A stretch of DNA of 61,928 nucleotides from Lachnospiraceae bacterium (GTDB lineage: Bacteria; Bacillota; Clostridia; Lachnospirales; Lachnospiraceae), in assembly GCA_017440375.1 (NCBI GenBank), contig JAFSHK010000008.1:1-61928 (forward strand), written 5' to 3'. Numbering within the stretch: position 1 is the stretch's first letter; each line of letters begins with the position of its first letter. Made by a program: the position numbers and the translations under genes. The notes under the pieces are model-generated. The model made no database searches. It was not told the origin of the DNA and worked only from the letters and a program-made list of their open reading frames with translations. Below, in pieces: positions 1-61,928 of this stretch.

Positions 1-1068
1 TGTATCATGTGTTGTAAATACAAGCTGAGCGTGGTTGGTATTAATTTCCGGATTTAAGAATGTAAGCAAGAAGTTTCTTACAAGTAACGGATGCAGACGT
101 GCATTTAATTCATCAATGAAGAATACACTTCCTTTCTCCAATACTTCCTGTAATTCTGGGTATAATGCAAACATCTTCAATGTTCCTGCAGACTCTAATC
201 CCAAAGGGATTTCTGCCATGTCATCAGAGTCAATCATCTTATGAAGGGCATTGATTTTGTAAGTATCTTCCGCGGACGATTTTCGTCCGTTAGCTTCTCC
301 ATCGTGAGGAACCTTTTCAATCCTAAAATCCTTAATATGCTCGTCAAAGGATGCAAAATATTCCACAACTTTCTGCTGAATATCTTTATTCTCCACAAAT
401 CCCTTCGGTAATCTTCGAGACATGAAGAAATTAGTAACCGGATCACCAAAATCTGCAAACTCATTTGCAAGAAACCAATCTCGAATATCCTTACACTTTC
501 CAATTTTCAGTTTAGCGCCCAAAGAGATAATAAGCACCTGCTTTTCAAGCGCAACCTGAATATTATCCCTACTACTTTTAGGGAACCCAGACAAATCAAG
601 TTCTTCATCAGTAGTTCCACGATAGAATACTGTACTGTACTTTCTAGCTGTCTTTGCTTTGGAATTAAGCCATTCTTCCGTTACGCCTTCCTTATTGATG
701 CAAAAACCATAGTTATATGTCTTCTCTGCTTTGTCTCCGGCCAAAGTGAAATATACTTCAAAACTGGATTCTGCATCAGCTGATGTTGAATCAAATAGAA
801 ATGGGGTGGGTCTGAATTCCTCAAACTTTTCCTCTTCATCACCATACTTAAATGACTCTGCAACATAATCAGACATATATTCAAAAGCATTGTATATATT
901 GGACTTTCCGCTTGCGTTTGCACCATAAATGGCAGCAACCGGCAAAATCTTCTCACTACCAACATTCACTACTCTATCTGAAAACTCTGTCATCTTTGCC
1001 GCAGACAAATCTAAAGTAGCCTCTTCTCTAAATGATTTGAAATTTTTGAAATTAAATTGTATTAACAT
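1..1068 (-). CDS. AAA family ATPase (AAA15/COG1106 type), partial, 3' end outside window
   Basis: The frame is open from an ATG at 1068 to the window edge, giving 356 codons with the C-terminus missing. The N-terminus (MLIQFNFKNFKSFRE) is typical of SMC/OLD-like ATPases of the AAA15 family. A Walker A motif GANASGKSN lies near residue 50. A Walker B-like FFIDELNARLHP and a following FTTHDT switch histidine lie near the window edge. These ATPases often act in defence modules, commonly beside RloB-like nucleases; any partner would lie outside this window. Function here is inferred from family only. Confidence 0.85.
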   Translation of the reverse strand, partial: MLIQFNFKNFKSFREEATLDLSAAKMTEFSDRVVNVGSEKILPVAAIYGANASGKSNIYNAFEYMSDYVAESFKYGDEEEKFEEFRPTPFLFDSTSADAESSFEVYFTLAGDKAEKTYNYGFCINKEGVTEEWLNSKAKTARKYSTVFYRGTTDEELDLSGFPKSSRDNIQVALEKQVLIISLGAKLKIGKCKDIRDWFLANEFADFGDPVTNFFMSRRLPKGFVENKDIQQKVVEYFASFDEHIKDFRIEKVPHDGEANGRKSSAEDTYKINALHKMIDSDDMAEIPLGLESAGTLKMFALYPELQEVLEKGSVFFIDELNARLHPLLVRNFLLTFLNPEINTNHAQLVFTTHDT

Positions 1069-1178
1069 GATTGCTACCTCACCTTCTTTTCTACTTTCTA
1101 TTATATCCACTTTCGTGTTGTTTTCAACCGTTAAATGTGATTTTCTCTCACTTATTCGTATTTCATTTCTAAAATCAA

Positions 1179-1203
1179 AGAAAAAGACGAGAAAACTCGC
1201 CTT
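1179..1203 (-). terminator. Rho-independent terminator
   Basis: On the minus strand GGCGAG-TTTT-CTCGTC is followed by a U-rich run. It sits downstream of the 46-aa ORF and upstream of the AAA ATPase gene, so it separates the two transcripts. Confidence 0.75.
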
Positions 1204-1233
1204 TCCAATTACTTACCCACTTAATCCTTTATA

Positions 1234-1374
1234 TTATGCTTCAACAGCTGCTTTCAACTCATCTAGACTGAGCCATGCATTTTTATCCGCATCAAATTCT
1301 TCTGCTTCTTGAAGTATTTTAATTAGCTTTTTCTCAGACTGATTATGCTCATAATCTTGAATATAATTTATCAC
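1234..1374 (-). CDS. hypothetical 46-aa protein
   Basis: This is a short ORF from GTG (1374) to TAA, preceded by a purine-rich AAGGGGGAA about 6 nt upstream that is a good ribosome binding site. The product is charged and probably helical, ending in a WLSLDELKAAVEA tail that loosely resembles the C-termini of small antitoxins. No toxin-like partner is visible nearby. It lies between the ACP gene and a terminator and may be the last gene of that transcript. The family is not recognised. Confidence 0.5.
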   Translation of the reverse strand: MINYIQDYEHNQSEKKLIKILQEAEEFDADKNAWLSLDELKAAVEA

Positions 1375-1423
1375 AACATTCCCCCTTTCTTCCTGACAAA
1401 ATATAGTTATTCATTTTCGACTT

Positions 1424-1657
1424 CTATTCAATCCCATACTCTTTACTCAACAACATAACTACATCCTCAACCGTAATAATTTCTGACAGTTTACGGTCGG
1501 GAATTTCTATTTCAAACTCATCTTCAAAAGCAACAATAATATTTACCATATCCAACGAGCTTAAACCTAGATCATGTAATAAATCAGTTTCTAAACAAAT
1601 TTCTTCCTTTGGTATATCAACATGTTCAACTAAAATATCTTTAATTTTTTCTAACAT
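1424..1657 (-). CDS. acyl carrier protein (phosphopantetheine-binding)
   Basis: This 77-aa ACP carries the helix-II attachment motif DLGLSSLDMVNIIVAFEDEF; the serine before LDM is the expected 4'-phosphopantetheine site (SSLD rather than the usual DSLD). The start is the ATG at 1657, where the ACP fold begins and AAGGATAGG lies upstream; a longer in-frame start at 1714 would overlap the previous gene and add unrelated residues. It begins 16 nt after the LytTR regulator's stop, so the two are probably one operon. No acyl-ACP synthetase, ketosynthase or dlt gene is adjacent, so its acyl or aminoacyl cargo is unknown. Confidence 0.85.
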   Translation of the reverse strand: MLEKIKDILVEHVDIPKEEICLETDLLHDLGLSSLDMVNIIVAFEDEFEIEIPDRKLSEIITVEDVVMLLSKEYGIE

Positions 1658-1673
1658 AAAATTACCTATCCTT

Positions 1674-2597
1674 TTAATTATTTCGCTTAATCTTTCTAGT
1701 TGTAGTTTTTTCAAATTCCTGCTCTCGCACTACAACTTTACCTATCCTTTTATAATTCGGCATAGACTTATTCAACATCATGATATCTCCCTGAATCTTT
1801 TTATCAGCCTCAGGTTCAATTTCTTTATCCAAAAGCATTTCCGCTTGAATCTGCTCATTCTTTTCTGAAACAAAAACCTCTTTTACATAAGGAATTCTCA
1901 TAATTTTGTACTTCATATATTTCTTTACAAAGTCCGGGTAATTCTGCTTTGCCATAAGAGCAGTTCCCTTTTCCAGATAAATGGTGGTGGCATCATATTT
2001 CTCCACATACTTAAAATTTACAAGATATGCCCTGTGCGGTCCGAAAAAACTGTCCCCTGCTACTGCTTCAAGGTCAGACATTTTTCCGTAATACTCTATT
2101 TTCTCGTCCAGCTTGTGAATAACCACCTTACGATTGAACACCTCTGCATAGACAATATCTTCTATCATTACCTTTGTGTGAACCCCACCATTGTTGATCA
2201 TCACGTAATTCGCTTCCGGCTCGCTCACATTTGTATCCTGTGAACACCATTCATCAACTGCCCTGCAAAGTACATCAGCAAACTTGGTATCATCAATCGG
2301 CTTCACAATATAGTTAAATGCACCTACATCAAATGCCTGGAATACATATTTCTCCACAGCTGTCACAAAAATAAGTATCACACTTTTGTCCTTCTTACGA
2401 AGTTCTCTGGCTGTTTCCATTCCGTTTCTACCGGACATCTGTATATCCAAAAACAGAATATCTATGTGCTTATCTGATAAAAGCAGTTCTTCTCCTGACG
2501 AAAAGGAAACAATTTCTGTCTCCGGGTACTGCTTTATTACCTTATTTCCTATTAACTCCCTGATGTTCTTTTCATCATCACAAATCGCTATACGCAC
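1674..2597 (-). CDS. LytTR-family response regulator (LytR/AlgR type)
   Basis: The N-terminal receiver domain (about residues 1-115) has the acidic pair CDDE, phosphoacceptor FLDIQMSG, and a conserved lysine in VKPID. A LytTR DNA-binding domain follows at about 135-235 (FFGPHRAYLVNFKYV is diagnostic). About 70 further residues form an unusual basic/acidic C-terminal extension not typical of the family. The start is GTG 2597 because AAGGAAG lies 8 nt upstream and the receiver begins at once; a start at 2627 adds ten non-homologous residues. No histidine kinase is adjacent, so it is an orphan in this window. It is cotranscribed with the ACP gene. Confidence 0.9.
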   Translation of the reverse strand: MRIAICDDEKNIRELIGNKVIKQYPETEIVSFSSGEELLLSDKHIDILFLDIQMSGRNGMETARELRKKDKSVILIFVTAVEKYVFQAFDVGAFNYIVKPIDDTKFADVLCRAVDEWCSQDTNVSEPEANYVMINNGGVHTKVMIEDIVYAEVFNRKVVIHKLDEKIEYYGKMSDLEAVAGDSFFGPHRAYLVNFKYVEKYDATTIYLEKGTALMAKQNYPDFVKKYMKYKIMRIPYVKEVFVSEKNEQIQAEMLLDKEIEPEADKKIQGDIMMLNKSMPNYKRIGKVVVREQEFEKTTTRKIKRNN

Positions 2598-2635
2598 AAA
2601 CTCACTTCCTTTGCAATTCTTATACACTCACAAAC

Positions 2636-2735
2636 TCGTGCTAACGCACTCTATTGTCTGCTTCGCAGACTACTTGTTCGTTATCGCGTAGAGAATCAAA
2701 TGCCAGCTTCGCTGTCGCTTGATTCTCTTTTCGCG
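2636..2735. repeat. hairpin-rich intergenic element
   Basis: Three or four short inverted repeats lie in a row. GTGC/GCAC spans 2638-2649. GTCTGC-TTC-GCAGAC spans 2656-2670. A large stem pairs AGAGAATCAA (2690-2699) with TTGATTCTCT (2719-2728), is closed by CGCG on both sides, and has an inner AGC-TTC-GCT. The trinucleotide loops recur in the element at 6881-6961. It lies in the 5' region of the LytTR gene; function unknown. The rest of the 671-nt gap 2598-3268 holds the frameshifted mini-gene and the gdhA terminator. Confidence 0.6.
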
Positions 2736-2832
2736 TATATTATATCGGAACTTGTACCCTGTTTCGATACCAAGATGTTGTGAACCGACCTTTTTATGTT
2801 GTGAAAAAACGTAACAATTTTCATTTTAAATA

Positions 2833-2992
2833 TTATCCCTCGATAACTTTATCAATACTTTCTTCCTTAACAACCTTCTCCCATTTTCCATATAAAAAAT
2901 CTATTGTATGTTCAATTCTCTCCATTGAAAAATCTTCAATACTTACCTTTAGAAAAACAGAAATTTTCTTTCAAATATACCTTTATATTCAT
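2833..2992 (-). pseudogene. small frameshifted gene or mini-ORF upstream of LytTR regulator
   Basis: An ATG at 2992 has an excellent GAGGAGG ribosome binding site 8 nt upstream, but its frame stops after 18 codons (2936). A +1 shift near the TTTTTCTAAAGG stretch would continue without interruption to a stop at 2833, giving about 52 residues that end in a charged amphipathic stretch (ERIEHTIDFLYGKWEKVV). The most likely reading is a frameshifted small gene. A short leader peptide or programmed frameshift is possible. The family is not recognised. Confidence 0.4.
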
Positions 2993-3183
2993 AATCTAAT
3001 CCTCCTCGTATAATATACCATTACCGCTAACCGTTAATTATCAGCAATATTTTTTTAATAATTTCACATTGCCCCCATCTTCTTAACTTTCCTTTATTTC
3101 CTTAACTTCCAGAAACATTTGTAGCTCACTTGTAACTTACGATTTTTAACAACCTAAAATCAGCATTATTCTATTCGTTTTCA

Positions 3184-3225
3184 CAAAAAAATGCTCCGTA
3201 AATTCCTTTACGAAGCACTTTTTTA
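3184..3225 (-). terminator. terminator of gdhA
   Basis: On the minus strand GTGCTTCGTAAA-GGAA-TTTACGGAGCAT forms a 12-bp stem followed by seven Ts. It lies 44 nt downstream of the gdhA stop. A-rich flanks could let it work in both directions. Confidence 0.85.
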
Positions 3226-3268
3226 TCATTATTTCCAATTTTAAATTACCAATTTATAACTTGTTGCC

Positions 3269-4618
<1,350 letters not shown>

Positions 4619-4696
4619 TCATGTCCTCCTTTAGAATTTATAATAAAATGTAATCAACTTTCACAAGTCAGCTATTTAACTTCCTTGCCTTGTTAC

Positions 4697-4725
4697 ATTA
4701 TAGTATGTGAAAGGAAAATCTACAA
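4697..4725 (-). promoter_or_regulatory. sigma-A type promoter of gdhA
   Basis: The -35 TTGTAG (4720-4725) and a perfect -10 TATAAT (4697-4702) are separated by 17 bp on the minus strand, about 80 nt upstream of the gdhA start. Confidence 0.7.
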
Positions 4726-4819
4726 CCCCGATTTAGTAAGTTAAAGTATAAAAATTTTTTTCGTTTTTTTATGAAATTTGTACAATGATACAAATATTCC
4801 AGTATAATTGTATACAATC

Positions 4820-5251
4820 TCATAGATACTCTTTTAAAATATCTATATTTTTTTGCTCAAAATCCATTAGTTCTTGTGCAAGTTCTACTGATTTATCCCC
4901 TGCCTGCGTATGATGCTTTACTGATTTATATATGTCAGTCATTCCTTTGTAACTGTTTTGAATCATCATATCTGCCAAATGACTGGTACTTGTGTTTAAT
5001 AACGTATTTGCGTGAACATTTCCTCTTATCAATATATCGTTTAATTGATTATTGCGATAAGTGCCACTCTTTGCCTCTATGAGTTTTTCTATGGCATCAT
5101 TATGAATTCTTGCATAACCGATGGATTGTCTGGCTAAATTCATAGTCAGTTCCTTATCTTCCACCTTATCCAAGAGAGTATCGAGTGTTGTCATCGCCAT
5201 GTGTGTATTTCTCTGTATATCTTTTAAAATTGCAATATCGTCCTGTTTCAT
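4820..5251 (-). CDS. conserved small all-helical protein (ferritin-like or four-helix bundle)
   Basis: This 143-aa soluble protein is rich in helix-forming heptads and histidines (NTHMAMTTLDTLLDK, SIGYARIHNDAIEKL, VKHHTQAGDKSVELAQELM). The pattern suggests a four-helix bundle such as DUF2383/ferritin-like families, but I see no clear diiron ExxH set. The start is the ATG at 5251, with AAGGAATTGG upstream; a longer frame from 5344 has low-quality N-terminal residues. It is monocistronic by position. Function unknown. Confidence 0.65.
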   Translation of the reverse strand: MKQDDIAILKDIQRNTHMAMTTLDTLLDKVEDKELTMNLARQSIGYARIHNDAIEKLIEAKSGTYRNNQLNDILIRGNVHANTLLNTSTSHLADMMIQNSYKGMTDIYKSVKHHTQAGDKSVELAQELMDFEQKNIDILKEYL

Positions 5252-5342
5252 AGCCAATTCCTTCCAACAAATATTTCTTTTTGCTTTTTGATTTATAGAA
5301 AGAACTTTCACACTTTCACATGACAAATTATTTCTGCAAACC

Positions 5343-5374
5343 AAAAAGAGTATAGATTTTACTCTATACTCTTT
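5343..5374 (-). terminator. terminator of the SH3-domain gene
   Basis: GAGTATAG and CTATACTC form a perfect 8-bp stem around an 8-nt loop, followed by TTTTT on the minus strand. It is just downstream of the SH3 protein's stop. Confidence 0.75.
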
Positions 5375-5411
5375 ATCATTACCATATTTTGTTATCCATA
5401 ATCATAAAAAC

Positions 5412-6746
5412 TTATTCCACAAATTCAGATTTTACGTATGCAGTCTCACCGTTGTACTTAATCTTCGTCCAGCCATCCGCCTGCTTCATAATGAGTTCAA
5501 GTTCTTGTCCGATGTAGGCAGTACCAAGTTTCTCGCTGTCTTCACTGGCACCACTTCTGATTCGAACATTTTCAATAACGGTTACTGTACCCGTAGACTG
5601 TGCATTATCCTCTGCCTCGTCTTCTTCTGCCTCACTTGCATCGGTATCATTCTCTGTACTATTTTCTGTATCATTCTCTTCCGCTGCTGTGTCTTCTTGT
5701 GTATCTTCTGCTGGAACTTCCATTGTTTCAGAATCTTCTAAAAATTCACTCTTAATGTAGGCCTCCGAACCTTCAAATACGATTTTGCTCCAGCCGTTTC
5801 CTTTTTTCTCTACCAGTTCAAACTCATCGCCGATTTCTGCTTTACCAAGTTTATCTGCTGTTTCGCTATCAGAAGAACGAATATTAACAACGTCCGTTGC
5901 TTTTACTTTTGTAACTACTGTAACAACTTCATCCTCCGTTGTTTCTTCCCCTTCTTCCGTTTCTGCATCTGCTTCCTCTGTGGTATTACTTCCTTCTGCC
6001 TGTGCCAATGCTTCACCGACTGACTTATCAATTTCTTCTCTTAAATCGAGAATAAATTGTCCCAGTTCTTCATCTTCTGCCAACATATCATTATAAGCAA
6101 CAGCAACTTTGTTGTTCAAATCTACAACATCATCCTGCAAGCTTACTTCTTTGATATATTTCAAATCACTTTCTGTTTCTTCACCATTATTATTGATATA
6201 ATACTTTCCGTTCTCGTCCACACATACATAAAATACCTTCATGCCCGGAATCGTATTTTCATAGTCTTCGAATTTTACTTCGGAACAAGCATATACCAGA
6301 TAGGAATTTTCCACCGGACCAATTTTCGTATAAATGTCTAACTTTGGATAAGACTCAATGTATTTACTCATTTCTTCGATTCTAAGAATCTCAGTATTAT
6401 CCATTTTATCTACCAAGGTCTCAATGGTAGCAACATCGCCATCTGCCATTGCTGTATAATAGGAATTCATTAACTCATTAATTTCCGGATGGGCATTTTC
6501 TTCCAAAGGTACTGTCGGAGCTGCAATAGAATTACTTGTTGCTTCTTCAATTGTATTGTTTACACTTATATTTTCCTGTCCTTGTGTGGCTTTCTTATTC
6601 GCATTAACGGAAATAACAATGGTAATGATTACGCAGACTGCCAATACAATCGGCATGACAATCTTGGAATTCTTTACAATCCAATTTTTGAGAATTTCTA
6701 ATTTTGCCATCAAAAAGTCTCGAATATTGTTATTTGACGTATTCAT
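5412..6746 (-). CDS. membrane-anchored protein with two bacterial SH3 domains
   Basis: The 444-aa product has a short cytoplasmic N-terminus and one membrane helix at about residues 28-48. An extracellular alpha/beta region (about 70-240) follows, then two SH3b repeats (about 275-336 and 384-444; VVNIRSSDSETADKLGKAEIG and VRIRSGASEDSEKLGTAYIG) joined by Glu/Thr/Asp-rich linkers. SH3b domains usually bind peptidoglycan peptides, so a cell-wall-associated role is inferred. ATG 6746 follows GAAAGG. The gene starts 39 nt downstream of tRNA-Arg and could be transcribed with it. Confidence 0.85.
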   Translation of the reverse strand: MNTSNNNIRDFLMAKLEILKNWIVKNSKIVMPIVLAVCVIITIVISVNANKKATQGQENISVNNTIEEATSNSIAAPTVPLEENAHPEINELMNSYYTAMADGDVATIETLVDKMDNTEILRIEEMSKYIESYPKLDIYTKIGPVENSYLVYACSEVKFEDYENTIPGMKVFYVCVDENGKYYINNNGEETESDLKYIKEVSLQDDVVDLNNKVAVAYNDMLAEDEELGQFILDLREEIDKSVGEALAQAEGSNTTEEADAETEEGEETTEDEVVTVVTKVKATDVVNIRSSDSETADKLGKAEIGDEFELVEKKGNGWSKIVFEGSEAYIKSEFLEDSETMEVPAEDTQEDTAAEENDTENSTENDTDASEAEEDEAEDNAQSTGTVTVIENVRIRSGASEDSEKLGTAYIGQELELIMKQADGWTKIKYNGETAYVKSEFVE

Positions 6747-6784
6747 AATCTACAACCTTTCTTTTTTAAACAATGATGTAAAAA

Positions 6785-6856
6785 TGCACCCGACAGGAAT
6801 CGAACCTGCATCAAAGGCGTCGGAGGCCTACGTTTTATCCGTTAGACTACGGGTGC
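6785..6856 (-). tRNA. tRNA-Arg (anticodon CCG)
   Basis: A full cloverleaf is readable on the minus strand. The acceptor stem is GCACCCG/CGGGTGC with discriminator A. The D-arm is GTCT...AAAC. The anticodon stem encloses the loop CTCCGAC, so the anticodon CCG reads CGG. The T-arm is GCAGG-TTCGATT-CCTGT. CCA is not encoded. One U-U mismatch sits at the top of the anticodon stem. Length is 72 nt. Confidence 0.93.
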
Positions 6857-6880
6857 ATGGTTTTCAGTTTATCATAACAT

Positions 6881-6961
6881 TAGACCTTCGGTCTATCGCT
6901 ATCCTACCGGTTCTGACCAAATGTCTGCTACGCATCCGCTTGGTCATCTGCCGATAGGATA
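6881..6961. repeat. hairpin-rich element upstream of tRNA-Arg
   Basis: TAGACC-TTC-GGTCTA (6881-6895) is a perfect short hairpin. Next to it a long imperfect hairpin pairs TATCCTACCGG (6900-6910) with CCGATAGGATA (6951-6961), with a nested TGACCAA/TTGGTCA. There is no U-tract, so a simple terminator is unlikely. Organisation and loops resemble the element at 2636-2735. Confidence 0.55.
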
Positions 6962-7049
6962 TGTTACAAATTTATTACATCATCCTGCTTATCATACCAT
7001 AAGAGGAAACTGTTGTCTAGTAATCAAATCATTAAGAAATAATTTCCGC

Positions 7050-7967
7050 TTATGCTAATATTTTGATTTTTTCTGTGATTCTATCATAATAATAGACACT
7101 GTAGGAAAGGATTTCTTCCGGTTCAACTTGTGTGTCATTTACTTCCTTTACCATATCTTTAAAAAATGTCTTTTCGGTAATTCCGTTATCCGGCACAAGG
7201 ATTACTTCGTGGATGGAACTAGGAAGAATAATCAGGTTTTTATTCAAACGTTTTGTTAACTCCTTTATTGATTCGGAATACAAAAGTGTTGCTGCCCCGA
7301 AAATTCTGTCCCGGTTGCTTAACACATACATCATAGAAGAAGCTTCTTCTGACAAGCCAATCTCATCTTCTTCGACTTGCTGTTTTAAATTTCTGGACAA
7401 AAATTCCTGAAGAATCTTTTTAATAGGAAGTAATTCTTCCGGCAGGAGCTTATGCATGTTATCCTTAGCATCCATATAGAGTGTATTGATATCAATATCC
7501 CACATCTTCAAATGACTGTTTCGAATCAATATTGTTGCCTTTCCACAATACTCTTCCTCCATTGCATAGTAGAAAACAATTGCAAGGTCGTTCCATTTGA
7601 TATATGGAATCTCTTCTAAAAGTTTGCTGTTGCTTTCCCAATGAATCAGTTTGTATAATACGCGTTTTTTCACCTGTTCGTATTTCGTAAAGAAATCCAT
7701 ATCCATCTGAATTTCTTTGGCATTTCTCTGATACGCGCATAATATATCATAGATAATATCTCCGAAAGTTCTTCCTTCTTCATAATCATCGTACAATTCA
7801 TCTATATAAATTGTCGGTGAAACATTCGAACCTTCTTTGGCAATAATAATTCCTCGAAGAATCACTCCATTGTTCTTCGTTATTTCTTTGTAAGCAATTT
7901 CATATTCATCGCCCATTACCTCTCTCAACGCGTTACATATCTTTGTTTTAAATTGTTCAAATACCAT
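7050..7967 (-). CDS. DUF5688 family protein
   Basis: This 305-aa soluble protein resembles the DUF5688 family, which is widespread in Lachnospiraceae and has no known function. Typical features are the N-terminal FEQFKTKICNALREVMG region and the central IRNSHLKMWDIDINTLYMDA and PEELLP segments, with a C-terminal half containing VLSNRDRIFGAATLLYS and SSIHEVILVPD. The start is ATG 7967, preceded by AGAGAGGA; an upstream in-frame start at 8042 runs into the efp terminator and lacks homology. It is monocistronic. Confidence 0.75.
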   Translation of the reverse strand: MVFEQFKTKICNALREVMGDEYEIAYKEITKNNGVILRGIIIAKEGSNVSPTIYIDELYDDYEEGRTFGDIIYDILCAYQRNAKEIQMDMDFFTKYEQVKKRVLYKLIHWESNSKLLEEIPYIKWNDLAIVFYYAMEEEYCGKATILIRNSHLKMWDIDINTLYMDAKDNMHKLLPEELLPIKKILQEFLSRNLKQQVEEDEIGLSEEASSMMYVLSNRDRIFGAATLLYSESIKELTKRLNKNLIILPSSIHEVILVPDNGITEKTFFKDMVKEVNDTQVEPEEILSYSVYYYDRITEKIKILA

Positions 7968-8032
7968 TTTGTCCTCTCTTTCTATTCTCTCCGGACAAAA
8001 TTTTTGAAAACGTGTACAGTCATGCACACAAC

Positions 8033-8070
8033 AAAAAGACAATGAAAAAGAAAAACTTCTCCATTGTCTT
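8033..8070 (-). terminator. terminator after efp
   Basis: AGACAATG and CATTGTCT form an 8-bp stem with a 17-nt loop, then TTTTTG on the minus strand, 34 nt past the efp stop. Confidence 0.65.
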
Positions 8071-8103
8071 ATAAGCTCTTAGAAAATGTAATCACAGTAC
8101 TGA

Positions 8104-8661
8104 TTATACTCTGGACAAATACTCGCCTGTTCTGGTATCAATTTTAATCACTTCACCCTGACTAACAAATAATGGTACCATAACCTTTGCTCCTGTTTCT
8201 ACGATAGCAGGTTTGGTTGCACCTGTAGCTGTATCGCCTTTGAAACCTGGCTCTGTATCTGTAATCTCAAGTTCAACAAATAATGGTGGTTCAATAGCAA
8301 ACACATTGCCGTTGTAAGAACAGATTTTAACCATCTCGTTCTCTTTCACGAATTTCAAGGAATCACCTACTGCATCAGCGTTTAATGCAATCTGGTCATA
8401 TGTTTCTACATCCATGAAGTTGAATAAATCACCATCATTGTATAAATACTGCATGTCTTTTCTATCAATACGTGCCTGTGGGCATTTCTCAGTAGGTCTG
8501 AAGGTCTTTTCAACAACACCTCCGTTGATAATGTTCTTTAATTTAGTTCTTACGAAAGCAGCTCCTTTACCAGGTTTAACATGCTGGAACTCAATTATCT
8601 GATAAACATTACCTTCAAATTCAATGGTAATACCATTTCTGAAATCGCCTGCAGATATCAT
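8104..8661 (-). CDS. efp: elongation factor P
   Basis: This 185-aa factor rescues ribosomes stalled at polyproline stretches. The N-terminal KOW-like domain carries the modification loop [10 protein letters not shown] with Lys32, the residue post-translationally modified in several bacteria. Two OB domains follow, ending in the conserved [22 protein letters not shown] precedes ATG 8661. It lies 106 nt downstream of the ROK kinase gene with no convincing terminator between, so read-through from the sugar locus is possible. Confidence 0.97.
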
Positions 8662-8767
8662 AAAATAATCCTCCTAAGTTTTCACAAATATAATTCTTTC
8701 TTAGTTTATACTATAAATTCTCATTTTTCAACCTCTTTCCCAAAAAAAGGCTAAAACTTTTTTCATT

Positions 8768-9637
8768 TTAGGCTAATGCCTGTCTTGCAAGCTCCAGACA
8801 CCCCATAATTCCCTGCTTATCGTCCAGACTTGCAGGAACGATATAATGCTCTAAATCTTCTATCTCTTTCGTTTTAATGTATTCTCCTAATAAAACTTTC
8901 ACATAGCTGCGAATCATCGGGAAAAGCTGTTCCTGATGCATAACGCCTCCTCCTAAAATAATCATTTCCGGTGATAAAACCATAATGTAGTCTACAAGCG
9001 CCTGTGCAATATAATAAGCTTCCAAATCCCATACTTCTTTTCGGTCTTTTAACTCGACAGCTTTCTGTCCCCAACGTCCTTCAATTGCAGGTCCTGCAGC
9101 AAGTCCTTCCAAGCATGTCTGATGATAGTGGCAATTTCCTTCGTATTCATCATCAGAACGTTTCCGAATCAACACATGACCCGCTTCCGGATGCATCATT
9201 CCGTGAAGAAGCTTTCCTTCCACATAAACACCAGCCCCCACGCCGGTTCCGATTGTAATATATATTACATTATTTTTTCCTCTTGCCTGCCCAAACGTAA
9301 CCTCTCCCAGTGCCGAGCCGTTTACATCTGTATCAAATCCAACCGGACAACCGAGTGCCTTTTGAAAAGCTCCTACAATATTACAATTAATCCATGGCAG
9401 CTTTGTCGTACTAGTAATATAACCATAGGTATCAGAATTCTTGTTTAAGTCAATGGGTCCAAAACATCCGATTCCTAATGCTTCAATTCCTTTTCCTTCA
9501 AAAAAAGCAATCAATTTTGGCAGAGTAATATCCGGTGTTTCTGTCGGAATCGACACCTGTTCAAAAATCTTCCCGGTTTCGTCTCCGATTGCGCAAACCA
9601 TCTTTGTACCGCCTGCTTCTAATGCTCCTAATCTCAT
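8768..9637 (-). CDS. ROK family sugar kinase (fructokinase-like)
   Basis: The 289-aa product has the ROK N-terminal phosphate loop LGALEAGGTKMVCAIG and the central catalytic region (FDTDVNGSALGE, ITIGTGVGAGV). The zinc-binding cluster GHVLI...CHYHQTCLEGL is the form found in fructokinases, so fructose or a related hexose is the likely substrate. ATG 9637 follows AGGAGAGAGG and begins 10 nt after the pseudo-ABC gene's stop, so the genes are cotranscribed. It would phosphorylate sugar delivered by the upstream ABC importer; exact sugar not proven. Confidence 0.88.
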   Translation of the reverse strand: MRLGALEAGGTKMVCAIGDETGKIFEQVSIPTETPDITLPKLIAFFEGKGIEALGIGCFGPIDLNKNSDTYGYITSTTKLPWINCNIVGAFQKALGCPVGFDTDVNGSALGEVTFGQARGKNNVIYITIGTGVGAGVYVEGKLLHGMMHPEAGHVLIRKRSDDEYEGNCHYHQTCLEGLAAGPAIEGRWGQKAVELKDRKEVWDLEAYYIAQALVDYIMVLSPEMIILGGGVMHQEQLFPMIRSYVKVLLGEYIKTKEIEDLEHYIVPASLDDKQGIMGCLELARQALA

Positions 9638-9647
9638 AGCCTCTCTC

Positions 9648-11141
9648 CTATTCATTCTTTGCATATTTTTCTTGATATAAATATAACCACGGAGTATTGA
9701 CAGGGAGTTTAATAAATTCTTCCTTATCATATATCTCCTGTACTTTTCCATGTTTTATCCGAATCAGTTTATCTGCCAGTGCTAGAGAATCTGCCAGATT
9801 TACCGCCAAAATCACTACTGCAATATTGCGGTCCAAAAAGCGTTCCAAAAGTTCCCAAATATGGCTTCGAATGGACACCTCCGCACTTTTAAAAGGTTGT
9901 ACACAGAATACAACTTTCGGATTCTGTAATAAAATTCTGGTATAAACCAAATCATATTTCTGTTTTTGACTTAATTTTTCTACTTTACATTGAAATACTT
10001 CTTTTCCCAGTAAATCACCATATTCATTGATAATGCTTTTGCGAATTCCTCCGGTCGTCCATACTCTTTTAAAACGATGATCCATATTAAAACAAAGATT
10101 GTCCATATAGCTCATCCTTGGAAACAGCATCGACTCCGTAGGCAATTCCTGAATTATCGCAATTCGTCTGTCCTCACAAGAAGAAAAGACGTTTCCTTGC
10201 AAAAGTATTTGTCCGCTGTCCGGCTTCTCTCCTTGAAACAGCGCAATCAGGTCTTTAAAAATCTTGTTATCCAGGTCTTGAAGCACCATGCATTCTCCCG
10301 GAAACACGCGAATATTTAAATCTCGCATACTACCATAATACAGGCGACTTGTTTCAAATACTGCCTGCCTGTTTTGATTCTCTTCTGTCGCACTAAGCTG
10401 TTGCCGTACCCATCTATCATAATCTTCAACACTTTCCAGTGAAAAAGTATCCGGAATATTTTCCCTTGTTTCAAAGCATTTAATAATCTGTCCGTTAACC
10501 ATGAGTGCTGTTTTGTCACATCTTTGCTTTGCCTCTTCAAAATGGGCCGTGATATAAAGAAATGAAATTCCCTTTCCGGCATAATACCGAATAATTTCAT
10601 GCAGCTTCACCAGCTCACTTTCACTGATAAAAGTACTGATATCCACCAATACAATCAGACGATTCCCTGACACCACTGCTTTCAAAAGCTCCACTACAAA
10701 ACATTCAAATGCAGACAATTCATCTATATAGGCATTGGCATCAATTTTCATTCCGATTTCTTCCAAAAAAGGCTGCAACTGTTTTTGTAAAACCTGCGGC
10801 TTTATCAACCACTTTTTGAAACCGGCACGCAACACAAAAATGTTATCTGCTACACTCAAATCTTCTGCCAGACAGCTTTTACTTTGAATCACACTAATGC
10901 GATTCGTCGTGTTTTGATGTCGCTTCCATTGATTTACTAATTTTTCCCGATAATAAACATACCCATAATGTAACGGCAAATTCTGCTTTAATAATTTCAG
11001 CAACGAATTCAAACCATAATGATTTACCGGAACGAGTCCGAAAACTTCTCCTGTCCGAATCGTCATACTGAAATTATCCAGACAAACATTACCCTGTTCT
11101 TTATAGGTCACTCGTTCCATACGCAAGGTTTCTGTTTTCAT
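9648..11141 (-). CDS. degenerate double ABC-ATPase (sugar-transporter type pseudo-ATPase)
   Basis: The 497-aa product has the same two-cassette layout as RbsA/MglA proteins, including the importer ATPase encoded at 16840-18354, but both cassettes are eroded at catalytic positions. The first P-loop reads GLVPVNHYGLNSLLKLL where GK[ST] is expected. The signature region is LSAFECFVVELLKAV. Walker B reads LIVLVDIST without its catalytic Glu. The second cassette has GECMVLQDLDNKIFKDL at the P-loop and VVFCVQPF where the family has DEP. Fold-determining segments remain and the frame is intact, so it is not a recent pseudogene. It overlaps the histidine kinase gene by 41 nt, with AGGG about 9 nt before ATG 11141. 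A regulatory or scaffolding role is inferred. Confidence 0.8.
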   Translation of the reverse strand: MKTETLRMERVTYKEQGNVCLDNFSMTIRTGEVFGLVPVNHYGLNSLLKLLKQNLPLHYGYVYYREKLVNQWKRHQNTTNRISVIQSKSCLAEDLSVADNIFVLRAGFKKWLIKPQVLQKQLQPFLEEIGMKIDANAYIDELSAFECFVVELLKAVVSGNRLIVLVDISTFISESELVKLHEIIRYYAGKGISFLYITAHFEEAKQRCDKTALMVNGQIIKCFETRENIPDTFSLESVEDYDRWVRQQLSATEENQNRQAVFETSRLYYGSMRDLNIRVFPGECMVLQDLDNKIFKDLIALFQGEKPDSGQILLQGNVFSSCEDRRIAIIQELPTESMLFPRMSYMDNLCFNMDHRFKRVWTTGGIRKSIINEYGDLLGKEVFQCKVEKLSQKQKYDLVYTRILLQNPKVVFCVQPFKSAEVSIRSHIWELLERFLDRNIAVVILAVNLADSLALADKLIRIKHGKVQEIYDKEEFIKLPVNTPWLYLYQEKYAKNE

Positions 11142-12174
11142 TCTTTATTTCCCTATCACTCATAATCGTCGGCAATGTAATTTCCACATCAGTTCCCACA
11201 TCCGGCATAGAATAAACATGTAAGCCATACTCTTCTCCGAACAGAAGATGAATTCTATTATTTACATTGACAAGGGCAATTCCACCTTTTGTTTCCGATT
11301 CTTTTGCCGAAAAAGCTTTTGCACTCTTCTGTAATCGCTCATTCATATCCGCAAGTGTTTTTGCGTCCATACCCACGCCATCATCCGAAATGCGAATTAA
11401 TAATCTTTTACCGGTACATTCCAGACAAATTTTTAAATGTCCGGTACCTATTTTGCATTCCGTTCCATGAATAATACTATTTTCCAGAATCGGTTGCATC
11501 GTAAGCTTCGGCAGACGATAACTGTAAATTTCTTCTTTTTCTTCTTCCTTACATTCTATCGACAAATGCAAGCGCTCTCCAAAACGATACTGTTGGATTT
11601 TAAAATAGGTTTTACAGTTTTGCAATTCTTCCTCTACCGAAACAAGATTCTCCACATTACTGATTGTATATCGGAAAAAGCTTGCTAATGCCTCTGTCAT
11701 ATCTGCCACACTGACAAGTCCGGCTATCAAAGCCTCACTACGAATACTTTCCAATGTGTTATACAAAAAATGCGGATTAATCTGATTTTGTAATGCCAAA
11801 TATTGAGCTTGTCTTTTGTTAATATTCAAAAGCTCTGCCGAACTCATAATCTCTTCTAATTTATGAGTCATCATTTCTGATGTAGGAGTCATCTGTGCCT
11901 CCTCACTGTTCGACATACTACTCGTTGTATAACCATCGAGAAAAAGCTTCATTCTTTCTTCCATTCTTCGATAGGGGCGTATTACCCAAATATAGGCCAA
12001 CCACACCCCAGTAGCCGCCAGCACACATCCTATTATAATAGGAATCAATAGAAAATGCTCTCCTCTTACGAAAGCTGCCAGGAGCATAGTCAGAAAAAAC
12101 GCCGTTAACACAACCGCACAAATTCCTAAAAAAAGTACCCTATATGATAGAAAATACCATTTATGTTTCTTCAT
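11101..12174 (-). CDS. sensor histidine kinase (LytS/YesM-type)
   Basis: The 357-aa product has two membrane helices at about residues 8-33 and 41-64 with only about seven residues between them, so it has essentially no extracellular ligand domain. A coiled linker leads to the His_kinase domain with LQNQINPHFLYNTLESIR (phospho-His). The HATPase domain has an N-box MQPILENSIIHG, a G-box DDGVGM and GGIALVNVNNRI. It pairs with the response regulator encoded 13 nt upstream. GGGGATG precedes ATG 12174. Lack of its own sensor suggests that a partner supplies the signal. Confidence 0.92.
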   Translation of the reverse strand: MKKHKWYFLSYRVLFLGICAVVLTAFFLTMLLAAFVRGEHFLLIPIIIGCVLAATGVWLAYIWVIRPYRRMEERMKLFLDGYTTSSMSNSEEAQMTPTSEMMTHKLEEIMSSAELLNINKRQAQYLALQNQINPHFLYNTLESIRSEALIAGLVSVADMTEALASFFRYTISNVENLVSVEEELQNCKTYFKIQQYRFGERLHLSIECKEEEKEEIYSYRLPKLTMQPILENSIIHGTECKIGTGHLKICLECTGKRLLIRISDDGVGMDAKTLADMNERLQKSAKAFSAKESETKGGIALVNVNNRIHLLFGEEYGLHVYSMPDVGTDVEITLPTIMSDREIKNENRNLAYGTSDL

Positions 12175-12187
12175 GCTTCATCCCCGC

Positions 12188-13771
12188 TTAGCCATACAGT
12201 TTTCGATATTCTGCCGGATTCACCCCTGTCATTTTGTGAAACGTATGTGTAAAATGTTTTCTGTCGTTATAGCCAACTTTTTCACAAATTTCTGCCACCG
12301 GCATATTGGTTTCACGCAGTAAATTTTTAGCCTCTTCCATGCGTACACGCATCAGATATTTTGCAAAGCCTTCTCCACATTCTTTCTTGAACATTGAACT
12401 GAAATAGGCTGCGCTAAATCCTACATATTCACAGACCTCTTCCAACGTAATATTTCTGTCAAAATTCTGCATAATGTATTGTTTGGCAATACGAATCGGA
12501 CGGGATGACTCATTCTCCTGCTTCTCCATTTTATCCAGAATCATTTTCTGCTGTAACTTTTTCAATTCTGCAAATAAACCATCTATTGTACCGCATTGCA
12601 TACACTGTGTTTCAAAATCCTTCTGTATTCCTTCGGCGTCCTCTACTCCGGTTCTTAATAGAAAAAAACGTCCCGCCATCAACACAAGTTCTAACACTTC
12701 CCGACCTCTGATATCAACAACTTCCATAATCGCCGTCTTCAAATTCTCATCTACCAGAAAAACCCCCTCTACATCCAATACTTCTATCGAATGCTCTGCT
12801 GCTTTCACATATTTATCCATAAGATTCTGCTTCTGAATACCAGAAGAAGGAGGAACATTTTCTAACAGTCTTCCGCATCCCTCTAACAATCTCTCAGCCA
12901 CTGCCATATCTGCTTTTTCCATTGATTTCAAAAGCATTTCCGGCTTTTCTTCTACACTTCCCAATCCAAGAGAAAAAGTCACATTCCCAAGAAGATATTT
13001 GTTGCCCTCTAACTGGTGTAAAAACTCATGCATTTGTCTTCGCACATCTTCTTTATCTTCCGGCATATAATTCAAGATACCGTATCCGGTATGCTCTTGA
13101 AAACCAAGAATGCAATCTTCACAACAAGTTGCAATACCTGCATCAAACAACTCCTTGGCTTTTTCCTGTACCACAAGAAAGGAAGAAGCATCCACTTTTT
13201 CCCTATCACAATCTATTTTTAATATAAAAGCCTGATAGTAACCGTCCGCTACCATAAAATGATATATCTCATGCAAGCTGTTAAAATTTAAATTTTTATT
13301 TTTACTGAGAATATCTTTTATCAAGCTTTCTCTGAGTCTGTTTAAATCATTCTGACTTCGTATAAAATTCTGTATTACATTTATTTCTTTTTTTCTTTCA
13401 TCCAATCGTACCTTAATTTTTTGCAAGGTCTCAAGCAATTCCTCTTGCTTAATTGGTTTCAGAATATAATTTTCCACGCCATAGGTCATCGCACTTCTTG
13501 CATATTCAAAATGTGCATAACCACTAATAATAATAATCTCTAAATCCGGTTTGATTTCCTTTGCCTGTTTAATCAGTTCCAACCCATTACATCCCGGCAT
13601 CCGGATGTCTGTAATTAAAATATCCGGATTACATTTTTCAATCAATGCTAATGCTTCTAATCCATTTTCAGCAGTTGCCGCTAATTCCATATCTAATGAT
13701 GACCAGTCCACCAATGCCTGCACTAGTCTGCAAATTAACTTTTCATCATCTGCTATGATTACCTTCCACAT
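12188..13771 (-). CDS. AraC-type response regulator (YesN-like)
   Basis: The 527-aa regulator has an N-terminal receiver (IIADDEKL, phosphoacceptor LITDIRMPG, LKPIK) and a middle region of about 280 residues with coiled-coil potential. Its C-terminal AraC double helix-turn-helix starts at about residue 425 (ITLEEVCEYVGFSAAYFSSM and VGYNDRKHFTHTFHK). It is paired with the adjacent histidine kinase and, by position, probably controls the upstream sugar importer; the repeats at 18455 and 18540 are candidate targets. GAGGGAAAG precedes ATG 13771. Confidence 0.93.
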   Translation of the reverse strand: MWKVIIADDEKLICRLVQALVDWSSLDMELAATAENGLEALALIEKCNPDILITDIRMPGCNGLELIKQAKEIKPDLEIIIISGYAHFEYARSAMTYGVENYILKPIKQEELLETLQKIKVRLDERKKEINVIQNFIRSQNDLNRLRESLIKDILSKNKNLNFNSLHEIYHFMVADGYYQAFILKIDCDREKVDASSFLVVQEKAKELFDAGIATCCEDCILGFQEHTGYGILNYMPEDKEDVRRQMHEFLHQLEGNKYLLGNVTFSLGLGSVEEKPEMLLKSMEKADMAVAERLLEGCGRLLENVPPSSGIQKQNLMDKYVKAAEHSIEVLDVEGVFLVDENLKTAIMEVVDIRGREVLELVLMAGRFFLLRTGVEDAEGIQKDFETQCMQCGTIDGLFAELKKLQQKMILDKMEKQENESSRPIRIAKQYIMQNFDRNITLEEVCEYVGFSAAYFSSMFKKECGEGFAKYLMRVRMEEAKNLLRETNMPVAEICEKVGYNDRKHFTHTFHKMTGVNPAEYRKLYG

Positions 13772-13803
13772 AATCTTTCCCTCATAATTATTACAATTCC
13801 TTC

Positions 13804-13832
13804 TCTATATCATAGCATTGGTTTGTAAACAA
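13804..13832 (-). promoter_or_regulatory. promoter of the regulator half of the sugar locus
   Basis: The -35 TTGTTT (13827-13832) is followed after 17 bp by the -10 TATAGA (13804-13809) with an extended TG element just before it. It lies 33 nt upstream of the response regulator start. Confidence 0.55.
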
Positions 13833-13837
13833 TTCAA

Positions 13838-13866
13838 CAGGAACGCCGATTGCTCAAGCGTTCCTG
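13838..13866 (-). terminator. stem-loop after the sugar-binding lipoprotein gene
   Basis: CAGGAACGC pairs perfectly with GCGTTCCTG around an 11-nt loop. The following sequence is only moderately T-rich. It may end or attenuate the importer transcript or protect its 3' end. Confidence 0.5.
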
Positions 13867-13902
13867 TCACCTTTTATTTACGGTGTTTAATTGTTACCAG
13901 TA

Positions 13903-15708
13903 CTATTTGGAAAGTACAGAAACACCTGTATCGGATACAGCTCCGCCTAAGCTTTCACCTTCCAATGCCTGTACACAAGCTTCTACACCCATAGAACCCA
14001 TTTTGTCAGGATTCTGAGCCATTGTACAAAGTAAGTGTCCATCTTCAATCAGGCCAAGAATTGCATCTGATTTATCAAAACCTACACCTACGATTTCAGC
14101 GTTACCGGATGCTTTGATTGCATTGCCTGCACCTGTCGTAGAACCTTCGTTACATCCGAAGATACCAACTACACCCTGTGTAATATAATTCTCAGCGATG
14201 CTCTGGGATTTTGCTGCATCACCTTCACCATACTGTGTTTCGAGAAGTTCGAAATCTGTTCCTTCAAATGCGGAACGAAAACCTTCTTCTCTCATAACGC
14301 AAGAATCGGTTGCTGCGTTTACATTGATAATACCGATTGTACCACTTGTGATACCTTTTGCTTCTAAAGCTTTCTTCATTTCTTCGCCTGCTGTTGCGCC
14401 TGCTGCCTTGTTGTCAGTAGAGAATGTTGCTTCTGCTTCTACGTTTGCAGGTGAGTCAACATAAACAATTTTAACACCTGCTGCCGATGCTTCTTCTAAT
14501 GCGGAAGAGATAGCATCCGGACCGTTTGCTGCAACCATGATTGCATGATAACCGCCTGCAACTGCATTATTTACACATTCAATCTGCTGTGCATCATCTT
14601 TTGTGTTAGGAGACATAAATGTTACGGAAACACCAAGTTCCTCTGCTTTTTCCTGCGCACCATCATTTAAGGTTACCCAGTGCTGGTCAATGGAATCCAT
14701 TGTAATCAAAGCAATTTTCCATTCTTCGGATGCTGCTACATCAGTAGCTGCATCATCACTGCTTGCAGATGCATCTGCTGTTAGTACAGAAACACCTGTA
14801 TCTGTAACTGCACCACCAAGTTCCTCGCCGTTGATTGCTTTTACTGCTGCTTTTACACCTTCATATCCCATAACATCCGGATTCTGAGCCATTGTACAAA
14901 GTAAGAATCCATCGTCAATCAAACCAAGAATTGCATCTGATTTATCAAAACCTACACCGATAACATCTGTATTACCGGAAGCTTTGATTGCATTACCTGC
15001 ACCTGTTGTAGAACCTTCGTTACATCCGAAGATACCAACTACACCCTGTGTAATGTAGTTTTCTGCGATGCTCTGGGATTTTGCTGCATCACCTTCGCCA
15101 TACTGTGTTTCAAGAAGTTCGAAACCTGTTCCTTCGAATGCAGAACGGAAACCTTCTTCTCTCATAACACAAGAGTCTGTTGCGGCATTTACATTGATAA
15201 TACCAATTGTACCACTTGTGATACCTTTCGCTTCCAATGCTTTTTTCATCTCTTCACCTGCTGTTGCACCTGCTGCTTTGTTGTCTGTAGAGAAAGTTGC
15301 CTCTGCTTCTACATTTGCAGGTGAGTCAACATAGATAATCTTAACACCTGCATTAGCTGCTTCTTCCAACGCGGATGAAATAGCATCCGGACCGTTCGCT
15401 GCCACAATGATTGCTTTTGCACCCGCACTAACTGCGTTGTTAACACATTCGATCTGCTGTGCATCGTCTTTTGTGTTAGGTGCCATGAACTGAACTTCTA
15501 CACCTAACTCGGCTGCTGCCTCTTGAGCACCTTCATTTAAAGTTACCCAGTGCTGGTCAATAGAGTCCATTGTGATCAATGCGATCATAGTACCGGAGCC
15601 AGCTCCTTCACTACCGGATGTGGTAGTCTCCTCTGTCTTGCTTCCACATCCTGTTAACATTGCCATCATCATGCACAATGAACAGATTACTGCTAAAAGC
15701 TTTTTCAT
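13903..15708 (-). CDS. sugar-binding lipoprotein with two tandem binding domains
   Basis: The 601-aa product starts with a lipoprotein signal (LTGC, Cys21). Two nearly identical periplasmic-binding-protein (Peripla_BP_4, RbsB-like) domains follow at residues 41-311 and 331-601, joined by a 19-residue Ser/Ala/Asp linker. The repeat period is 290 residues (870 bp). Each copy starts IALITMDSIDQHWVTLN and ends GVSVL. A central stretch of over 110 residues differs at only about two positions, while the DNA differs at many third-codon positions. A normal family member has one such domain. It is the solute receptor of the adjacent ABC importer; the ligand is probably a monosaccharide. Confidence 0.92.
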   Translation of the reverse strand: MKKLLAVICSLCMMMAMLTGCGSKTEETTTSGSEGAGSGTMIALITMDSIDQHWVTLNEGAQEAAAELGVEVQFMAPNTKDDAQQIECVNNAVSAGAKAIIVAANGPDAISSALEEAANAGVKIIYVDSPANVEAEATFSTDNKAAGATAGEEMKKALEAKGITSGTIGIINVNAATDSCVMREEGFRSAFEGTGFELLETQYGEGDAAKSQSIAENYITQGVVGIFGCNEGSTTGAGNAIKASGNTDVIGVGFDKSDAILGLIDDGFLLCTMAQNPDVMGYEGVKAAVKAINGEELGGAVTDTGVSVLTADASASSDDAATDVAASEEWKIALITMDSIDQHWVTLNDGAQEKAEELGVSVTFMSPNTKDDAQQIECVNNAVAGGYHAIMVAANGPDAISSALEEASAAGVKIVYVDSPANVEAEATFSTDNKAAGATAGEEMKKALEAKGITSGTIGIINVNAATDSCVMREEGFRSAFEGTDFELLETQYGEGDAAKSQSIAENYITQGVVGIFGCNEGSTTGAGNAIKASGNAEIVGVGFDKSDAILGLIEDGHLLCTMAQNPDKMGSMGVEACVQALEGESLGGAVSDTGVSVLSK

Positions 15709-15808
15709 TTTGAAATTCCTCCTTTAATCTTTATCTTAGCACCATACCGGAAGTTTCCTTCCAGTGTAGTGACTAATTCATTTTTTCTTATCTTGTTAAA
15801 CTACTCTC

Positions 15809-16825
15809 TTATGATGTTGCTTTTTTCTTGAAAACACCATTTCTTACTACAACGTCCAGAAGTACCGCAAATACAACGATGATACCGATTACAAGTCTCT
15901 GGATACCAACCTGTGCACCAATCATGTTAAGACCATTTTCAAGCGTCTGCCATACAGCAGAACCTGCAAGTGTTCCAAGAAGAATACCAGTACCGCCAAG
16001 TGGTGAAATACCACCTATAACGCCTGCTGCAACAGCGTACATTTCGTACATATTACCAGCTTCCATGTTACCCATACTAGCCTGACCACAAAGAATCAAA
16101 CCAACTACGAAGGAACAGAATGCACTTACCAAGTATGTTTTTGTAACAGTAGCTACTACGTTCACACCAGATAATTTCGCTGCGTCTACATTGGAACCGA
16201 TTGCATAAATATGACGACCTGTTCTTGTTTTAGAAAGCAGGAAGAAAAATACTATAAATAAGATAATAGCAATCCAAAAAGTATTATATACACCTGCCGT
16301 CTGTCCATAATAAAACACATTCTGGAAACTTTCTGCCGGTTCTTTTCCAATACCGGAAGCAATTGCATCTGTATTACGGTTTCCGTTTACCATGTATGCA
16401 ATGCCTCTTGCTACGAACATGGTTCCAAGTGTAGCGATGAATGGCGGCAGCTGGCATTTTCCAACCAGAAAACCATTTATAATACCAATTACCATACAGC
16501 AGCAGAATGAAATAAGAATTGCTACTAACGGGTTAACTCCCATTGTCATAAGAGTAGCGGTAATCATAGAACTCATACCAACTACAGAACCGATAGACAA
16601 GTCAATGTTACCTGTAATCAGTACATAACTCTGTCCGATACCAATAATTAAATATTTTGACATGGAACGAAGTAAGTTCATAACGTTCTGTCCAGAAAAT
16701 ACATTTGGATTGATAATACCAAATGCGATGTAAATAATAATCAAACCTATAAAAGCTGTCAAAGCTCCACCCATACCTCTAACGCTTAAAAGCTTTTTAA
16801 TCGGATTTTGTTTTTTCTGATTCAT
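15809..16825 (-). CDS. sugar ABC transporter permease (RbsC-like)
   Basis: The 338-aa integral membrane protein has about nine to ten hydrophobic helices and matches the branched-chain/ribose permease family (QSYVLITGNIDLSIGSVVG, FVARGIAYMVNG, AAGVIGGISPLGGTG). AGGAGGAGAT precedes ATG 16825. It sits between the ATPase (15-nt gap) and the binding lipoprotein (100-nt gap) in the order usual for this importer class. It probably works as a homodimer with the two-cassette ATPase. Confidence 0.95.
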   Translation of the reverse strand: MNQKKQNPIKKLLSVRGMGGALTAFIGLIIIYIAFGIINPNVFSGQNVMNLLRSMSKYLIIGIGQSYVLITGNIDLSIGSVVGMSSMITATLMTMGVNPLVAILISFCCCMVIGIINGFLVGKCQLPPFIATLGTMFVARGIAYMVNGNRNTDAIASGIGKEPAESFQNVFYYGQTAGVYNTFWIAIILFIVFFFLLSKTRTGRHIYAIGSNVDAAKLSGVNVVATVTKTYLVSAFCSFVVGLILCGQASMGNMEAGNMYEMYAVAAGVIGGISPLGGTGILLGTLAGSAVWQTLENGLNMIGAQVGIQRLVIGIIVVFAVLLDVVVRNGVFKKKATS

Positions 16826-16839
16826 TTCTTTATCTCCTC

Positions 16840-18354
16840 CTATTTCTCATCACTGACTATTTTCTTCTCAAACTGTGTTGCCAGTGTCAGAATTTCATTT
16901 TGTGTGATTCCTTCTGCCATTACTTCACCGGTAATACGGCCGTCGCACATAACAAGAATTCTATCAGCAATTCCCATTACTTCCGGCATTTCAGAGGAAA
17001 CAAAAACAACAGCAATTCCCTGTTTTTTCAATTCGTTCATTAGGTTATAAATTTCAACCTTCGCAGCAACATCAATTCCTCTTGTCGGTTCATCAAAAAT
17101 AACCACTCTGGAATTTCTTGCCAGCCATTTTCCAACCACTACCTTCTGCTGGTTACCACCGGAAAGATTCTTGGCATCAATCTCAACCGTTGGTGTTTTG
17201 ATTTTGAGATTTTTCACTGCCTTCTTACACATTTCTATTTCTTTATTTCTATTAACAACCCCTAATTTATTACACAAAAGATCCAGATTCGGAAGTGCAA
17301 TATTATGTCTGATACTGAGTTTTGTACAAAGACCATCTTTCTTTCTGTCTTCCGGTGCAAGTACAATACCGGCTTTAATTGCATCCATAGGACAATTGAC
17401 TTTTACTTCTTTTCCATCCAGAATGATTTCACCGCTTTCCTTCGGGTCAACGCCAAATATTGCCCTTGTGGTTTCTGTTCTTCCGGCACCCATCAGTCCT
17501 GCGAAACCAACTATTTCACCTTCGTACACAGAGAAATTAATATCTCTTACCATACGTCCTGCGTTCAGATTTTTTACTTCGAAAATCTTCTTTCCTTTTT
17601 CACAAGATACGCGAGGAAATTTTTCTTTAATTTCTCGACCTACCATATACGCAATGATTTCATCCATTGTCACATCTGCAAAATTCATTGATGTTATGTA
17701 CTGACCATCTCGCATGATGGTAACACGGTCTACAATGTGCTGCAATTCCTCTAACCTGTGGGAAATATATACAATGCCGCATCCCTTTGCTTTTAGTTCT
17801 TTGATGATACGGAATAGGTCTTCAATTTCTTTTGCCGTAAGTGCCGATGTCGGCTCATCCATTATCAGCACCTTGGCATTGATTGACAGTGCCTTGGCAA
17901 TTTCTACCATCTGTTGTTTGGAAACAGGAAGTTCTCCTACTGTCTGCTTCGGATCCAAATCAATCTTCAAATCATCCAGAATTCTCCGCGCTTCCTGTTC
18001 CATCTCATGATTGGAAAGAATGATTCCCCTTTTTTTCTCTCTTCCAAGGAACATATTCTCTGCAACCGACAAGTGCTTACACATATTCAATTCCTGATGA
18101 ATAATTGCAACACCGACTTCCTGTGCAAGCTTCGGACTTAAATCTCCATATTCCTTCCCGAAAATCTGCATCTTTCCTTCATCTCTTGTATAAACACCAC
18201 TAAGAATTTTCATTAAAGTACTTTTTCCCGCACCATTCTCACCAAGAAGTGCCAAAACTTCTCCGGAACGAAGCTCAAACTTTACATGGTCAAGTGCTTT
18301 AACACCCGGAAAGCTTTTGCAAATATCTTCCATGGATACTATTATCTCACCCAT
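16840..18354 (-). CDS. sugar ABC transporter ATP-binding protein (RbsA/MglA-like)
   Basis: The product is 504 aa from the chosen start. The first cassette has an intact P-loop LLGENGAGKSTLMKIL, a signature-like LPVSKQQMVEIAKAL and Walker B LIMDEPTSALTAKE. The second has the variant GLMGAGRTETTR P-loop usual for the C-terminal half of this family, the signature LSGGNQQKVVVGKWL and VVIFDEPTRGID. ATG 18354 (MGEIIVSMEDICKSF) is preferred over 18375 because GGAGG sits 7 nt before it. It is the first gene of the sugar operon and powers import. Confidence 0.96.
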   Translation of the reverse strand: MGEIIVSMEDICKSFPGVKALDHVKFELRSGEVLALLGENGAGKSTLMKILSGVYTRDEGKMQIFGKEYGDLSPKLAQEVGVAIIHQELNMCKHLSVAENMFLGREKKRGIILSNHEMEQEARRILDDLKIDLDPKQTVGELPVSKQQMVEIAKALSINAKVLIMDEPTSALTAKEIEDLFRIIKELKAKGCGIVYISHRLEELQHIVDRVTIMRDGQYITSMNFADVTMDEIIAYMVGREIKEKFPRVSCEKGKKIFEVKNLNAGRMVRDINFSVYEGEIVGFAGLMGAGRTETTRAIFGVDPKESGEIILDGKEVKVNCPMDAIKAGIVLAPEDRKKDGLCTKLSIRHNIALPNLDLLCNKLGVVNRNKEIEMCKKAVKNLKIKTPTVEIDAKNLSGGNQQKVVVGKWLARNSRVVIFDEPTRGIDVAAKVEIYNLMNELKKQGIAVVFVSSEMPEVMGIADRILVMCDGRITGEVMAEGITQNEILTLATQFEKKIVSDEK

Positions 18355-18373
18355 TACATACCTCCACGCTTTC

Positions 18374-18387
18374 AAAACAATTGTTTT
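18374..18387. promoter_or_regulatory. 14-bp palindrome in the leader of the sugar importer operon
   Basis: AAAACAATTGTTTT is a perfect palindrome between the putative -10 and the ribosome binding site, a position suited to a repressor operator. Confidence 0.4.
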
Positions 18388-18397
18388 CGTTTTTTAC

Positions 18398-18429
18398 AGT
18401 ATAGCAAAGAGACCTTATATAAATAAGGT
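18398..18429 (-). promoter_or_regulatory. promoter and overlapping inverted repeat of the sugar operon
   Basis: The -10 TATACT (18398-18403) lies 17 bp from a poor -35 TTATTT (18421-18426), as expected for an activator-dependent promoter. An inverted repeat, ACCTTAT-ATAA-ATAAGGT (18412-18429), covers the -35. Confidence 0.5.
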
Positions 18430-18454
18430 GGTAGATTTCTTTCTTTTAGGGGGA

Positions 18455-18468
18455 TTTTTATGCACTTT
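18455..18468. promoter_or_regulatory. direct repeat copy 1, candidate regulator site
   Basis: TTTTTATGCACTTT occurs here and again at 18540. This copy is centred roughly 70 bp upstream of the inferred transcription start, a typical activator position. The AraC-type response regulator is the obvious candidate ligand. Confidence 0.45.
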
Positions 18469-18539
18469 TCATACCCATTTCATCTATTTTTTCGTTTATT
18501 TTCGTCAAATTATAATTATTGAACAGTTTTTGCTTATTG

Positions 18540-18553
18540 TTTTTATGCACTTT
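18540..18553. promoter_or_regulatory. direct repeat copy 2, candidate regulator site
   Basis: This is an identical copy of the 14-mer at 18455, 85 bp away in the same orientation, close to eight helical turns. Confidence 0.45.
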
Positions 18554-18583
18554 CAACATTAATGTATTTATGAATCACTTCAC

Positions 18584-18625
18584 AAAAAAGGAAGCTCTGT
18601 GCATTTCCTACCGCTGAGCTTCCTT
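18584..18625 (-). terminator. terminator of the aro/yqeG operon
   Basis: GGAAGCTC (18590-18597) pairs with GAGCTTCC (18616-18623), followed by a T run on the minus strand, downstream of aroQ. Confidence 0.75.
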
Positions 18626-18649
18626 CTACCTTCTATATTTATCTATTTA

Positions 18650-19087
18650 TTACTTTCCTTCTTTCCCAAGGATAAAATCAATTGCCATCAGATAACCTTC
18701 CAGACCATGTCCATAAATTTGCTTATCACATGCCGGAGCGGTTACGGATACTTTTCTGAAATCTTCTCTTTCCATAATATTCGAAATATGTATCTCTACC
18801 TTCGGAACGGTAATGCTGGCAAGTGCATCATGAATTGCATAGCTGTAATGAGTATAAGCTCCCGGATTGATGACGATGCCTTCCGTTCCGTCAAAGTAAG
18901 CATCCTGAATTCGGTCAATAATGGCTCCCTCATGATTGCTCTGAAACACTTCAATCGTACAGCCTTCCTTCTGTCCTTTGTCGGCTATCTTGTTTAACAG
19001 ATAGTCATAGTCCTGTGTTCCGTATATGTTTTTCTCCCGAATACCGAGAAAATTCAAGTTCGGTCCGTTTATTACCAATAGCTTCAT
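18650..19087 (-). CDS. aroQ: 3-dehydroquinate dehydratase, type II
   Basis: The 145-aa type II enzyme converts 3-dehydroquinate to 3-dehydroshikimate in the shikimate pathway. Signatures are INGPNLNFLGIREKNIYG at the N-terminus (catalytic Arg/Tyr lid), INPGAYTHYSYAIHDAL and EIHISNIMEREDFRK (catalytic His). Its length fits the dodecameric family. It is the last gene of aroE-aroK-aroQ, 45 nt after aroK. Confidence 0.96.
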   Translation of the reverse strand: MKLLVINGPNLNFLGIREKNIYGTQDYDYLLNKIADKGQKEGCTIEVFQSNHEGAIIDRIQDAYFDGTEGIVINPGAYTHYSYAIHDALASITVPKVEIHISNIMEREDFRKVSVTAPACDKQIYGHGLEGYLMAIDFILGKEGK

Positions 19088-19132
19088 TCCTTATACCTCT
19101 CTTTTCCTCTGTTCCTGCAATTTCCTTATTTA

Positions 19133-19654
19133 CTACTCCAAAAAAGAACTTTCCTTCAGCTTTTCTACAATTTCATCCAGAATGGTATCAAAATCTTTCA
19201 CATCTACATCAATAATCACATCGGCGGTCTTCTCATAAATTGCTGCCCGCTGTCCCATCAACGTTCTGATTTTCTCCTGTGGATTCTCCCCCTGCAGAAG
19301 CGGTCTTGTGGTATCGTGTTTTAACCTTTCATAAATCGTTTCCGGTTTTGCACGCAGATACACAACTGTTCCCAATTCTTTTAACAAAGTATGGTTTTCT
19401 TTCCGAATCGGCAAACCACCACCTACTGATATAATCTGGTTCTTCTCTGTCTGAATCAGTTTCTTCAGACACTGGGTTTCCAAGTCACGGAAATATCCTT
19501 CTCCATCCGTCACAAAAATATCGGAAATTGTTCTGTTTTCCTCTTTTTCAATGATTTTGTCCGTATCCAAAAGGGAGCGTCTTAAACGATAGGATAGTTT
19601 AATTCCCACCGTAGATTTTCCGCATCCCATGAAACCGATTAAAATTACATTCAT
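19133..19654 (-). CDS. aroK: shikimate kinase
   Basis: The 173-aa P-loop kinase phosphorylates shikimate at the 3-OH. It has Walker A GFMGCGKSTVG, the substrate-binding DTD (LLDTDKIIE), the GGG motif (VGGGLPIR) and the lid RPLLQG. Its ATG overlaps the aroE stop by 4 nt, indicating translational coupling. Confidence 0.96.
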   Translation of the reverse strand: MNVILIGFMGCGKSTVGIKLSYRLRRSLLDTDKIIEKEENRTISDIFVTDGEGYFRDLETQCLKKLIQTEKNQIISVGGGLPIRKENHTLLKELGTVVYLRAKPETIYERLKHDTTRPLLQGENPQEKIRTLMGQRAAIYEKTADVIIDVDVKDFDTILDEIVEKLKESSFLE

Positions 19655-20514
19655 AATCCCATAGCCTCTTTCATTTTCTCATAAGCAGCCTGTGCATCTT
19701 CTTTCGTAATCTCTACTTCATTCCATAATTCATAAGCAATAATTCCTTGATACAAAAGCATCTTCAGACCATTATAGGCTTCTCCCCCCGCTTCTTTTAC
19801 AAGCTGCATAAAACGCGTGTTAAAGGGACGATAAATCAAATCATAACCGGTATGTATTTTCTGATAAAATGCTTCATCAGCAATTACCACCTCATCATCA
19901 TGTGGTGCAAGGCCTACAGAGGTTCCCTGGATTGCCAGAAATTGTTTATCCGGAAGTTTTTCATAATCCGTAAGAAGCATCGGTACAATGATTTCCTTGC
20001 CGACTGCCTGATTCACTTCTGCTGCGACTTCTTGCGCCTTTTCTAAGGTTCTATTCAGCATATAAACCTTCACCGCTCCTTTCGAAGCACATAAATATGC
20101 CACAGCCCTTGCTGCACCGCCTGCCCCCAGAAGAACAATTTCCTCGCCTTCTATTTGTACGCCGTCTTCCAACATAGCTCGATACAAACCTAACATATCC
20201 GTATTATATCCTTTGTAGCCATCAGCAACACGTACCAACGTATTGACCGCGCCAATCTGTGCTGCCAGTTCATCTACTTCTACAAGACTCTTTGTTACTT
20301 CACTTTTATATGGAACCGTCACATTCATGCCAAGAACATTTAATGCATAGGCACCTTTTACCGCAGTGTCCACCTGACCTTCTTCCACCAGAAAAGGAAC
20401 ATACACCAGATTATGCCCTCTTCTTGTTGCAAGTGTATTATGTATCGCCGGAGACATGGTATGTTCTACCGGATTCCCAATCAAACCACAGGTTCTTGTT
20501 TTACCGTCAATCAT
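19651..20514 (-). CDS. aroE: shikimate dehydrogenase
   Basis: The 287-aa NADP-dependent enzyme reduces 3-dehydroshikimate to shikimate. The substrate site is GLIGNPVEHTMSPAIHN, the catalytic lysine is in NVTVPYKSEV, and the Rossmann motif is LLGAGGAARAVAYL. It is coupled to aroK by a 4-nt overlap and follows yqeG by 46 nt. In Bacillus subtilis yqeG and the shikimate dehydrogenase gene are also close, with the GTPase gene yqeH between them; yqeH is absent here. Confidence 0.96.
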   Translation of the reverse strand: MIDGKTRTCGLIGNPVEHTMSPAIHNTLATRRGHNLVYVPFLVEEGQVDTAVKGAYALNVLGMNVTVPYKSEVTKSLVEVDELAAQIGAVNTLVRVADGYKGYNTDMLGLYRAMLEDGVQIEGEEIVLLGAGGAARAVAYLCASKGAVKVYMLNRTLEKAQEVAAEVNQAVGKEIIVPMLLTDYEKLPDKQFLAIQGTSVGLAPHDDEVVIADEAFYQKIHTGYDLIYRPFNTRFMQLVKEAGGEAYNGLKMLLYQGIIAYELWNEVEITKEDAQAAYEKMKEAMGL

Positions 20515-20560
20515 GCTTTGTCCTTTCCCATCAACTTTCTTTTTTTCATCTTTTTTCTTT

Positions 20561-21067
20561 TCATCTTTCCTTTTTCAATTTACGTTTATAGAAAAACAAG
20601 ACAATTTTCTCTAAATATCTTTTCAGTACAATCTGTATTTCTTCCTTCGGATGTATCGGCTTAACCAAATAGGATTTGATCCCCGCTTTCTTCGCACCCC
20701 ATACATCCGTAAAAAGCTGGTCGCCTACGAATATGGTTGTTTCCGTTGTCGTTCCCATCTGCTCCATTGACTTTCTATAATTGACAGGCGATGGCTTATT
20801 TGCTTTAAAAATATAACGGGAATGTACCTTGTCATTAAACATCTTCACACGAGGTTCCTTGTTATTCGACAGGAGCATGCTTTCATAGCCGATGCTTCTA
20901 AGTCTTTCAAACAGCGCAATACTTCGCTCATCTGCCGGTGCCCCATGCGGTACCAGTGTATTATCCACGTCAAAAATAACACCTCGATACCCCTGCTTAT
21001 ACAATCCTTCATAATCTATTTCATACGCAGAATCCAGATAAACATCCGGATAGAAACGCTCTAACAT
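20561..21067 (-). CDS. yqeG: YqeG family HAD-IIIA phosphatase
   Basis: The 168-aa product has the HAD motif I FDVDNTLVPHG, motif II SNN (MLLSNNKEPRV), and a late FVGDQLFTDVWGAKKAG. These identify the YqeG family, related to mitochondrial phosphatidylglycerophosphate phosphatase; the substrate in bacteria is not established here. ATG 21067 begins the conserved MLERFYPD; a start at 21103 would add a Lys-rich tail. It is the first gene of the aro transcript. Confidence 0.9.
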   Translation of the reverse strand: MLERFYPDVYLDSAYEIDYEGLYKQGYRGVIFDVDNTLVPHGAPADERSIALFERLRSIGYESMLLSNNKEPRVKMFNDKVHSRYIFKANKPSPVNYRKSMEQMGTTTETTIFVGDQLFTDVWGAKKAGIKSYLVKPIHPKEEIQIVLKRYLEKIVLFFYKRKLKKER

Positions 21068-21142
21068 AATCTTTTTGCCTTTCTTCCTAATCTTAATACA
21101 CATTCAGAAAAATTTATCATCTTTCACTTGTATAATAATAAC

Positions 21143-21174
21143 AAAACACCCTGCAACAATGCAAGGTGTTTTCT
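21143..21174. terminator. Rho-independent terminator
   Basis: AAAACACC(T/C)TGCA pairs with TGCA(A/G)GGTGTTTT around a 4-nt loop, with T-rich ends on both strands. It ends the transcript of the 129-aa gene before yqeG. Confidence 0.75.
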
Positions 21175-21214
21175 TATCTTCCAATTCTTCTAATTCAATT
21201 CATTCTCTTCATGC

Positions 21215-21604
21215 TTATATTGTCTGCATGGTAAAATCTTTCGCACTTCCGACAAAATACTGATACTCCTGCAATATCTGATCTCTTTGCATATCAGAAA
21301 CCGCTTTCTGCATATCCAGATTGTCAAGGCTGCTATCATTCCCGATATAATCAAAGCTTTCTTCTTTGTTAAAGGTTAATGATATATTTTCTAAATCTAC
21401 AAATTTCTGAGGTTCTTTTTGCCCTTTCGGAACACTCGTATGTAAGTTATCCTGTTTCCGTGCTATCCCATTTTCTTGTTCAACTGCGACCGCTTCTTTT
21501 TCAACTTCTTGAGACACGATTGAATCCTGTTGCGGTTTAACTACCGGAATCTGCTGCATTCCATAACTATTTCGAAAAGAATCCAAAACACCGTTTACCA
21601 TCAT
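21215..21604 (-). CDS. hypothetical 129-aa protein
   Basis: This is a polar protein with a Gln/Glu/Lys-rich, probably disordered middle and a C-terminal segment of better-defined character (SLDNLDMQKAVSDMQRDQIL followed by EYQYFVGSAKDF). There is no signal peptide or membrane helix. AAAGGTGGTG precedes ATG 21604. The family is not recognised. It follows the small membrane protein and nrdR in the same direction. Confidence 0.6.
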   Translation of the reverse strand: MMVNGVLDSFRNSYGMQQIPVVKPQQDSIVSQEVEKEAVAVEQENGIARKQDNLHTSVPKGQKEPQKFVDLENISLTFNKEESFDYIGNDSSLDNLDMQKAVSDMQRDQILQEYQYFVGSAKDFTMQTI

Positions 21605-21650
21605 AACTTACACCACCTTTCCTCATTCTATTATATATATCGGCTTTTTC

Positions 21651-21920
21651 TTAGAGTTTCTTTACGATGTGGTTATATCTTGCTGTAAAAACAATTTTTA
21701 ACACGGTACTAAACAACATCAAAAGAATATCCCACATCAAAAAAGCATATGATTTCTGGACAAAGCTTTCATACCATTCCACACCTGCCCATACTTTTCC
21801 TCCAAAAAAGATAAATAATAGAAGAAATAATGCAATAATCATAAATAACCAGCGAAAACCGTTTGCAATCGACATCGGTACACTAGCTCTGGCTACAATT
21901 TCTTTTTCCTGTTCTGTCAT
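21651..21920 (-). CDS. small membrane protein, 89 aa, two helices
   Basis: Two hydrophobic helices lie at about residues 22-41 (GFRWLFMIIALFLLLFIFF) and 58-77, with a basic C-terminus. AAGGGAT precedes ATG 21920. It lies 17 nt downstream of nrdR and is probably cotranscribed. Function unknown. Confidence 0.65.
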   Translation of the reverse strand: MTEQEKEIVARASVPMSIANGFRWLFMIIALFLLLFIFFGGKVWAGVEWYESFVQKSYAFLMWDILLMLFSTVLKIVFTARYNHIVKKL

Positions 21921-21937
21921 AATGTATCCCTTACTTC

Positions 21938-22390
21938 CTATTTATCCAATACTTTCTTTAACTCATCCATAAAAGTATTGATATCTTTAAATTCACGATA
22001 TACGGAAGCAAATCTTACATAAGCAACCGCTTCCAAATTTTTCAGCTTATTCATAACAATTTCGCCAATTACCTGACTCGGAATTTCTTTCTCTTCCCGA
22101 TTGAAAATTTCAATCTCTACTTCATCAACAAGTTGGTTAATCTGATTGGCACTAATTGGTCTTTTATGACATGCACGAAGCACACCTGCTTCAATCTTCG
22201 CACGATCATAAGTCTCTCTGTTATTATCCTTTTTAATGATAATAAGAGGAATTGTCTCTACCTTTTCATAAGTTGTGAAACGCTTATCACACTCATCACA
22301 CACTCTTCTTCGTCTAATAGAGTTGTTATCTTCCGCAGGTCTGCTATCGATAACTCTTGTATTCTCATGACCACAAAATGGACACTTCAT
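21938..22390 (-). CDS. nrdR: transcriptional repressor NrdR
   Basis: The 150-aa repressor of ribonucleotide reductase genes has an N-terminal zinc ribbon (MKCPFCGHENTRVIDSRP ... RRVCDECDKRFTTYE, four Cys) and an ATP-cone domain (PLIIIKKDNNRETYDRAKIE). It senses nucleotide state and binds NrdR boxes. Its position near sporulation sigma genes matches other Clostridia. Confidence 0.97.
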   Translation of the reverse strand: MKCPFCGHENTRVIDSRPAEDNNSIRRRRVCDECDKRFTTYEKVETIPLIIIKKDNNRETYDRAKIEAGVLRACHKRPISANQINQLVDEVEIEIFNREEKEIPSQVIGEIVMNKLKNLEAVAYVRFASVYREFKDINTFMDELKKVLDK

Positions 22391-22533
22391 CCCTACTTCC
22401 CCCTGTTTCTTTTTTCGACTTTAATGATTTCTTTTTACATAAAAAAACATTTAAAAATATTATAGGGGATAATAATTTTTATGTCAACTATTTTATGGAA
22501 ACCACTCAAAAACAATACCTACTACAAAAATGA

Positions 22534-22770
22534 CTATTTTCTACATATATCCACGATTATAATGTCCGGACCAATCTGTTTTATTTCATTATAGCAGATT
22601 ACATAATCTGGCTCAGAACAAAACAAATCATACCATTTATTTTTACCTTGAACAATTAGCTTGAAAATCTGTCCGGTGCATTCATCGAATTCAAAATCCG
22701 TTACTCTGCCTAGCTTTTGACAATCTTTCAAGTTGATGACTTCTTTTTTCTTAAATTCCGAAAACAGCAT
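22534..22770 (-). CDS. YlmC/YmxH family sporulation protein (PRC-barrel)
   Basis: The 78-aa PRC-barrel protein has the family's LFSEFKKKEVINLKDCQKLG start and DFEFDECTGQIFKLIV core. The second Met (22770) is chosen because AGGG is 6 nt upstream of it and would abut the first Met. In endospore formers this family lies close to sigG and is linked to sporulation. A 9-bp inverted repeat overlaps its ribosome binding site (see 22772-22826). Confidence 0.85.
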   Translation of the reverse strand: MLFSEFKKKEVINLKDCQKLGRVTDFEFDECTGQIFKLIVQGKNKWYDLFCSEPDYVICYNEIKQIGPDIIIVDICRK

Positions 22771-22771
22771 A

Positions 22772-22826
22772 AACATCCCTGCATTCTGCTCTTTCTATTA
22801 TTAAATGCAAAACATTTAGGGATGTT
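22772..22826 (-). promoter_or_regulatory. inverted repeat overlapping the ymxH ribosome binding site
   Basis: AACATCCCT (minus-strand 5' arm, 22818-22826) pairs perfectly with AGGGATGTT (22772-22780), which contains the Shine-Dalgarno. The 37-nt loop contains a second small AAATG/CATTT hairpin. There is no U-tract. It might gate translation. Confidence 0.35.
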
Positions 22827-22827
22827 C

Positions 22828-23700
22828 CTATTTTACGGTTACATAATCCTTAAACACATAACCGATACTTCCGTCCTCCAACAGAATAATGTACCAGTTC
22901 TCATCTTCCGTCTGCCCCAGATGCTGATACATATCCCCTGCCTTAGCAACCTTGATAATATTCGTTCCTTCTGTGCTTGGGTTATCTCTTACATTCACAT
23001 TAGAATCGATCTTCAATATGCCTACGATTTCCAGATTCTCTCCATTTACATTGACTGTCTGTTCTTCGCCTATAATGTTAGTGTTATCCCCTTCGCCATT
23101 TTCCGCATCTTGCACGTTTTCAATGCTCTCCCCGTAATCTTTATTTGGTTGATTCCGAACCATATGAAAGATTAAGAAGGCTGCAATGGCAAAAATCAAA
23201 AGCGCCATAACCGCAGAAACAATGGTTATAATATTATGGTCTTTTTCCTCGTACTCCTCGCCTTCTTCCTCGTATTCCTCTTCGTTATCTTCCCATTCTT
23301 CATGAATTTTCTTCTTAATCGGTCTTTCCGGTTCCCGCTTTACTTTTTTCTTTGGTAACGTTGTCACTTTATCTTCTTTTGTCTGTGCTTCTTTTGTCAG
23401 TGTTTTTTTCCTCGTTTTCTTAGCCACCTCACCGATTTCGTGCTCTGTTTCCAACAATATATTTTTCTCAATATCTGCTATGGGAATATCTAATGTTTCC
23501 TGTGTTATCACAGACTCATCCGTGACACTCATTTTGTTTCCTGCTCCCACCAGTCTGCCACATTCGTGACAGAATTTCATTCCATCACGCAACAGCGTTC
23601 CGCAATCGGGACATCTGCGCTCCCTTATCACTTTATGACCGCATTGTGCACAAAACTGGTCTGTTTCCAATATGGCGGCTCCACAATTTCTACATTTCAT
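22828..23700 (-). CDS. zinc-ribbon membrane protein with C-terminal SH3 domain
   Basis: The 290-aa product has two N-terminal zinc ribbons (CRNCGAAILETDQFCAQCG and CPDCGTLLRDGMKFCHECG), a long charged linker and one membrane helix at about 163-183. An extracytoplasmic SH3b-like domain lies at about 225-290 (NVNVRDNPSTEGTNIIKVAK). The layout suggests a bridge between the cytoplasm and the envelope. Its ribosome binding site is only GAGGTGATATACC before ATG 23700. It is divergent from sigG. Confidence 0.8.
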   Translation of the reverse strand: MKCRNCGAAILETDQFCAQCGHKVIRERRCPDCGTLLRDGMKFCHECGRLVGAGNKMSVTDESVITQETLDIPIADIEKNILLETEHEIGEVAKKTRKKTLTKEAQTKEDKVTTLPKKKVKREPERPIKKKIHEEWEDNEEEYEEEGEEYEEKDHNIITIVSAVMALLIFAIAAFLIFHMVRNQPNKDYGESIENVQDAENGEGDNTNIIGEEQTVNVNGENLEIVGILKIDSNVNVRDNPSTEGTNIIKVAKAGDMYQHLGQTEDENWYIILLEDGSIGYVFKDYVTVK

Positions 23701-23840
23701 GGTATATCACCTCTTTTGTCTTTCTATCACTAAGTAGATAAAATATATGTACTAATGTAACAAATATATAACTTATTGTAAAACATTTTTTACGGCATAA
23801 ATCATTCCATATAAATGTCATTATTTTTCAAGTTACTTTA

Positions 23841-23870
23841 TGAATAATTCTTTGGCTTTCGTACATCCTT
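23841..23870 (+). promoter_or_regulatory. candidate sigma-G promoter of sigG
   Basis: TGAATA (23841-23846) is followed after 17 bp by CATCCTT (23864-23870). The known sigma-G consensus is TGAATA and CATACTA, so the -10 matches five of seven. This would give autoregulation. Confidence 0.4.
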
Positions 23871-23919
23871 TTTAGAAAGAAGTTTTGTACCCAAAATAGA
23901 AAAGGAAATGGAGAAAGCT

Positions 23920-24699
23920 ATGATTCAGGGAAAAGTGGAAATCTGCGGAGTAAATACAGCAAAACTCCCATTGTTAAAGAATTCAGAAAAAGAGGAACTT
24001 TTCAAAAAAATCAGCGATGGGGATGAAGCCGCAAGAAAAGAATATATCAATGGTAACTTACGACTCGTTTTAAGCGTTATCAAACGCTTTCATTCCAGTA
24101 ATGAAAATGTAGACGATCTTTTTCAAATTGGCTGTATCGGTTTAATCAAAGCAATCGACAATTTTGATTGCAGCCTGAATGTCAAATTTTCAACTTATGC
24201 TGTTCCCATGATTATTGGCGAAATTCGTCGATATTTGCGCGATTCTAACAGCATCCGTGTTTCCCGTTCGTTAAAAGATACTGCCTATAAAGCTATTTAT
24301 GCCAAAGAAAATCTGACCCGAAAAAATGCTCAAGAACCTACCATAAACGAAATCGCAGAAGAAATCGGTATTCCGAAGGAAGATATTGTTTACGCTCTGG
24401 ATGCCATTCAAAGTCCAATGAGTCTTTATGAACCGATTTATACAGACGGTGGTGACACACTCTATGTCATGGATCAAATCAGTGATAAAAAGAACAAAGA
24501 AGAACTCTGGGTAGAACACATTTCTCTAAGCGAAGCAATGAAGAAGCTTTCCTCGCGGGAATATGAAATCATTACTCTACGTTTTTTCGAAGGCAAAACA
24601 CAGATGGAGGTTGCTGAAAAAATCGGCATCTCACAAGCTCAGGTTTCCCGCTTAGAGAAAAACGCACTGAAAGTCATGCGCAATTACTTGACTGCATGA
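23920..24699 (+). CDS. sigG: RNA polymerase sporulation sigma factor SigG
   Basis: The 259-aa forespore late sigma factor has the N-terminal anti-sigma/gate region KVEICGVNTAKLPLLKN, diagnostic for SigG. Region 2 (NLRLVLSVIKRF, QIGCIGLIKAIDNFD, KFSTYAVPMIIGEIRR), region 3 and region 4 (ISQAQVSRLEKNALK) follow. ATG 23920 is preferred over 23908, since GGAG is spaced correctly and it leaves the same number of residues before KVEICG as in B. subtilis. It is on the plus strand, opposite to sigE, unlike the co-directional arrangement in Bacillus. Confidence 0.96.
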   Translation: MIQGKVEICGVNTAKLPLLKNSEKEELFKKISDGDEAARKEYINGNLRLVLSVIKRFHSSNENVDDLFQIGCIGLIKAIDNFDCSLNVKFSTYAVPMIIGEIRRYLRDSNSIRVSRSLKDTAYKAIYAKENLTRKNAQEPTINEIAEEIGIPKEDIVYALDAIQSPMSLYEPIYTDGGDTLYVMDQISDKKNKEELWVEHISLSEAMKKLSSREYEIITLRFFEGKTQMEVAEKIGISQAQVSRLEKNALKVMRNYLTA

Positions 24700-24729
24700 C
24701 TCTCGGAATGTTTTTATATTTTTAAAACT

Positions 24730-26742
24730 CTATGCTTCGTCGTTATGAAGATCTGCAATATCATAGGATAAAGTGATATCTCTCTTACCGTATAATTTGA
24801 AATAATTCTGTACAATTCGGTCAGTGACAATCTGGATATCACTTCTTCCTGTACCCATGAGAACAACAAGGAATTGTGAACTGCTGTATCTGGTTCCTAC
24901 GTCTACACCACGAAGCGATTTCACAATCGCCTGCTCCATACACTGCATTGCCTGTTCCATCTGTTCTAATCGGATATCACTTCCGTCTGCCGAATATAGC
25001 GTAAATAAGATTAACTGTACTTCTTGATTATTACGCTGTGAAAAATGAATAACAAAGTCATAAACTCTTCCAAATTCTGCATAATCAATCTGGAATGCAC
25101 CTTCATAAGACTCCCTGTTTTCTACCATATCAACCAAACGATGCAAATCCGCTTTGGACTGTTCCAATGTCTTTATCATATCAGTACTCTTGTAGAAGGA
25201 ATATCGTTCCTCTCCTTCTGCATTTTTCACATGATATAATGCTTTGTCAGCCTTACGTGCAAGTTCTGCAAAATCACCGCCATCCAGACCAAAAAGGCTG
25301 ATACCGATAGATAGGGAAATGTCCTTTAATAAGGCAATCTCATTTCTCTTATCGGCAAATACGGAAAGAATCTCTTCTGCTTTAGCCGCTGCGTCCTTCT
25401 GATCCCTAATTCCCTCTGCATAATACAGAAATTCATCGCCACCCATTCTGCAAACAATATCTTTCTCGGAAACTTCCTTCAAAACATCTGCTGTTATCTT
25501 CAGAACATAATCGCCTGCCAGATGTCCGTACTTCTCATTCACTTGTCTAAAGTGGTCTAAATCAATCATCATTACACAACCACTTCCATTACGCAGACTT
25601 TCTGAAATTTCTTTCTCTCCCTGCTCTCTTCCAAGAAGTCCTGTAAGATAATCTATCTTTGTATCAAGGCCACTCTCTTCTTTTGTAATGCCACCATAAA
25701 TCTTATCACTGTTGAAAATAGGCATTACCATATCTTCCTCCGGAATATTCTGCTGCAAATTACCTTCTTCCAGAAGTTCCATAAATTTATCAATTAATAC
25801 CGGATCAAACTGTGTCCCTCTGCCCTTTAAAAGCTCTGCTTTCACAACTTCATCCTGTAATCTTTTACGATATACACGATTACTTGTCATCGCATCATAG
25901 GAATCTACAATTCCGATAATTCTTGCAACTAACGGAATTTCTTCTCCTTTCAAACCATTCGGATAGCCTTTGCCGTCATATCGCTCATGGTGATACTTTG
26001 CTCCCACATTGACATCTTTAAACATTTTGATATCCTTGAGGATTTCCGCTCCCATAATCGTATGATTTTTAATCAGTTCAAACTCGACATTCGTTAACTT
26101 AAACGGTTTATTTAAGACAGAATCCGGCACACCGATTTTGCCGATATCGTGCAATAATGCTATGTAATGGATGTTCTGTACCTCTTCCTCCGACCATCCC
26201 AGCTTACGCGCCAATGCTTCCGAATAATGTGCCACTCGTATAGAATGCCCTTTTGTATAATCATCTTTGGCATCGATTGTATTAGCTACTGTCGTAATCG
26301 CCTGAATCATAACAAGTTCTACTTCTCTTGTCTTCTCATCCAGACGCTGTTGCAAATTCTGCCTGTATCCTTCTAACTCAATTGTTCGGCGAATACGATT
26401 TAACATAATGCGTGGGTCAAAAGGTTTGGTAATAAAGTCATGTGCACCCATTTCAAATCCTTCTGCTTCACTCTCTGTCTTCTTATCTGCCGTCAGAAAA
26501 ATAACCGGTATCTTACTCCACTGCTCATGCTCCTGTAAGATTTTCATGACTTCAAATCCGCCAATTTCCGGCATAAAAATATCGAGTAATATTAAATCCG
26601 GCGTGTACTTCTCAAGATACTTGAAAGCCTGTTTACCGGAATTCACACCGACTACTTTATACTCTTCTAATAAAAGCTTCTGCGCTGTTATCAAATTCCA
26701 TCTGTCATCATCTACAATTAAAATAGTTTTTTTCTCGCCCAT
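24730..26742 (-). CDS. response regulator with receiver, HD-GYP, GGDEF and degenerate GGDEF domains
   Basis: The 670-aa product has a receiver at 5-120 (Asp54 in LILLDIFMP) and an HD-GYP phosphodiesterase at about 145-320 (LLHDIGKIGVPD, HHERYDGKGYP). A GGDEF diguanylate cyclase lies at about 365-515 with an intact CRMGGDEF at 431-438. A C-terminal domain at about 553-665 looks like a second GGDEF fold, with the active loop reading RYSSSQF (618-624), so it is catalytically dead. The protein could both make and degrade c-di-GMP under phosphorylation control. It lies convergent to sigG and next to sigE. ATG 26742 is GGGG-preceded. Confidence 0.9.
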   Translation of the reverse strand: MGEKKTILIVDDDRWNLITAQKLLLEEYKVVGVNSGKQAFKYLEKYTPDLILLDIFMPEIGGFEVMKILQEHEQWSKIPVIFLTADKKTESEAEGFEMGAHDFITKPFDPRIMLNRIRRTIELEGYRQNLQQRLDEKTREVELVMIQAITTVANTIDAKDDYTKGHSIRVAHYSEALARKLGWSEEEVQNIHYIALLHDIGKIGVPDSVLNKPFKLTNVEFELIKNHTIMGAEILKDIKMFKDVNVGAKYHHERYDGKGYPNGLKGEEIPLVARIIGIVDSYDAMTSNRVYRKRLQDEVVKAELLKGRGTQFDPVLIDKFMELLEEGNLQQNIPEEDMVMPIFNSDKIYGGITKEESGLDTKIDYLTGLLGREQGEKEISESLRNGSGCVMMIDLDHFRQVNEKYGHLAGDYVLKITADVLKEVSEKDIVCRMGGDEFLYYAEGIRDQKDAAAKAEEILSVFADKRNEIALLKDISLSIGISLFGLDGGDFAELARKADKALYHVKNAEGEERYSFYKSTDMIKTLEQSKADLHRLVDMVENRESYEGAFQIDYAEFGRVYDFVIHFSQRNNQEVQLILFTLYSADGSDIRLEQMEQAMQCMEQAIVKSLRGVDVGTRYSSSQFLVVLMGTGRSDIQIVTDRIVQNYFKLYGKRDITLSYDIADLHNDEA

Positions 26743-26795
26743 GCCATTCCCCCGAACTCGTAGATCCTGTTTTTATTATACTTTTTTTCAATATA

Positions 26796-26833
26796 AAAAG
26801 CAATCGAATATCTGATAATACTCGATTGCTTTA
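26796..26833 (-). terminator. terminator of the spoIIGA-sigE transcript
   Basis: AAAGCAATCGA pairs with TCGATTGCTTT around a 15-nt loop and is followed by Ts on the minus strand, just after the sigE stop. Confidence 0.8.
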
Positions 26834-26839
26834 CTTTCT

Positions 26840-27580
26840 TTATGTTTCCCGCAAGATTTCTTTTTTTAACCTGCGCATGATTTTCTTTTCTAATCTTGAA
26901 ATATAGGATTGTGAAATTCCCAATAATTCTGCAACTTCTTTCTGTGTTAATTCGTTGCCATCAGCATTTCCAAGCCCGAATCGAAGCTTAATAATGGTCT
27001 GTTCACGTTCCGATAATTTAGAAATAGCTTTAATCAGAAGCTTTCGTTCTACTTCATTCTCAATATCCTGATAAATAACATCTTCGTCTGTTCCAAGTAT
27101 ATCCGAAAGTAAAAGTTCATTACCGTCCCAATCCACATTCAAGGGTTCATCAATGGATACTTCCATTTTATGCTTACTGTTTCTTCGTAAATACATCAGA
27201 ATTTCATTCTCAATACACCGTGACGCATAAGTTGCTAATTTAATATTTTTCTCCGGATTGAACGTATTGATAGATTTTATCAATCCGATCGTTCCAATAG
27301 AAATCAAATCCTCCACTCCTACTCCGGTATTGTCAAATTTTTTGGCTATGTACACAACTAATCTCAAATTATGTTCAATCAGAATGGCTTTTGCCTCGTC
27401 TTCATATTCCGTTCCCAAATCACTAATAATTTCATTTTCCTTTTCAATCTCCAATGGCGGCGGCAACACTTCCGCCCCTCCGATATAATGTATGTCCCCC
27501 TGCTTATGAATAAGGAATCTGGTATCCTTACGCACCATCTTAAACTGCACCTTGCCGGGAATTGCCACTTTAAAAACCAT
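26840..27580 (-). CDS. sigE: RNA polymerase sporulation sigma factor SigE (pro-form)
   Basis: The 246-aa mother-cell early sigma factor is made as pro-SigE. An N-terminal pro-sequence leads to the processing region [13 protein letters not shown], which SpoIIGA cleaves in Bacillus. Sigma region 2 ([43 protein letters not shown]) and region 4 ([20 protein letters not shown]) follow. AGGAGGAAAAG precedes ATG 27580, 11 nt after spoIIGA, so the protease and its substrate are cotranscribed. Confidence 0.98.
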
Positions 27581-27591
27581 TTCTTTTCCTC

Positions 27592-28410
27592 CTAGTCATC
27601 CAATAGTTGGGGATGTAATATCATCTGATAAACACTATCCTTCGATATACCTGCATTACAAATTGCAACAATGACCTTCCTTCGATGTATTTCCTGATAA
27701 GTATCTTCTATAATAAGCTCCGGCAATTCATAAGCTTCCAGAATGCCTCTTTTCTTGCCTACACTCCGATATGGGATTACATGAAAATTCTCCGGCAGAA
27801 AACACTCTTGAACATTCTGTGCCGCACCTTCACTCATAATGCATACCGGTGCCCCACTCATCGGTTCGGTCAAATGATTTCCGGTATCTACCAGTGCCTT
27901 AATTCTCACTTCTTTCTCTTTTACCGGAATCTTAATTTCCCTGATATCATTTCTCTTTCTTTTTTCTATTTTATGTATCAGAACCTTCAAAAGACTGTAA
28001 CCTATATAACCGTAGAATAAAAGATACCAAATACTATAATCGCTCCGTTTTCCAGCATTCCAAAACGCTCCAATTCTTTGCTCCAGCCATGATACAATAC
28101 TTCCGAAGAAAAAACCGCTCATTCCCATTATCAGGCTGCTTTGAAACACGTTTTTTACTGAACGAATCGGATATACAATCCGCATCATGCACATACTGAC
28201 AGGTATCATTCCACAAAATAGCCTGATTCTCAAATTGCAAACCGGCAATAATATAACCAGACATATCATTCCGGCTCCAAACAAGGCTCCCAGTAAAATT
28301 CTTCGATGTGTGGCAGTACATTTCAGAATTTTTCCCGTTATGGATAACAGATACAGATTCATTACGAGTTGAATGAAAAAAATACTGTCAATATATAAGT
28401 TGTAATACAC
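27592..28410 (-). CDS. spoIIGA: sigma-E processing peptidase SpoIIGA
   Basis: The 272-aa product has five or so N-terminal membrane helices and a C-terminal aspartic-protease domain with the active site [13 protein letters not shown]. It is triggered by the forespore signal SpoIIR to process pro-SigE. GTG 28410 is preceded by GGAGGTGG. The first gene of the operon, it lies directly below the Spo0A-type promoter at 28435-28469. Confidence 0.96.
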
Positions 28411-28434
28411 TCTCCACCTCCATGTTTCTGCTTT

Positions 28435-28469
28435 ATTATAAAGAATACTGCGCGATTATTTTGTCAAAA
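28435..28469 (-). promoter_or_regulatory. spoIIGA promoter with 21-bp spacing and 0A-box-like sequence
   Basis: The perfect -35 TTGACA (28462-28467) and perfect -10 TATAAT (28435-28440) are separated by 21 bp instead of 17. In B. subtilis the spoIIG promoter has a similar stretched spacing (22 bp) and needs Spo0A~P. TTTTGTCAAAA (28459-28469, plus strand) overlaps the -35 and is one base from the 0A core TGTCGAA. A weaker box-like CTTGTCGGAAAA lies about 45 bp further upstream. Confidence 0.75.
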
Positions 28470-28554
28470 CGTGAGAGCAATTCCAGAATATTTTCTGACT
28501 TTTTCCGACAAGCCCGAATCCTTTCTCACTACCTACAAGCAGTATTTAATCATC

Positions 28555-28591
28555 AAAAAAACCACCAGAGTTTCAAACTCTGATGGTTTAT
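28555..28591 (-). terminator. terminator of ftsZ and the division cluster
   Basis: AAACCATCAGAGTTT pairs with AAACTCTGGTGGTTT and is followed by TTTT on the minus strand, downstream of ftsZ. Confidence 0.85.
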
Positions 28592-28625
28592 CAAATCATC
28601 CTTATTTATACAAATCCTATAAGTC

Positions 28626-29864
28626 CTATTTACGCTGTAAGAAATCCGGAATCTTCAAAGATTTCTCTTCTACGGAGCTTCTGATATCCGTTGCTTTGTT
28701 AATACCGGTAATCGGTTTCACCGGAGTCGGCTGTACACCGCCTGTCTGGGTTGCTGTTGTTGCCGTTGTAGCTGTTGCTGCAGATGGTCTGATTCCCAGA
28801 TTACTTGTACCAAAACTGCCAAGTCCTGCACTTGTTCCAACGGTTGTTTTACCCTGCAAAGAGGTTGGCGTAATATATGTAGATTTGAAGCCTAAACCTT
28901 TCGCCTGATTTGCTTTTTCTTCAATACCGGTAGCAATAATAGTAACATTGCAGGTATCTGTTTTGTTCGCATCATACATAGCACCGAAGATAATATTAAC
29001 ATCATCCCCTGTTAATTCTCTTACATAGTCTGCTGCATCAGAAGCATCTGCCAGAGAAATATCACCTGAAACATTGATAATAACATGTGTAGCACCGGAA
29101 ATGGTAGTTTCCAAAAGTGGACTTTCTACTGCCATCTTAACTGCTTCACTTGCTTTGTCATCGCCTTTACCGCTACCAATACCAATATGTGCAATGCCCT
29201 TGTCCTTCATAACGGTCTGTACATCGGCAAAGTCGAGGTTAATAACTGCCGGTACATTGATTAAGTCTGTGATACCCTGAACTGCCTGCTGTAATACTTC
29301 GTCTGCCTTCTTCAAAGCATCCGGCATGGTTGTCCGTCTGTCAACAATCTCTAATAATTTGTCATTCGGAATGACAATCAAAGTATCCACGTTATCTTTA
29401 ATCTTCTCAATACCGTTTAATGCATTTACCATACGTGCTTTCGCTTCAAAACGGAAAGGCTTGGTTACTACACCAACGGTAAGAATTCCCATATCTTTTG
29501 CTAATTTTGCAACAACCGGTGCTGCACCTGTACCGGTTCCGCCACCCATACCACAGGTTACGAATACCATATCTGCACCTTTTAGTGCTGCTGCTACTTC
29601 TTCTTCACTTTCCTCAGCCGCTTTCTCACCGATTTCCGGTTTCGCACCTGCACCAAGTCCTTTGGTAAGCTTCTCACCAATCTGTAACAGCTTAGGCGCT
29701 TTACAAAGCTGTAAAGCCTGTTTATCGGTATTGATTCCGATAAAATCAACACCATCAATATTTTCATCAATCATTCTATTAACAGCATTATTACCTGCAC
29801 CGCCGACACCAACTACTATAATCTTTGCTGCAGCTTCTGCGTCATTTGTCTTAATTTCAAGCAA
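28626..29864 (-). CDS. ftsZ: cell division protein FtsZ
   Basis: The 412-aa tubulin homologue forms the Z ring. It has the GTP-binding [13 protein letters not shown] and the tubulin signature [13 protein letters not shown], with the T7 loop [12 protein letters not shown] variable Thr/Ala-rich linker leads to the conserved C-terminal peptide IPDFLQRK, which binds partners such as SepF or EzrA. It is the last gene of the division cluster. No ftsA is beside it, as in many Clostridia. Confidence 0.98.
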
Positions 29865-29996
29865 GGGTAGTTCCTCCTTCTGTTCCTAAATAAACTCATA
29901 TAGTTTATCATATAATTATTTTTTCAAATTAGCAACCCTATTTTTTCGTTTCAGAGAATTTTTTTCTTCTCTTATCAGACTTATTTCCTATTTTTT

Positions 29997-30836
29997 CTAT
30001 TCTGATTCAAAGCTTATTGTCTTTGTTTCTTCTGTATACTCCTTCATGTTCAATGTACCGCTTTTTCCTTCCAGCTCCGGCAACATATATTGCAGCTTCA
30101 TAATTTTCTCATCAATATCATCGCTGGCTCCCATTGCCACCTTCACCTCTCCGAAAATTAACGTTACCTGATAATCCGAATCATAGTAAATTTTATCTAC
30201 TGACAGAGAATACTTGTCCAACAACTGCGTAATCTTCAAAATATCCTGAAAAACTTCCTGATTCTCCACCGGAAGCGGTTCGTGCAAAATTACATGGTTA
30301 AACAAAAGACCTGTTACCTGCGGTATTCCCGGGGTTCCTTCTTCGGAAGTTTCTACGACAATGCCTTCGTTATCAAAATACATGTATCTTCCCAGATATG
30401 TTACATAGCCTGCCACTGCTTTCTCATAAACAGTGATTCGAACCGTATCCTTTGCTTCGATTGCAACGTCCATAGTTTCAATAAATGGAATATCCTTGAT
30501 TTCTTTATCCCGATATTTCATCGAAAGAAAAATAGAATTATGCCCATAAGGGCCATCCATAACCATTTCCATAATTTCTTCGTTGGTATAATGAATATTT
30601 CCCTCTACATAGACAGTCGTAATAGTATAGTTCTTCATAATGTAAATATATCCACCTATGAAAACTGTCAGAAAACCACACAGGATAGCAGAAAGAACTG
30701 CTACACGCTTCTTTTTCCCGAATCGAAGCTTCTGCTCTTTCTGCTCCCCCTGTACTTTTCCTTTGGTATCACTTTTCACCAATCTCAAATTAGGATTTCT
30801 CTTATTTACTTTCCTAACTACTTTCTTGCCAGCCAT
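29997..30836 (-). CDS. ftsQ: cell division protein FtsQ/DivIB
   Basis: The 279-aa bitopic protein has a basic cytoplasmic tail, a membrane helix at about 45-67 (VAVLSAILCGFLTVFIGGYI), a POTRA domain (YTITTVYVEGNIHYTNEEIM) and a beta domain. It belongs to the divisome with FtsL and FtsB. ATG 30836 (MAGKKVV) is chosen, with AAAGGATG upstream; the frame from 30884 would overlap murA. It begins 11 nt after murA. Confidence 0.9.
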   Translation of the reverse strand: MAGKKVVRKVNKRNPNLRLVKSDTKGKVQGEQKEQKLRFGKKKRVAVLSAILCGFLTVFIGGYIYIMKNYTITTVYVEGNIHYTNEEIMEMVMDGPYGHNSIFLSMKYRDKEIKDIPFIETMDVAIEAKDTVRITVYEKAVAGYVTYLGRYMYFDNEGIVVETSEEGTPGIPQVTGLLFNHVILHEPLPVENQEVFQDILKITQLLDKYSLSVDKIYYDSDYQVTLIFGEVKVAMGASDDIDEKIMKLQYMLPELEGKSGTLNMKEYTEETKTISFESE

Positions 30837-30847
30837 ATTATCATCCT

Positions 30848-32119
30848 TTAAATATCTGTAACAGGATAGTCTATCTTTTGGCATCGAATGCCAAGCTTCT
30901 GCAAATCAAAGCAGATATCCTCGTAACCTCTTTCTATAAAATGGCAGTTCGTAACTGTTGTTACACCATCCGCCATAGCGCCTGCAAGCACCAGTGCCGC
31001 ACCGCCGCGAAGCTCTTCCGCCTGTATCAACGCACCTTGCAAACGCTCTGTGCCATCTATGATAACCACATTCTTCTGTACTTGAATGTTCGCCCCCATT
31101 TTTTGTAACTCCGGTACAATCCGAAAACGATTCTCAAAAATCGTCTCTTCCATAATACTTCTGCCATCCGCTACCGTTAATGCCGTTAAAAAAGCGGATT
31201 GTATATCCGTCGGAAATCCCGGATAGCTGTCGGTCTGCAATTTGGAAAGTGCTTTTCTTCTTTCGTAACAAATAACCAAAAGTCCGTCTTTACTTTCCTC
31301 CAGTATTGCTCCCATCTCTTCCGCCACACGGATAATACTCTGCATTTGTATACATGGTGCTTCTTTCAAAAAAATTTCCCCACCACTGCAAAGGCAAGCT
31401 GCCAGATACGTTCCGGCTACAATTCGGTCTGCCGGTATTCGGTATGTTATCGGATATAACTTCTCAACTCCGTGAATTACCAATCTGCTTGTACCTGCAC
31501 CCTCAATCTTCGCGCCGGCTTTTATCAAAAATTCACATAAGGCACTGATTTCCGGTTCTCTTGCCGCATTTTCAATAATGGTGTCTCCCTTTGCAAGTAC
31601 TGCCGCTAACAAAAGGTTTTCAGTTGCACCTACACTGACAAACGGTAGTCTGTGATAAGTTCCAACAAGAGCCTTTGTTTCCGCATAAAAACCATCTTCT
31701 TTTTCTTCAATGGTGACTCCCATTTTGCGAAGCCCCTGCAAATGCAAATCAATAGGTCTTGAACCAATCACGCATCCACCCGGATACTGCATACTGACAC
31801 TACCGATTCTTGCAAGCAGTGCTCCTAACAGCATAATCGAAGAACGCATAACACAAACAGAATCCGATGGCATGTCACAATGGGAAAGCTGCCCTGTATG
31901 AACTTTTACCGTCTGTCCCTGCCTTTCAATTTTACAACACATACTTTCTAACAGGCGTATCATATGACGCACATCACTGATGTTAGGACAATTTTCTATT
32001 TCGCAAGTACCGTCTATTAAAAGAGTAGCTGCCAAAATTGGCAGCACTGCATTTTTGGAACCTTGTATTCTCGTCTGTCCCTGCAGACGTTTTCCCCCAT
32101 ATATCTGAATCGCATTCAT
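30848..32119 (-). CDS. murA: UDP-N-acetylglucosamine 1-carboxyvinyltransferase
   Basis: The 423-aa enzyme transfers enolpyruvate from PEP to UDP-GlcNAc, the first committed step of peptidoglycan synthesis and the target of fosfomycin. It has GSKNAVLPILAA at the N-terminus and the active-site cysteine loop PGGCVIGSRPIDLHL, with the RG(Y)E motif near the C-terminus. It lies between ftsW and ftsQ, where many genomes have murG. Confidence 0.97.
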   Translation of the reverse strand: MNAIQIYGGKRLQGQTRIQGSKNAVLPILAATLLIDGTCEIENCPNISDVRHMIRLLESMCCKIERQGQTVKVHTGQLSHCDMPSDSVCVMRSSIMLLGALLARIGSVSMQYPGGCVIGSRPIDLHLQGLRKMGVTIEEKEDGFYAETKALVGTYHRLPFVSVGATENLLLAAVLAKGDTIIENAAREPEISALCEFLIKAGAKIEGAGTSRLVIHGVEKLYPITYRIPADRIVAGTYLAACLCSGGEIFLKEAPCIQMQSIIRVAEEMGAILEESKDGLLVICYERRKALSKLQTDSYPGFPTDIQSAFLTALTVADGRSIMEETIFENRFRIVPELQKMGANIQVQKNVVIIDGTERLQGALIQAEELRGGAALVLAGAMADGVTTVTNCHFIERGYEDICFDLQKLGIRCQKIDYPVTDI

Positions 32120-32192
32120 AGCAAAACCTCAAAGCAGATAATATATGACCTACTTTATCTATATGGGAAATTTTCAAAAAATTATCTTGTAC

Positions 32193-33359
32193 CTATAAAT
32201 CTTTTAAATGAATTCCTTTTGCCACACTAAGTACAAGTCCTATTTCAATCATCAAGAACAGTACCGATGTACCTCCGTAACTGATAAACGGAAGGGAAAT
32301 ACCGGTATTCGGAATGGTATTCGTTACAACCGCTATGTTCAAAATAACCTGAATTGCAATATGTCCCAGTACACCTACTACTAATAGGGCACCAAACAAA
32401 TCCGGTGCATTATTGGCAATTACCATAAAACGCCAGATAAGAAGCATAAACATCAAGATAACGGCAATTCCTCCAAACAAACCTAGTTCCTCACAAATAA
32501 TAGAGAAAATCATATCGTTCTGTGCTTCAGGAAGGAATCCGAGCTTCTGCATACTTGCTCCAAGTCCTTTTCCCAAAATACCGCCGGAACCAATCGCATA
32601 CAATGCCTGCAAGGTTTGAAAACCTTTACCACTGGCATAAGCCTCCGGATCAAGCCACGCAAGAATACGTGCTCCACGGAAATCCAGACCTTCCGTACCG
32701 CCCTCTGCCATTTTCACAATAATAAAAACAATTAATGCAGCACCTGCCAGTGCCAACAATCCAAGAATAATAAATCTTTTATAATCCGGACATGATACAA
32801 ACAACATCAGTATTGCAATTCCCATAACGATAATTGCAGAACTCATATTGGATGTAATTCTCCAAATCATCAACGCAATCGGAACCGGAACGGCTAACAC
32901 CGTATAGAAGCCTTTCCTATGCCTTATCTGTTTACCCATCGAGCATATCATACTCGCCAGAAATAAAATCATACCCAATTTGGCTACTTCTGCAGGCTGT
33001 AAGGAAATACCTGCAATTCTAAGCCATCTTTTGGCACCATTTGCCTCATAACCAAACGGAATAATTAACAAAATCAAAACAACGGAAACGGCATATCCCA
33101 AAACTGCAAAACGTTCCCAGAAATGATACGGAATATTGGCTACAACCATCATAACGACAATACCAAGCAATGTCGCACCAAGCTGCTTTTTAAAATAGAA
33201 CGCAGAATCACCAAACTCCAGGTTCGCTTCATAAGAACTTGTTGAATATACCATAACCAATCCAAAGCCCAAAAGGAATAATACAATAAACAGCAGGCTA
33301 TAATCCATATACCGACTGCCACTATTCGATTTTCTTCGGGATGCTACTCTTTCTGCCAC
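32193..33359 (-). CDS. ftsW: peptidoglycan glycosyltransferase FtsW (SEDS family)
   Basis: The 388-aa SEDS polymerase has about ten membrane helices and the family motifs GFGLVMVYSTSSYEA, GANGAKRWLRI, QPAEVAKLG, and FISYGGTS near the C-terminus. It works with a class B PBP during septation. Its start is 3 nt from the end of murD. Neighbours favour FtsW over RodA. Confidence 0.95.
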   Translation of the reverse strand: MAERVASRRKSNSGSRYMDYSLLFIVLFLLGFGLVMVYSTSSYEANLEFGDSAFYFKKQLGATLLGIVVMMVVANIPYHFWERFAVLGYAVSVVLILLIIPFGYEANGAKRWLRIAGISLQPAEVAKLGMILFLASMICSMGKQIRHRKGFYTVLAVPVPIALMIWRITSNMSSAIIVMGIAILMLFVSCPDYKRFIILGLLALAGAALIVFIIVKMAEGGTEGLDFRGARILAWLDPEAYASGKGFQTLQALYAIGSGGILGKGLGASMQKLGFLPEAQNDMIFSIICEELGLFGGIAVILMFMLLIWRFMVIANNAPDLFGALLVVGVLGHIAIQVILNIAVVTNTIPNTGISLPFISYGGTSVLFLMIEIGLVLSVAKGIHLKDL

Positions 33360-33361
33360 TC

Positions 33362-34738
33362 TTATGACTCCTTCAGATTATTTACAAACTCTTTAAACAT
33401 CTTTCCTCGAATTTCATAATTCGGGAACATTCCCCAGCTTGCACATGCCGGTGATAATAATACCGCATCACCGGAAACTGCATTTTGCACACAAATAGCA
33501 AATGCTTCTTCAAACGTGTCTGCCAGCACGATATTTTCTACCCCATGCTTTCTGGCACACTCTGCTATCTTCTCTCTCGTCTGACCGATTAAAACAAAGC
33601 ATTTTACCTTACCGTCAAATGCTTCAATCCACTCATCATATTCGCTCTGTTTGTCATAACCGCCGCCTATTAAAATCGTCGGCTTAGACATTGCTTTGAT
33701 GCCTTGGATTGCCGCATCCGGATTGGTTCCTTTCGAATCATTATAATAATCCACACCACACTTTGTTGCTACAAATTCAATTCTATGTTCTACGGCTTTG
33801 AAGGTTTTCACCGTGGCAAGAATCGCATCCATCGGTACGCCCATAGCCTGTGAAATCGCAATCGCCGCCATAACGTTCTCTACGTTACACATACCTACCA
33901 GATTCATATCATGGATATTCATTATCCGCTCAGAATTGCCACCTTTCGCCTGATAAATCTCTTCCCCCTCCAGATAAAAACCATCATCCAGTTTTCTTGC
34001 CGAGGAAAAATAAATAACCTTCGCCGGACATCTTTCTCCGAATGCCCTTGTATATTCATTCTCATAGTTTAAAACACAGACATCATCTTTGGTCTGATTC
34101 ATCGCAATCACTTCTTTTGCCGCAACATAATTTTCCATCGTATGGTGACGGTTCAGATGATCCGGTGTAACATTAAGGATAGCTGATACTGCCGGACGGA
34201 AGGATTCGATGGTCTCTAACTGAAAGCTACTGATTTCTGCTACTGTAACAGTCTCATCAACAGACTCTAGTGCTGTCAAGGTATAGGGATTCCCAATATT
34301 ACCTACCACATAAACACTATTATAATAAGCTGCCATAATCTCGCCTACCAAAGAAGTTGTGGTTGTCTTACCATTCGTTCCTGTAATTGCCGCCACTTTG
34401 CCTTTGCCAAGAACATAAGCAAGTTCAATCTCGCCCCATATTTTAATTCCTTTTTCCCGAAAACTGTTTACAAACTCTGTATCCGTCGGAACACCCGGAC
34501 TTAATACCACAAGTTCAATCGTATTTTTTACATCTTCTGATAACTTTCCAACAATAACCTCTCCCTTACAGGAAGCAGAGAGTTTTGCTTCTACTTCTTC
34601 TTTTACTAATTTTTCATTTTCGTCATAAAGAATCGGACAGGCTCCTACTTTGCTGAGAACTTCTGTTGCTCCCACGCCACTGATTCCCGATCCGACTACT
34701 AATACTTTTTTTCCTTGTAAATCCATCTTAACAACCAT
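33362..34738 (-). CDS. murD: UDP-N-acetylmuramoyl-L-alanine--D-glutamate ligase
   Basis: The 458-aa Mur ligase adds D-Glu to UDP-MurNAc-L-Ala. It has the N-terminal Rossmann VLVVGSGISGVGA, the ATP site AITGTNGKTTTTSLVG, and the Mur ligase signature region LNVTPDHLNRH. Two nearby starts exist; the second Met (34726, MDLQGKKVLVV) matches the usual MurD N-terminus, but the first has a closer purine-rich site. Tightly packed with ftsW and mraY. Confidence 0.97.
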   Translation of the reverse strand: MVVKMDLQGKKVLVVGSGISGVGATEVLSKVGACPILYDENEKLVKEEVEAKLSASCKGEVIVGKLSEDVKNTIELVVLSPGVPTDTEFVNSFREKGIKIWGEIELAYVLGKGKVAAITGTNGKTTTTSLVGEIMAAYYNSVYVVGNIGNPYTLTALESVDETVTVAEISSFQLETIESFRPAVSAILNVTPDHLNRHHTMENYVAAKEVIAMNQTKDDVCVLNYENEYTRAFGERCPAKVIYFSSARKLDDGFYLEGEEIYQAKGGNSERIMNIHDMNLVGMCNVENVMAAIAISQAMGVPMDAILATVKTFKAVEHRIEFVATKCGVDYYNDSKGTNPDAAIQGIKAMSKPTILIGGGYDKQSEYDEWIEAFDGKVKCFVLIGQTREKIAECARKHGVENIVLADTFEEAFAICVQNAVSGDAVLLSPACASWGMFPNYEIRGKMFKEFVNNLKES

Positions 34739-34762
34739 GCCTTTCTCTTAATTTGCCTTCTC

Positions 34763-35722
34763 TTACAGAATACCCATAAGTGCAACCAGACAAAGCAATG
34801 CTGTTACAATAGAAAAAACTGCTACAACTCTTGTTTCTGACCAGCCACATAATTCAAAGTGATGGTGAATTGGTGCCATTTTAAAAATACGTTTTCCACC
34901 GGATATTTTAAAATAAGATACCTGTATCATAACAGACAATACTTCTATCACATAAATCAAACCTACAATTGCAAGGAATATCGGCATCTGCATCATATAC
35001 GCAGTGGCAGCAACAAAACCACCAAGCGCAAGAGAACCGGTATCGCCCATGAAAACACTTGCCGGATGCACATTAAACAACAAAAAGCCAAGAAGCGCAC
35101 CGACAACCGCACAAGTAATCGGCTCAATTCCACTGTTAAGCCCGATTGCCACTACGGTAAAGAAGGTTGCTACCAATACGGTTACAGAACTTGCCAAACC
35201 ATCCAGACCGTCTGTAAAGTTTGTTCCATTTACCGTACCTATTACAATAAAGAAGAGAATCGGCACATTCAAAATTCTAAAATCCAAATATGTTCCCGGC
35301 ATAAATGGAACACGCATTGCTAATGGCACATCGGTATAATGCAGAATATAGTATGCAAACACACCGGTTACCAGTATCTGTAACGCCATTTTCTGCCATG
35401 CCCGAAGTCCCATAGAACGTTTTAATACTACTTTGATATAATCATCCAGAAAACCAATCAGACCAAATCCCAATGTCACGAACAAAATCGGAATAATCTT
35501 CGGATAATCCTTTACATAAAGAATCGATGTTACAACCACTGCAATTAAAATCAGAATACCGCCCATCGTCGGTGTACCATTTTTCTTCAAATGTGTCTCT
35601 GGTCCTTCGTCACGAACCGTCTGCCCCACCTTCAATCTTCTCAAAAAAGGAATTACAAAAGGGCCTAAAACGACACTGATTGCAAATGATATAATTACTG
35701 ACATTAAAATTGTAGCACTCAT
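34763..35722 (-). CDS. mraY: phospho-N-acetylmuramoyl-pentapeptide-transferase
   Basis: The 319-aa membrane enzyme makes lipid I from UDP-MurNAc-pentapeptide and undecaprenyl phosphate. It has about ten helices, the motif TMGGILI, FLDDYIKV, NGTNFTDGLDGLA, and the magnesium/nucleotide loop MAPIHHHFEL. It is part of the dcw transcript. Confidence 0.97.
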   Translation of the reverse strand: MSATILMSVIISFAISVVLGPFVIPFLRRLKVGQTVRDEGPETHLKKNGTPTMGGILILIAVVVTSILYVKDYPKIIPILFVTLGFGLIGFLDDYIKVVLKRSMGLRAWQKMALQILVTGVFAYYILHYTDVPLAMRVPFMPGTYLDFRILNVPILFFIVIGTVNGTNFTDGLDGLASSVTVLVATFFTVVAIGLNSGIEPITCAVVGALLGFLLFNVHPASVFMGDTGSLALGGFVAATAYMMQMPIFLAIVGLIYVIEVLSVMIQVSYFKISGGKRIFKMAPIHHHFELCGWSETRVVAVFSIVTALLCLVALMGIL

Positions 35723-35751
35723 TTTTCTAACCTGACCTTTACCTTATACTC

Positions 35752-37509
35752 TCAATAACTCTTCGTACTATTATAATCCATCTTTTCCAAATAAGGAAGG
35801 ATATTTTCAAAAAGCTGCTTGATAACCGGCGCAGCAATCTGACCTCCATAATACAATCCCTGCGGATTATTGATAATAACGATCGCAAGTACCTGTGGAT
35901 TATCCGCAGGCGCAAATCCTAGAAAGGATGCTATATATTTCCCACTGCCACGTGGCAATGTCTGACTGGTTGCTGTTTTACCACCAATACGATAGCCTTC
36001 CACATAACCATTTTTACCGCTTCCGCTTTCTACGACCTGTTCCAGCATGTAACGCATCGTTGCCGAGGTTTCTTCTGATACAATATTTTCTTTGACCGGA
36101 TAAGCAAAAGATTTGCTTTCACTTCCATCCGTATTCGCTACACGCACACCAAAATGCGGTGTGATTCGTCTACCTCCATTTATAATGGAAGAAGCTGTTA
36201 CCGCTAATTGAATTGGTGTAATTTGAAACGACTGTCCAAAGGAAATCGTAGCAAGCTCCACTTCCCCGATATTTTCCTTCTTGTGCATAATCGTTCCGGC
36301 TTCACCGGGCAAATCAATTCCAGTCTTATCTAACAGACCAAACTGCTTAAAATACTTATAATAGTTATCAACACCCAAACGAAGTCCGACTGTGACAAAC
36401 ACCGGATTGCACGAATTCATGGTAGCCTGCACAAAATCCTCTGCCCCATGACCGGTTGTCTTATGACATCGTATTCTTCTGTCACCCACCATAATATAAC
36501 CCGGACAAGAGAAATTGTCCGTTGTAGCAACAACACCTTCTTCCAACCCAGCGGCCGCCGTAATAATTTTGAAGGTAGACCCCGGTTCATAGGTATCATT
36601 GATACAACCATTACGCCACATTGCATTTAAGAGTTCCTGCTTTTTCTCCTCGCTCAAGCCTTCGGTATTCACTGTTTCCGGCAGGGTATATGGATTGTTC
36701 AAATCAAATTCCGGTACATTTACCATTGCAAGAATTTCCCCATTCTGCGGGTTCATCACTAACATAGACACACTGTCTGCCTGCTTGGTTTCCATTGTCT
36801 GCAAAGCAAGCTGTGTCGCATAACTCTGGATATTCATATCCAGGCTGATATACAAATCCTGCCCATTGACAGGCTCCACTCGTTCTTCTCCTGCTTCTGA
36901 CACTTCTACACCTTTGGCATCCGTCACCGTTAAAATCGTTCCCGCTTCTCCCTGTAAATATTCCTCATAGATAACCTCCAAGCCAATAATTCCTTGATTA
37001 TCGCCTCCGGTAAAACCAAGCACCTTCGATGCTAAGGATTCGTAGGGATAATATCGTTTGTAATCTTCATCCACCTTGACTCCCGCAAGCTCATATTCCC
37101 TTATAACATCCCCAATGTCTTTGTCTACGTTACTTTTAATTTTTTCTATGGCAGAATATTTTTCCACCCGCTTACGCACATATTCTTCCGATAAATCCAA
37201 TTCTTTCGCCAATACAGCAATGACTTCTTCCGCATCTTCAATCTGATTATGTATGACAGAAATAGTACAAACTGTCTTATTATCCGCAAGTACCTCTCCA
37301 TTGGCATCTATAATTCGCCCTCTTGCAGCTTTGATTGTTCGCTCTCTTTCGTGTAGTTCCTTTGCTTTCTGCGTATAATATTCAGACTGAAAAATCATCA
37401 GATAAACCAGTCGCCCTATTAAACCCATGAAAACAATCAGACAGATAAACATAACGGCAACCGTTTTATTCCTATGAAATGTTCTATGAAAATAATCCTT
37501 CTCTTTCAT
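35752..37509 (-). CDS. class B penicillin-binding protein (FtsI/SpoVD type) with KTA box
   Basis: The 585-aa transpeptidase has a short cytoplasmic N-terminus, a membrane helix (about 17-40), a dimerisation domain and the transpeptidase domain. Active-site motifs (numbered from ATG 37509) are SxxK in YEPGSTFKI (311-314), SxN in MNSCNPVF (366-368), and GGKTATSQ at 511-513, where KTG is usual. An in-frame GTG at 37527 lacks a ribosome binding site, so ATG 37509 (AGG 14 nt upstream) is preferred. No PASTA domain is present. Second of two tandem PBPs; one is presumably divisome, the other sporulation (SpoVD-like). Confidence 0.88.
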   Translation of the reverse strand: MKEKDYFHRTFHRNKTVAVMFICLIVFMGLIGRLVYLMIFQSEYYTQKAKELHERERTIKAARGRIIDANGEVLADNKTVCTISVIHNQIEDAEEVIAVLAKELDLSEEYVRKRVEKYSAIEKIKSNVDKDIGDVIREYELAGVKVDEDYKRYYPYESLASKVLGFTGGDNQGIIGLEVIYEEYLQGEAGTILTVTDAKGVEVSEAGEERVEPVNGQDLYISLDMNIQSYATQLALQTMETKQADSVSMLVMNPQNGEILAMVNVPEFDLNNPYTLPETVNTEGLSEEKKQELLNAMWRNGCINDTYEPGSTFKIITAAAGLEEGVVATTDNFSCPGYIMVGDRRIRCHKTTGHGAEDFVQATMNSCNPVFVTVGLRLGVDNYYKYFKQFGLLDKTGIDLPGEAGTIMHKKENIGEVELATISFGQSFQITPIQLAVTASSIINGGRRITPHFGVRVANTDGSESKSFAYPVKENIVSEETSATMRYMLEQVVESGSGKNGYVEGYRIGGKTATSQTLPRGSGKYIASFLGFAPADNPQVLAIVIINNPQGLYYGGQIAAPVIKQLFENILPYLEKMDYNSTKSY

Positions 37510-37521
37510 TTGATAGAAAAA

Positions 37522-37566
37522 CCTCACAAAAAGGTATTAATATAATTTATTACCGTTTTCATGAGG
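37522..37566 (-). promoter_or_regulatory. stem-loop between the two PBP genes, overlapping the second gene's ribosome binding site
   Basis: A 45-nt imperfect palindrome begins CCTCATGAAAACGG and ends with a complementary ACCTTTTTGTGAGG on the minus strand. The 3' arm contains the GAGG that serves the downstream PBP. There is no following U-tract on the minus strand. Confidence 0.45.
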
Positions 37567-37581
37567 TTATTCTTCTGAACT

Positions 37582-39894
37582 TTATTCTTCCTCTTCGTCT
37601 TCTGTATCTTCTGGTGTTTCTTCACTCAGTCCATCTTCCGATGTCTCTCCACCCGAAATCAGACTACCGCCATTCACAACCGTTCCGGTTTCCGGATCTA
37701 CCAGATTTCCGGTCTCCGGGTCTTTCAGATATCCGGTTTCCGGATCTACGGGAAATTCTTTCCATCTGTCTGTATCTACGGTTTCTTCCAGTTCACCTTC
37801 TTCGGCATTATCTGCTTCACCGGAAGTTTCTCCATTAACATCTTCGCCTTCCGGATTCTCTCCGTTTTCTCCTGTGCCTTCGGTACCTTCCGCGGAACCT
37901 GCTTCGCTACCTTCGGCTCCTTCCTCGCCCTCTTGTGCAGCATTTTGCTGCATCGTAATCTGCATCTGCATTTCTTCTAATTCCGCTCTTTCTTCATCGG
38001 ACAATTCTTCTGTCATGAAGATATTCAAATACGGAAGCACTTCTGTCAAAACCTTACGCACAATTCTGGTTGCATGCTTGGCATCATCCTGAAATACAAC
38101 GTTCGGTCTGTCTACAACAACATAAATGGCTATCTGTGGATCATCCGCCGGTGCATATCCCATAAAGGATACCACATATTCATTATTGCCACGAGGAAGT
38201 GTTTCGGCAGTACCCGTTTTCCCGCCTATCATATAACCGGCAGGTCTTGCAGTCTTACCGGTCCCGTTTTCTCCGGTAACAACAAGATTGCAATACTCCA
38301 CTACTTTCTCACTCGTTGACTGAGATATCGTCTGTTTCAAAACTCTTGGCTCAATGTTTTCTATGGTTGCACCATCCGTCGTCATAATCTTACTTACCAT
38401 ATGCGGTTCATAATAATAACCACCATTGATAAGCGAACAGAAGCCGGTAATCATCTGTATCATCGTTGCATTAAAACCTTGTCCAAAGGAATTCGTTGCA
38501 AGCTCTGTTGGTCCAATGTTTTCTTTGTTATAAATCATAGAAACCGTTCTGGTTTCACCTGCAAGGTCAATGTTTGTTTTGAGTCCAAATCCAAATAAAT
38601 GCTGATAATCAACAAATTTATCCTGCCCCATTGCAAATGCCACATTCATAAGCACCACGTTACAGGAACGCTCAATTCCCTGTGCTACGGAAATATAACC
38701 ATCCCCATAAATCTGGTGACATTTAATATCATAATCACCTACATGAAGGAAGCCTTCGCAATTGTACGACTCATTTCCGGTAATCGCACCACAATCAATC
38801 GCTCCCGCTACGGTAAAAGGCTTGGCAACAGACCCCGGTTCGTAAGTATCTACAATACAGAAGTTTTTCCATAAAGCATCCAAATGCTGATACATGGTTT
38901 CATCATCCATCTCATCAATCAGCTCTTTCGTCAGATACTCTCCTGTTTTCTTCCCCTTTTCATCTAACTGTGGCATTCCAATCAGACTATCGGTATTCCT
39001 GGTATCATTTAAATCATAGTTCGGGTAACTTGCCATTGCCAATATATTGCCCGTATCTACTTCCATAATAATGCATCCGATATTTTGTGCACCATTGCCA
39101 GGTCTGGCATTATCTTTATACTCTTCGTTATATTCCTTTAAATATTTCTCAACAATGCTTTGGATATTCGCATCAATTGTTGTCTGAATATTATAACCAT
39201 CTACCGCAGGAATGGTTGTCCTCTCTAAATTGGAATCATTATTCAGATAACCATATTCCCTGCCGTTTGTTCCGCAAAGCACATCATTATAATACTCTTC
39301 CAGACCATACTGTCCCGCATTATCACTTCTGGTAAAACCAATAATATCGCAGGCAAGGGAACCATTCGGATATTCTCTTTTATACTCGTCTTCAAACCAG
39401 ATGCCCTTGATATTCGCGCCGTTTTCTTCGTCATTTTTCATTTCCTGAAATTTGGCCACTTTATCATAATCCAATCGTTTTGCAAGTACATAATAGGAAG
39501 AGGTCGGATGACTGGCGAGATATTCCCGTACCGCGTTGGTATCAATTCCAAAAGCTGTCCTCAGCGCATTCAATGTTGGTTCCAGATAAGCTTCATCTCC
39601 CAGAAGGATTTTGGCATCCAGAATGACATTATAAACCTTGTTACTGACTGCCAATATCGTACCATTCGCATCTACTATATTTCCACGTTTAAAAGGTATT
39701 GTCTTAGAATCATATTCCTGCTGCGACAATACCTGCTTTTTATATTCTTCTCCATTGTCGCGAGTAATTAAAAATAACCGCACACTTAACCCAACGAAAG
39801 CCATCAGCACTAACATAAATAGTACCAACAGCTTCTTCTGCATTTTCGTTGTGAATTTACTAACACGACTTTGTCTATAACCTTGTCTGCTCAA
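37582..39894 (-). CDS. class B penicillin-binding protein with long acidic tail
   Basis: The 770-aa product has a cytoplasmic N-terminus, a membrane helix at about 21-43 and a dimerisation domain at about 60-240. In the transpeptidase domain SxxK is at 355-358 (EPGSVAKPF), SxN at 410-412 (ERSCNVV), and KTG at 559-561 (GGKTGTAETL). After about residue 640 comes an unusual 120-130 residue tail, rich in Glu/Gly/Ser, with three DPETG motifs at an eight-residue period (717, 725, 733) and a Glu/Asp C-terminus. There are no PASTA repeats. It follows ftsL by 12 nt, so it is the likely FtsI/PBP2B partner of FtsW. Confidence 0.9.
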   Translation of the reverse strand: MSRQGYRQSRVSKFTTKMQKKLLVLFMLVLMAFVGLSVRLFLITRDNGEEYKKQVLSQQEYDSKTIPFKRGNIVDANGTILAVSNKVYNVILDAKILLGDEAYLEPTLNALRTAFGIDTNAVREYLASHPTSSYYVLAKRLDYDKVAKFQEMKNDEENGANIKGIWFEDEYKREYPNGSLACDIIGFTRSDNAGQYGLEEYYNDVLCGTNGREYGYLNNDSNLERTTIPAVDGYNIQTTIDANIQSIVEKYLKEYNEEYKDNARPGNGAQNIGCIIMEVDTGNILAMASYPNYDLNDTRNTDSLIGMPQLDEKGKKTGEYLTKELIDEMDDETMYQHLDALWKNFCIVDTYEPGSVAKPFTVAGAIDCGAITGNESYNCEGFLHVGDYDIKCHQIYGDGYISVAQGIERSCNVVLMNVAFAMGQDKFVDYQHLFGFGLKTNIDLAGETRTVSMIYNKENIGPTELATNSFGQGFNATMIQMITGFCSLINGGYYYEPHMVSKIMTTDGATIENIEPRVLKQTISQSTSEKVVEYCNLVVTGENGTGKTARPAGYMIGGKTGTAETLPRGNNEYVVSFMGYAPADDPQIAIYVVVDRPNVVFQDDAKHATRIVRKVLTEVLPYLNIFMTEELSDEERAELEEMQMQITMQQNAAQEGEEGAEGSEAGSAEGTEGTGENGENPEGEDVNGETSGEADNAEEGELEETVDTDRWKEFPVDPETGYLKDPETGNLVDPETGTVVNGGSLISGGETSEDGLSEETPEDTEDEEEE

Positions 39895-39906
39895 ATAGTC
39901 ACCTAC

Positions 39907-40347
39907 TTATTCCGGAATGGAAGCCATCTGCTTCACATAATCTCTATTTTCACTTGTAAAGGTAACAATCTGACCTTCCTGCGCATACTGCATACCCAGT
40001 TCCTGAATCGCAATTCTTCTTACCTCTTCCAAGTCTACGTTACTTGTTATTCTACTATATTCTTCGTCATTTGCAAGTCTTAAGTCATTCAATTCGCTTT
40101 CCAGCACAGAAATGTGTTTAATACTGTTTGTAATATCTGACTGTAATGTAATATATCCTACTAAAATCCATCCGGTAGCTAACAATGCAAGGCTTAAAAA
40201 CAAAACATATCCTGCGCTCATGCGCTCTGCTTTTTCTCTATTCTTTCTTGCCGCATTGCTTAATTTTTTCTTAGGTTCTCTTTCTATTTCTCTGGTAACA
40301 TCCAGTTTTCTGACAGCACTACCCTGTACATATCTGCTGTTTGCCAT
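39907..40347 (-). CDS. ftsL: cell division protein FtsL-like
   Basis: The 146-aa bitopic protein has a basic cytoplasmic tail rich in Lys/Arg, a membrane helix at about 48-70 (GYVLFLSLALLATGWILVGY) and a coiled coil (SIKHISVLESELNDLRLAN). Ftsl-type sequence conservation is low; identity rests on layout and on position between rsmH and the PBP. It bridges FtsQ and the PBP/FtsW pair in the divisome. Confidence 0.8.
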   Translation of the reverse strand: MANSRYVQGSAVRKLDVTREIEREPKKKLSNAARKNREKAERMSAGYVLFLSLALLATGWILVGYITLQSDITNSIKHISVLESELNDLRLANDEEYSRITSNVDLEEVRRIAIQELGMQYAQEGQIVTFTSENRDYVKQMASIPE

Positions 40348-40376
40348 TCCTATTCTTTCCTCTCTACACTAATTTT

Positions 40377-41318
40377 CTAACTCCCAATTCGCTCAAACAC
40401 TCTGAGCTTTGCACTTTTGGATCTCTTATTATTTTCTATCTCTTCTTCTGTCGGTAAAATCGGTTTTCTGGAAATTACTTTTCCCTTCGTTGTTTTTCCA
40501 CAAACACATACCGGAAATTCCGGTGGACAAGTACATGGATTCTCATTTTTCTTAAAGGCTGATTTCACAATTCTGTCTTCTAAAGAATGAAAAGTAATAA
40601 TACAAAGTCTTCCACCCGGATTTAATATTTCAATAAAATCATCTAATGAATTTTTCAAAACTTCCAATTCTCTATTACATTCGATTCGAATAGCCTGAAA
40701 AGTTTTCTTAGAAGGATGTCCGCCTGTTGCGCGCATTTTGGCCGGAATTGCGGCTTTGATAATCTCATTCAACTCACCTGTTGTCTCAACAGGCTTGTCC
40801 GCTCTTGCCTTCACAATGTGCTTCGCGATATTTTTGGCGAACTGGTCTTCTCCATAATCTTTAATGATTCGAAAAAGTTCCATTTCGGAATAAGTATTTA
40901 CGATATCTTTGGCGCTGACGGATTGTCTTGTATCCATACGCATGTCCAAATCAGTATCATATTTATAAGAAAAGCCTCTTTCTACATTATCAAGCTGATA
41001 AGAAGAAACACCCAAATCCAGAACGATTCCATCAACCTTCTCCACTCCGATTGCCTGTAATGCTGCTTTGGCATTGCAGTAATTGTCACGGATAATTGTC
41101 ACTTTCTCCGAAAAAGGTTCTAATCTTTTGCCGGCTGCCAAAATAGCTTCCCCATCCTGATCTATGCCGATTAATCTTCCGTTTCCGGTTAATCTTGAGG
41201 CTATCTGATAAGAATGTCCACCGCCGCCAAGTGTTCCGTCTACATAGACTCCATCCGGTTTAATTTGCAGATTTTCAATTGTTTCTTCTAAAAGAACTGA
41301 TGTATGTTTAAATTCCAT
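40377..41318 (-). CDS. rsmH: 16S rRNA (cytosine1402-N4)-methyltransferase
   Basis: The 313-aa SAM-dependent enzyme (MraW) methylates C1402 in the ribosomal P site. It has [13 protein letters not shown] at the N-terminus, the SAM site [12 protein letters not shown], and [10 protein letters not shown]. It is the second gene of the division cluster, 46 nt after mraZ. Confidence 0.97.
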
Positions 41319-41364
41319 CTTATTTCCTTCGTTTCTTTTTTTGTATAAGGTCAGATATCTCTTA

Positions 41365-41796
41365 CTAAATACCTAGTCCGAGTTCTGCCATATGCTCTGC
41401 TATTTCTTCCATATCTTCATAGGTTGCCATGCCTTCAAAGCGTTCTTTACTCCAAATTTCAATTCGGCTTGCAACACCAATCAAAACGACATCTTTGCTC
41501 AAATCAGCAAATTCTCTCAGTACATTAGGCACCAGGATTCTACCCTGTTTATCTACCTCTACTTCTGCTGCTCCTGCCAGAAAGAAACGAACAAACTGTC
41601 TGGCATCTTTGTTGGTAAGCGGCAAGGATTTCAGTTTCTCTTCGAATGCATTCCACTCTGCGTTGTCGTACACAAACAGACAGCCATCCAACCCTTTCGT
41701 TACTACGAATACGTCCCCTAACGCTTCTCTGAACTTAGACGGAATAATCAGCCTGCCTTTCGCATCAATTGTGTGATTGTATTCTCCCATAAACAT
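41365..41796 (-). CDS. mraZ: transcriptional regulator MraZ
   Basis: The 143-aa AbrB-fold protein has two swapped-hairpin repeats, each with a DxxGR signature ([16 protein letters not shown] and [16 protein letters not shown]). MraZ binds short direct repeats upstream of its own operon and represses it. Several starts are stacked (TTG 41802, ATG 41799, ATG 41796); 41796 gives the usual MFMGEY start and the best distance from AGGTGA. It heads the division cluster. Confidence 0.96.
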
Positions 41797-41872
41797 CATC
41801 AATCACCTGCCATAAAGTGTCTGCCACGGTCTGTGATATCAAGTGTCCTTGTGAAAATATAGTTTAAAATCT

Positions 41873-41910
41873 ACCACTTCGAACCACTTTACACCACTTT
41901 CCACCACTTT
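41873..41910 (-). promoter_or_regulatory. MraZ operator: four direct repeats with 10-bp period
   Basis: On the minus strand AAGTGGT-like units repeat exactly every 10 bp (GTGGT cores at 41873-41877, 41883-41887, 41893-41897, 41903-41907). Known MraZ operators are repeats of TGGGN or GTGGG cores separated by 5 nt, the same period. They lie about 77 bp upstream of mraZ and overlap the likely -35, with a possible -10 TATATT at 41856-41861. Confidence 0.8.
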
Positions 41911-42009
41911 TAATACAATTCTATAATAAAATAAGCCTTTATGCAAGTAAAATCAATACATTTTTGAAAAACCTTTTTGTATTTTTTAAAGAGAGTCGAA
42001 AAAAGTGTA

Positions 42010-42047
42010 CAAAAAAAATGCTTCACTTTTTCAAGTGAAACACTTCT
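42010..42047 (-). terminator. terminator of lgt
   Basis: GTTTCACTT-GAAA-AAGTGAAGC plus seven Ts on the minus strand, directly after the lgt stop and before the mraZ region. Confidence 0.8.
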
Positions 42048-42061
42048 CTTCCTTTTTTCAT

Positions 42062-42940
42062 TTATTCTGCTGTTGAACCTTTTTTCAATCGTATGCGAAT
42101 CACAATTTCTGCCACTATCGCTACTAATACAAGAACGAGCGCTAACATCTGTGAAACAGGAATCGTCGTGCCCATTAAATAAAGCTGGTCTGTGCGAATC
42201 CCTTCTATCCAGAATCGTCCAAGACCATATCCTCCCAGATAAAGCAGTGCCATCTCTCCTTCAAATTTCTTATACTTTCGATACCATAACATAATACCTA
42301 ACAATGCCAGATTCCACAAACTTTCATATAAAAATGTAGGATGTACCTGAATATAATTGGTTCCTTCCACAATGTGCATTGCCAGATTCTCTGTAATATC
42401 TCTGCTTCTGACTGCATCAATCGGTAAACGCATAGCAAACAAAGAATCGGTATATTCACCAAATACTTCTCTGTTCGTGAAGTTTCCCCACCTTCCGATT
42501 GCCTGACCTAATACCAAACCCGGTACGCAAATATCTGCTATCTGTAAAAAGCTTTGTTTCTTTATACGGCAATAAACATATAAAGTAATGAAAGCCGCGA
42601 TAACAGCACCATATATTGCCATTCCTCCATTTCGTGTATTGAATATCTGAAGCAAATCATCTTTATACATATCCCACGAAAAAATCACATAATAGAGTCT
42701 TCCGCCAATCAAGGAAAAAATAATTGCATAAATCACGAAATCCCATATGATGTCCGGATTTACTTTTTCTTTTTTTGCAACATGCGCTGCCAGAAAAACA
42801 CCGCTCATAATACCAATTCCTATCAGCACTCCATAAAGTGCAATTTGAAAACCAAATACACTAAATGATTTCGGCACGTTTTCCAGATAGATATTCAGAT
42901 TTGGAAAAGCGATGTCCGTTGCATTCATAATATCTTTCAT
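42062..42940 (-). CDS. lgt: prolipoprotein diacylglyceryl transferase
   Basis: The 292-aa membrane enzyme attaches diacylglycerol to the lipobox cysteine of prolipoproteins. It has seven or so helices, GGRLYYVIFSW, GGMAIYGAVI, and the Lgt signature GRWGNFTNREVFG. ATG 42940 (MKDIM) has GAGGAG seven nt upstream, which itself encodes the in-frame longer start at 42955. It probably serves the sugar-binding lipoprotein among others. Confidence 0.95.
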   Translation of the reverse strand: MKDIMNATDIAFPNLNIYLENVPKSFSVFGFQIALYGVLIGIGIMSGVFLAAHVAKKEKVNPDIIWDFVIYAIIFSLIGGRLYYVIFSWDMYKDDLLQIFNTRNGGMAIYGAVIAAFITLYVYCRIKKQSFLQIADICVPGLVLGQAIGRWGNFTNREVFGEYTDSLFAMRLPIDAVRSRDITENLAMHIVEGTNYIQVHPTFLYESLWNLALLGIMLWYRKYKKFEGEMALLYLGGYGLGRFWIEGIRTDQLYLMGTTIPVSQMLALVLVLVAIVAEIVIRIRLKKGSTAE

Positions 42941-43000
42941 ATTGATACTCCTCATACTTCTATGAGATTGTCCTTCAAAGTTTTACAATCCTCTTATTAC

Positions 43001-44098
43001 TTAGACATTGAAACGGAACAAAATAACGTCGCCATCCTGTACCACGTACTCTTTTCCTTCCATACCTACCAGACCTTTCTCTCTGGCTGCTGCAAGAGAA
43101 CCCTGCTCCAATAAATCTTTATAATTAACAACCTCTGCCTTAATGAAACCTCTTTCAAAATCGGTATGTATTTTTCCGGCTGCCTGTGGTGCCTTTGTAC
43201 CGATTTTAATTGTCCATGCTCTCGTTTCATCTTCTCCCGCTGTTAAGAAACTCATCAATCCAAGAATATGATAGCTTGCTTTAATCAATTTCTGTAAACC
43301 GGATTCTGTCAATCCCAAATCCTCTAAGAACATTGCTGTTTCTTCTTCATCTAATTCTGCAATTTCCTGTTCAATCTGCGCACAGATAACAAATACTTCA
43401 CTATCGTTTTCTGCTGCAAATTCCCGAACTTTTGCTACACCTTCATTGTCAGCACCATCATTTGCCAATTCATCCTCGGCAACATTTGCTGCAAAGATAA
43501 CCGGCTTATAAGTAAGAAGATTATAAGATGCTAATAACGCCTGTTCATCCTCGTCATCTGTTTCAAAGCTCTTAGCAAGCTTTCCATCTTCCAGATGTGC
43601 TTTTACTTTTTCTAATAAAGCAAGCTCTTTGGCCAGAGTTTTGTCCATTCTGGCACCCTTACTTGTCTTTGCAATTCTTCTATCCAGAATCTCAATATCT
43701 GAGAAAATAAGTTCTAAGTTAATCGTTTCAATATCACGAATCGGATTAATAGAACCGTCTACATGTACAATATTGGAATCTTCAAAGCAACGCACTACGT
43801 GTACAATTGCATCTACTTCACGAATATTACTGAGAAACTGGTTTCCAAGACCTTCTCCTTTGGAAGCACCTTTTACCAGACCTGCAATATCAACGAATTC
43901 AATAGTTGCCGGAGTTACTTTCTTAGACTGATACATATCTCCCAACAATTTCAACCTTTCATCCGGCACAGCAACGATGCCGATATTCGGGTCAATTGTA
44001 CAAAACGGATAGTTTGCAGATTCCGCTCCTGCCTTTGTCAAAGAATTAAATAATGTACTTTTTCCAACGTTAGGTAATCCAACGATTCCGAGTTTCAT
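43001..44098 (-). CDS. ychF: Obg-like ATPase YchF
   Basis: The 365-aa redox-responsive P-loop NTPase binds ATP in preference to GTP. The Walker A GLPNVGKSTLFNSLT is followed by TIDPNIGIVAVPDERL, the G3 DIAGLVKGASKGEGLG, a coiled-coil domain and the C-terminal TGS domain (GKIHTDFERGFIKAEVV). Linked to ribosomes and stress. AGGAGGAAAT precedes ATG 44098. Confidence 0.97.
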   Translation of the reverse strand: MKLGIVGLPNVGKSTLFNSLTKAGAESANYPFCTIDPNIGIVAVPDERLKLLGDMYQSKKVTPATIEFVDIAGLVKGASKGEGLGNQFLSNIREVDAIVHVVRCFEDSNIVHVDGSINPIRDIETINLELIFSDIEILDRRIAKTSKGARMDKTLAKELALLEKVKAHLEDGKLAKSFETDDEDEQALLASYNLLTYKPVIFAANVAEDELANDGADNEGVAKVREFAAENDSEVFVICAQIEQEIAELDEEETAMFLEDLGLTESGLQKLIKASYHILGLMSFLTAGEDETRAWTIKIGTKAPQAAGKIHTDFERGFIKAEVVNYKDLLEQGSLAAAREKGLVGMEGKEYVVQDGDVILFRFNV

Positions 44099-44129
44099 TT
44101 TCTATATTTCCTCCTAAGTTCATAATAAT

Positions 44130-45008
44130 CTAATATCTACGAACATCCTTCAGTTCCTGATACAATATCTGATAATTTTCATAACGTACCTGGCTAATTT
44201 TTCCTTCTGCTACGGCATCCTTCACACCGCATGATGGCTCACTGATATGCGCGCACCCACTGAATTTACAGTATGGTTCATACTTTGTAAACTCCGGATA
44301 ATAATTGCCAAGTTCTTCTTTCGTAACTTCTGAAATACTAAGGGAAGTAAATCCCGGTGTATCCATGATATAGGTTCCTTCACCCAACGCAATAATTTCA
44401 GAATGTCTGGTTGTATGCTTGCCACGCTCAATTTTCTGACTGATGCTTCCGGTTTCCATATTCGCTTCCGGGTGCAGACAGTTAATAATCGTGGACTTTC
44501 CAACACCGCTTGGGCCTGCTACTGTTGTTGTTTTTCCTGTCAAAAGACTTCTAAGCTTGTCCATTCCCTCATTTTCAATCGCACTAACAAATAGTACTTG
44601 ATAGCCACACGTTTCATATGCCTCACAAAGTGCCGCTTTTTCATCCTCGGATGCAATATCTTGCTTATTAAAACAAATAATGCTTGGTAGCTTCTGTCGC
44701 TCCATTTGAATGAGAAAACGATCTAATAAATTGAAATTCGGGTTTGGTTTTACAATCGCAAATATAACAAGTGCCTGATCTATATTTGCAACTGCTGGAC
44801 GAATCAATGCATTTTTTCGCGGCAAAATTTCTACAACATTTCCTTTTTTCTCCTGTTCGTCCAATACCTCCATGCGAACATTGTCACCTACAAGCGGCTT
44901 GATATGAACATTCCTAAAAATACCTTTTGCACGACACTCATAAATTCCTTTGCCTTCTATATGCACATAGTAAAATCCTGCAATTCCTTTTACAATCTTC
45001 CCTGTCAT
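44130..45008 (-). CDS. rsgA: ribosome small-subunit GTPase RsgA
   Basis: The 292-aa circularly permuted GTPase helps maturation of the 30S subunit. The OB fold (1-70) precedes the G-domain with G4 CFNKQD, G1 VAGPSGVGKSTIINCL and G3 DTPGF. The zinc knuckle (CKFSGCAHISEPSCGV) ends the protein. It lies 22 nt after prkC in the stp-prkC-rsgA order typical of Firmicutes. Confidence 0.97.
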   Translation of the reverse strand: MTGKIVKGIAGFYYVHIEGKGIYECRAKGIFRNVHIKPLVGDNVRMEVLDEQEKKGNVVEILPRKNALIRPAVANIDQALVIFAIVKPNPNFNLLDRFLIQMERQKLPSIICFNKQDIASEDEKAALCEAYETCGYQVLFVSAIENEGMDKLRSLLTGKTTTVAGPSGVGKSTIINCLHPEANMETGSISQKIERGKHTTRHSEIIALGEGTYIMDTPGFTSLSISEVTKEELGNYYPEFTKYEPYCKFSGCAHISEPSCGVKDAVAEGKISQVRYENYQILYQELKDVRRY

Positions 45009-45030
45009 ATATTCTCACTTAATTTTCGTC

Positions 45031-47187
45031 CTATTCTGCCACAAACGTAATCGCTCTCTCAACAGTCTTCTCGGTCGAAGTTCCTTCTGTAATAATGACT
45101 TCTCCTGTTTCAGGATTTGTCGTCGTCGTTGCTTCCGTTGTTACTACAAATTTAAAGGTAATCGTTCCGGATGGTGACTTAATTCCTTTATAATTTACAG
45201 ATACCGGAAAAGATGACGTCTGCGTATTCAACAACTGTGTACCATCTGCCGTTGTTACTGTTACCGTAACAGGCATACCATTTCTATATTCCGGAGCTTC
45301 TGTCGGTGCAGCAATACTTTCCGCATAGCTATAAGTCACTTCTTCCGGTCCAACACTGACTTTCAAGTCAATCAAAGTTCCTTTTTCTACATAAGAACCA
45401 ACAGAATAACTCTGATAACAAACTTTATCGGTAAGAGTTGCATCTTCATGATGAACCTGTGTAATACTTCCTGCTGTCAATCCACTCTCTGTCAGACTTA
45501 CAATCGCATCCTCTTCTGCCAGACCAACTACATTCGGTACTCTTACTTTTGTATCCTCTGCTCCTTGGCTTACACGAATGGTAATCGAAGACCCTGCCGG
45601 TGCTGTTGTCTCTGCTTCCGGCGACTGGGATATAACATAACCATTCTGTACTGCGGAATCATAACTCTCTGTTACATTTACCACGAAGCCTGCTTTTTCC
45701 AAAAGAGCAGTGGCTTCAGATTTGGATTTTCCGGTTACGGTTGGAACAACTACTCCGTCACTCCCTTCTGCAACCGTCAAAATTACATTCGTATTCAGAG
45801 AAACCATTTCGCCTTCTGCTACGCTTGCCTTCATAACAATGCCTTCTTCATACGCATCTGTCACTTCATACTGAATTTCCGGTGTCAAACCAATTTCAAT
45901 CAATGCTTTTTTGGCATCATCCAGCGTTTTTCCTTCTACTGCAATCATAGCAACCTGCTCAGTCTGTTCCGTTTGTTCTGTCTGCTGTTCTAACTTGGTC
46001 GGCACCTGCTCCTGATTCGTTGTTTCATCTCCGAATTGGAACATTCCAAATGCTCGTCCGACTAAGAAAATAATAATACCACCAATCAAAAGTGCTGCTA
46101 CGATAGCAAGAGCAGTTGTGATTTTCTCCATTTTGGGATCATAATCATCATCGTCATCCTCTTCTTCGTAATAAGCATCCTCTTCCTCATCGTCATCTTC
46201 TTCATAATACTCTTCTCGAGAATATTCTGCATTTCTGTTTAAGCGCATCGCTTCGTCCATCGAGTCTCTTCTGTCAGACTGTTTTTTTATCTGCGCCATA
46301 TCTTTGTCCGTAATCATTCGAGTAGAAGCCTCTTCATCCGGATCTACTACTTTCACAAAATCTTCATCCGGATTCATTAAGGATTGCTTCAAATCAATAA
46401 TCAGTTCTCCCATGGACTGGTAACGTCTATCCGGGCTCTTCTGACAACATTTGAAAACAATCTGCTCCACACTATATGGAATCTCCGGTACATAATCTCT
46501 CGGAGATGGTAATTCTTCCTGAATATGTTTGATGGCAATGGCTACCGTAGTCTCTCCGTTAAATGGAACACGACCGGTTAACATTTCAAACATAGTAATA
46601 CCGAGTGAATAAATATCACTCTTCTCATCACTATAACCGCCTCTTGCCTGCTCCGGCGATGTATAATGTACAGACCCCATTACATTAGAAGTAATGGTGT
46701 TGCTTGTTGCCGCTTTCGCAATACCAAAGTCGGTTACTTTCACTTTACCTTCTTTAGAAATAATAATATTCTGTGGTTTAATATCACGATGAATAATGTG
46801 ATTATTATGTGCTGCCTCAATTCCCATGGAAACCTGAATCGCAATACTAATAGCTTCCTTCACGGAAAGTCTGGCTTTCTTCTCAATATATTTCTTTAAT
46901 GTGATACCTTCTACTAATTCCATAACAATGTAGTGGATACCACCTTCTTCTCCAACATCATATACATTAACAATGTTCGGATGCATAAGTCCTGCTGCCG
47001 CCTGTGCTTCAATCCGAAACTTAGATACAAAATTCGCATTTTCCGCAAATTCCTGTTTCAAAACCTTTACCGCAACAAAACGGTTTAATTTATGGTCTTT
47101 TGCCTTATATACATCTGACATACCGCCAGTACCGATTTTTTCCAATATTTCATATCGGTCTCCGATAATCATTCCTATCTTAATCAT
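45031..47187 (-). CDS. prkC: PASTA-domain serine/threonine protein kinase (PrkC/PknB type)
   Basis: The 718-aa product has an intracellular kinase domain at about 10-270 (GTGGMSDVYKA, Lys41, HRDIKPQN with Asp135, DFG 153-155) and a very acidic juxtamembrane stretch (Glu/Asp/Tyr-rich, about 325-350). One membrane helix lies at about 356-376, followed by three extracellular PASTA repeats at about 410-613. A further C-terminal extracellular domain of about 100 residues (615-718) is not seen in B. subtilis PrkC. It senses muropeptides or lipid II in related organisms. Its start overlaps stp by 8 nt. Confidence 0.96.
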   Translation of the reverse strand: MIKIGMIIGDRYEILEKIGTGGMSDVYKAKDHKLNRFVAVKVLKQEFAENANFVSKFRIEAQAAAGLMHPNIVNVYDVGEEGGIHYIVMELVEGITLKKYIEKKARLSVKEAISIAIQVSMGIEAAHNNHIIHRDIKPQNIIISKEGKVKVTDFGIAKAATSNTITSNVMGSVHYTSPEQARGGYSDEKSDIYSLGITMFEMLTGRVPFNGETTVAIAIKHIQEELPSPRDYVPEIPYSVEQIVFKCCQKSPDRRYQSMGELIIDLKQSLMNPDEDFVKVVDPDEEASTRMITDKDMAQIKKQSDRRDSMDEAMRLNRNAEYSREEYYEEDDDEEEDAYYEEEDDDDDYDPKMEKITTALAIVAALLIGGIIIFLVGRAFGMFQFGDETTNQEQVPTKLEQQTEQTEQTEQVAMIAVEGKTLDDAKKALIEIGLTPEIQYEVTDAYEEGIVMKASVAEGEMVSLNTNVILTVAEGSDGVVVPTVTGKSKSEATALLEKAGFVVNVTESYDSAVQNGYVISQSPEAETTAPAGSSITIRVSQGAEDTKVRVPNVVGLAEEDAIVSLTESGLTAGSITQVHHEDATLTDKVCYQSYSVGSYVEKGTLIDLKVSVGPEEVTYSYAESIAAPTEAPEYRNGMPVTVTVTTADGTQLLNTQTSSFPVSVNYKGIKSPSGTITFKFVVTTEATTTTNPETGEVIITEGTSTEKTVERAITFVAE

Positions 47188-47926
47188 GTTCCACCTCGTC
47201 CGTTAACGGTTCAATAATAATCACTGAAATATTATCCTTACCGCCGTTATAATTGGCTATCTCCACCAATTCCTCCGCTCTTTCCTTCAGACTCACTTTC
47301 TTCCTTAGAACATGCTGTATCGTACCATCATCCACCATATTCGTCAATCCGTCTGAACAAAGAAGCACCATATCACCTGTTTTTAACTCCAGATTAAAAA
47401 AGTCTGCTTCTACTGTATCTCTTGCACCGATTGCTCTTGTAATAATATTTTTGTCAGGATGGTTTCTGGCAGCCTTTCTGTCAATACCACCCATTCGAAT
47501 CATTTCTTCCACCAGAGAATGATCCACTGTAATCTGCTCTATTCTATCATTCACAACATAGAGTCTGCTGTCACCTACATTCGCAACCTCTAAATACTTA
47601 CCGATACAAGTTGCTATTACTACGGTTGTTCCCATACCCATAAGCTGCTTATCTTCTTGCGCCTTCTGTCTTGTATAGGCATTGGCCTTCTCAATTGCTT
47701 TTCCAAGAATCACAACAGGATTCTTTTCAAAAGAAAAAGCAATCTCATCTACTATCGTTTCTACCGCATAGCGGGAAGCCAATTCCCCCGCATTATGTCC
47801 GCCCATACCGTCAGCAACAATAAAAACATTCGGCAAGTTTCCGATAGGAGTTTCCGAAAGATATATAAAATCCTGATTCAGTTGTCTTCTTTGTCCGATA
47901 TCTGTGATCGCATAGGATCTTAACAC
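47180..47926 (-). CDS. stp: PP2C-type protein phosphatase (Stp/PrpC)
   Basis: The 248-aa metal-dependent phosphatase reverses PrkC phosphorylation. Motifs are DIGQRRQLNQDF, FIVADGMGGHNAGE, ANVGDSRLYVV, LLCSDGLTNMV and GGKDNISVIII. GTG 47926 is preceded by AGGAGGAAAATAAGG. It overlaps prkC by 8 nt, so the opposing enzymes are translated together. Confidence 0.97.
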   Translation of the reverse strand: MLRSYAITDIGQRRQLNQDFIYLSETPIGNLPNVFIVADGMGGHNAGELASRYAVETIVDEIAFSFEKNPVVILGKAIEKANAYTRQKAQEDKQLMGMGTTVVIATCIGKYLEVANVGDSRLYVVNDRIEQITVDHSLVEEMIRMGGIDRKAARNHPDKNIITRAIGARDTVEADFFNLELKTGDMVLLCSDGLTNMVDDGTIQHVLRKKVSLKERAEELVEIANYNGGKDNISVIIIEPLTDEVEHD

Positions 47927-47938
47927 CTTATTTTCCTC

Positions 47939-48988
47939 CTATGACTGCTTCTTAATATGACTTCGTCTAAGCTGTCCGCAGGCACCGTCGATGTCCCTGC
48001 CCATTTCCCTTCTAATAGTAACATTTATTCCATTTTTTTCAAGTTTATTTTTGAATGCCAAAATAGCAGTCTTATCAGACTGCACGTAATCCCGCTCCTT
48101 AATCGGGTTGACCGGAATCAGGTTAATATGGCAACACAAAGGCTTTGCAAGTTCAATCAATTCACTTGCATCTTCCTTCGTATCATTCACACCACCCACT
48201 AAGCTATATTCAAACGTAATTCTTCTGCCCGTCTTTTCAAAATAGTATGCGCAGGCCTCCATCAGTTCATCCAATGAATACTGATTGGCAATCGGCATCA
48301 GCTTTCTTCGTTTCTCATCGGTTGTTGCATGTAATGAAAGTGCTAAGGTGATTTGCAGTTTTTCTTCTGCAAGCTTACGCATTTTCGGTACAATACCACA
48401 AGTAGAAACCGTAATATTACGCTGGCTGATATTTAAACCGTTTTCATCTGTCAAAATCCGTAGAAAAATTAGTAAATTATCATAATTATCCATTGGTTCA
48501 CCGGTTCCCATAACAACCACATTGGAAACCCGTTCCCCTGTCAATCTTGTAATCGCATATATCTGATCTAACATCTCAGACGGCAATAGATTTCTCTCCC
48601 ATCCATCCAAGGTAGACGCACAAAAGCGACACCCCATTTTACACCCTACCTGGGAGGAAATGCAAACAGAATTTCCATGCTTATACCGCATCCACACGCT
48701 TTCTACCAAGTTCCCATCTGCCAGTCGAAACAGAAATTTCTTCGTTCCGTCTATCCGGGATTCCTGTACTTTAACAGGTTCCAGCACCGTATAAGTAAAA
48801 GTTTCGGTACATTTCTCTTTCAGAGATTTCGGTAAATTCGACATCTCACCATAGCTTCTTGCCAGCTTCACATGCATCCACTCATAAAGTTGTTTCGCCC
48901 GAAACGCTTTTTCTCCAAGTTCCTGCATCTGCTCTTTAAGTTGCGCTAACGTTAACGATTTGATATCCTGTATGTTTTCCTGTGTCAT
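47939..48988 (-). CDS. rlmN: dual-specificity RNA methyltransferase RlmN
   Basis: The 349-aa radical-SAM enzyme makes 2-methyladenosine in 23S rRNA (A2503) and tRNA. The cluster motif is CKMGCRFCAS, and the conserved GTGEPMDNYDNLL follows. The C-terminal catalytic cysteine lies in DIDGACGQLR. It is the standard neighbour upstream of stp in Firmicutes. Confidence 0.97.
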   Translation of the reverse strand: MTQENIQDIKSLTLAQLKEQMQELGEKAFRAKQLYEWMHVKLARSYGEMSNLPKSLKEKCTETFTYTVLEPVKVQESRIDGTKKFLFRLADGNLVESVWMRYKHGNSVCISSQVGCKMGCRFCASTLDGWERNLLPSEMLDQIYAITRLTGERVSNVVVMGTGEPMDNYDNLLIFLRILTDENGLNISQRNITVSTCGIVPKMRKLAEEKLQITLALSLHATTDEKRRKLMPIANQYSLDELMEACAYYFEKTGRRITFEYSLVGGVNDTKEDASELIELAKPLCCHINLIPVNPIKERDYVQSDKTAILAFKNKLEKNGINVTIRREMGRDIDGACGQLRRSHIKKQS

Positions 48989-49029
48989 AATAAATTACTT
49001 TTCATCCTTAATACATGCATTACTTTTGC

Positions 49030-50382
49030 TTACTCTGTTCTACGCAGTCGGGCAAAGAAAAAGCCGTCTGTCTTATGAACGCCGGGCAACAGTTGTATCA
49101 TACCATCTCTGCCCTCTTCTTTCAACATTTCCGGCAAAAATGATCCCATACTTTCCCTTTTAAATGGGAAATTTTCGCAAATCCATTCTACCATTTGCTC
49201 ATTTTCTTCCGAGTTGATTGTACAGGTACTATACATCAAAATACCATTGGGTTTTACATAAGAAGTTACATTGCTCAGAATTTCTTTCTGTAATGTTACA
49301 ATCTCTTCTAATGACTGAGGTGTTACATGATATTTAATATCCTGCTTCTTACCAATTACTCCAAGCCCCGAGCATGGAACATCTGCTATCGCTACGTCTG
49401 CAAGCTGTTTCAATTCCTCATTGCAGATACGGGCATCACCAACCCGTACCGTTACATTCTCTTTCCCCATGCGTTGTCTGTTTTCTTCTATTTTAGCAAC
49501 TTTATTTTCTGTTAAATCAAATGCTAACACTTTTCCGTTTGCTCCAACCTTGCATGCTGCATGCAGTGTTTTTCCGCCCGGTGCCGCACAAACATCAATA
49601 ACAGTCTGTCCTTCTTTCACGTCTGCTGCCTCTACCACTAGCATAGAACTCACATCCTGTACGGTAAAAAATCCTTCCTCATAACCGGAAAGATTACGAA
49701 TTCCTTCTGATTTTTCTACCTGTACTGCATAATCAAGATATGGATGCTTTTTCACAGTCACACCGTTTTCTTCCCATTTTGTAAGAAGTTCTTTTCTTTT
49801 TTCTTCCGAAAGGCTTTCTTCTAAACGAATCGTTACTGCACCTCTTTCCAAAAAGGCCTGCAATATCTTCTCCGTTTTCTCCTCTCCGTATGCTTTCATA
49901 AATCGCTCCACAAGCCACTGAGGCATGGAATAGAAAACTGACAAAAAACCAAGCTTGTCCTTTTCCCTATCCGGATATACAATGGTTTCTTTCTGACGGG
50001 ATACGTTCCGAAGCACACCGTTGACATACCCCTGTAAAGACTGAAACTTTCTTTTCTTCGCTAGTTTTACTGCTTCGTTGCAAACTGCTGCATCCGGTGT
50101 CCCTTCCATAAACAGGAGTTGATATACACTCATACGAAGCAATTCCCGAATAAGCGGCTTCATCTTTTTCACCGGTACTTTAGAAATATGGTCTAAAACA
50201 TAATCAATCTGAATTCTTCGCTCAATCGTGCCCTCTGTTACTCTTTTGATAAAAGCTTTCTCTTTGGCATCCAGATAATCATATTTCTCCAATACGCCGG
50301 TAAGCAGCAGATTGCTGTATTCATCTGTTTTTACCAATTCCAGCAAAATATCTAAAATAATTTCTCTTGTATTCATCATCAA
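49030..50382 (-). CDS. rsmB: 16S rRNA (cytosine967-C5)-methyltransferase
   Basis: The 450-aa product has an N-terminal NusB-like RNA-binding domain (REIILDILLELVK) and a Rossmann methyltransferase domain (SAM site VIDVCAAPGGKTLHAA). Catalytic motifs are DVPCSGLGVIGKK and MYSTCTINSEEN. Its start overlaps the yugP stop by 4 nt. Confidence 0.96.
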   Translation of the reverse strand: MMMNTREIILDILLELVKTDEYSNLLLTGVLEKYDYLDAKEKAFIKRVTEGTIERRIQIDYVLDHISKVPVKKMKPLIRELLRMSVYQLLFMEGTPDAAVCNEAVKLAKKRKFQSLQGYVNGVLRNVSRQKETIVYPDREKDKLGFLSVFYSMPQWLVERFMKAYGEEKTEKILQAFLERGAVTIRLEESLSEEKRKELLTKWEENGVTVKKHPYLDYAVQVEKSEGIRNLSGYEEGFFTVQDVSSMLVVEAADVKEGQTVIDVCAAPGGKTLHAACKVGANGKVLAFDLTENKVAKIEENRQRMGKENVTVRVGDARICNEELKQLADVAIADVPCSGLGVIGKKQDIKYHVTPQSLEEIVTLQKEILSNVTSYVKPNGILMYSTCTINSEENEQMVEWICENFPFKRESMGSFLPEMLKEEGRDGMIQLLPGVHKTDGFFFARLRRTE

Positions 50383-51098
50383 TCTCTTCTTCTGCTATTA
50401 TTTCCGAACAAAAGGATAAGACGAAGCAATTGTAAGATAGAAGATGCTGCGGCCGCTACATAAGTCAACGCTGCGGCATTCAATACTTTACGACATCCTT
50501 TCGTCTCTTCATTTTCCATCAAGCCATAATCACCAAGCATAGCAAGCGCTCTGCTTGATGCGTTATATTCTACCGGTAGTGTTACTATCTGAAACAAAAC
50601 AGCCACTGCAAATACCCAGATACCAATCTGAATAAATAACTGATTCATTCCAAACAACACACCTAACAAAATAATCGGAATCCCAAGCTTCGAACCAATA
50701 TTGGCTGCCGGAACCAGTGCTGTTCTGATTTTTAACGGCGCATAACCTTTGTTGTGTTGCAAGGCATGACCGCATTCATGCGCCGCAACACCGATTGCCG
50801 CAATCGAATCAGAACCATAGGTAGACTGTGAAAGTCGTACCACTTTTGCTCTTGGATCATAATGGTCTGTCAGTTCTCCCTTGATATATTCCACATGCAC
50901 ATCATAAATGCCGGACAACTCCAGAATTCTCTGTGCTGCCTGCGCTCCTGTCATCCTACTTCTGCTTCTTACCCTCGCATATTTATGAAAGGTACTACTG
51001 ACACGCGTTTGCGCCAGAATACACAACAATGCACCTACAATAACCAACCAATATGTCGGGTCAAAATAAAATCCATAAAAACCACCGTAATATCCCAT
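50379..51098 (-). CDS. yugP: zinc membrane metallopeptidase (YugP family)
   Basis: The 239-aa product has a hydrophobic N-terminus, a HExxH zinc site (IGVAAHECGHALQH), helices near the middle and C-terminus, and the family's SSRALAMLGDYGL region. Substrates are unknown. Lies between fmt and rsmB, a conserved order in Clostridia. Confidence 0.92.
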   Translation of the reverse strand: MGYYGGFYGFYFDPTYWLVIVGALLCILAQTRVSSTFHKYARVRSRSRMTGAQAAQRILELSGIYDVHVEYIKGELTDHYDPRAKVVRLSQSTYGSDSIAAIGVAAHECGHALQHNKGYAPLKIRTALVPAANIGSKLGIPIILLGVLFGMNQLFIQIGIWVFAVAVLFQIVTLPVEYNASSRALAMLGDYGLMENEETKGCRKVLNAAALTYVAAAASSILQLLRLILLFGNNSRRRD

Positions 51099-51143
51099 CG
51101 AATTCGCTCCTTTTCTCTATCTCTTGCAAGCTCAAGAAACATA

Positions 51144-52112
51144 CTATTGTCCAAGCATCTCTCCGACTTTCATCTGATATCCTAACAAAAAGTCTTTTAC
51201 CGGCATTCTTTTCTTGCCTTCTAACTGTACTTCTGTCAGTTTCAGACTGCCGTCTCCGGTTTTCACATAAACAGCATCTTTTTCTACCGCTACAATCATG
51301 CCCGGCACAACCTCTGTTCCCTCTGCCGGCAACACATTTGTCTCTTCTTTTTTATCTTTATCGCCGATATCGCTTGCCCAGATTTTTAATGTTTTTCCAT
51401 GATAGGAAGTATATGCACTTGGCCAAGAATTTAAACCTCTCACGAGTCGCTCTATCTCTGCTGACTGCTTTGTCCAGTCAATTTTACCCATTGATTTTTG
51501 TAGCATTTTGGCATAGCAGGAATCTGCATCATTCTGTTTCACCGGAGTTACTTCACCAACTTCAATTTTCGGTAATGCCTCTACAATCAACTCTGCTCCC
51601 GCCTGTGCTAGCTTGTCATGCAGACTGTCTCCGGTTTCTTTCTCTGCAATCGGAACCTTACAAGTAAACAACATATCACCGGTATCTAATCCCTTGTCCA
51701 TCTGCATGATTGTAATACCGGTTTCTCTTTCTCCGTCTAAAATAACCCACTGAATCGGACCGGCACCACGATATTTCGGCAATAATGACGCATGAATATT
51801 AACACAGCCATACTTCGGCATATTCAGAATTTCTTCCGAAAGAATTTGTCCAAATGCCGCTACCACAAAAATATCTGCTTCATACGTACGCAGTTGTTCT
51901 ACCGCCTCCGACGTTTTGATTTTTACCGGTTGGAAAACAGGAATATCAAATTTGAGTGCGCATGCCTTCACCGGCGTAATCTGCATCTCTTTACCGCGTC
52001 CTTTTGGCTTATCCGGTTGTGTTACTACCGCTGTCACCTGATGGCCTGCTTTTATAATTGCTTCTAATGCGCCGACTGCAAAATCCGGCGTTCCCATAAA
52101 TACTACTTTCAT
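51144..52112 (-). CDS. fmt: methionyl-tRNA formyltransferase
   Basis: The 322-aa enzyme formylates initiator Met-tRNA. It has VFMGTPDFAVGALEAII, the catalytic NIHASLLPKYRGAGPIQW with Asn/His, and the SLLHD-type C-terminal tRNA-binding domain. Follows def by 14 nt; the pair opens and closes N-formylmethionine processing. Confidence 0.97.
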   Translation of the reverse strand: MKVVFMGTPDFAVGALEAIIKAGHQVTAVVTQPDKPKGRGKEMQITPVKACALKFDIPVFQPVKIKTSEAVEQLRTYEADIFVVAAFGQILSEEILNMPKYGCVNIHASLLPKYRGAGPIQWVILDGERETGITIMQMDKGLDTGDMLFTCKVPIAEKETGDSLHDKLAQAGAELIVEALPKIEVGEVTPVKQNDADSCYAKMLQKSMGKIDWTKQSAEIERLVRGLNSWPSAYTSYHGKTLKIWASDIGDKDKKEETNVLPAEGTEVVPGMIVAVEKDAVYVKTGDGSLKLTEVQLEGKKRMPVKDFLLGYQMKVGEMLGQ

Positions 52113-52126
52113 ATTTCCTCCACAAA

Positions 52127-52603
52127 TTAATCCTCTTCCAAGTCTTCTACATCCTGCAACGGTCCATCCACTTTTTCAACATATAAATGTCCGTCCAGAT
52201 GATCCAGTTCATGCTGAATGGCTCTTGCCATTAACTCAGTGCCTTCTATTTCAAAAGGTTCCATATTTTCATCATAAGCTATTGCTTTCACATAATTTGC
52301 TCTTGTCACATTACCTGTTTTGCCCGGAACACTCAGACAGCCTTCATAACCTGTCTGTTCGCCACTCTTCTCAATAATCTTAGGATTAATCATGAGAATC
52401 GGATCTTCTCCGGTTGTATCAATAACCACAATTCGTTTCAAAATACCAACCTGTGGTGCTGCCAGTCCAACACCATTCGCTTCGTATAAAGTATCAAACA
52501 TATCATCAATTAACTCCTGAATACGTGGAGTCACCTCTGTTACCTCTTTACATACTTTCCCTAAAACCGGATCTCCCATTTCTCTGATTTTTCTGATTGC
52601 CAT
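52127..52603 (-). CDS. def: peptide deformylase
   Basis: The 158-aa iron/zinc hydrolase removes the formyl group from nascent proteins. Motif 1 is GVGLAAPQVG, motif 2 EGCLSVPG (metal Cys) and motif 3 QHELDHLDG (metal His residues and catalytic Glu). Sits 45 nt after priA. Confidence 0.98.
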   Translation of the reverse strand: MAIRKIREMGDPVLGKVCKEVTEVTPRIQELIDDMFDTLYEANGVGLAAPQVGILKRIVVIDTTGEDPILMINPKIIEKSGEQTGYEGCLSVPGKTGNVTRANYVKAIAYDENMEPFEIEGTELMARAIQHELDHLDGHLYVEKVDGPLQDVEDLEED

Positions 52604-52648
52604 CTCTTTTTCCTCTTTTCTAAGTATTTATAATCCAAATGTAATTCG

Positions 52649-54886
52649 TTAATATACATTCATCGGTTCAAAATCAAATTGTACCGTTTGGTTTTTTAAT
52701 TCCTGTTTTCTACTATATTCTTCCAAAATATCCTTTATCTGCACCAGCTTCTCATAATCGGAATGTTTCAAATACAACACATGCCGATACATATCGTTTA
52801 TTTTGGAAACAGATGCCTGTGTCGGACCAATCATATAGAGTTCTTTTTCTTCCCCGAATGTTTGGCGAATCTGGGTTACAAACTGCGTAAGCAAACCACT
52901 GCCTTCTTCCTCCATCTTGGAAACAACCAAAATTGCCAACATATGAGCCGCAGGGGGATACGAAAGAAGCTCACGATACATAATCTCTTCTTCATAGAAG
53001 CTCTCATAATCCTGATTTGCCGCGTGCACAATACTATAATGCTCCGGCTGATAAGTCTGAATTACGACCTCTCCCGCTTTCATGCCTCTCCCGGCTCTTC
53101 CTGCCGCTTGCGTTAATAACTGAAAGGTTCTTTCTCCGGCACGATAATCATTCTGATTCAAAGATAAATCTGCCGCCAGTATTCCCACCAGTGTCACATT
53201 TGGAAAATCGTGTCCCTTTACAATCATCTGCGTTCCAACCAGAATGTCCGCCTGTCCGTCTGCAAAAGCAGACAGAATCTTCTCATAACTGTCTTTGGTC
53301 TTCGTAGAATCAGCATCCATACGAAGCACCCTTGCCTGCGGAAATTCCTTATGCACTGCTGCTTCTATCTGCTCTGTCCCTGCTTTGAAACCAAGCAAAT
53401 ACTTCGAACCGCAAGAAGGACATTTCTCAGGCTTATGTTCCTCGTGTCCGCAATAATGACAAATCAATTTTCCGTTCCGATGTTCGGATAAGGATACATC
53501 ACAATGAGGACATTTCATTACGTGACCGCATGCCCGACAAGACACAAAACCAGCGTAGCCACGCCTATTTAAGAAAAGCATCGTCTGCTCTCCTGTCTGC
53601 AAACGCGTCGCTATCAATTCTTTCAATTTCCGGCTGAAAATCGAACGATTTCCCTCTTTCAATTCTTCCCGCAAATCCACCGTGTATACCTGCGGTAATT
53701 GTCCTCCGGTCAAACGTTCTTTTAATTCATATAATTTATACTCCCCCTTTTTCGCCCGATAATAAGCTTCTAAAGAAGGGGTTGCAGAACCTAAAACCAC
53801 ACTTGCCCCTTTACAGGAGGCTATCTGCATCGCTGTTTCACGAGCATGATATTTGGGCATAGACTCACTTTTATAGCTGTTCTCATGTTCCTCATCTATG
53901 ATAATGACACCCAACTGCGGAAACGGCGTAAACAATGCAGAACGCGGACCGATAATTACATCCAACTGTCCGTTTCTTGCCCGCTCCATCTGGTCGTATT
54001 TCTCTCCCATAGATAAGGTAGAATTCATAACCGAAACCCGATCACCAAATCGTTTATAGAAGCGCAAAAGTGTCTGATACGTCAATGCAATTTCCGGAAT
54101 CAAAACAATCGCCTGTTTTCCCATAGCTATCATCTGTTCTATAATACCCAGATAAACTTCCGTCTTCCCACTTCCGGTAATCCCATGTACAAGATATGTT
54201 CCTCGTTTACCTTTTCGATAATCCTGCACAATATCTTCCATAATGAAGCGTTGTTTCTCACTGAGTGGCTTGGCACTATCACGTTCTGTTATTTGTTTGA
54301 CCGGATTACGATAATAGTTTTCGGCTTCAATTTTAATAATTCCCTGTTTTTCCAGACTTTGTAGCGTAGCAGTTGCTATATTGAGCTTCTGCCTTAATAA
54401 TTCATAGGGCAAAACCTCTTCTTTTAATAAAGCCTCCAGCACACGTGCTTTAGCTGTCTGATGCTTTCTGGTACATTCTTCCAGATACTTGACTATTGTT
54501 TCCTCATCACAGTATCTGGTTACTTTCTTTTTCTCCAATTGTTTGAGCTTCTGTTTCACCGGCAATACTGTTTTAAGTGCCGTAATCATGGTAGAACCAT
54601 AATGACGTTTCATCCAATATGCTGTCTGAATCAAATCGCTCTCTACCGTAGTACCCTTTTCATCCAAACAAGTAATTTCCTTAATTTTATCTACTGGATA
54701 GTCTGTTTTATCTGAAATATCAACCACATAACCAATCATATCCTTGTTCCCTTTTCCGAAAGGAACATGCACCCGTACACCGGGTGCGATTCGTTCAAGT
54801 AATCTATCCGGAATTCTATATTGAAAAGGTCTGTCTACTTTCTCATGGGATATATCTACGATAATATCCGCATATTTATTGCTCAT
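52649..54886 (-). CDS. priA: primosomal protein N' (PriA replication-restart helicase)
   Basis: The 745-aa 3'-to-5' helicase reloads the replisome at stalled forks. It has an N-terminal DNA-binding domain, a winged helix, and helicase motifs I (GITGSGKTEVYL), II (IIDEEHENSY) and VI (QAAGRAGRG). The zinc-binding region (CRACGHVMKCPHC...CHYCGHEE...CPSCGS) has eight Cys. Length is normal. Confidence 0.97.
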   Translation of the reverse strand: MSNKYADIIVDISHEKVDRPFQYRIPDRLLERIAPGVRVHVPFGKGNKDMIGYVVDISDKTDYPVDKIKEITCLDEKGTTVESDLIQTAYWMKRHYGSTMITALKTVLPVKQKLKQLEKKKVTRYCDEETIVKYLEECTRKHQTAKARVLEALLKEEVLPYELLRQKLNIATATLQSLEKQGIIKIEAENYYRNPVKQITERDSAKPLSEKQRFIMEDIVQDYRKGKRGTYLVHGITGSGKTEVYLGIIEQMIAMGKQAIVLIPEIALTYQTLLRFYKRFGDRVSVMNSTLSMGEKYDQMERARNGQLDVIIGPRSALFTPFPQLGVIIIDEEHENSYKSESMPKYHARETAMQIASCKGASVVLGSATPSLEAYYRAKKGEYKLYELKERLTGGQLPQVYTVDLREELKEGNRSIFSRKLKELIATRLQTGEQTMLFLNRRGYAGFVSCRACGHVMKCPHCDVSLSEHRNGKLICHYCGHEEHKPEKCPSCGSKYLLGFKAGTEQIEAAVHKEFPQARVLRMDADSTKTKDSYEKILSAFADGQADILVGTQMIVKGHDFPNVTLVGILAADLSLNQNDYRAGERTFQLLTQAAGRAGRGMKAGEVVIQTYQPEHYSIVHAANQDYESFYEEEIMYRELLSYPPAAHMLAILVVSKMEEEGSGLLTQFVTQIRQTFGEEKELYMIGPTQASVSKINDMYRHVLYLKHSDYEKLVQIKDILEEYSRKQELKNQTVQFDFEPMNVY

Positions 54887-54909
54887 TCTTTACCTCTCAT
54901 CTTGGTATC

Positions 54910-56376
54910 TTATCTGCCTGCGAGAATATCCTGTATCAAATCTCTTTCGTCCATCGGGTATTTTACCCCTTTAATTTCCTGATAATCTTCATGCCCTTTA
55001 CCCGCTAAAACAATAATATCTCCCGGCTCACCATTGGCAATCGCATATGCAATCGCCTCTTTTCTATCGCAAATTTCCACATACTTACCATCTGTTTTTC
55101 CAATGCCAATTTTGATATCATCAATAATTGCCTGCGGCTCCTCAAAACGCGGATTGTCAGAAGTAATAATTGTCAAATCAGCCATTTTACCACTAACTTC
55201 TCCCATTTCATATCTACGAAGCTTCGAACGATTTCCGCCACATCCAAATACACTTACCAGACGGTTTGGCTTATATTCCTTCAACGTAGACAATAAACTC
55301 TCTAATGCCATCGCATTATGCGCATAATCAATCATCAAAGTAAAATCATCGGATACTTTTACCAGTTCAATTCTACCTTTTACTTTTGCCTGCAAAAGAG
55401 CATTCTGAATCGCGTCTTCTGATACGGCAAAATGACGACAGATTGCAATTGCCGTAAGCGCATTATAGACACTAAACTTACCCGGTGTCGCAATCTCCAC
55501 ATGAAAATCCATGAGCCCTTTTACATCAAATGCTACCCCTAATTTCCCACCACCGGAAAGTAATTCAAGATTTTCAGCCTTCAAATCAGCATCCGCTTCG
55601 ATGCCGTATGTTTCAAGCTTACAGGTATGACCTGCACTTACCTGTGCCCAGTGTTTGTCGTCTTTATTCACAATACCTACTTTACATTGTTTAAAAAGCA
55701 GGCCTTTGCAAGACAAATAATCTTCAAAATCCTTATGCTCATTCGGACCAATGTGATCCGGCTCCAGATTGGTAAATATGCCAAAATCAAACACAAATCC
55801 CTGTGTTCTATGAAGCATTAACCCCTGAGAGGAAACCTCCATCACAACCGTATCACAGCCTGCATCTACCATCTGTCTGAAATACTGCTGCAACAAATAG
55901 GATTCCGGTGTTGTATTATTTGCGTGAATATGCGTATCACCGATAATGACTTCTATCGTCCCAATCAATCCGACTTTTCGCCCTGCCTGCTCCAAAATCG
56001 ATTTCACCAAGTAGGTTGTTGTTGTTTTCCCCTTCGTACCGGTAATACCGATTACTTTCAGCTTCTCTGCCGGATTTCCAAAATATGCTGCTGAAATAAA
56101 TGCCATCGCATATCTGGTATCTTCTACTTTAATTACTGTTACATCCGCTTCTTTCGGAAGCTCTATATCCTTCTGTACCACCAGAACCTTGGCACCGTTC
56201 TCTACTACCTGCATAGCAAAATCATGACCATCCACATTTGCTCCGACAATACAGATAAAAAGACATCCCGGTACTACTTTTCTGGAATCATAAACAAGCT
56301 CTGATACTTCTATTTCCTCCGTTCCCCGAACGCATTCATATTCCAATTTGGATAATAAATCCTTCAATCTGTTCAT
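54910..56376 (-). CDS. murE: UDP-MurNAc-tripeptide synthetase (MurE, meso-DAP type)
   Basis: The 488-aa Mur ligase adds the third residue of the stem peptide. It has the ATP site IGITGTKGKTTTTYLV, LEPDHIGPNEH, and the substrate-selecting DNPR motif (TSDNPRFEEP), which marks meso-diaminopimelate rather than lysine. ATG 56376 (MNRLKDLL) has AAGGAGTGG upstream; the longer frame from 56424 is unlikely. It lies about 13 kb from the rest of the dcw genes. Confidence 0.95.
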   Translation of the reverse strand: MNRLKDLLSKLEYECVRGTEEIEVSELVYDSRKVVPGCLFICIVGANVDGHDFAMQVVENGAKVLVVQKDIELPKEADVTVIKVEDTRYAMAFISAAYFGNPAEKLKVIGITGTKGKTTTTYLVKSILEQAGRKVGLIGTIEVIIGDTHIHANNTTPESYLLQQYFRQMVDAGCDTVVMEVSSQGLMLHRTQGFVFDFGIFTNLEPDHIGPNEHKDFEDYLSCKGLLFKQCKVGIVNKDDKHWAQVSAGHTCKLETYGIEADADLKAENLELLSGGGKLGVAFDVKGLMDFHVEIATPGKFSVYNALTAIAICRHFAVSEDAIQNALLQAKVKGRIELVKVSDDFTLMIDYAHNAMALESLLSTLKEYKPNRLVSVFGCGGNRSKLRRYEMGEVSGKMADLTIITSDNPRFEEPQAIIDDIKIGIGKTDGKYVEICDRKEAIAYAIANGEPGDIIVLAGKGHEDYQEIKGVKYPMDERDLIQDILAGR

Positions 56377-56414
56377 GAAACCCACTCCTTGCTTTATCGC
56401 ATTCTTCATTAAAT

Positions 56415-56443
56415 AAAATAGCACGAAATACGCTCTTTTTCAA
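56415..56443 (-). promoter_or_regulatory. promoter of the murE-priA-def-fmt block
   Basis: The -35 TTGAAA (56438-56443) and -10 TATTTT (56415-56420) are spaced 17 bp with a TGC extended -10, about 39 nt upstream of ATG 56376. The following genes are tightly spaced. Confidence 0.55.
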
Positions 56444-56593
56444 CTTCACTTTGTTTTCACACTTACTTCAAACTTTCTTTATGGAAGTTTATATTTTTAT
56501 AAGAAAGAAAACACATTTTGGACACATTTTCAATTTATGATAATAACCAAGATAGTTGAAAAACTCACTATCTCCCCCCTCATAAGAAAATAC

Positions 56594-56624
56594 GAAAAGC
56601 CTGAGAATTGTCTCAGGCTTTTTC
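56594..56624 (-). terminator. terminator of recJ-fruK
   Basis: AAAAGCCTGAGA and TCTCAGGCTTTT form a stem around a short loop, with A/T-rich flanks on both strands, 20 nt downstream of the fruK stop. Confidence 0.85.
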
Positions 56625-56643
56625 GTAGTCTCAAATATTGAAA

Positions 56644-57573
56644 CTATGCCAGTTTCTCCACCGTAATCGCATCATACAACTCCTCTGCTGTATCCATTGG
56701 AATATTTGCACTTTCTATCGTCGTTGCATTTGCAGCCGAAATAGCTGCTGCCTTACGAATAGCTTCTTCCTCTGAATCACCATTCATGAGTGACATGGCA
56801 TACGAAGCCAAAGCACTATCTCCACATCCTACCGTATTTACTGTTTGAATTCTTCTGGACTTTGCATAATAAATATGTTCTCCGCTTACTGACATAAGAC
56901 CGTTTTTGCCCATGGATACGATGACTTTCTCTATTCCATTTGCCTGCAACGCACGTGCTGCGCTTAAAACAGCCTCTTTACTACTCAGTTTATGCCCAAC
57001 AATATATTCTAATTCCTTCTGATTCGGCTTTATTAGATATGGCTTTGCTTCTATTCCTTTCCGAAGACTGTTGCCACTGGTATCTAATAACACACGAATT
57101 CCTTTACTATTAGCAATTTCTATCATGGTCTTATAAATATCCTCCGGCATACCGTTTCCGATACTACCGGACAAAACAACCAACTTACAAGCAGATAACA
57201 ATTCCTCATACTGCTCTAAAAATCTCTTCTGACTTGTTTCATCAATCACAGGTCCCGGCTCTAAAATTTCTGTCACATAACCATTATCAGCCAGAATATT
57301 CATATTGCTTCTCGTTTCCTCTTCTACCCGTACAAAGCGACAAGTAACCTCTTCTCCCAACAGATAGTCTTCAATAAACTTACCTGCATAACCACCCAGA
57401 AAACCGGTCGCACAAACGGCATAACCATATTGATGCAGAATTTTGGTTACATTAATTCCCTTGCCGCCTGCAATCTTCATCATCGTTCGCATACGATTCA
57501 CATGGCCTGTTATCAATTCTCCTGTTGTATAAGTCTTATCCACTGCCGGATTTAAAGTCACTGTAAGTATCAT
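56644..57573 (-). CDS. fruK: 1-phosphofructokinase (PfkB family)
   Basis: The 309-aa PfkB kinase phosphorylates fructose 1-phosphate (or tagatose 6-phosphate in close relatives). The N-terminus TVTLNPAVDKTY, the motif GGKGINVTKIL and the C-terminal anion-hole signature NTVGCGDSALASY identify the family. No fruR or fruA PTS gene is next to it; it is 28 nt after recJ and the two are probably one transcript. Confidence 0.88.
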   Translation of the reverse strand: MILTVTLNPAVDKTYTTGELITGHVNRMRTMMKIAGGKGINVTKILHQYGYAVCATGFLGGYAGKFIEDYLLGEEVTCRFVRVEEETRSNMNILADNGYVTEILEPGPVIDETSQKRFLEQYEELLSACKLVVLSGSIGNGMPEDIYKTMIEIANSKGIRVLLDTSGNSLRKGIEAKPYLIKPNQKELEYIVGHKLSSKEAVLSAARALQANGIEKVIVSMGKNGLMSVSGEHIYYAKSRRIQTVNTVGCGDSALASYAMSLMNGDSEEEAIRKAAAISAANATTIESANIPMDTAEELYDAITVEKLA

Positions 57574-57601
57574 CTGTTTTCTCCCTCCGAATGCCGCTCC
57601 G

Positions 57602-59425
57602 CTACTTTGCGTAGTCCTGCATCACAATCTGTAAATTCTCTCTTCCCTGATATACATTGATATCCGGATAATAAATCATTTGTATTACTATTTCTCTGCT
57701 TCCCTCATGATATAACCGCTCTTTCTCTACTTCTCCAAAATTGTTACACAGAAAATCATGCCAGTTATCCATATCACCGAAGTAAATCATATCATAAGTA
57801 TGTCCCTGCTCGTCCATAATCTTATATTTTCCTACATTCGCATTTTTCCCTAACACTTTACCTTGCAGGACTTTCACATTTTTCTGTGCAAAAACAGGCT
57901 TCGCATTCCCATTTCCAAACGGCTCTAAAACTTTTAACTGCTTCACAAAATCAGCTCTGACATAGGATAATGGCATCGGTACATCAATCAATATTTTCTC
58001 TTCAAAATCTTCATCGGTCAAATCACAATTCTGATTAAGAGTTTGTCTGAATTCTTCTATATTTTCTTCCGGCAAAGATAATCCTGCTGCCATCTTGTGA
58101 CCGCCGTATCTGGTAAAAAGATGCTTACAAAGGCTCATCTGCTCATACATATGATAGCTTTCTATGGAACGACCTGAACCTTTCACGCCTTCCTCTCCCT
58201 TTGTCAAAACAAATACCGGCTTATGATATTTCTCCTTGATTCTCCCTGCAATAATTCCTGCCAGACTTTCATGACAATCGGGTAAATATACTACTAACAC
58301 CTTATCCTCTGCATAATTACCACCTTCAATCACCGAAATCGCCTGTTCTGTTCCCTGCCTTGTCATCTCTTTCCGGCTATCGTTTAATTCTTTCAATTCT
58401 CCGGCAATCATAACTGCCTCGCTCCAATCCTCGCTCTGCAACATTTGCAGTGCTTTGGATGCTGTATCTAACCTTCCTGTAGCGTTTAGACAAGGACCTA
58501 ACACAAATCCAATATGATATGCCGACAATGGTTTGCCCTGCAAACCACTCACTTCAATCAACGCTTTTAAACCCATGTTCTTCGTATGTACCATCTGCTC
58601 CAGACCATACTTCACAATAATACGATTCTCATCCCTAAGCTCCATCACATCACCGATTGTAGCAAAGGCAGCAAATTCCAGTAACTCTTGCAATAATTCC
58701 TCGCTATTTTGTTTTAAGCAGCTACCTGCTTCATGCGCTGCCTTATTACCGGGCATACCTTCCCGGGCATACTCTTCCAATAAAACCTGTACAAATTTGT
58801 AAGCAACTACCGCGCCACAAATCCCATCAAAAGGATATTGACAAGCCTCCTGTTTCGGATCAATGACCGCCACTGCTGAGGGCAACACCTCTATTCTACT
58901 ACCATCTTCTGCCACTTCATAGGGCACTTCATGATGATCTGTTACAATGACACTCATCCCCAATTCTTTGGCATAAGCTATCTGTGGTGCTGCCGCAATG
59001 CCGTTATCGCAGGTAATGATAGTATCAATATCATCCCGATGTGCTTCTTCTATTAAAGTATCATTCAATCCATACCCATCCCTAATACGATGGGGAATCA
59101 CCGTATCGACTATCGCACCACAGGCACGTAATCCTCCAAGAAGAATATAAGTTGCACAAACACCGTCAATGTCATAATCCCCAATGATTCGTATCCGCGC
59201 CTTATCTTCTATTTTAGAAAGCATAAATGCCACTGCTTTATCCATGTCGCGTAACAATCGTGGATTATGTAGATTGTCCAATGTTCCATGTAAAAAGAGT
59301 GCAATCTCTTCATCCTCTATAATATCTCTATTTCTGATAATTCTCGCAATCACCGGATCTATCTGAAACCGCTGCGCCATTGCATTGAAATCAGCCTTCT
59401 TCGCTGACACCATCCATTTCGCCAT
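57602..59425 (-). CDS. recJ: single-stranded-DNA-specific exonuclease RecJ
   Basis: The 607-aa 5'-3' ssDNA exonuclease of the DHH family has motif I in IGDYDIDGVCATYI, motif III in VIVTDHHEVPYE, the DHHA1 domain (GSGRSIESYHMYE, GGHKMAAGLSL) and a C-terminal OB domain. Acts in recombination and mismatch repair. It normally sits near secDF in related genomes; here an accessory segment intervenes. Confidence 0.96.
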   Translation of the reverse strand: MAKWMVSAKKADFNAMAQRFQIDPVIARIIRNRDIIEDEEIALFLHGTLDNLHNPRLLRDMDKAVAFMLSKIEDKARIRIIGDYDIDGVCATYILLGGLRACGAIVDTVIPHRIRDGYGLNDTLIEEAHRDDIDTIITCDNGIAAAPQIAYAKELGMSVIVTDHHEVPYEVAEDGSRIEVLPSAVAVIDPKQEACQYPFDGICGAVVAYKFVQVLLEEYAREGMPGNKAAHEAGSCLKQNSEELLQELLEFAAFATIGDVMELRDENRIIVKYGLEQMVHTKNMGLKALIEVSGLQGKPLSAYHIGFVLGPCLNATGRLDTASKALQMLQSEDWSEAVMIAGELKELNDSRKEMTRQGTEQAISVIEGGNYAEDKVLVVYLPDCHESLAGIIAGRIKEKYHKPVFVLTKGEEGVKGSGRSIESYHMYEQMSLCKHLFTRYGGHKMAAGLSLPEENIEEFRQTLNQNCDLTDEDFEEKILIDVPMPLSYVRADFVKQLKVLEPFGNGNAKPVFAQKNVKVLQGKVLGKNANVGKYKIMDEQGHTYDMIYFGDMDNWHDFLCNNFGEVEKERLYHEGSREIVIQMIYYPDINVYQGRENLQIVMQDYAK

Positions 59426-59456
59426 TGTAAATACCCTTCTTACGTTAAAAAATTAG

Positions 59457-59503
59457 GAAAACTCCCATCAGAATTTATATTATAATTCCTTTGGGAGTTT
59501 TAT
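59457..59503. terminator. terminator between recJ and the accessory insert
   Basis: AAAACTCCCA and TGGGAGTTTT form a 10-bp stem around a long AT-rich loop, with T-rich ends on both strands. Confidence 0.6.
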
Positions 59504-59560
59504 TGTAACATTTTTGAAGAGTGATTTATAGTACTCTATAAAATTTCTATTTAAAAATTT

Positions 59561-59817
59561 CTATTCTTCAGAACCCTCATCTAAATCCTCAATATTCAAT
59601 GAAGAATCTTTGATTTCTTTCACACTTTTAGGATGGGTAACGCTTTTCTCATCCTCTGATTCTTTATTCTTGCTGGCACGGATACTTGAAACAATTCCTG
59701 TGTTTCACCCACTTCTTCTGTTTCTGCCACGTACACATATAAGCTTCCCATCTGCATTATGGTAAGTACAGAAAACATTACTGCAAACATCCTTTTCATC
59801 CATCTAAATTTTTTCAT
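59561..59817 (-). pseudogene. frameshifted small secreted protein
   Basis: ATG 59817 starts a 65-codon frame with a signal peptide (MKKFRWMKRMFAVMF, hydrophobic to LTIMQMG). It then stops in a basic nonsense-like tail at 59620. A second frame continues to a TAG at 59561 with a convincing acidic tail (ASKNKESEDEKSVTHPK, IEDLDEGSEE). One indel near 59690 would join them, giving about 85 residues. Family unknown. Confidence 0.5.
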
Positions 59818-59845
59818 CTACTCTACTCCTGTTTCATAAGGAATT

Positions 59846-60432
59846 TCAAAATCCTCCTAATACAAAAAAGTACACACAGATAATTAGCTTCTTGCGTTCA
59901 GACGGCGTTTTCCATGCATACATAAATAATGTCAGCACAGCCGCTATTACTCCCCCTACTATTCTCATATGTACAAAATATAAATAAAGAAGTGCTAGTC
60001 TCAATAGCATTGCACTAATCAGCTTCGGTTTTTCCAAAAAATCACAAACAAATAACAGATAAGCACATACATAAATGTAAGCAATGCCTCTGTTAACGTC
60101 ATTTGCATATAAAAAGTCCATACGGGATAAAATGCTGTTATACTAACAGCAAACAATATATGCATAGCATTTTTATCTGAGCTAAACCATAAAGAAAATC
60201 TTTGAAAGATTCCCCACAACAGAAAAATCGATACACTCTGTAATATCATATTGACACCGATTGCAACTCGATATGCCAAAACTCCATTTTTGCACCAAAA
60301 GTGAATCGGACATAAAATCACGCTATATCCATAATAATAATAGGAACCAAGCGACGCTGTTTCTGACCAATCGTATCCAATCCACTGCGCTGCGCTCGCC
60401 ATTACTTTTTGAATGAATTTTGCTTTCATCAT
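59846..60432 (-). pseudogene. fragmentary multi-pass membrane protein (GT-C glycosyltransferase-like)
   Basis: Frame one (60432-60019) encodes helices including YDWSETASLGSYYYYGYS and FYPVWTFYMQMTLTEALLTF; the layout recalls GT-C glycosyltransferases of the undecaprenyl-sugar class. A second frame (60121-59846) continues the protein. The frames meet in a T6 run (minus strand of 60036-60041), where one extra T would fuse them into about 195 residues. Even joined it is much shorter than such enzymes (usually over 400), so it is both frameshifted and truncated. GAGGAAAG precedes the start. Confidence 0.5.
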
Positions 60433-60459
60433 TCTTTCCTCGTATAATAAATAATATTA

Positions 60460-60487
60460 TTGCAGTTTTTCTACGAAAATACTGCAA
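60460..60487. promoter_or_regulatory. palindromic operator between divergent genes
   Basis: TTGCAG-TTTTTC and its reverse complement meet around a 3-4 nt centre, ending ACTGCAA. It lies between the XRE regulator (plus) and the glycosyltransferase remnant (minus) and covers the -35 region of the regulator's promoter, whose perfect -10 TATAAT is at 60498-60503. Typical of an autoregulated HTH repressor site. Confidence 0.6.
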
Positions 60488-60527
60488 CTTGTTTCTTTAT
60501 AATATCTAATGCACATTTTCGAACCAA

Positions 60528-60851
60528 ATGAAAGAAAGATGTGATTCAGTAAGTGTCAGAAAAAAGTCTAGCGCAATATATAAAAAACTGCGTAAATCCT
60601 ATAATTATTCACAGGAATTTGTTGCACCACAGTTATTCATCACTAGACAAACATATTCTCATTATGAAACCGGGCGCATTACTCCACCCGTAAATTCTTT
60701 ATATAATTTATCAAAATTATATAATATTCCTATGGAAAACTTTTTAGAATTTACTACCTCATATAATCATTATCAGAAATCAGAATCTAATAATGCTATT
60801 AGTGATAGCTTATCTGATAATGATTTAAGTGAATTTTTAGAACACACCTGA
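60528..60851 (+). CDS. XRE-family transcriptional regulator
   Basis: The 107-aa product has a helix-turn-helix at about residues 15-70 (IYKKLRKSYNYSQEFVAPQL, ITRQTYSHYETGRITPPVNS, LYNLSKLYNIPMENFLEF) and a polar Ser/Asn/Asp tail. ATG 60528 is the only plausible start and has a weak ribosome binding site. It is divergent from the decayed membrane gene and sits beside a palindrome that it could bind. Function beyond DNA binding is not evident. Confidence 0.85.
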   Translation: MKERCDSVSVRKKSSAIYKKLRKSYNYSQEFVAPQLFITRQTYSHYETGRITPPVNSLYNLSKLYNIPMENFLEFTTSYNHYQKSESNNAISDSLSDNDLSEFLEHT

Positions 60852-60871
60852 AAACATGAAAATTTTCCACT

Positions 60872-60907
60872 AAAAAGGTGCTCTGTACTATACAGAACAC
60901 CTTTTTA
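60872..60907. terminator. bidirectional terminator between XRE gene and secDF
   Basis: AAAGGTG.TCTGTA and TACAGA.CACCTTT form a long stem with poly-T on both strands. It serves the plus-strand regulator and the minus-strand secDF. Confidence 0.85.
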
Positions 60908-60935
60908 TTTAGCCTATATTTACTTTTCAAAAATT

Positions 60936-61928
60936 CTATTCCATTTCCTTCTTCGCTATCTTCTTACGCATCAGATACCAAAATGCACTTGCCAGACAGA
61001 TAGAGGAATACGTACCGCAAATAATACCTGCAATGAGTGGCAACGCAAATTCTTTAATAGAAGAAACACCAAATACCTGCAACGCTGCTACCATAAAGAA
61101 GGTTGTCAAAGAGGTGAATACGCTTCGAGATATCGTCTGTGTAATACTCTTATTCACCACCTCATCTAGTTCTTCTTTTCTGGTCATTTCTTTCATATTC
61201 TCACGAATTCGGTCAAAAATAACGATAGTTGCATTGATGGAGTAACCTACAATCGTTAACATACATGCAATAAATGTGTTACCAACAGGTACTCTGACAA
61301 TCGCATAGAAAGCAAGCACCACCAAAACATCATGCAAAAGTGCCATAACTGCACTGCTACCAAAGCGAACATCCTTGAACCGGAACCATATATATATCAA
61401 CATACAGATAGTTGCCGCTACAATAGCAATGATAGCATCGGATTTCATTTCAGAACTTACCGTAGCACTAATTGTTTCTGCCGTAATAGAATTCTCATCC
61501 ACGCCAAAGTTTGTCGTCATAACATTAACAAACTCTTCTCTTTCTGCCACATCCAAAGTTCTTGTCTTAATGATAATCTGATTAGAGTCTGCCACCTTTG
61601 TTGTCTGTACATTACCGTCTCCGGTAATATCTTCAATCATCGGTACAATCTGTGCATCGATTTCTTCAATCGTCATATCTTCATTTAAAGTAACGGTTGT
61701 AGAAGTACCGCCTACAAATTCCAAGCTGTAATTTAGTACAGACCCTTTACTTGTCAGATTTACACCCATAACTACAAATCCAGCCAGAATAACTGCTGTT
61801 GAAGTAGCAAAAAATATTTTTCTCTTGCCAAGAATATTCATCGTCTTTCTTTCTTTGGCTACACCATACGCTTTCGGACTCTGAACCCCAAGTGCATGCA
61901 ATGCATTTAATAGGAATTTTGTTACAAA
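60936..61928 (-). CDS. secDF: protein translocase SecDF, fused form, partial (SecF part visible)
   Basis: The visible 330 codons include the end of a SecD domain and a whole SecF domain. The frame is open to the window edge, reading through LLNALHALGVQSPKAYGVAK into MNILGKRKIFFATSTAVILAG, so an apparent TTG start at 61901 is not real and SecD and SecF are joined. SecF features are EFVGGTSTTVTL, six helices, GYSINATIVIFDRIRENM and SRSVFTSLTTFF. It uses the proton motive force to help Sec export. The N-terminal SecD part is outside the window. Confidence 0.9.
   Translation of the reverse strand, partial: FVTKFLLNALHALGVQSPKAYGVAKERKTMNILGKRKIFFATSTAVILAGFVVMGVNLTSKGSVLNYSLEFVGGTSTTVTLNEDMTIEEIDAQIVPMIEDITGDGNVQTTKVADSNQIIIKTRTLDVAEREEFVNVMTTNFGVDENSITAETISATVSSEMKSDAIIAIVAATICMLIYIWFRFKDVRFGSSAVMALLHDVLVVLAFYAIVRVPVGNTFIACMLTIVGYSINATIVIFDRIRENMKEMTRKEELDEVVNKSITQTISRSVFTSLTTFFMVAALQVFGVSSIKEFALPLIAGIICGTYSSICLASAFWYLMRKKIAKKEME

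Follow-up and report, generated by a model that had tools for sequence, protein, structure and literature searches.

A catalytically dead RbsA-type ATPase as a candidate input subunit of a receptor-less histidine kinase at a sugar importer locus of Lachnospiraceae

The near-obligate linkage of a degenerate ATPase to one type of histidine kinase, their natural fusion and their parallel evolution strongly support that the two proteins are coupled, as had been proposed when this DNA was first read from its sequence alone. We hold with moderate confidence that the dead RbsA-type ATPase is the input subunit of a receptor-less kinase that controls a transporter, probably by docking to that transporter. 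The locus lies in a stretch of 61,928 nucleotides from a Lachnospiraceae bacterium (contig JAFSHK010000008.1), hereafter the window, and the source genome comprises 1.94 Mb and is 68% complete.

The locus is encoded on the minus strand. In the order of that strand it contains an intact RbsA-type ATPase of the transporter (rbsA, 16840-18375, assigned by domain and NCBIfam matches and by alignment), an RbsC-like permease (15809-16825, BPD_transp_2, 338 aa), a sugar-binding protein with a tandem pair of Peripla_BP_4 domains (13903-15708), an AraC-type response regulator (12188-13771, Response_reg and HTH_18), the sensor kinase (11101-12174, 357 aa), the pseudo-ATPase (9648-11141, 497 aa) and a ROK-family sugar kinase (8768-9751), whose closest model is fructokinase (cut-off not reached) and whose true start is probably internal to the ORF. 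The frames of the pseudo-ATPase and the kinase stand where the sequence-only reading had placed them, with the overlap of 41 nt that it had reported, and the functional transporter ATPase that it had located 5.7 kb upstream is the intact RbsA. This 41-nt overlap is atypical among relatives. With the first start codon of each ORF taken as its start, the commonest spacing between the kinase stop and the pseudo-ATPase start is an overlap of 4 nt (65 of 168 pairs), and an overlap of any length is found in 105 of the 168.

Two ABC cassettes in one chain are indicated by Pfam, by the structural model and by structure matches, which bears out the RbsA-like layout originally described for the pseudo-ATPase. 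Pfam ABC_tran matches two stretches (6.6e-15), and NCBIfam sugar-ATPase models cover residues 3-470 with 120 bits against a cut-off of 699. The AF2 model displays two NBDs (pLDDT 85.4, pTM 0.80), and DppD and OppD of solved importers take ranks 2-8 by E-value among its matches in the PDB, with TM about 0.70. Rank 1 is held by a component of the methyl-coenzyme M reductase activation complex. None of the proteins returned by a PDB sequence search with the pseudo-ATPase is named as a CUT2 ATPase (best 60 of 100 matches). RbsA-type (CUT2) importer ATPases have the same twin-cassette layout and length, and an origin of the pseudo-ATPase from an ATPase of this type is probable; the catalytic motifs, however, are kept in the RbsA type and lost in the pseudo-ATPase, whose gene is moreover linked to a kinase. 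Such genes presumably carry database labels like "sugar ABC transporter ATP-binding protein", and for the pseudo-ATPase genes this label would mislead.

Alignment of the pseudo-ATPase with the RbsA of its own locus reveals the absence of both P-loops, of the signature and the catalytic Glu in both cassettes, and of the H-loop His. The sequence-only reading had described the loss of Lys from both P-loops together with the signature and the catalytic Glu; the motifs are indeed gone, but a Lys was never present in the second P-loop, because RbsA proteins already carry Arg at that position (98 of 98 companion RbsA). A missing NBD2 Lys as a special feature of the pseudo-ATPase is rejected for this reason, and the whole second P-loop is still lost in the window protein. 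In a census of pseudo-ATPases of 430-560 aa, from which fused, half-length and broken proteins were left out, not one of 171 has the intact NBD1 motif set of P-loop, Walker B Asp-Glu and signature. Single NBD1 motifs survive in a few, namely the P-loop in 12, the Q-loop Gln in 14, the Walker B Asp-Glu in 11 and the H-loop His in 11, and neither the signature nor any of the NBD2 motifs tested, including the Walker B2 Asp-Glu, occurs in any of them. The RbsA-type ATPases of the same loci keep the P-loop in 146 of 147 cases and both Walker B Asp-Glu pairs in all 147. A Lys stands in the P-loop Lys column of 26 of 112 pseudo-ATPases, nearly all of them lacking the other P-loop residues.

Intact Walker motifs in homologues had been named at the outset as the mark of a local decay. 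No intact P-loop occurs near the window protein, and all 12 proteins that keep it belong to distant branches; those that keep the Walker B Asp-Glu (11 of 171) include several fairly close relatives (L135-L145, L152). At the former catalytic site of NBD2 the FDEPTRGID of RbsA has become CIQPFKGAD in the pseudo-ATPase, a new conserved motif in whose "QPF" the Pro is found in 112, the Phe in 102 and the Gln in 95 of 112 proteins. At the level of sequence, the census confirms the loss of catalysis as old and family-wide, and not as a local decay.

Strong purifying selection on the pseudo-ATPase is evident from dN/dS values of 0.055, 0.055, 0.065 and 0.073, which come from the four of nine pairs with finite dS (0.07-1.13), the pairs of the window protein, including that with L078, being saturated. 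The values are like those of the kinase and the regulator, and the selection test proposed with the original reading has come out as purifying. In a tree of pseudo-ATPases and RbsA proteins (104 rows kept out of 342 once redundant ones were filtered out, with many long deep branches and some doubtful joins), the 23 RbsA rows stand on one side of a single branch with a support of 87. Counted from RbsA, L244 comes first, followed by L185, L245/L231, the forms that keep the P-loop and the P-loop-less bulk. If rooted on RbsA, this order would represent a graded series from motor to pseudo-ATPase.

The nearest named relatives of the window pseudo-ATPase are found in the Lachnospiraceae MAGs L078 (86% identity) and L079, and the named carriers include [Clostridium] clostridioforme, [C.] symbiosum, Enterocloster bolteae (MAG), Hespellia, Anaerotruncus and Chakrabartyella. 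The family spans seven GTDB family codes within the class, one of them by a fragment only. A survey of the class matched 16 of 391 genomes, the source genome included; the 15 others comprise 11 with the row of regulator, kinase and pseudo-ATPase, two with RbsA (L225, L226), one with a fragment of 507 bases and one with an orphan pseudo-ATPase (G726) that has neither kinase nor regulator. Search matches near 1e-30 include true RbsA proteins (L069, L070, L072, L074). Within one genus 11 of 60 genomes were matched, and the match in G849, 22% identical, is probably RbsA. We conclude from these mixed and sparse matches that the system is patchy and not universal. Seven stretches from viral contigs fit a sequence pattern, and none of them holds a close relative of the pseudo-ATPase.

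The kinase consists of a His_kinase domain (PF06580), which we take to be of the YesM/LytS type, and HATPase_c, with H-box (NPHFLYN) and N-box intact. A large extracellular sensor domain is usual in the PF06580 family and is absent here: the model has helices at residues 9-37 and 43-79, and two long helices joined by a turn of five residues leave the kinase without an ectodomain. The earlier claim that no sensor domain lies outside the cell stands, whereas its loop of about seven residues is reduced to five in the model. Several related kinases have no predicted TM helix at all and could not read the outside unaided, among them four with the pseudo-ATPase adjacent (L179, L181, L073, L254) and three with it in the stretch (L205, L233, L250); the helices of this survey follow a simple hydropathy rule with the first start codon as start, and L053, L144 and L186, likewise without a predicted helix, were excluded because they are broken or their start is doubtful. 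The kinase of L286 (333 aa) is short, has no TM helix and has no pseudo-ATPase.

The pairing of this kinase with the pseudo-ATPase proved near-obligate in the kind of co-occurrence survey that the sequence-only reading had proposed. With the kinase as the only query and at most five candidates scored per genome, 397 genomes of the family yielded 103 places, including that of the window itself. Among the 102 kinases of at least 150 bits outside the window, counted in the stretches read around the matches, 92 have a pseudo-ATPase on their own strand and 90 have it directly downstream, one of these fused. The ten remaining kinases adjoin an RbsA-like intermediate in three cases (L185, L244, L245) and fragments in one (L247), and have a pseudo-ATPase elsewhere in the stretch in four (L188, L205, L233, L250). 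Only two kinases have none (L228 and L229), and these possess ectodomains of 156 and 241 residues; the L185 kinase, with its RbsA-like intermediate, has one of 217 residues. The pseudo-ATPase is present in nearly all census loci and is not missing where the kinase is kept.

A count of 83 out of 83 kinases with a pseudo-ATPase in loci L078-L157 and L213-L227 is no test, since these loci were fetched by similarity to the pseudo-ATPase. A contig scan with the pseudo-ATPase kept 80 of 155 relatives, 79 of them with a kinase upstream within 1.3 kb; the 80th begins at a contig end. In 182 of 185 loci the regulator gene immediately precedes that of the kinase. An RbsA-type ATPase is encoded no more than 9 kb away in 146 of the 185, some of the other 39 being cut by contig ends. 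An independent survey covered 44 PF06580 kinases in three genomes. Nine short ones are in loci already found to hold a pseudo-ATPase, and no pseudo-ATPase-like protein is encoded in the roughly 8 kb surrounding each of the other 35. Open frames of 440-659 codons encode 34 of these 35, and at least 23 have an ectodomain of at least 100 residues, a lower bound that reflects ten unparsed loci (11 kinases, ORFs of 432-638 aa); row L290 of the ectodomain table probably repeats the kinase of L291. Lower-scoring kinases offered one case only as a control, and the three-genome census was used instead. The kinase linkage and the family-wide motif loss also reject the view of the pseudo-ATPase as an ordinary second ATPase.

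In one genome (G178) the two proteins are joined. The kinase there is 616 aa long, and the pseudo-ATPase profile matches the C-terminal 236 of these with 97.6 bits (i-E 5e-29), compared with 38.5 bits for the RbsA profile; at E<=10 the pseudo-ATPase profile has no match among 112 control kinases or among 2000 shuffles. The fusion recurs in G776 with 87% identity over 615 of 616 aa. The genome G777 belongs to the genus of G776 and has the same gene order, with the kinase separate from a full-length pseudo-ATPase, and 14 of 17 genomes of that genus have no match at E<=1e-40. The fused and the half-length forms of the pseudo-ATPase correspond to the first cassette.

The probable target of kinase and regulator is the transporter promoter, via a tandem operator. 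This element precedes rbsA on the minus strand (18423-18464) and comprises TGCATAAAAAWCCCCC and a second C block; TGCTATACT follows it. Its half-sites are TGCATAAAAATCCCCC (18449-18464) and CTACCACCTTAT (18423-18434), and the -10-like element TGCTATACT (18398-18406) stands at a nearly fixed distance from the operator in the different loci: the two blocks are spaced by 21-22 bp in 32 of 46 cases, and block 1 and the end of the -10 box are 55-56 bp apart in 28 of 32. The operator reaches at least 15 bits in 48 of 72 non-redundant rbsA upstream regions, the window included, and stays below in 24. It attains that score in none of 186 pseudo-ATPase, 183 kinase and 171 regulator upstream regions, and in none of eight rbsA upstream regions from stretches without a kinase, one of which (L060) is a contig that starts inside a pseudo-ATPase. 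Shuffled sets put through the same motif procedure gave medians of 8.0-8.9 compared with 21.8 for the real set, and a model trained on half of the regions placed 24 of 36 held-out regions above the 99th percentile of shuffles. The two-block pattern of the window copy occurs once in the source genome, and the half-site pattern with two mismatches allowed has 29 matches versus 8 for a reversed control. Judging from gene linkage, we infer that the operator is bound by the AraC-type regulator of the locus.

Residues 94-106 of the pseudo-ATPase (LSVADNIFVLR), after the first Q-loop, reach the 99th percentile and show the highest likeness to RbsA, and the matching segment of NBD2 reaches the 95th; the former catalytic segments range from the 25th to the 87th percentile, with the Walker B2 (85th) and H2 (87th) regions at the top. 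In importers the region after the first Q-loop meets the coupling helix of the permease, as known from work on MalK. The conservation of this segment may also be structural, because "LTVAEN" is common after the Q-loop of NBDs. The conserved Walker B2 and H2 regions are compatible with a ligand site too.

Evolutionary distances in 81 window-like loci correlate at 0.86 between pseudo-ATPase and kinase, at 0.79 between pseudo-ATPase and RbsA and at 0.65 between kinase and RbsA; over the full set of 128 loci these values differ less (0.84 for pseudo-ATPase and RbsA, 0.81 for kinase and RbsA). The full partial correlations of the pseudo-ATPase with kinase (0.29), regulator (0.38) and RbsA (0.27) are modest, with intervals above zero, and that with the permease is -0.07 (interval -0.25 to 0.13). 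The distances from the 81 loci appear to place the pseudo-ATPase between the kinase and the transporter blocks. A coupling analysis of 169 pairs in a reduced alphabet had no power: inter-protein pairs appeared at the rate expected by number, and intra-protein pairs were noise-like too.

We interpret these patterns as the conversion of an RbsA-type motor into what may be a dedicated input subunit of a kinase without a receptor of its own. The old docking face, i.e., the residues that follow the first-cassette Q-loop, would seat the pseudo-ATPase on the permease or on the RbsA-permease complex. Because ATP hydrolysis is impossible, it would rest in a position set by the conformation or occupancy of the transporter, and this position could be relayed to the kinase through a cytoplasmic contact, by which transport demand would feed back on transporter transcription. 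The pseudo-ATPase may in this way sense the transport state or compete for the permease, as the sequence-only reading had supposed. More tentatively, and at somewhat less than an even chance, we suggest that the dead copy is a decoy motor, which docks in place of or beside the real one, reads its state without ATP and drives the sensorless kinase as a general transport-sensing device of RbsABC-type importers in Lachnospiraceae and their relatives. In the decoy-motor reading the sensor domain of the kinase is gone, and some lineages have dispensed with the membrane anchor as well.

The main rival shares the role as kinase input and replaces the transporter by a ligand from the cytoplasm: the remodelled interface of the cassettes would bind a sugar phosphate or a nucleotide. 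Neither the kinase linkage nor the fusion needs a permease, and the kinases without TM helix, the new motifs at the old nucleotide sites with the percentile ranks of the Walker B2 and H2 regions, the P-loop kept in a few deep branches and the partial correlation of about zero with the permease all agree with such a sensor. The segment after the first Q-loop is nevertheless conserved better still, and the pseudo-ATPase tracks RbsA more closely than the kinase does. This conservation, together with the distances that set the protein between the two blocks, favours a bridge from transporter to kinase over the ligand sensor, which we consider rather unlikely.

The remaining alternatives detach the pseudo-ATPase from signalling. 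It is improbable that its main role is to slow the transporter as a competitor of RbsA at the permease, the kinase being merely co-transcribed: fold and length are those of RbsA and the docking segment is retained, but in 90 of 102 cases its gene comes after that of the kinase while the transporter stands before, behind or opposite, it is naturally fused to the kinase, and the half-length and fused forms would be poor mimics of RbsA. Less probable still is a purely structural role, as a non-catalytic NBD in a heteromeric transporter, with no part in signalling: although degenerate sites are known in ABC dimers (BmrCD is an example), the locus already encodes an intact twin-NBD RbsA, and the link is to kinases of one type. 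The motifs lost in the window copy would also be expected of a pseudogene or of decay in one lineage; the motif loss common to 171 homologues, the dN/dS of 0.055-0.073 and the spread over seven GTDB family codes lead us to reject this explanation, whose probability we regard as negligible.

In the open-licence literature, among the matches listed, no title or opening of an abstract describes a histidine kinase that has a degenerate ABC ATPase as its partner. In Bce modules (BceAB-BceRS) an ABC transporter prompts a kinase that has no sensing domain, and the expression of the transporter rises (PMC10314905). The window kinase is similar in having no sensor domain and in being encoded beside transporter genes. 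By contrast, the transporter of Bce modules contacts the kinase through the membrane, whereas the linked partner here is a separate, dead and soluble ATPase paralogue. The importer here is moreover of the RbsABC sugar type, with a BPD_transp_2 permease of 338 aa and not of the BceB type with its large extracellular domain, and some of the kinases have no predicted membrane helix.

A transporter paralogue also features in UhpABC, the glucose-6-phosphate system, in the form of UhpC. This separate sensor protein detects G6P and acts on the kinase UhpB, and the system controls the transporter gene (PMC11077982). UhpC is a membrane protein, unlike the paralogue described here, which derives from a motor ATPase and is predicted to be soluble. 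A Uhp-like mode of action may apply here, in that a paralogue without ATPase motifs is linked and, in two genomes, fused to the kinase. In XylFII-LytS and CuaDSR a clostridial sensor kinase (LytS in one) and a transporter-derived extra part control a sugar ABC transporter, and CuaDSR has an AraC-type regulator (PMC10384115). The extra part there is an extracellular solute-binding protein on the kinase ectodomain, whereas the kinase here has no ectodomain and its partner is a cytoplasmic dead ATPase. Transporters, adaptors or enzyme-type proteins provide the kinase input in Pst-PhoU-PhoR, HoxBC-HoxJ (regulatory hydrogenase) and DcuB/DctA-DcuS, none of which has a dead ATPase paralogue as a fixed kinase partner in the sections of the review available (PMC6978683). 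Within the available text of these sources, a dead motor paralogue as kinase partner occurs in none of the systems compared (Bce, Uhp, Cua/XylFII-LytS and the others of the review).

The graded series from the RbsA-like paralogues (L244, L185) through the P-loop-keeping to the P-loop-less forms would, together with the fusion, make the path from motor to signal testable, and the operator upstream of rbsA represents a ready reporter. If our reading of the pseudo-ATPase as a kinase input is true, it would explain how a group of kinases without receptors receives its signal in common bacteria of the gut type, and it would imply that the motor of a transporter can be recycled as a signal adaptor after its catalysis is lost.

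The sugar-binding protein encoded in the window (13903-15708) carries two Peripla_BP_4 domains, which by eye appear almost identical, and many related loci contain sugar-binding protein reading frames that are shorter and of single length. Upstream of rbsA, the gene of the intact transporter ATPase, a second copy of the TGCATAAAAA half-element lies at 18535-18549, about 85 bp farther upstream than the first half-site of the operator, and lacks the C block.

The pseudo-ATPases of three loci (L195, L196 and L205) are half-length proteins with a single cassette, encoded upstream of the regulator or at a greater distance, and none of them lies behind the kinase gene. The only clear orphan among the pseudo-ATPases seen is that of genome G726 (L256:18114-19568), which is preceded by a long reading frame, ileS-like by eye; neither kinase nor regulator was found in the neighbourhood read.

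The histidine kinase of L286 (genome G085) is short, with 333 aa and no predicted transmembrane helix, and neither a pseudo-ATPase nor RbsA was found in that stretch. At L185:6032-9289, a kinase with an ectodomain of 217 residues adjoins an RbsA-like paralogue that bears a P-loop, and it is possible that this pair represents an ancestral stage.
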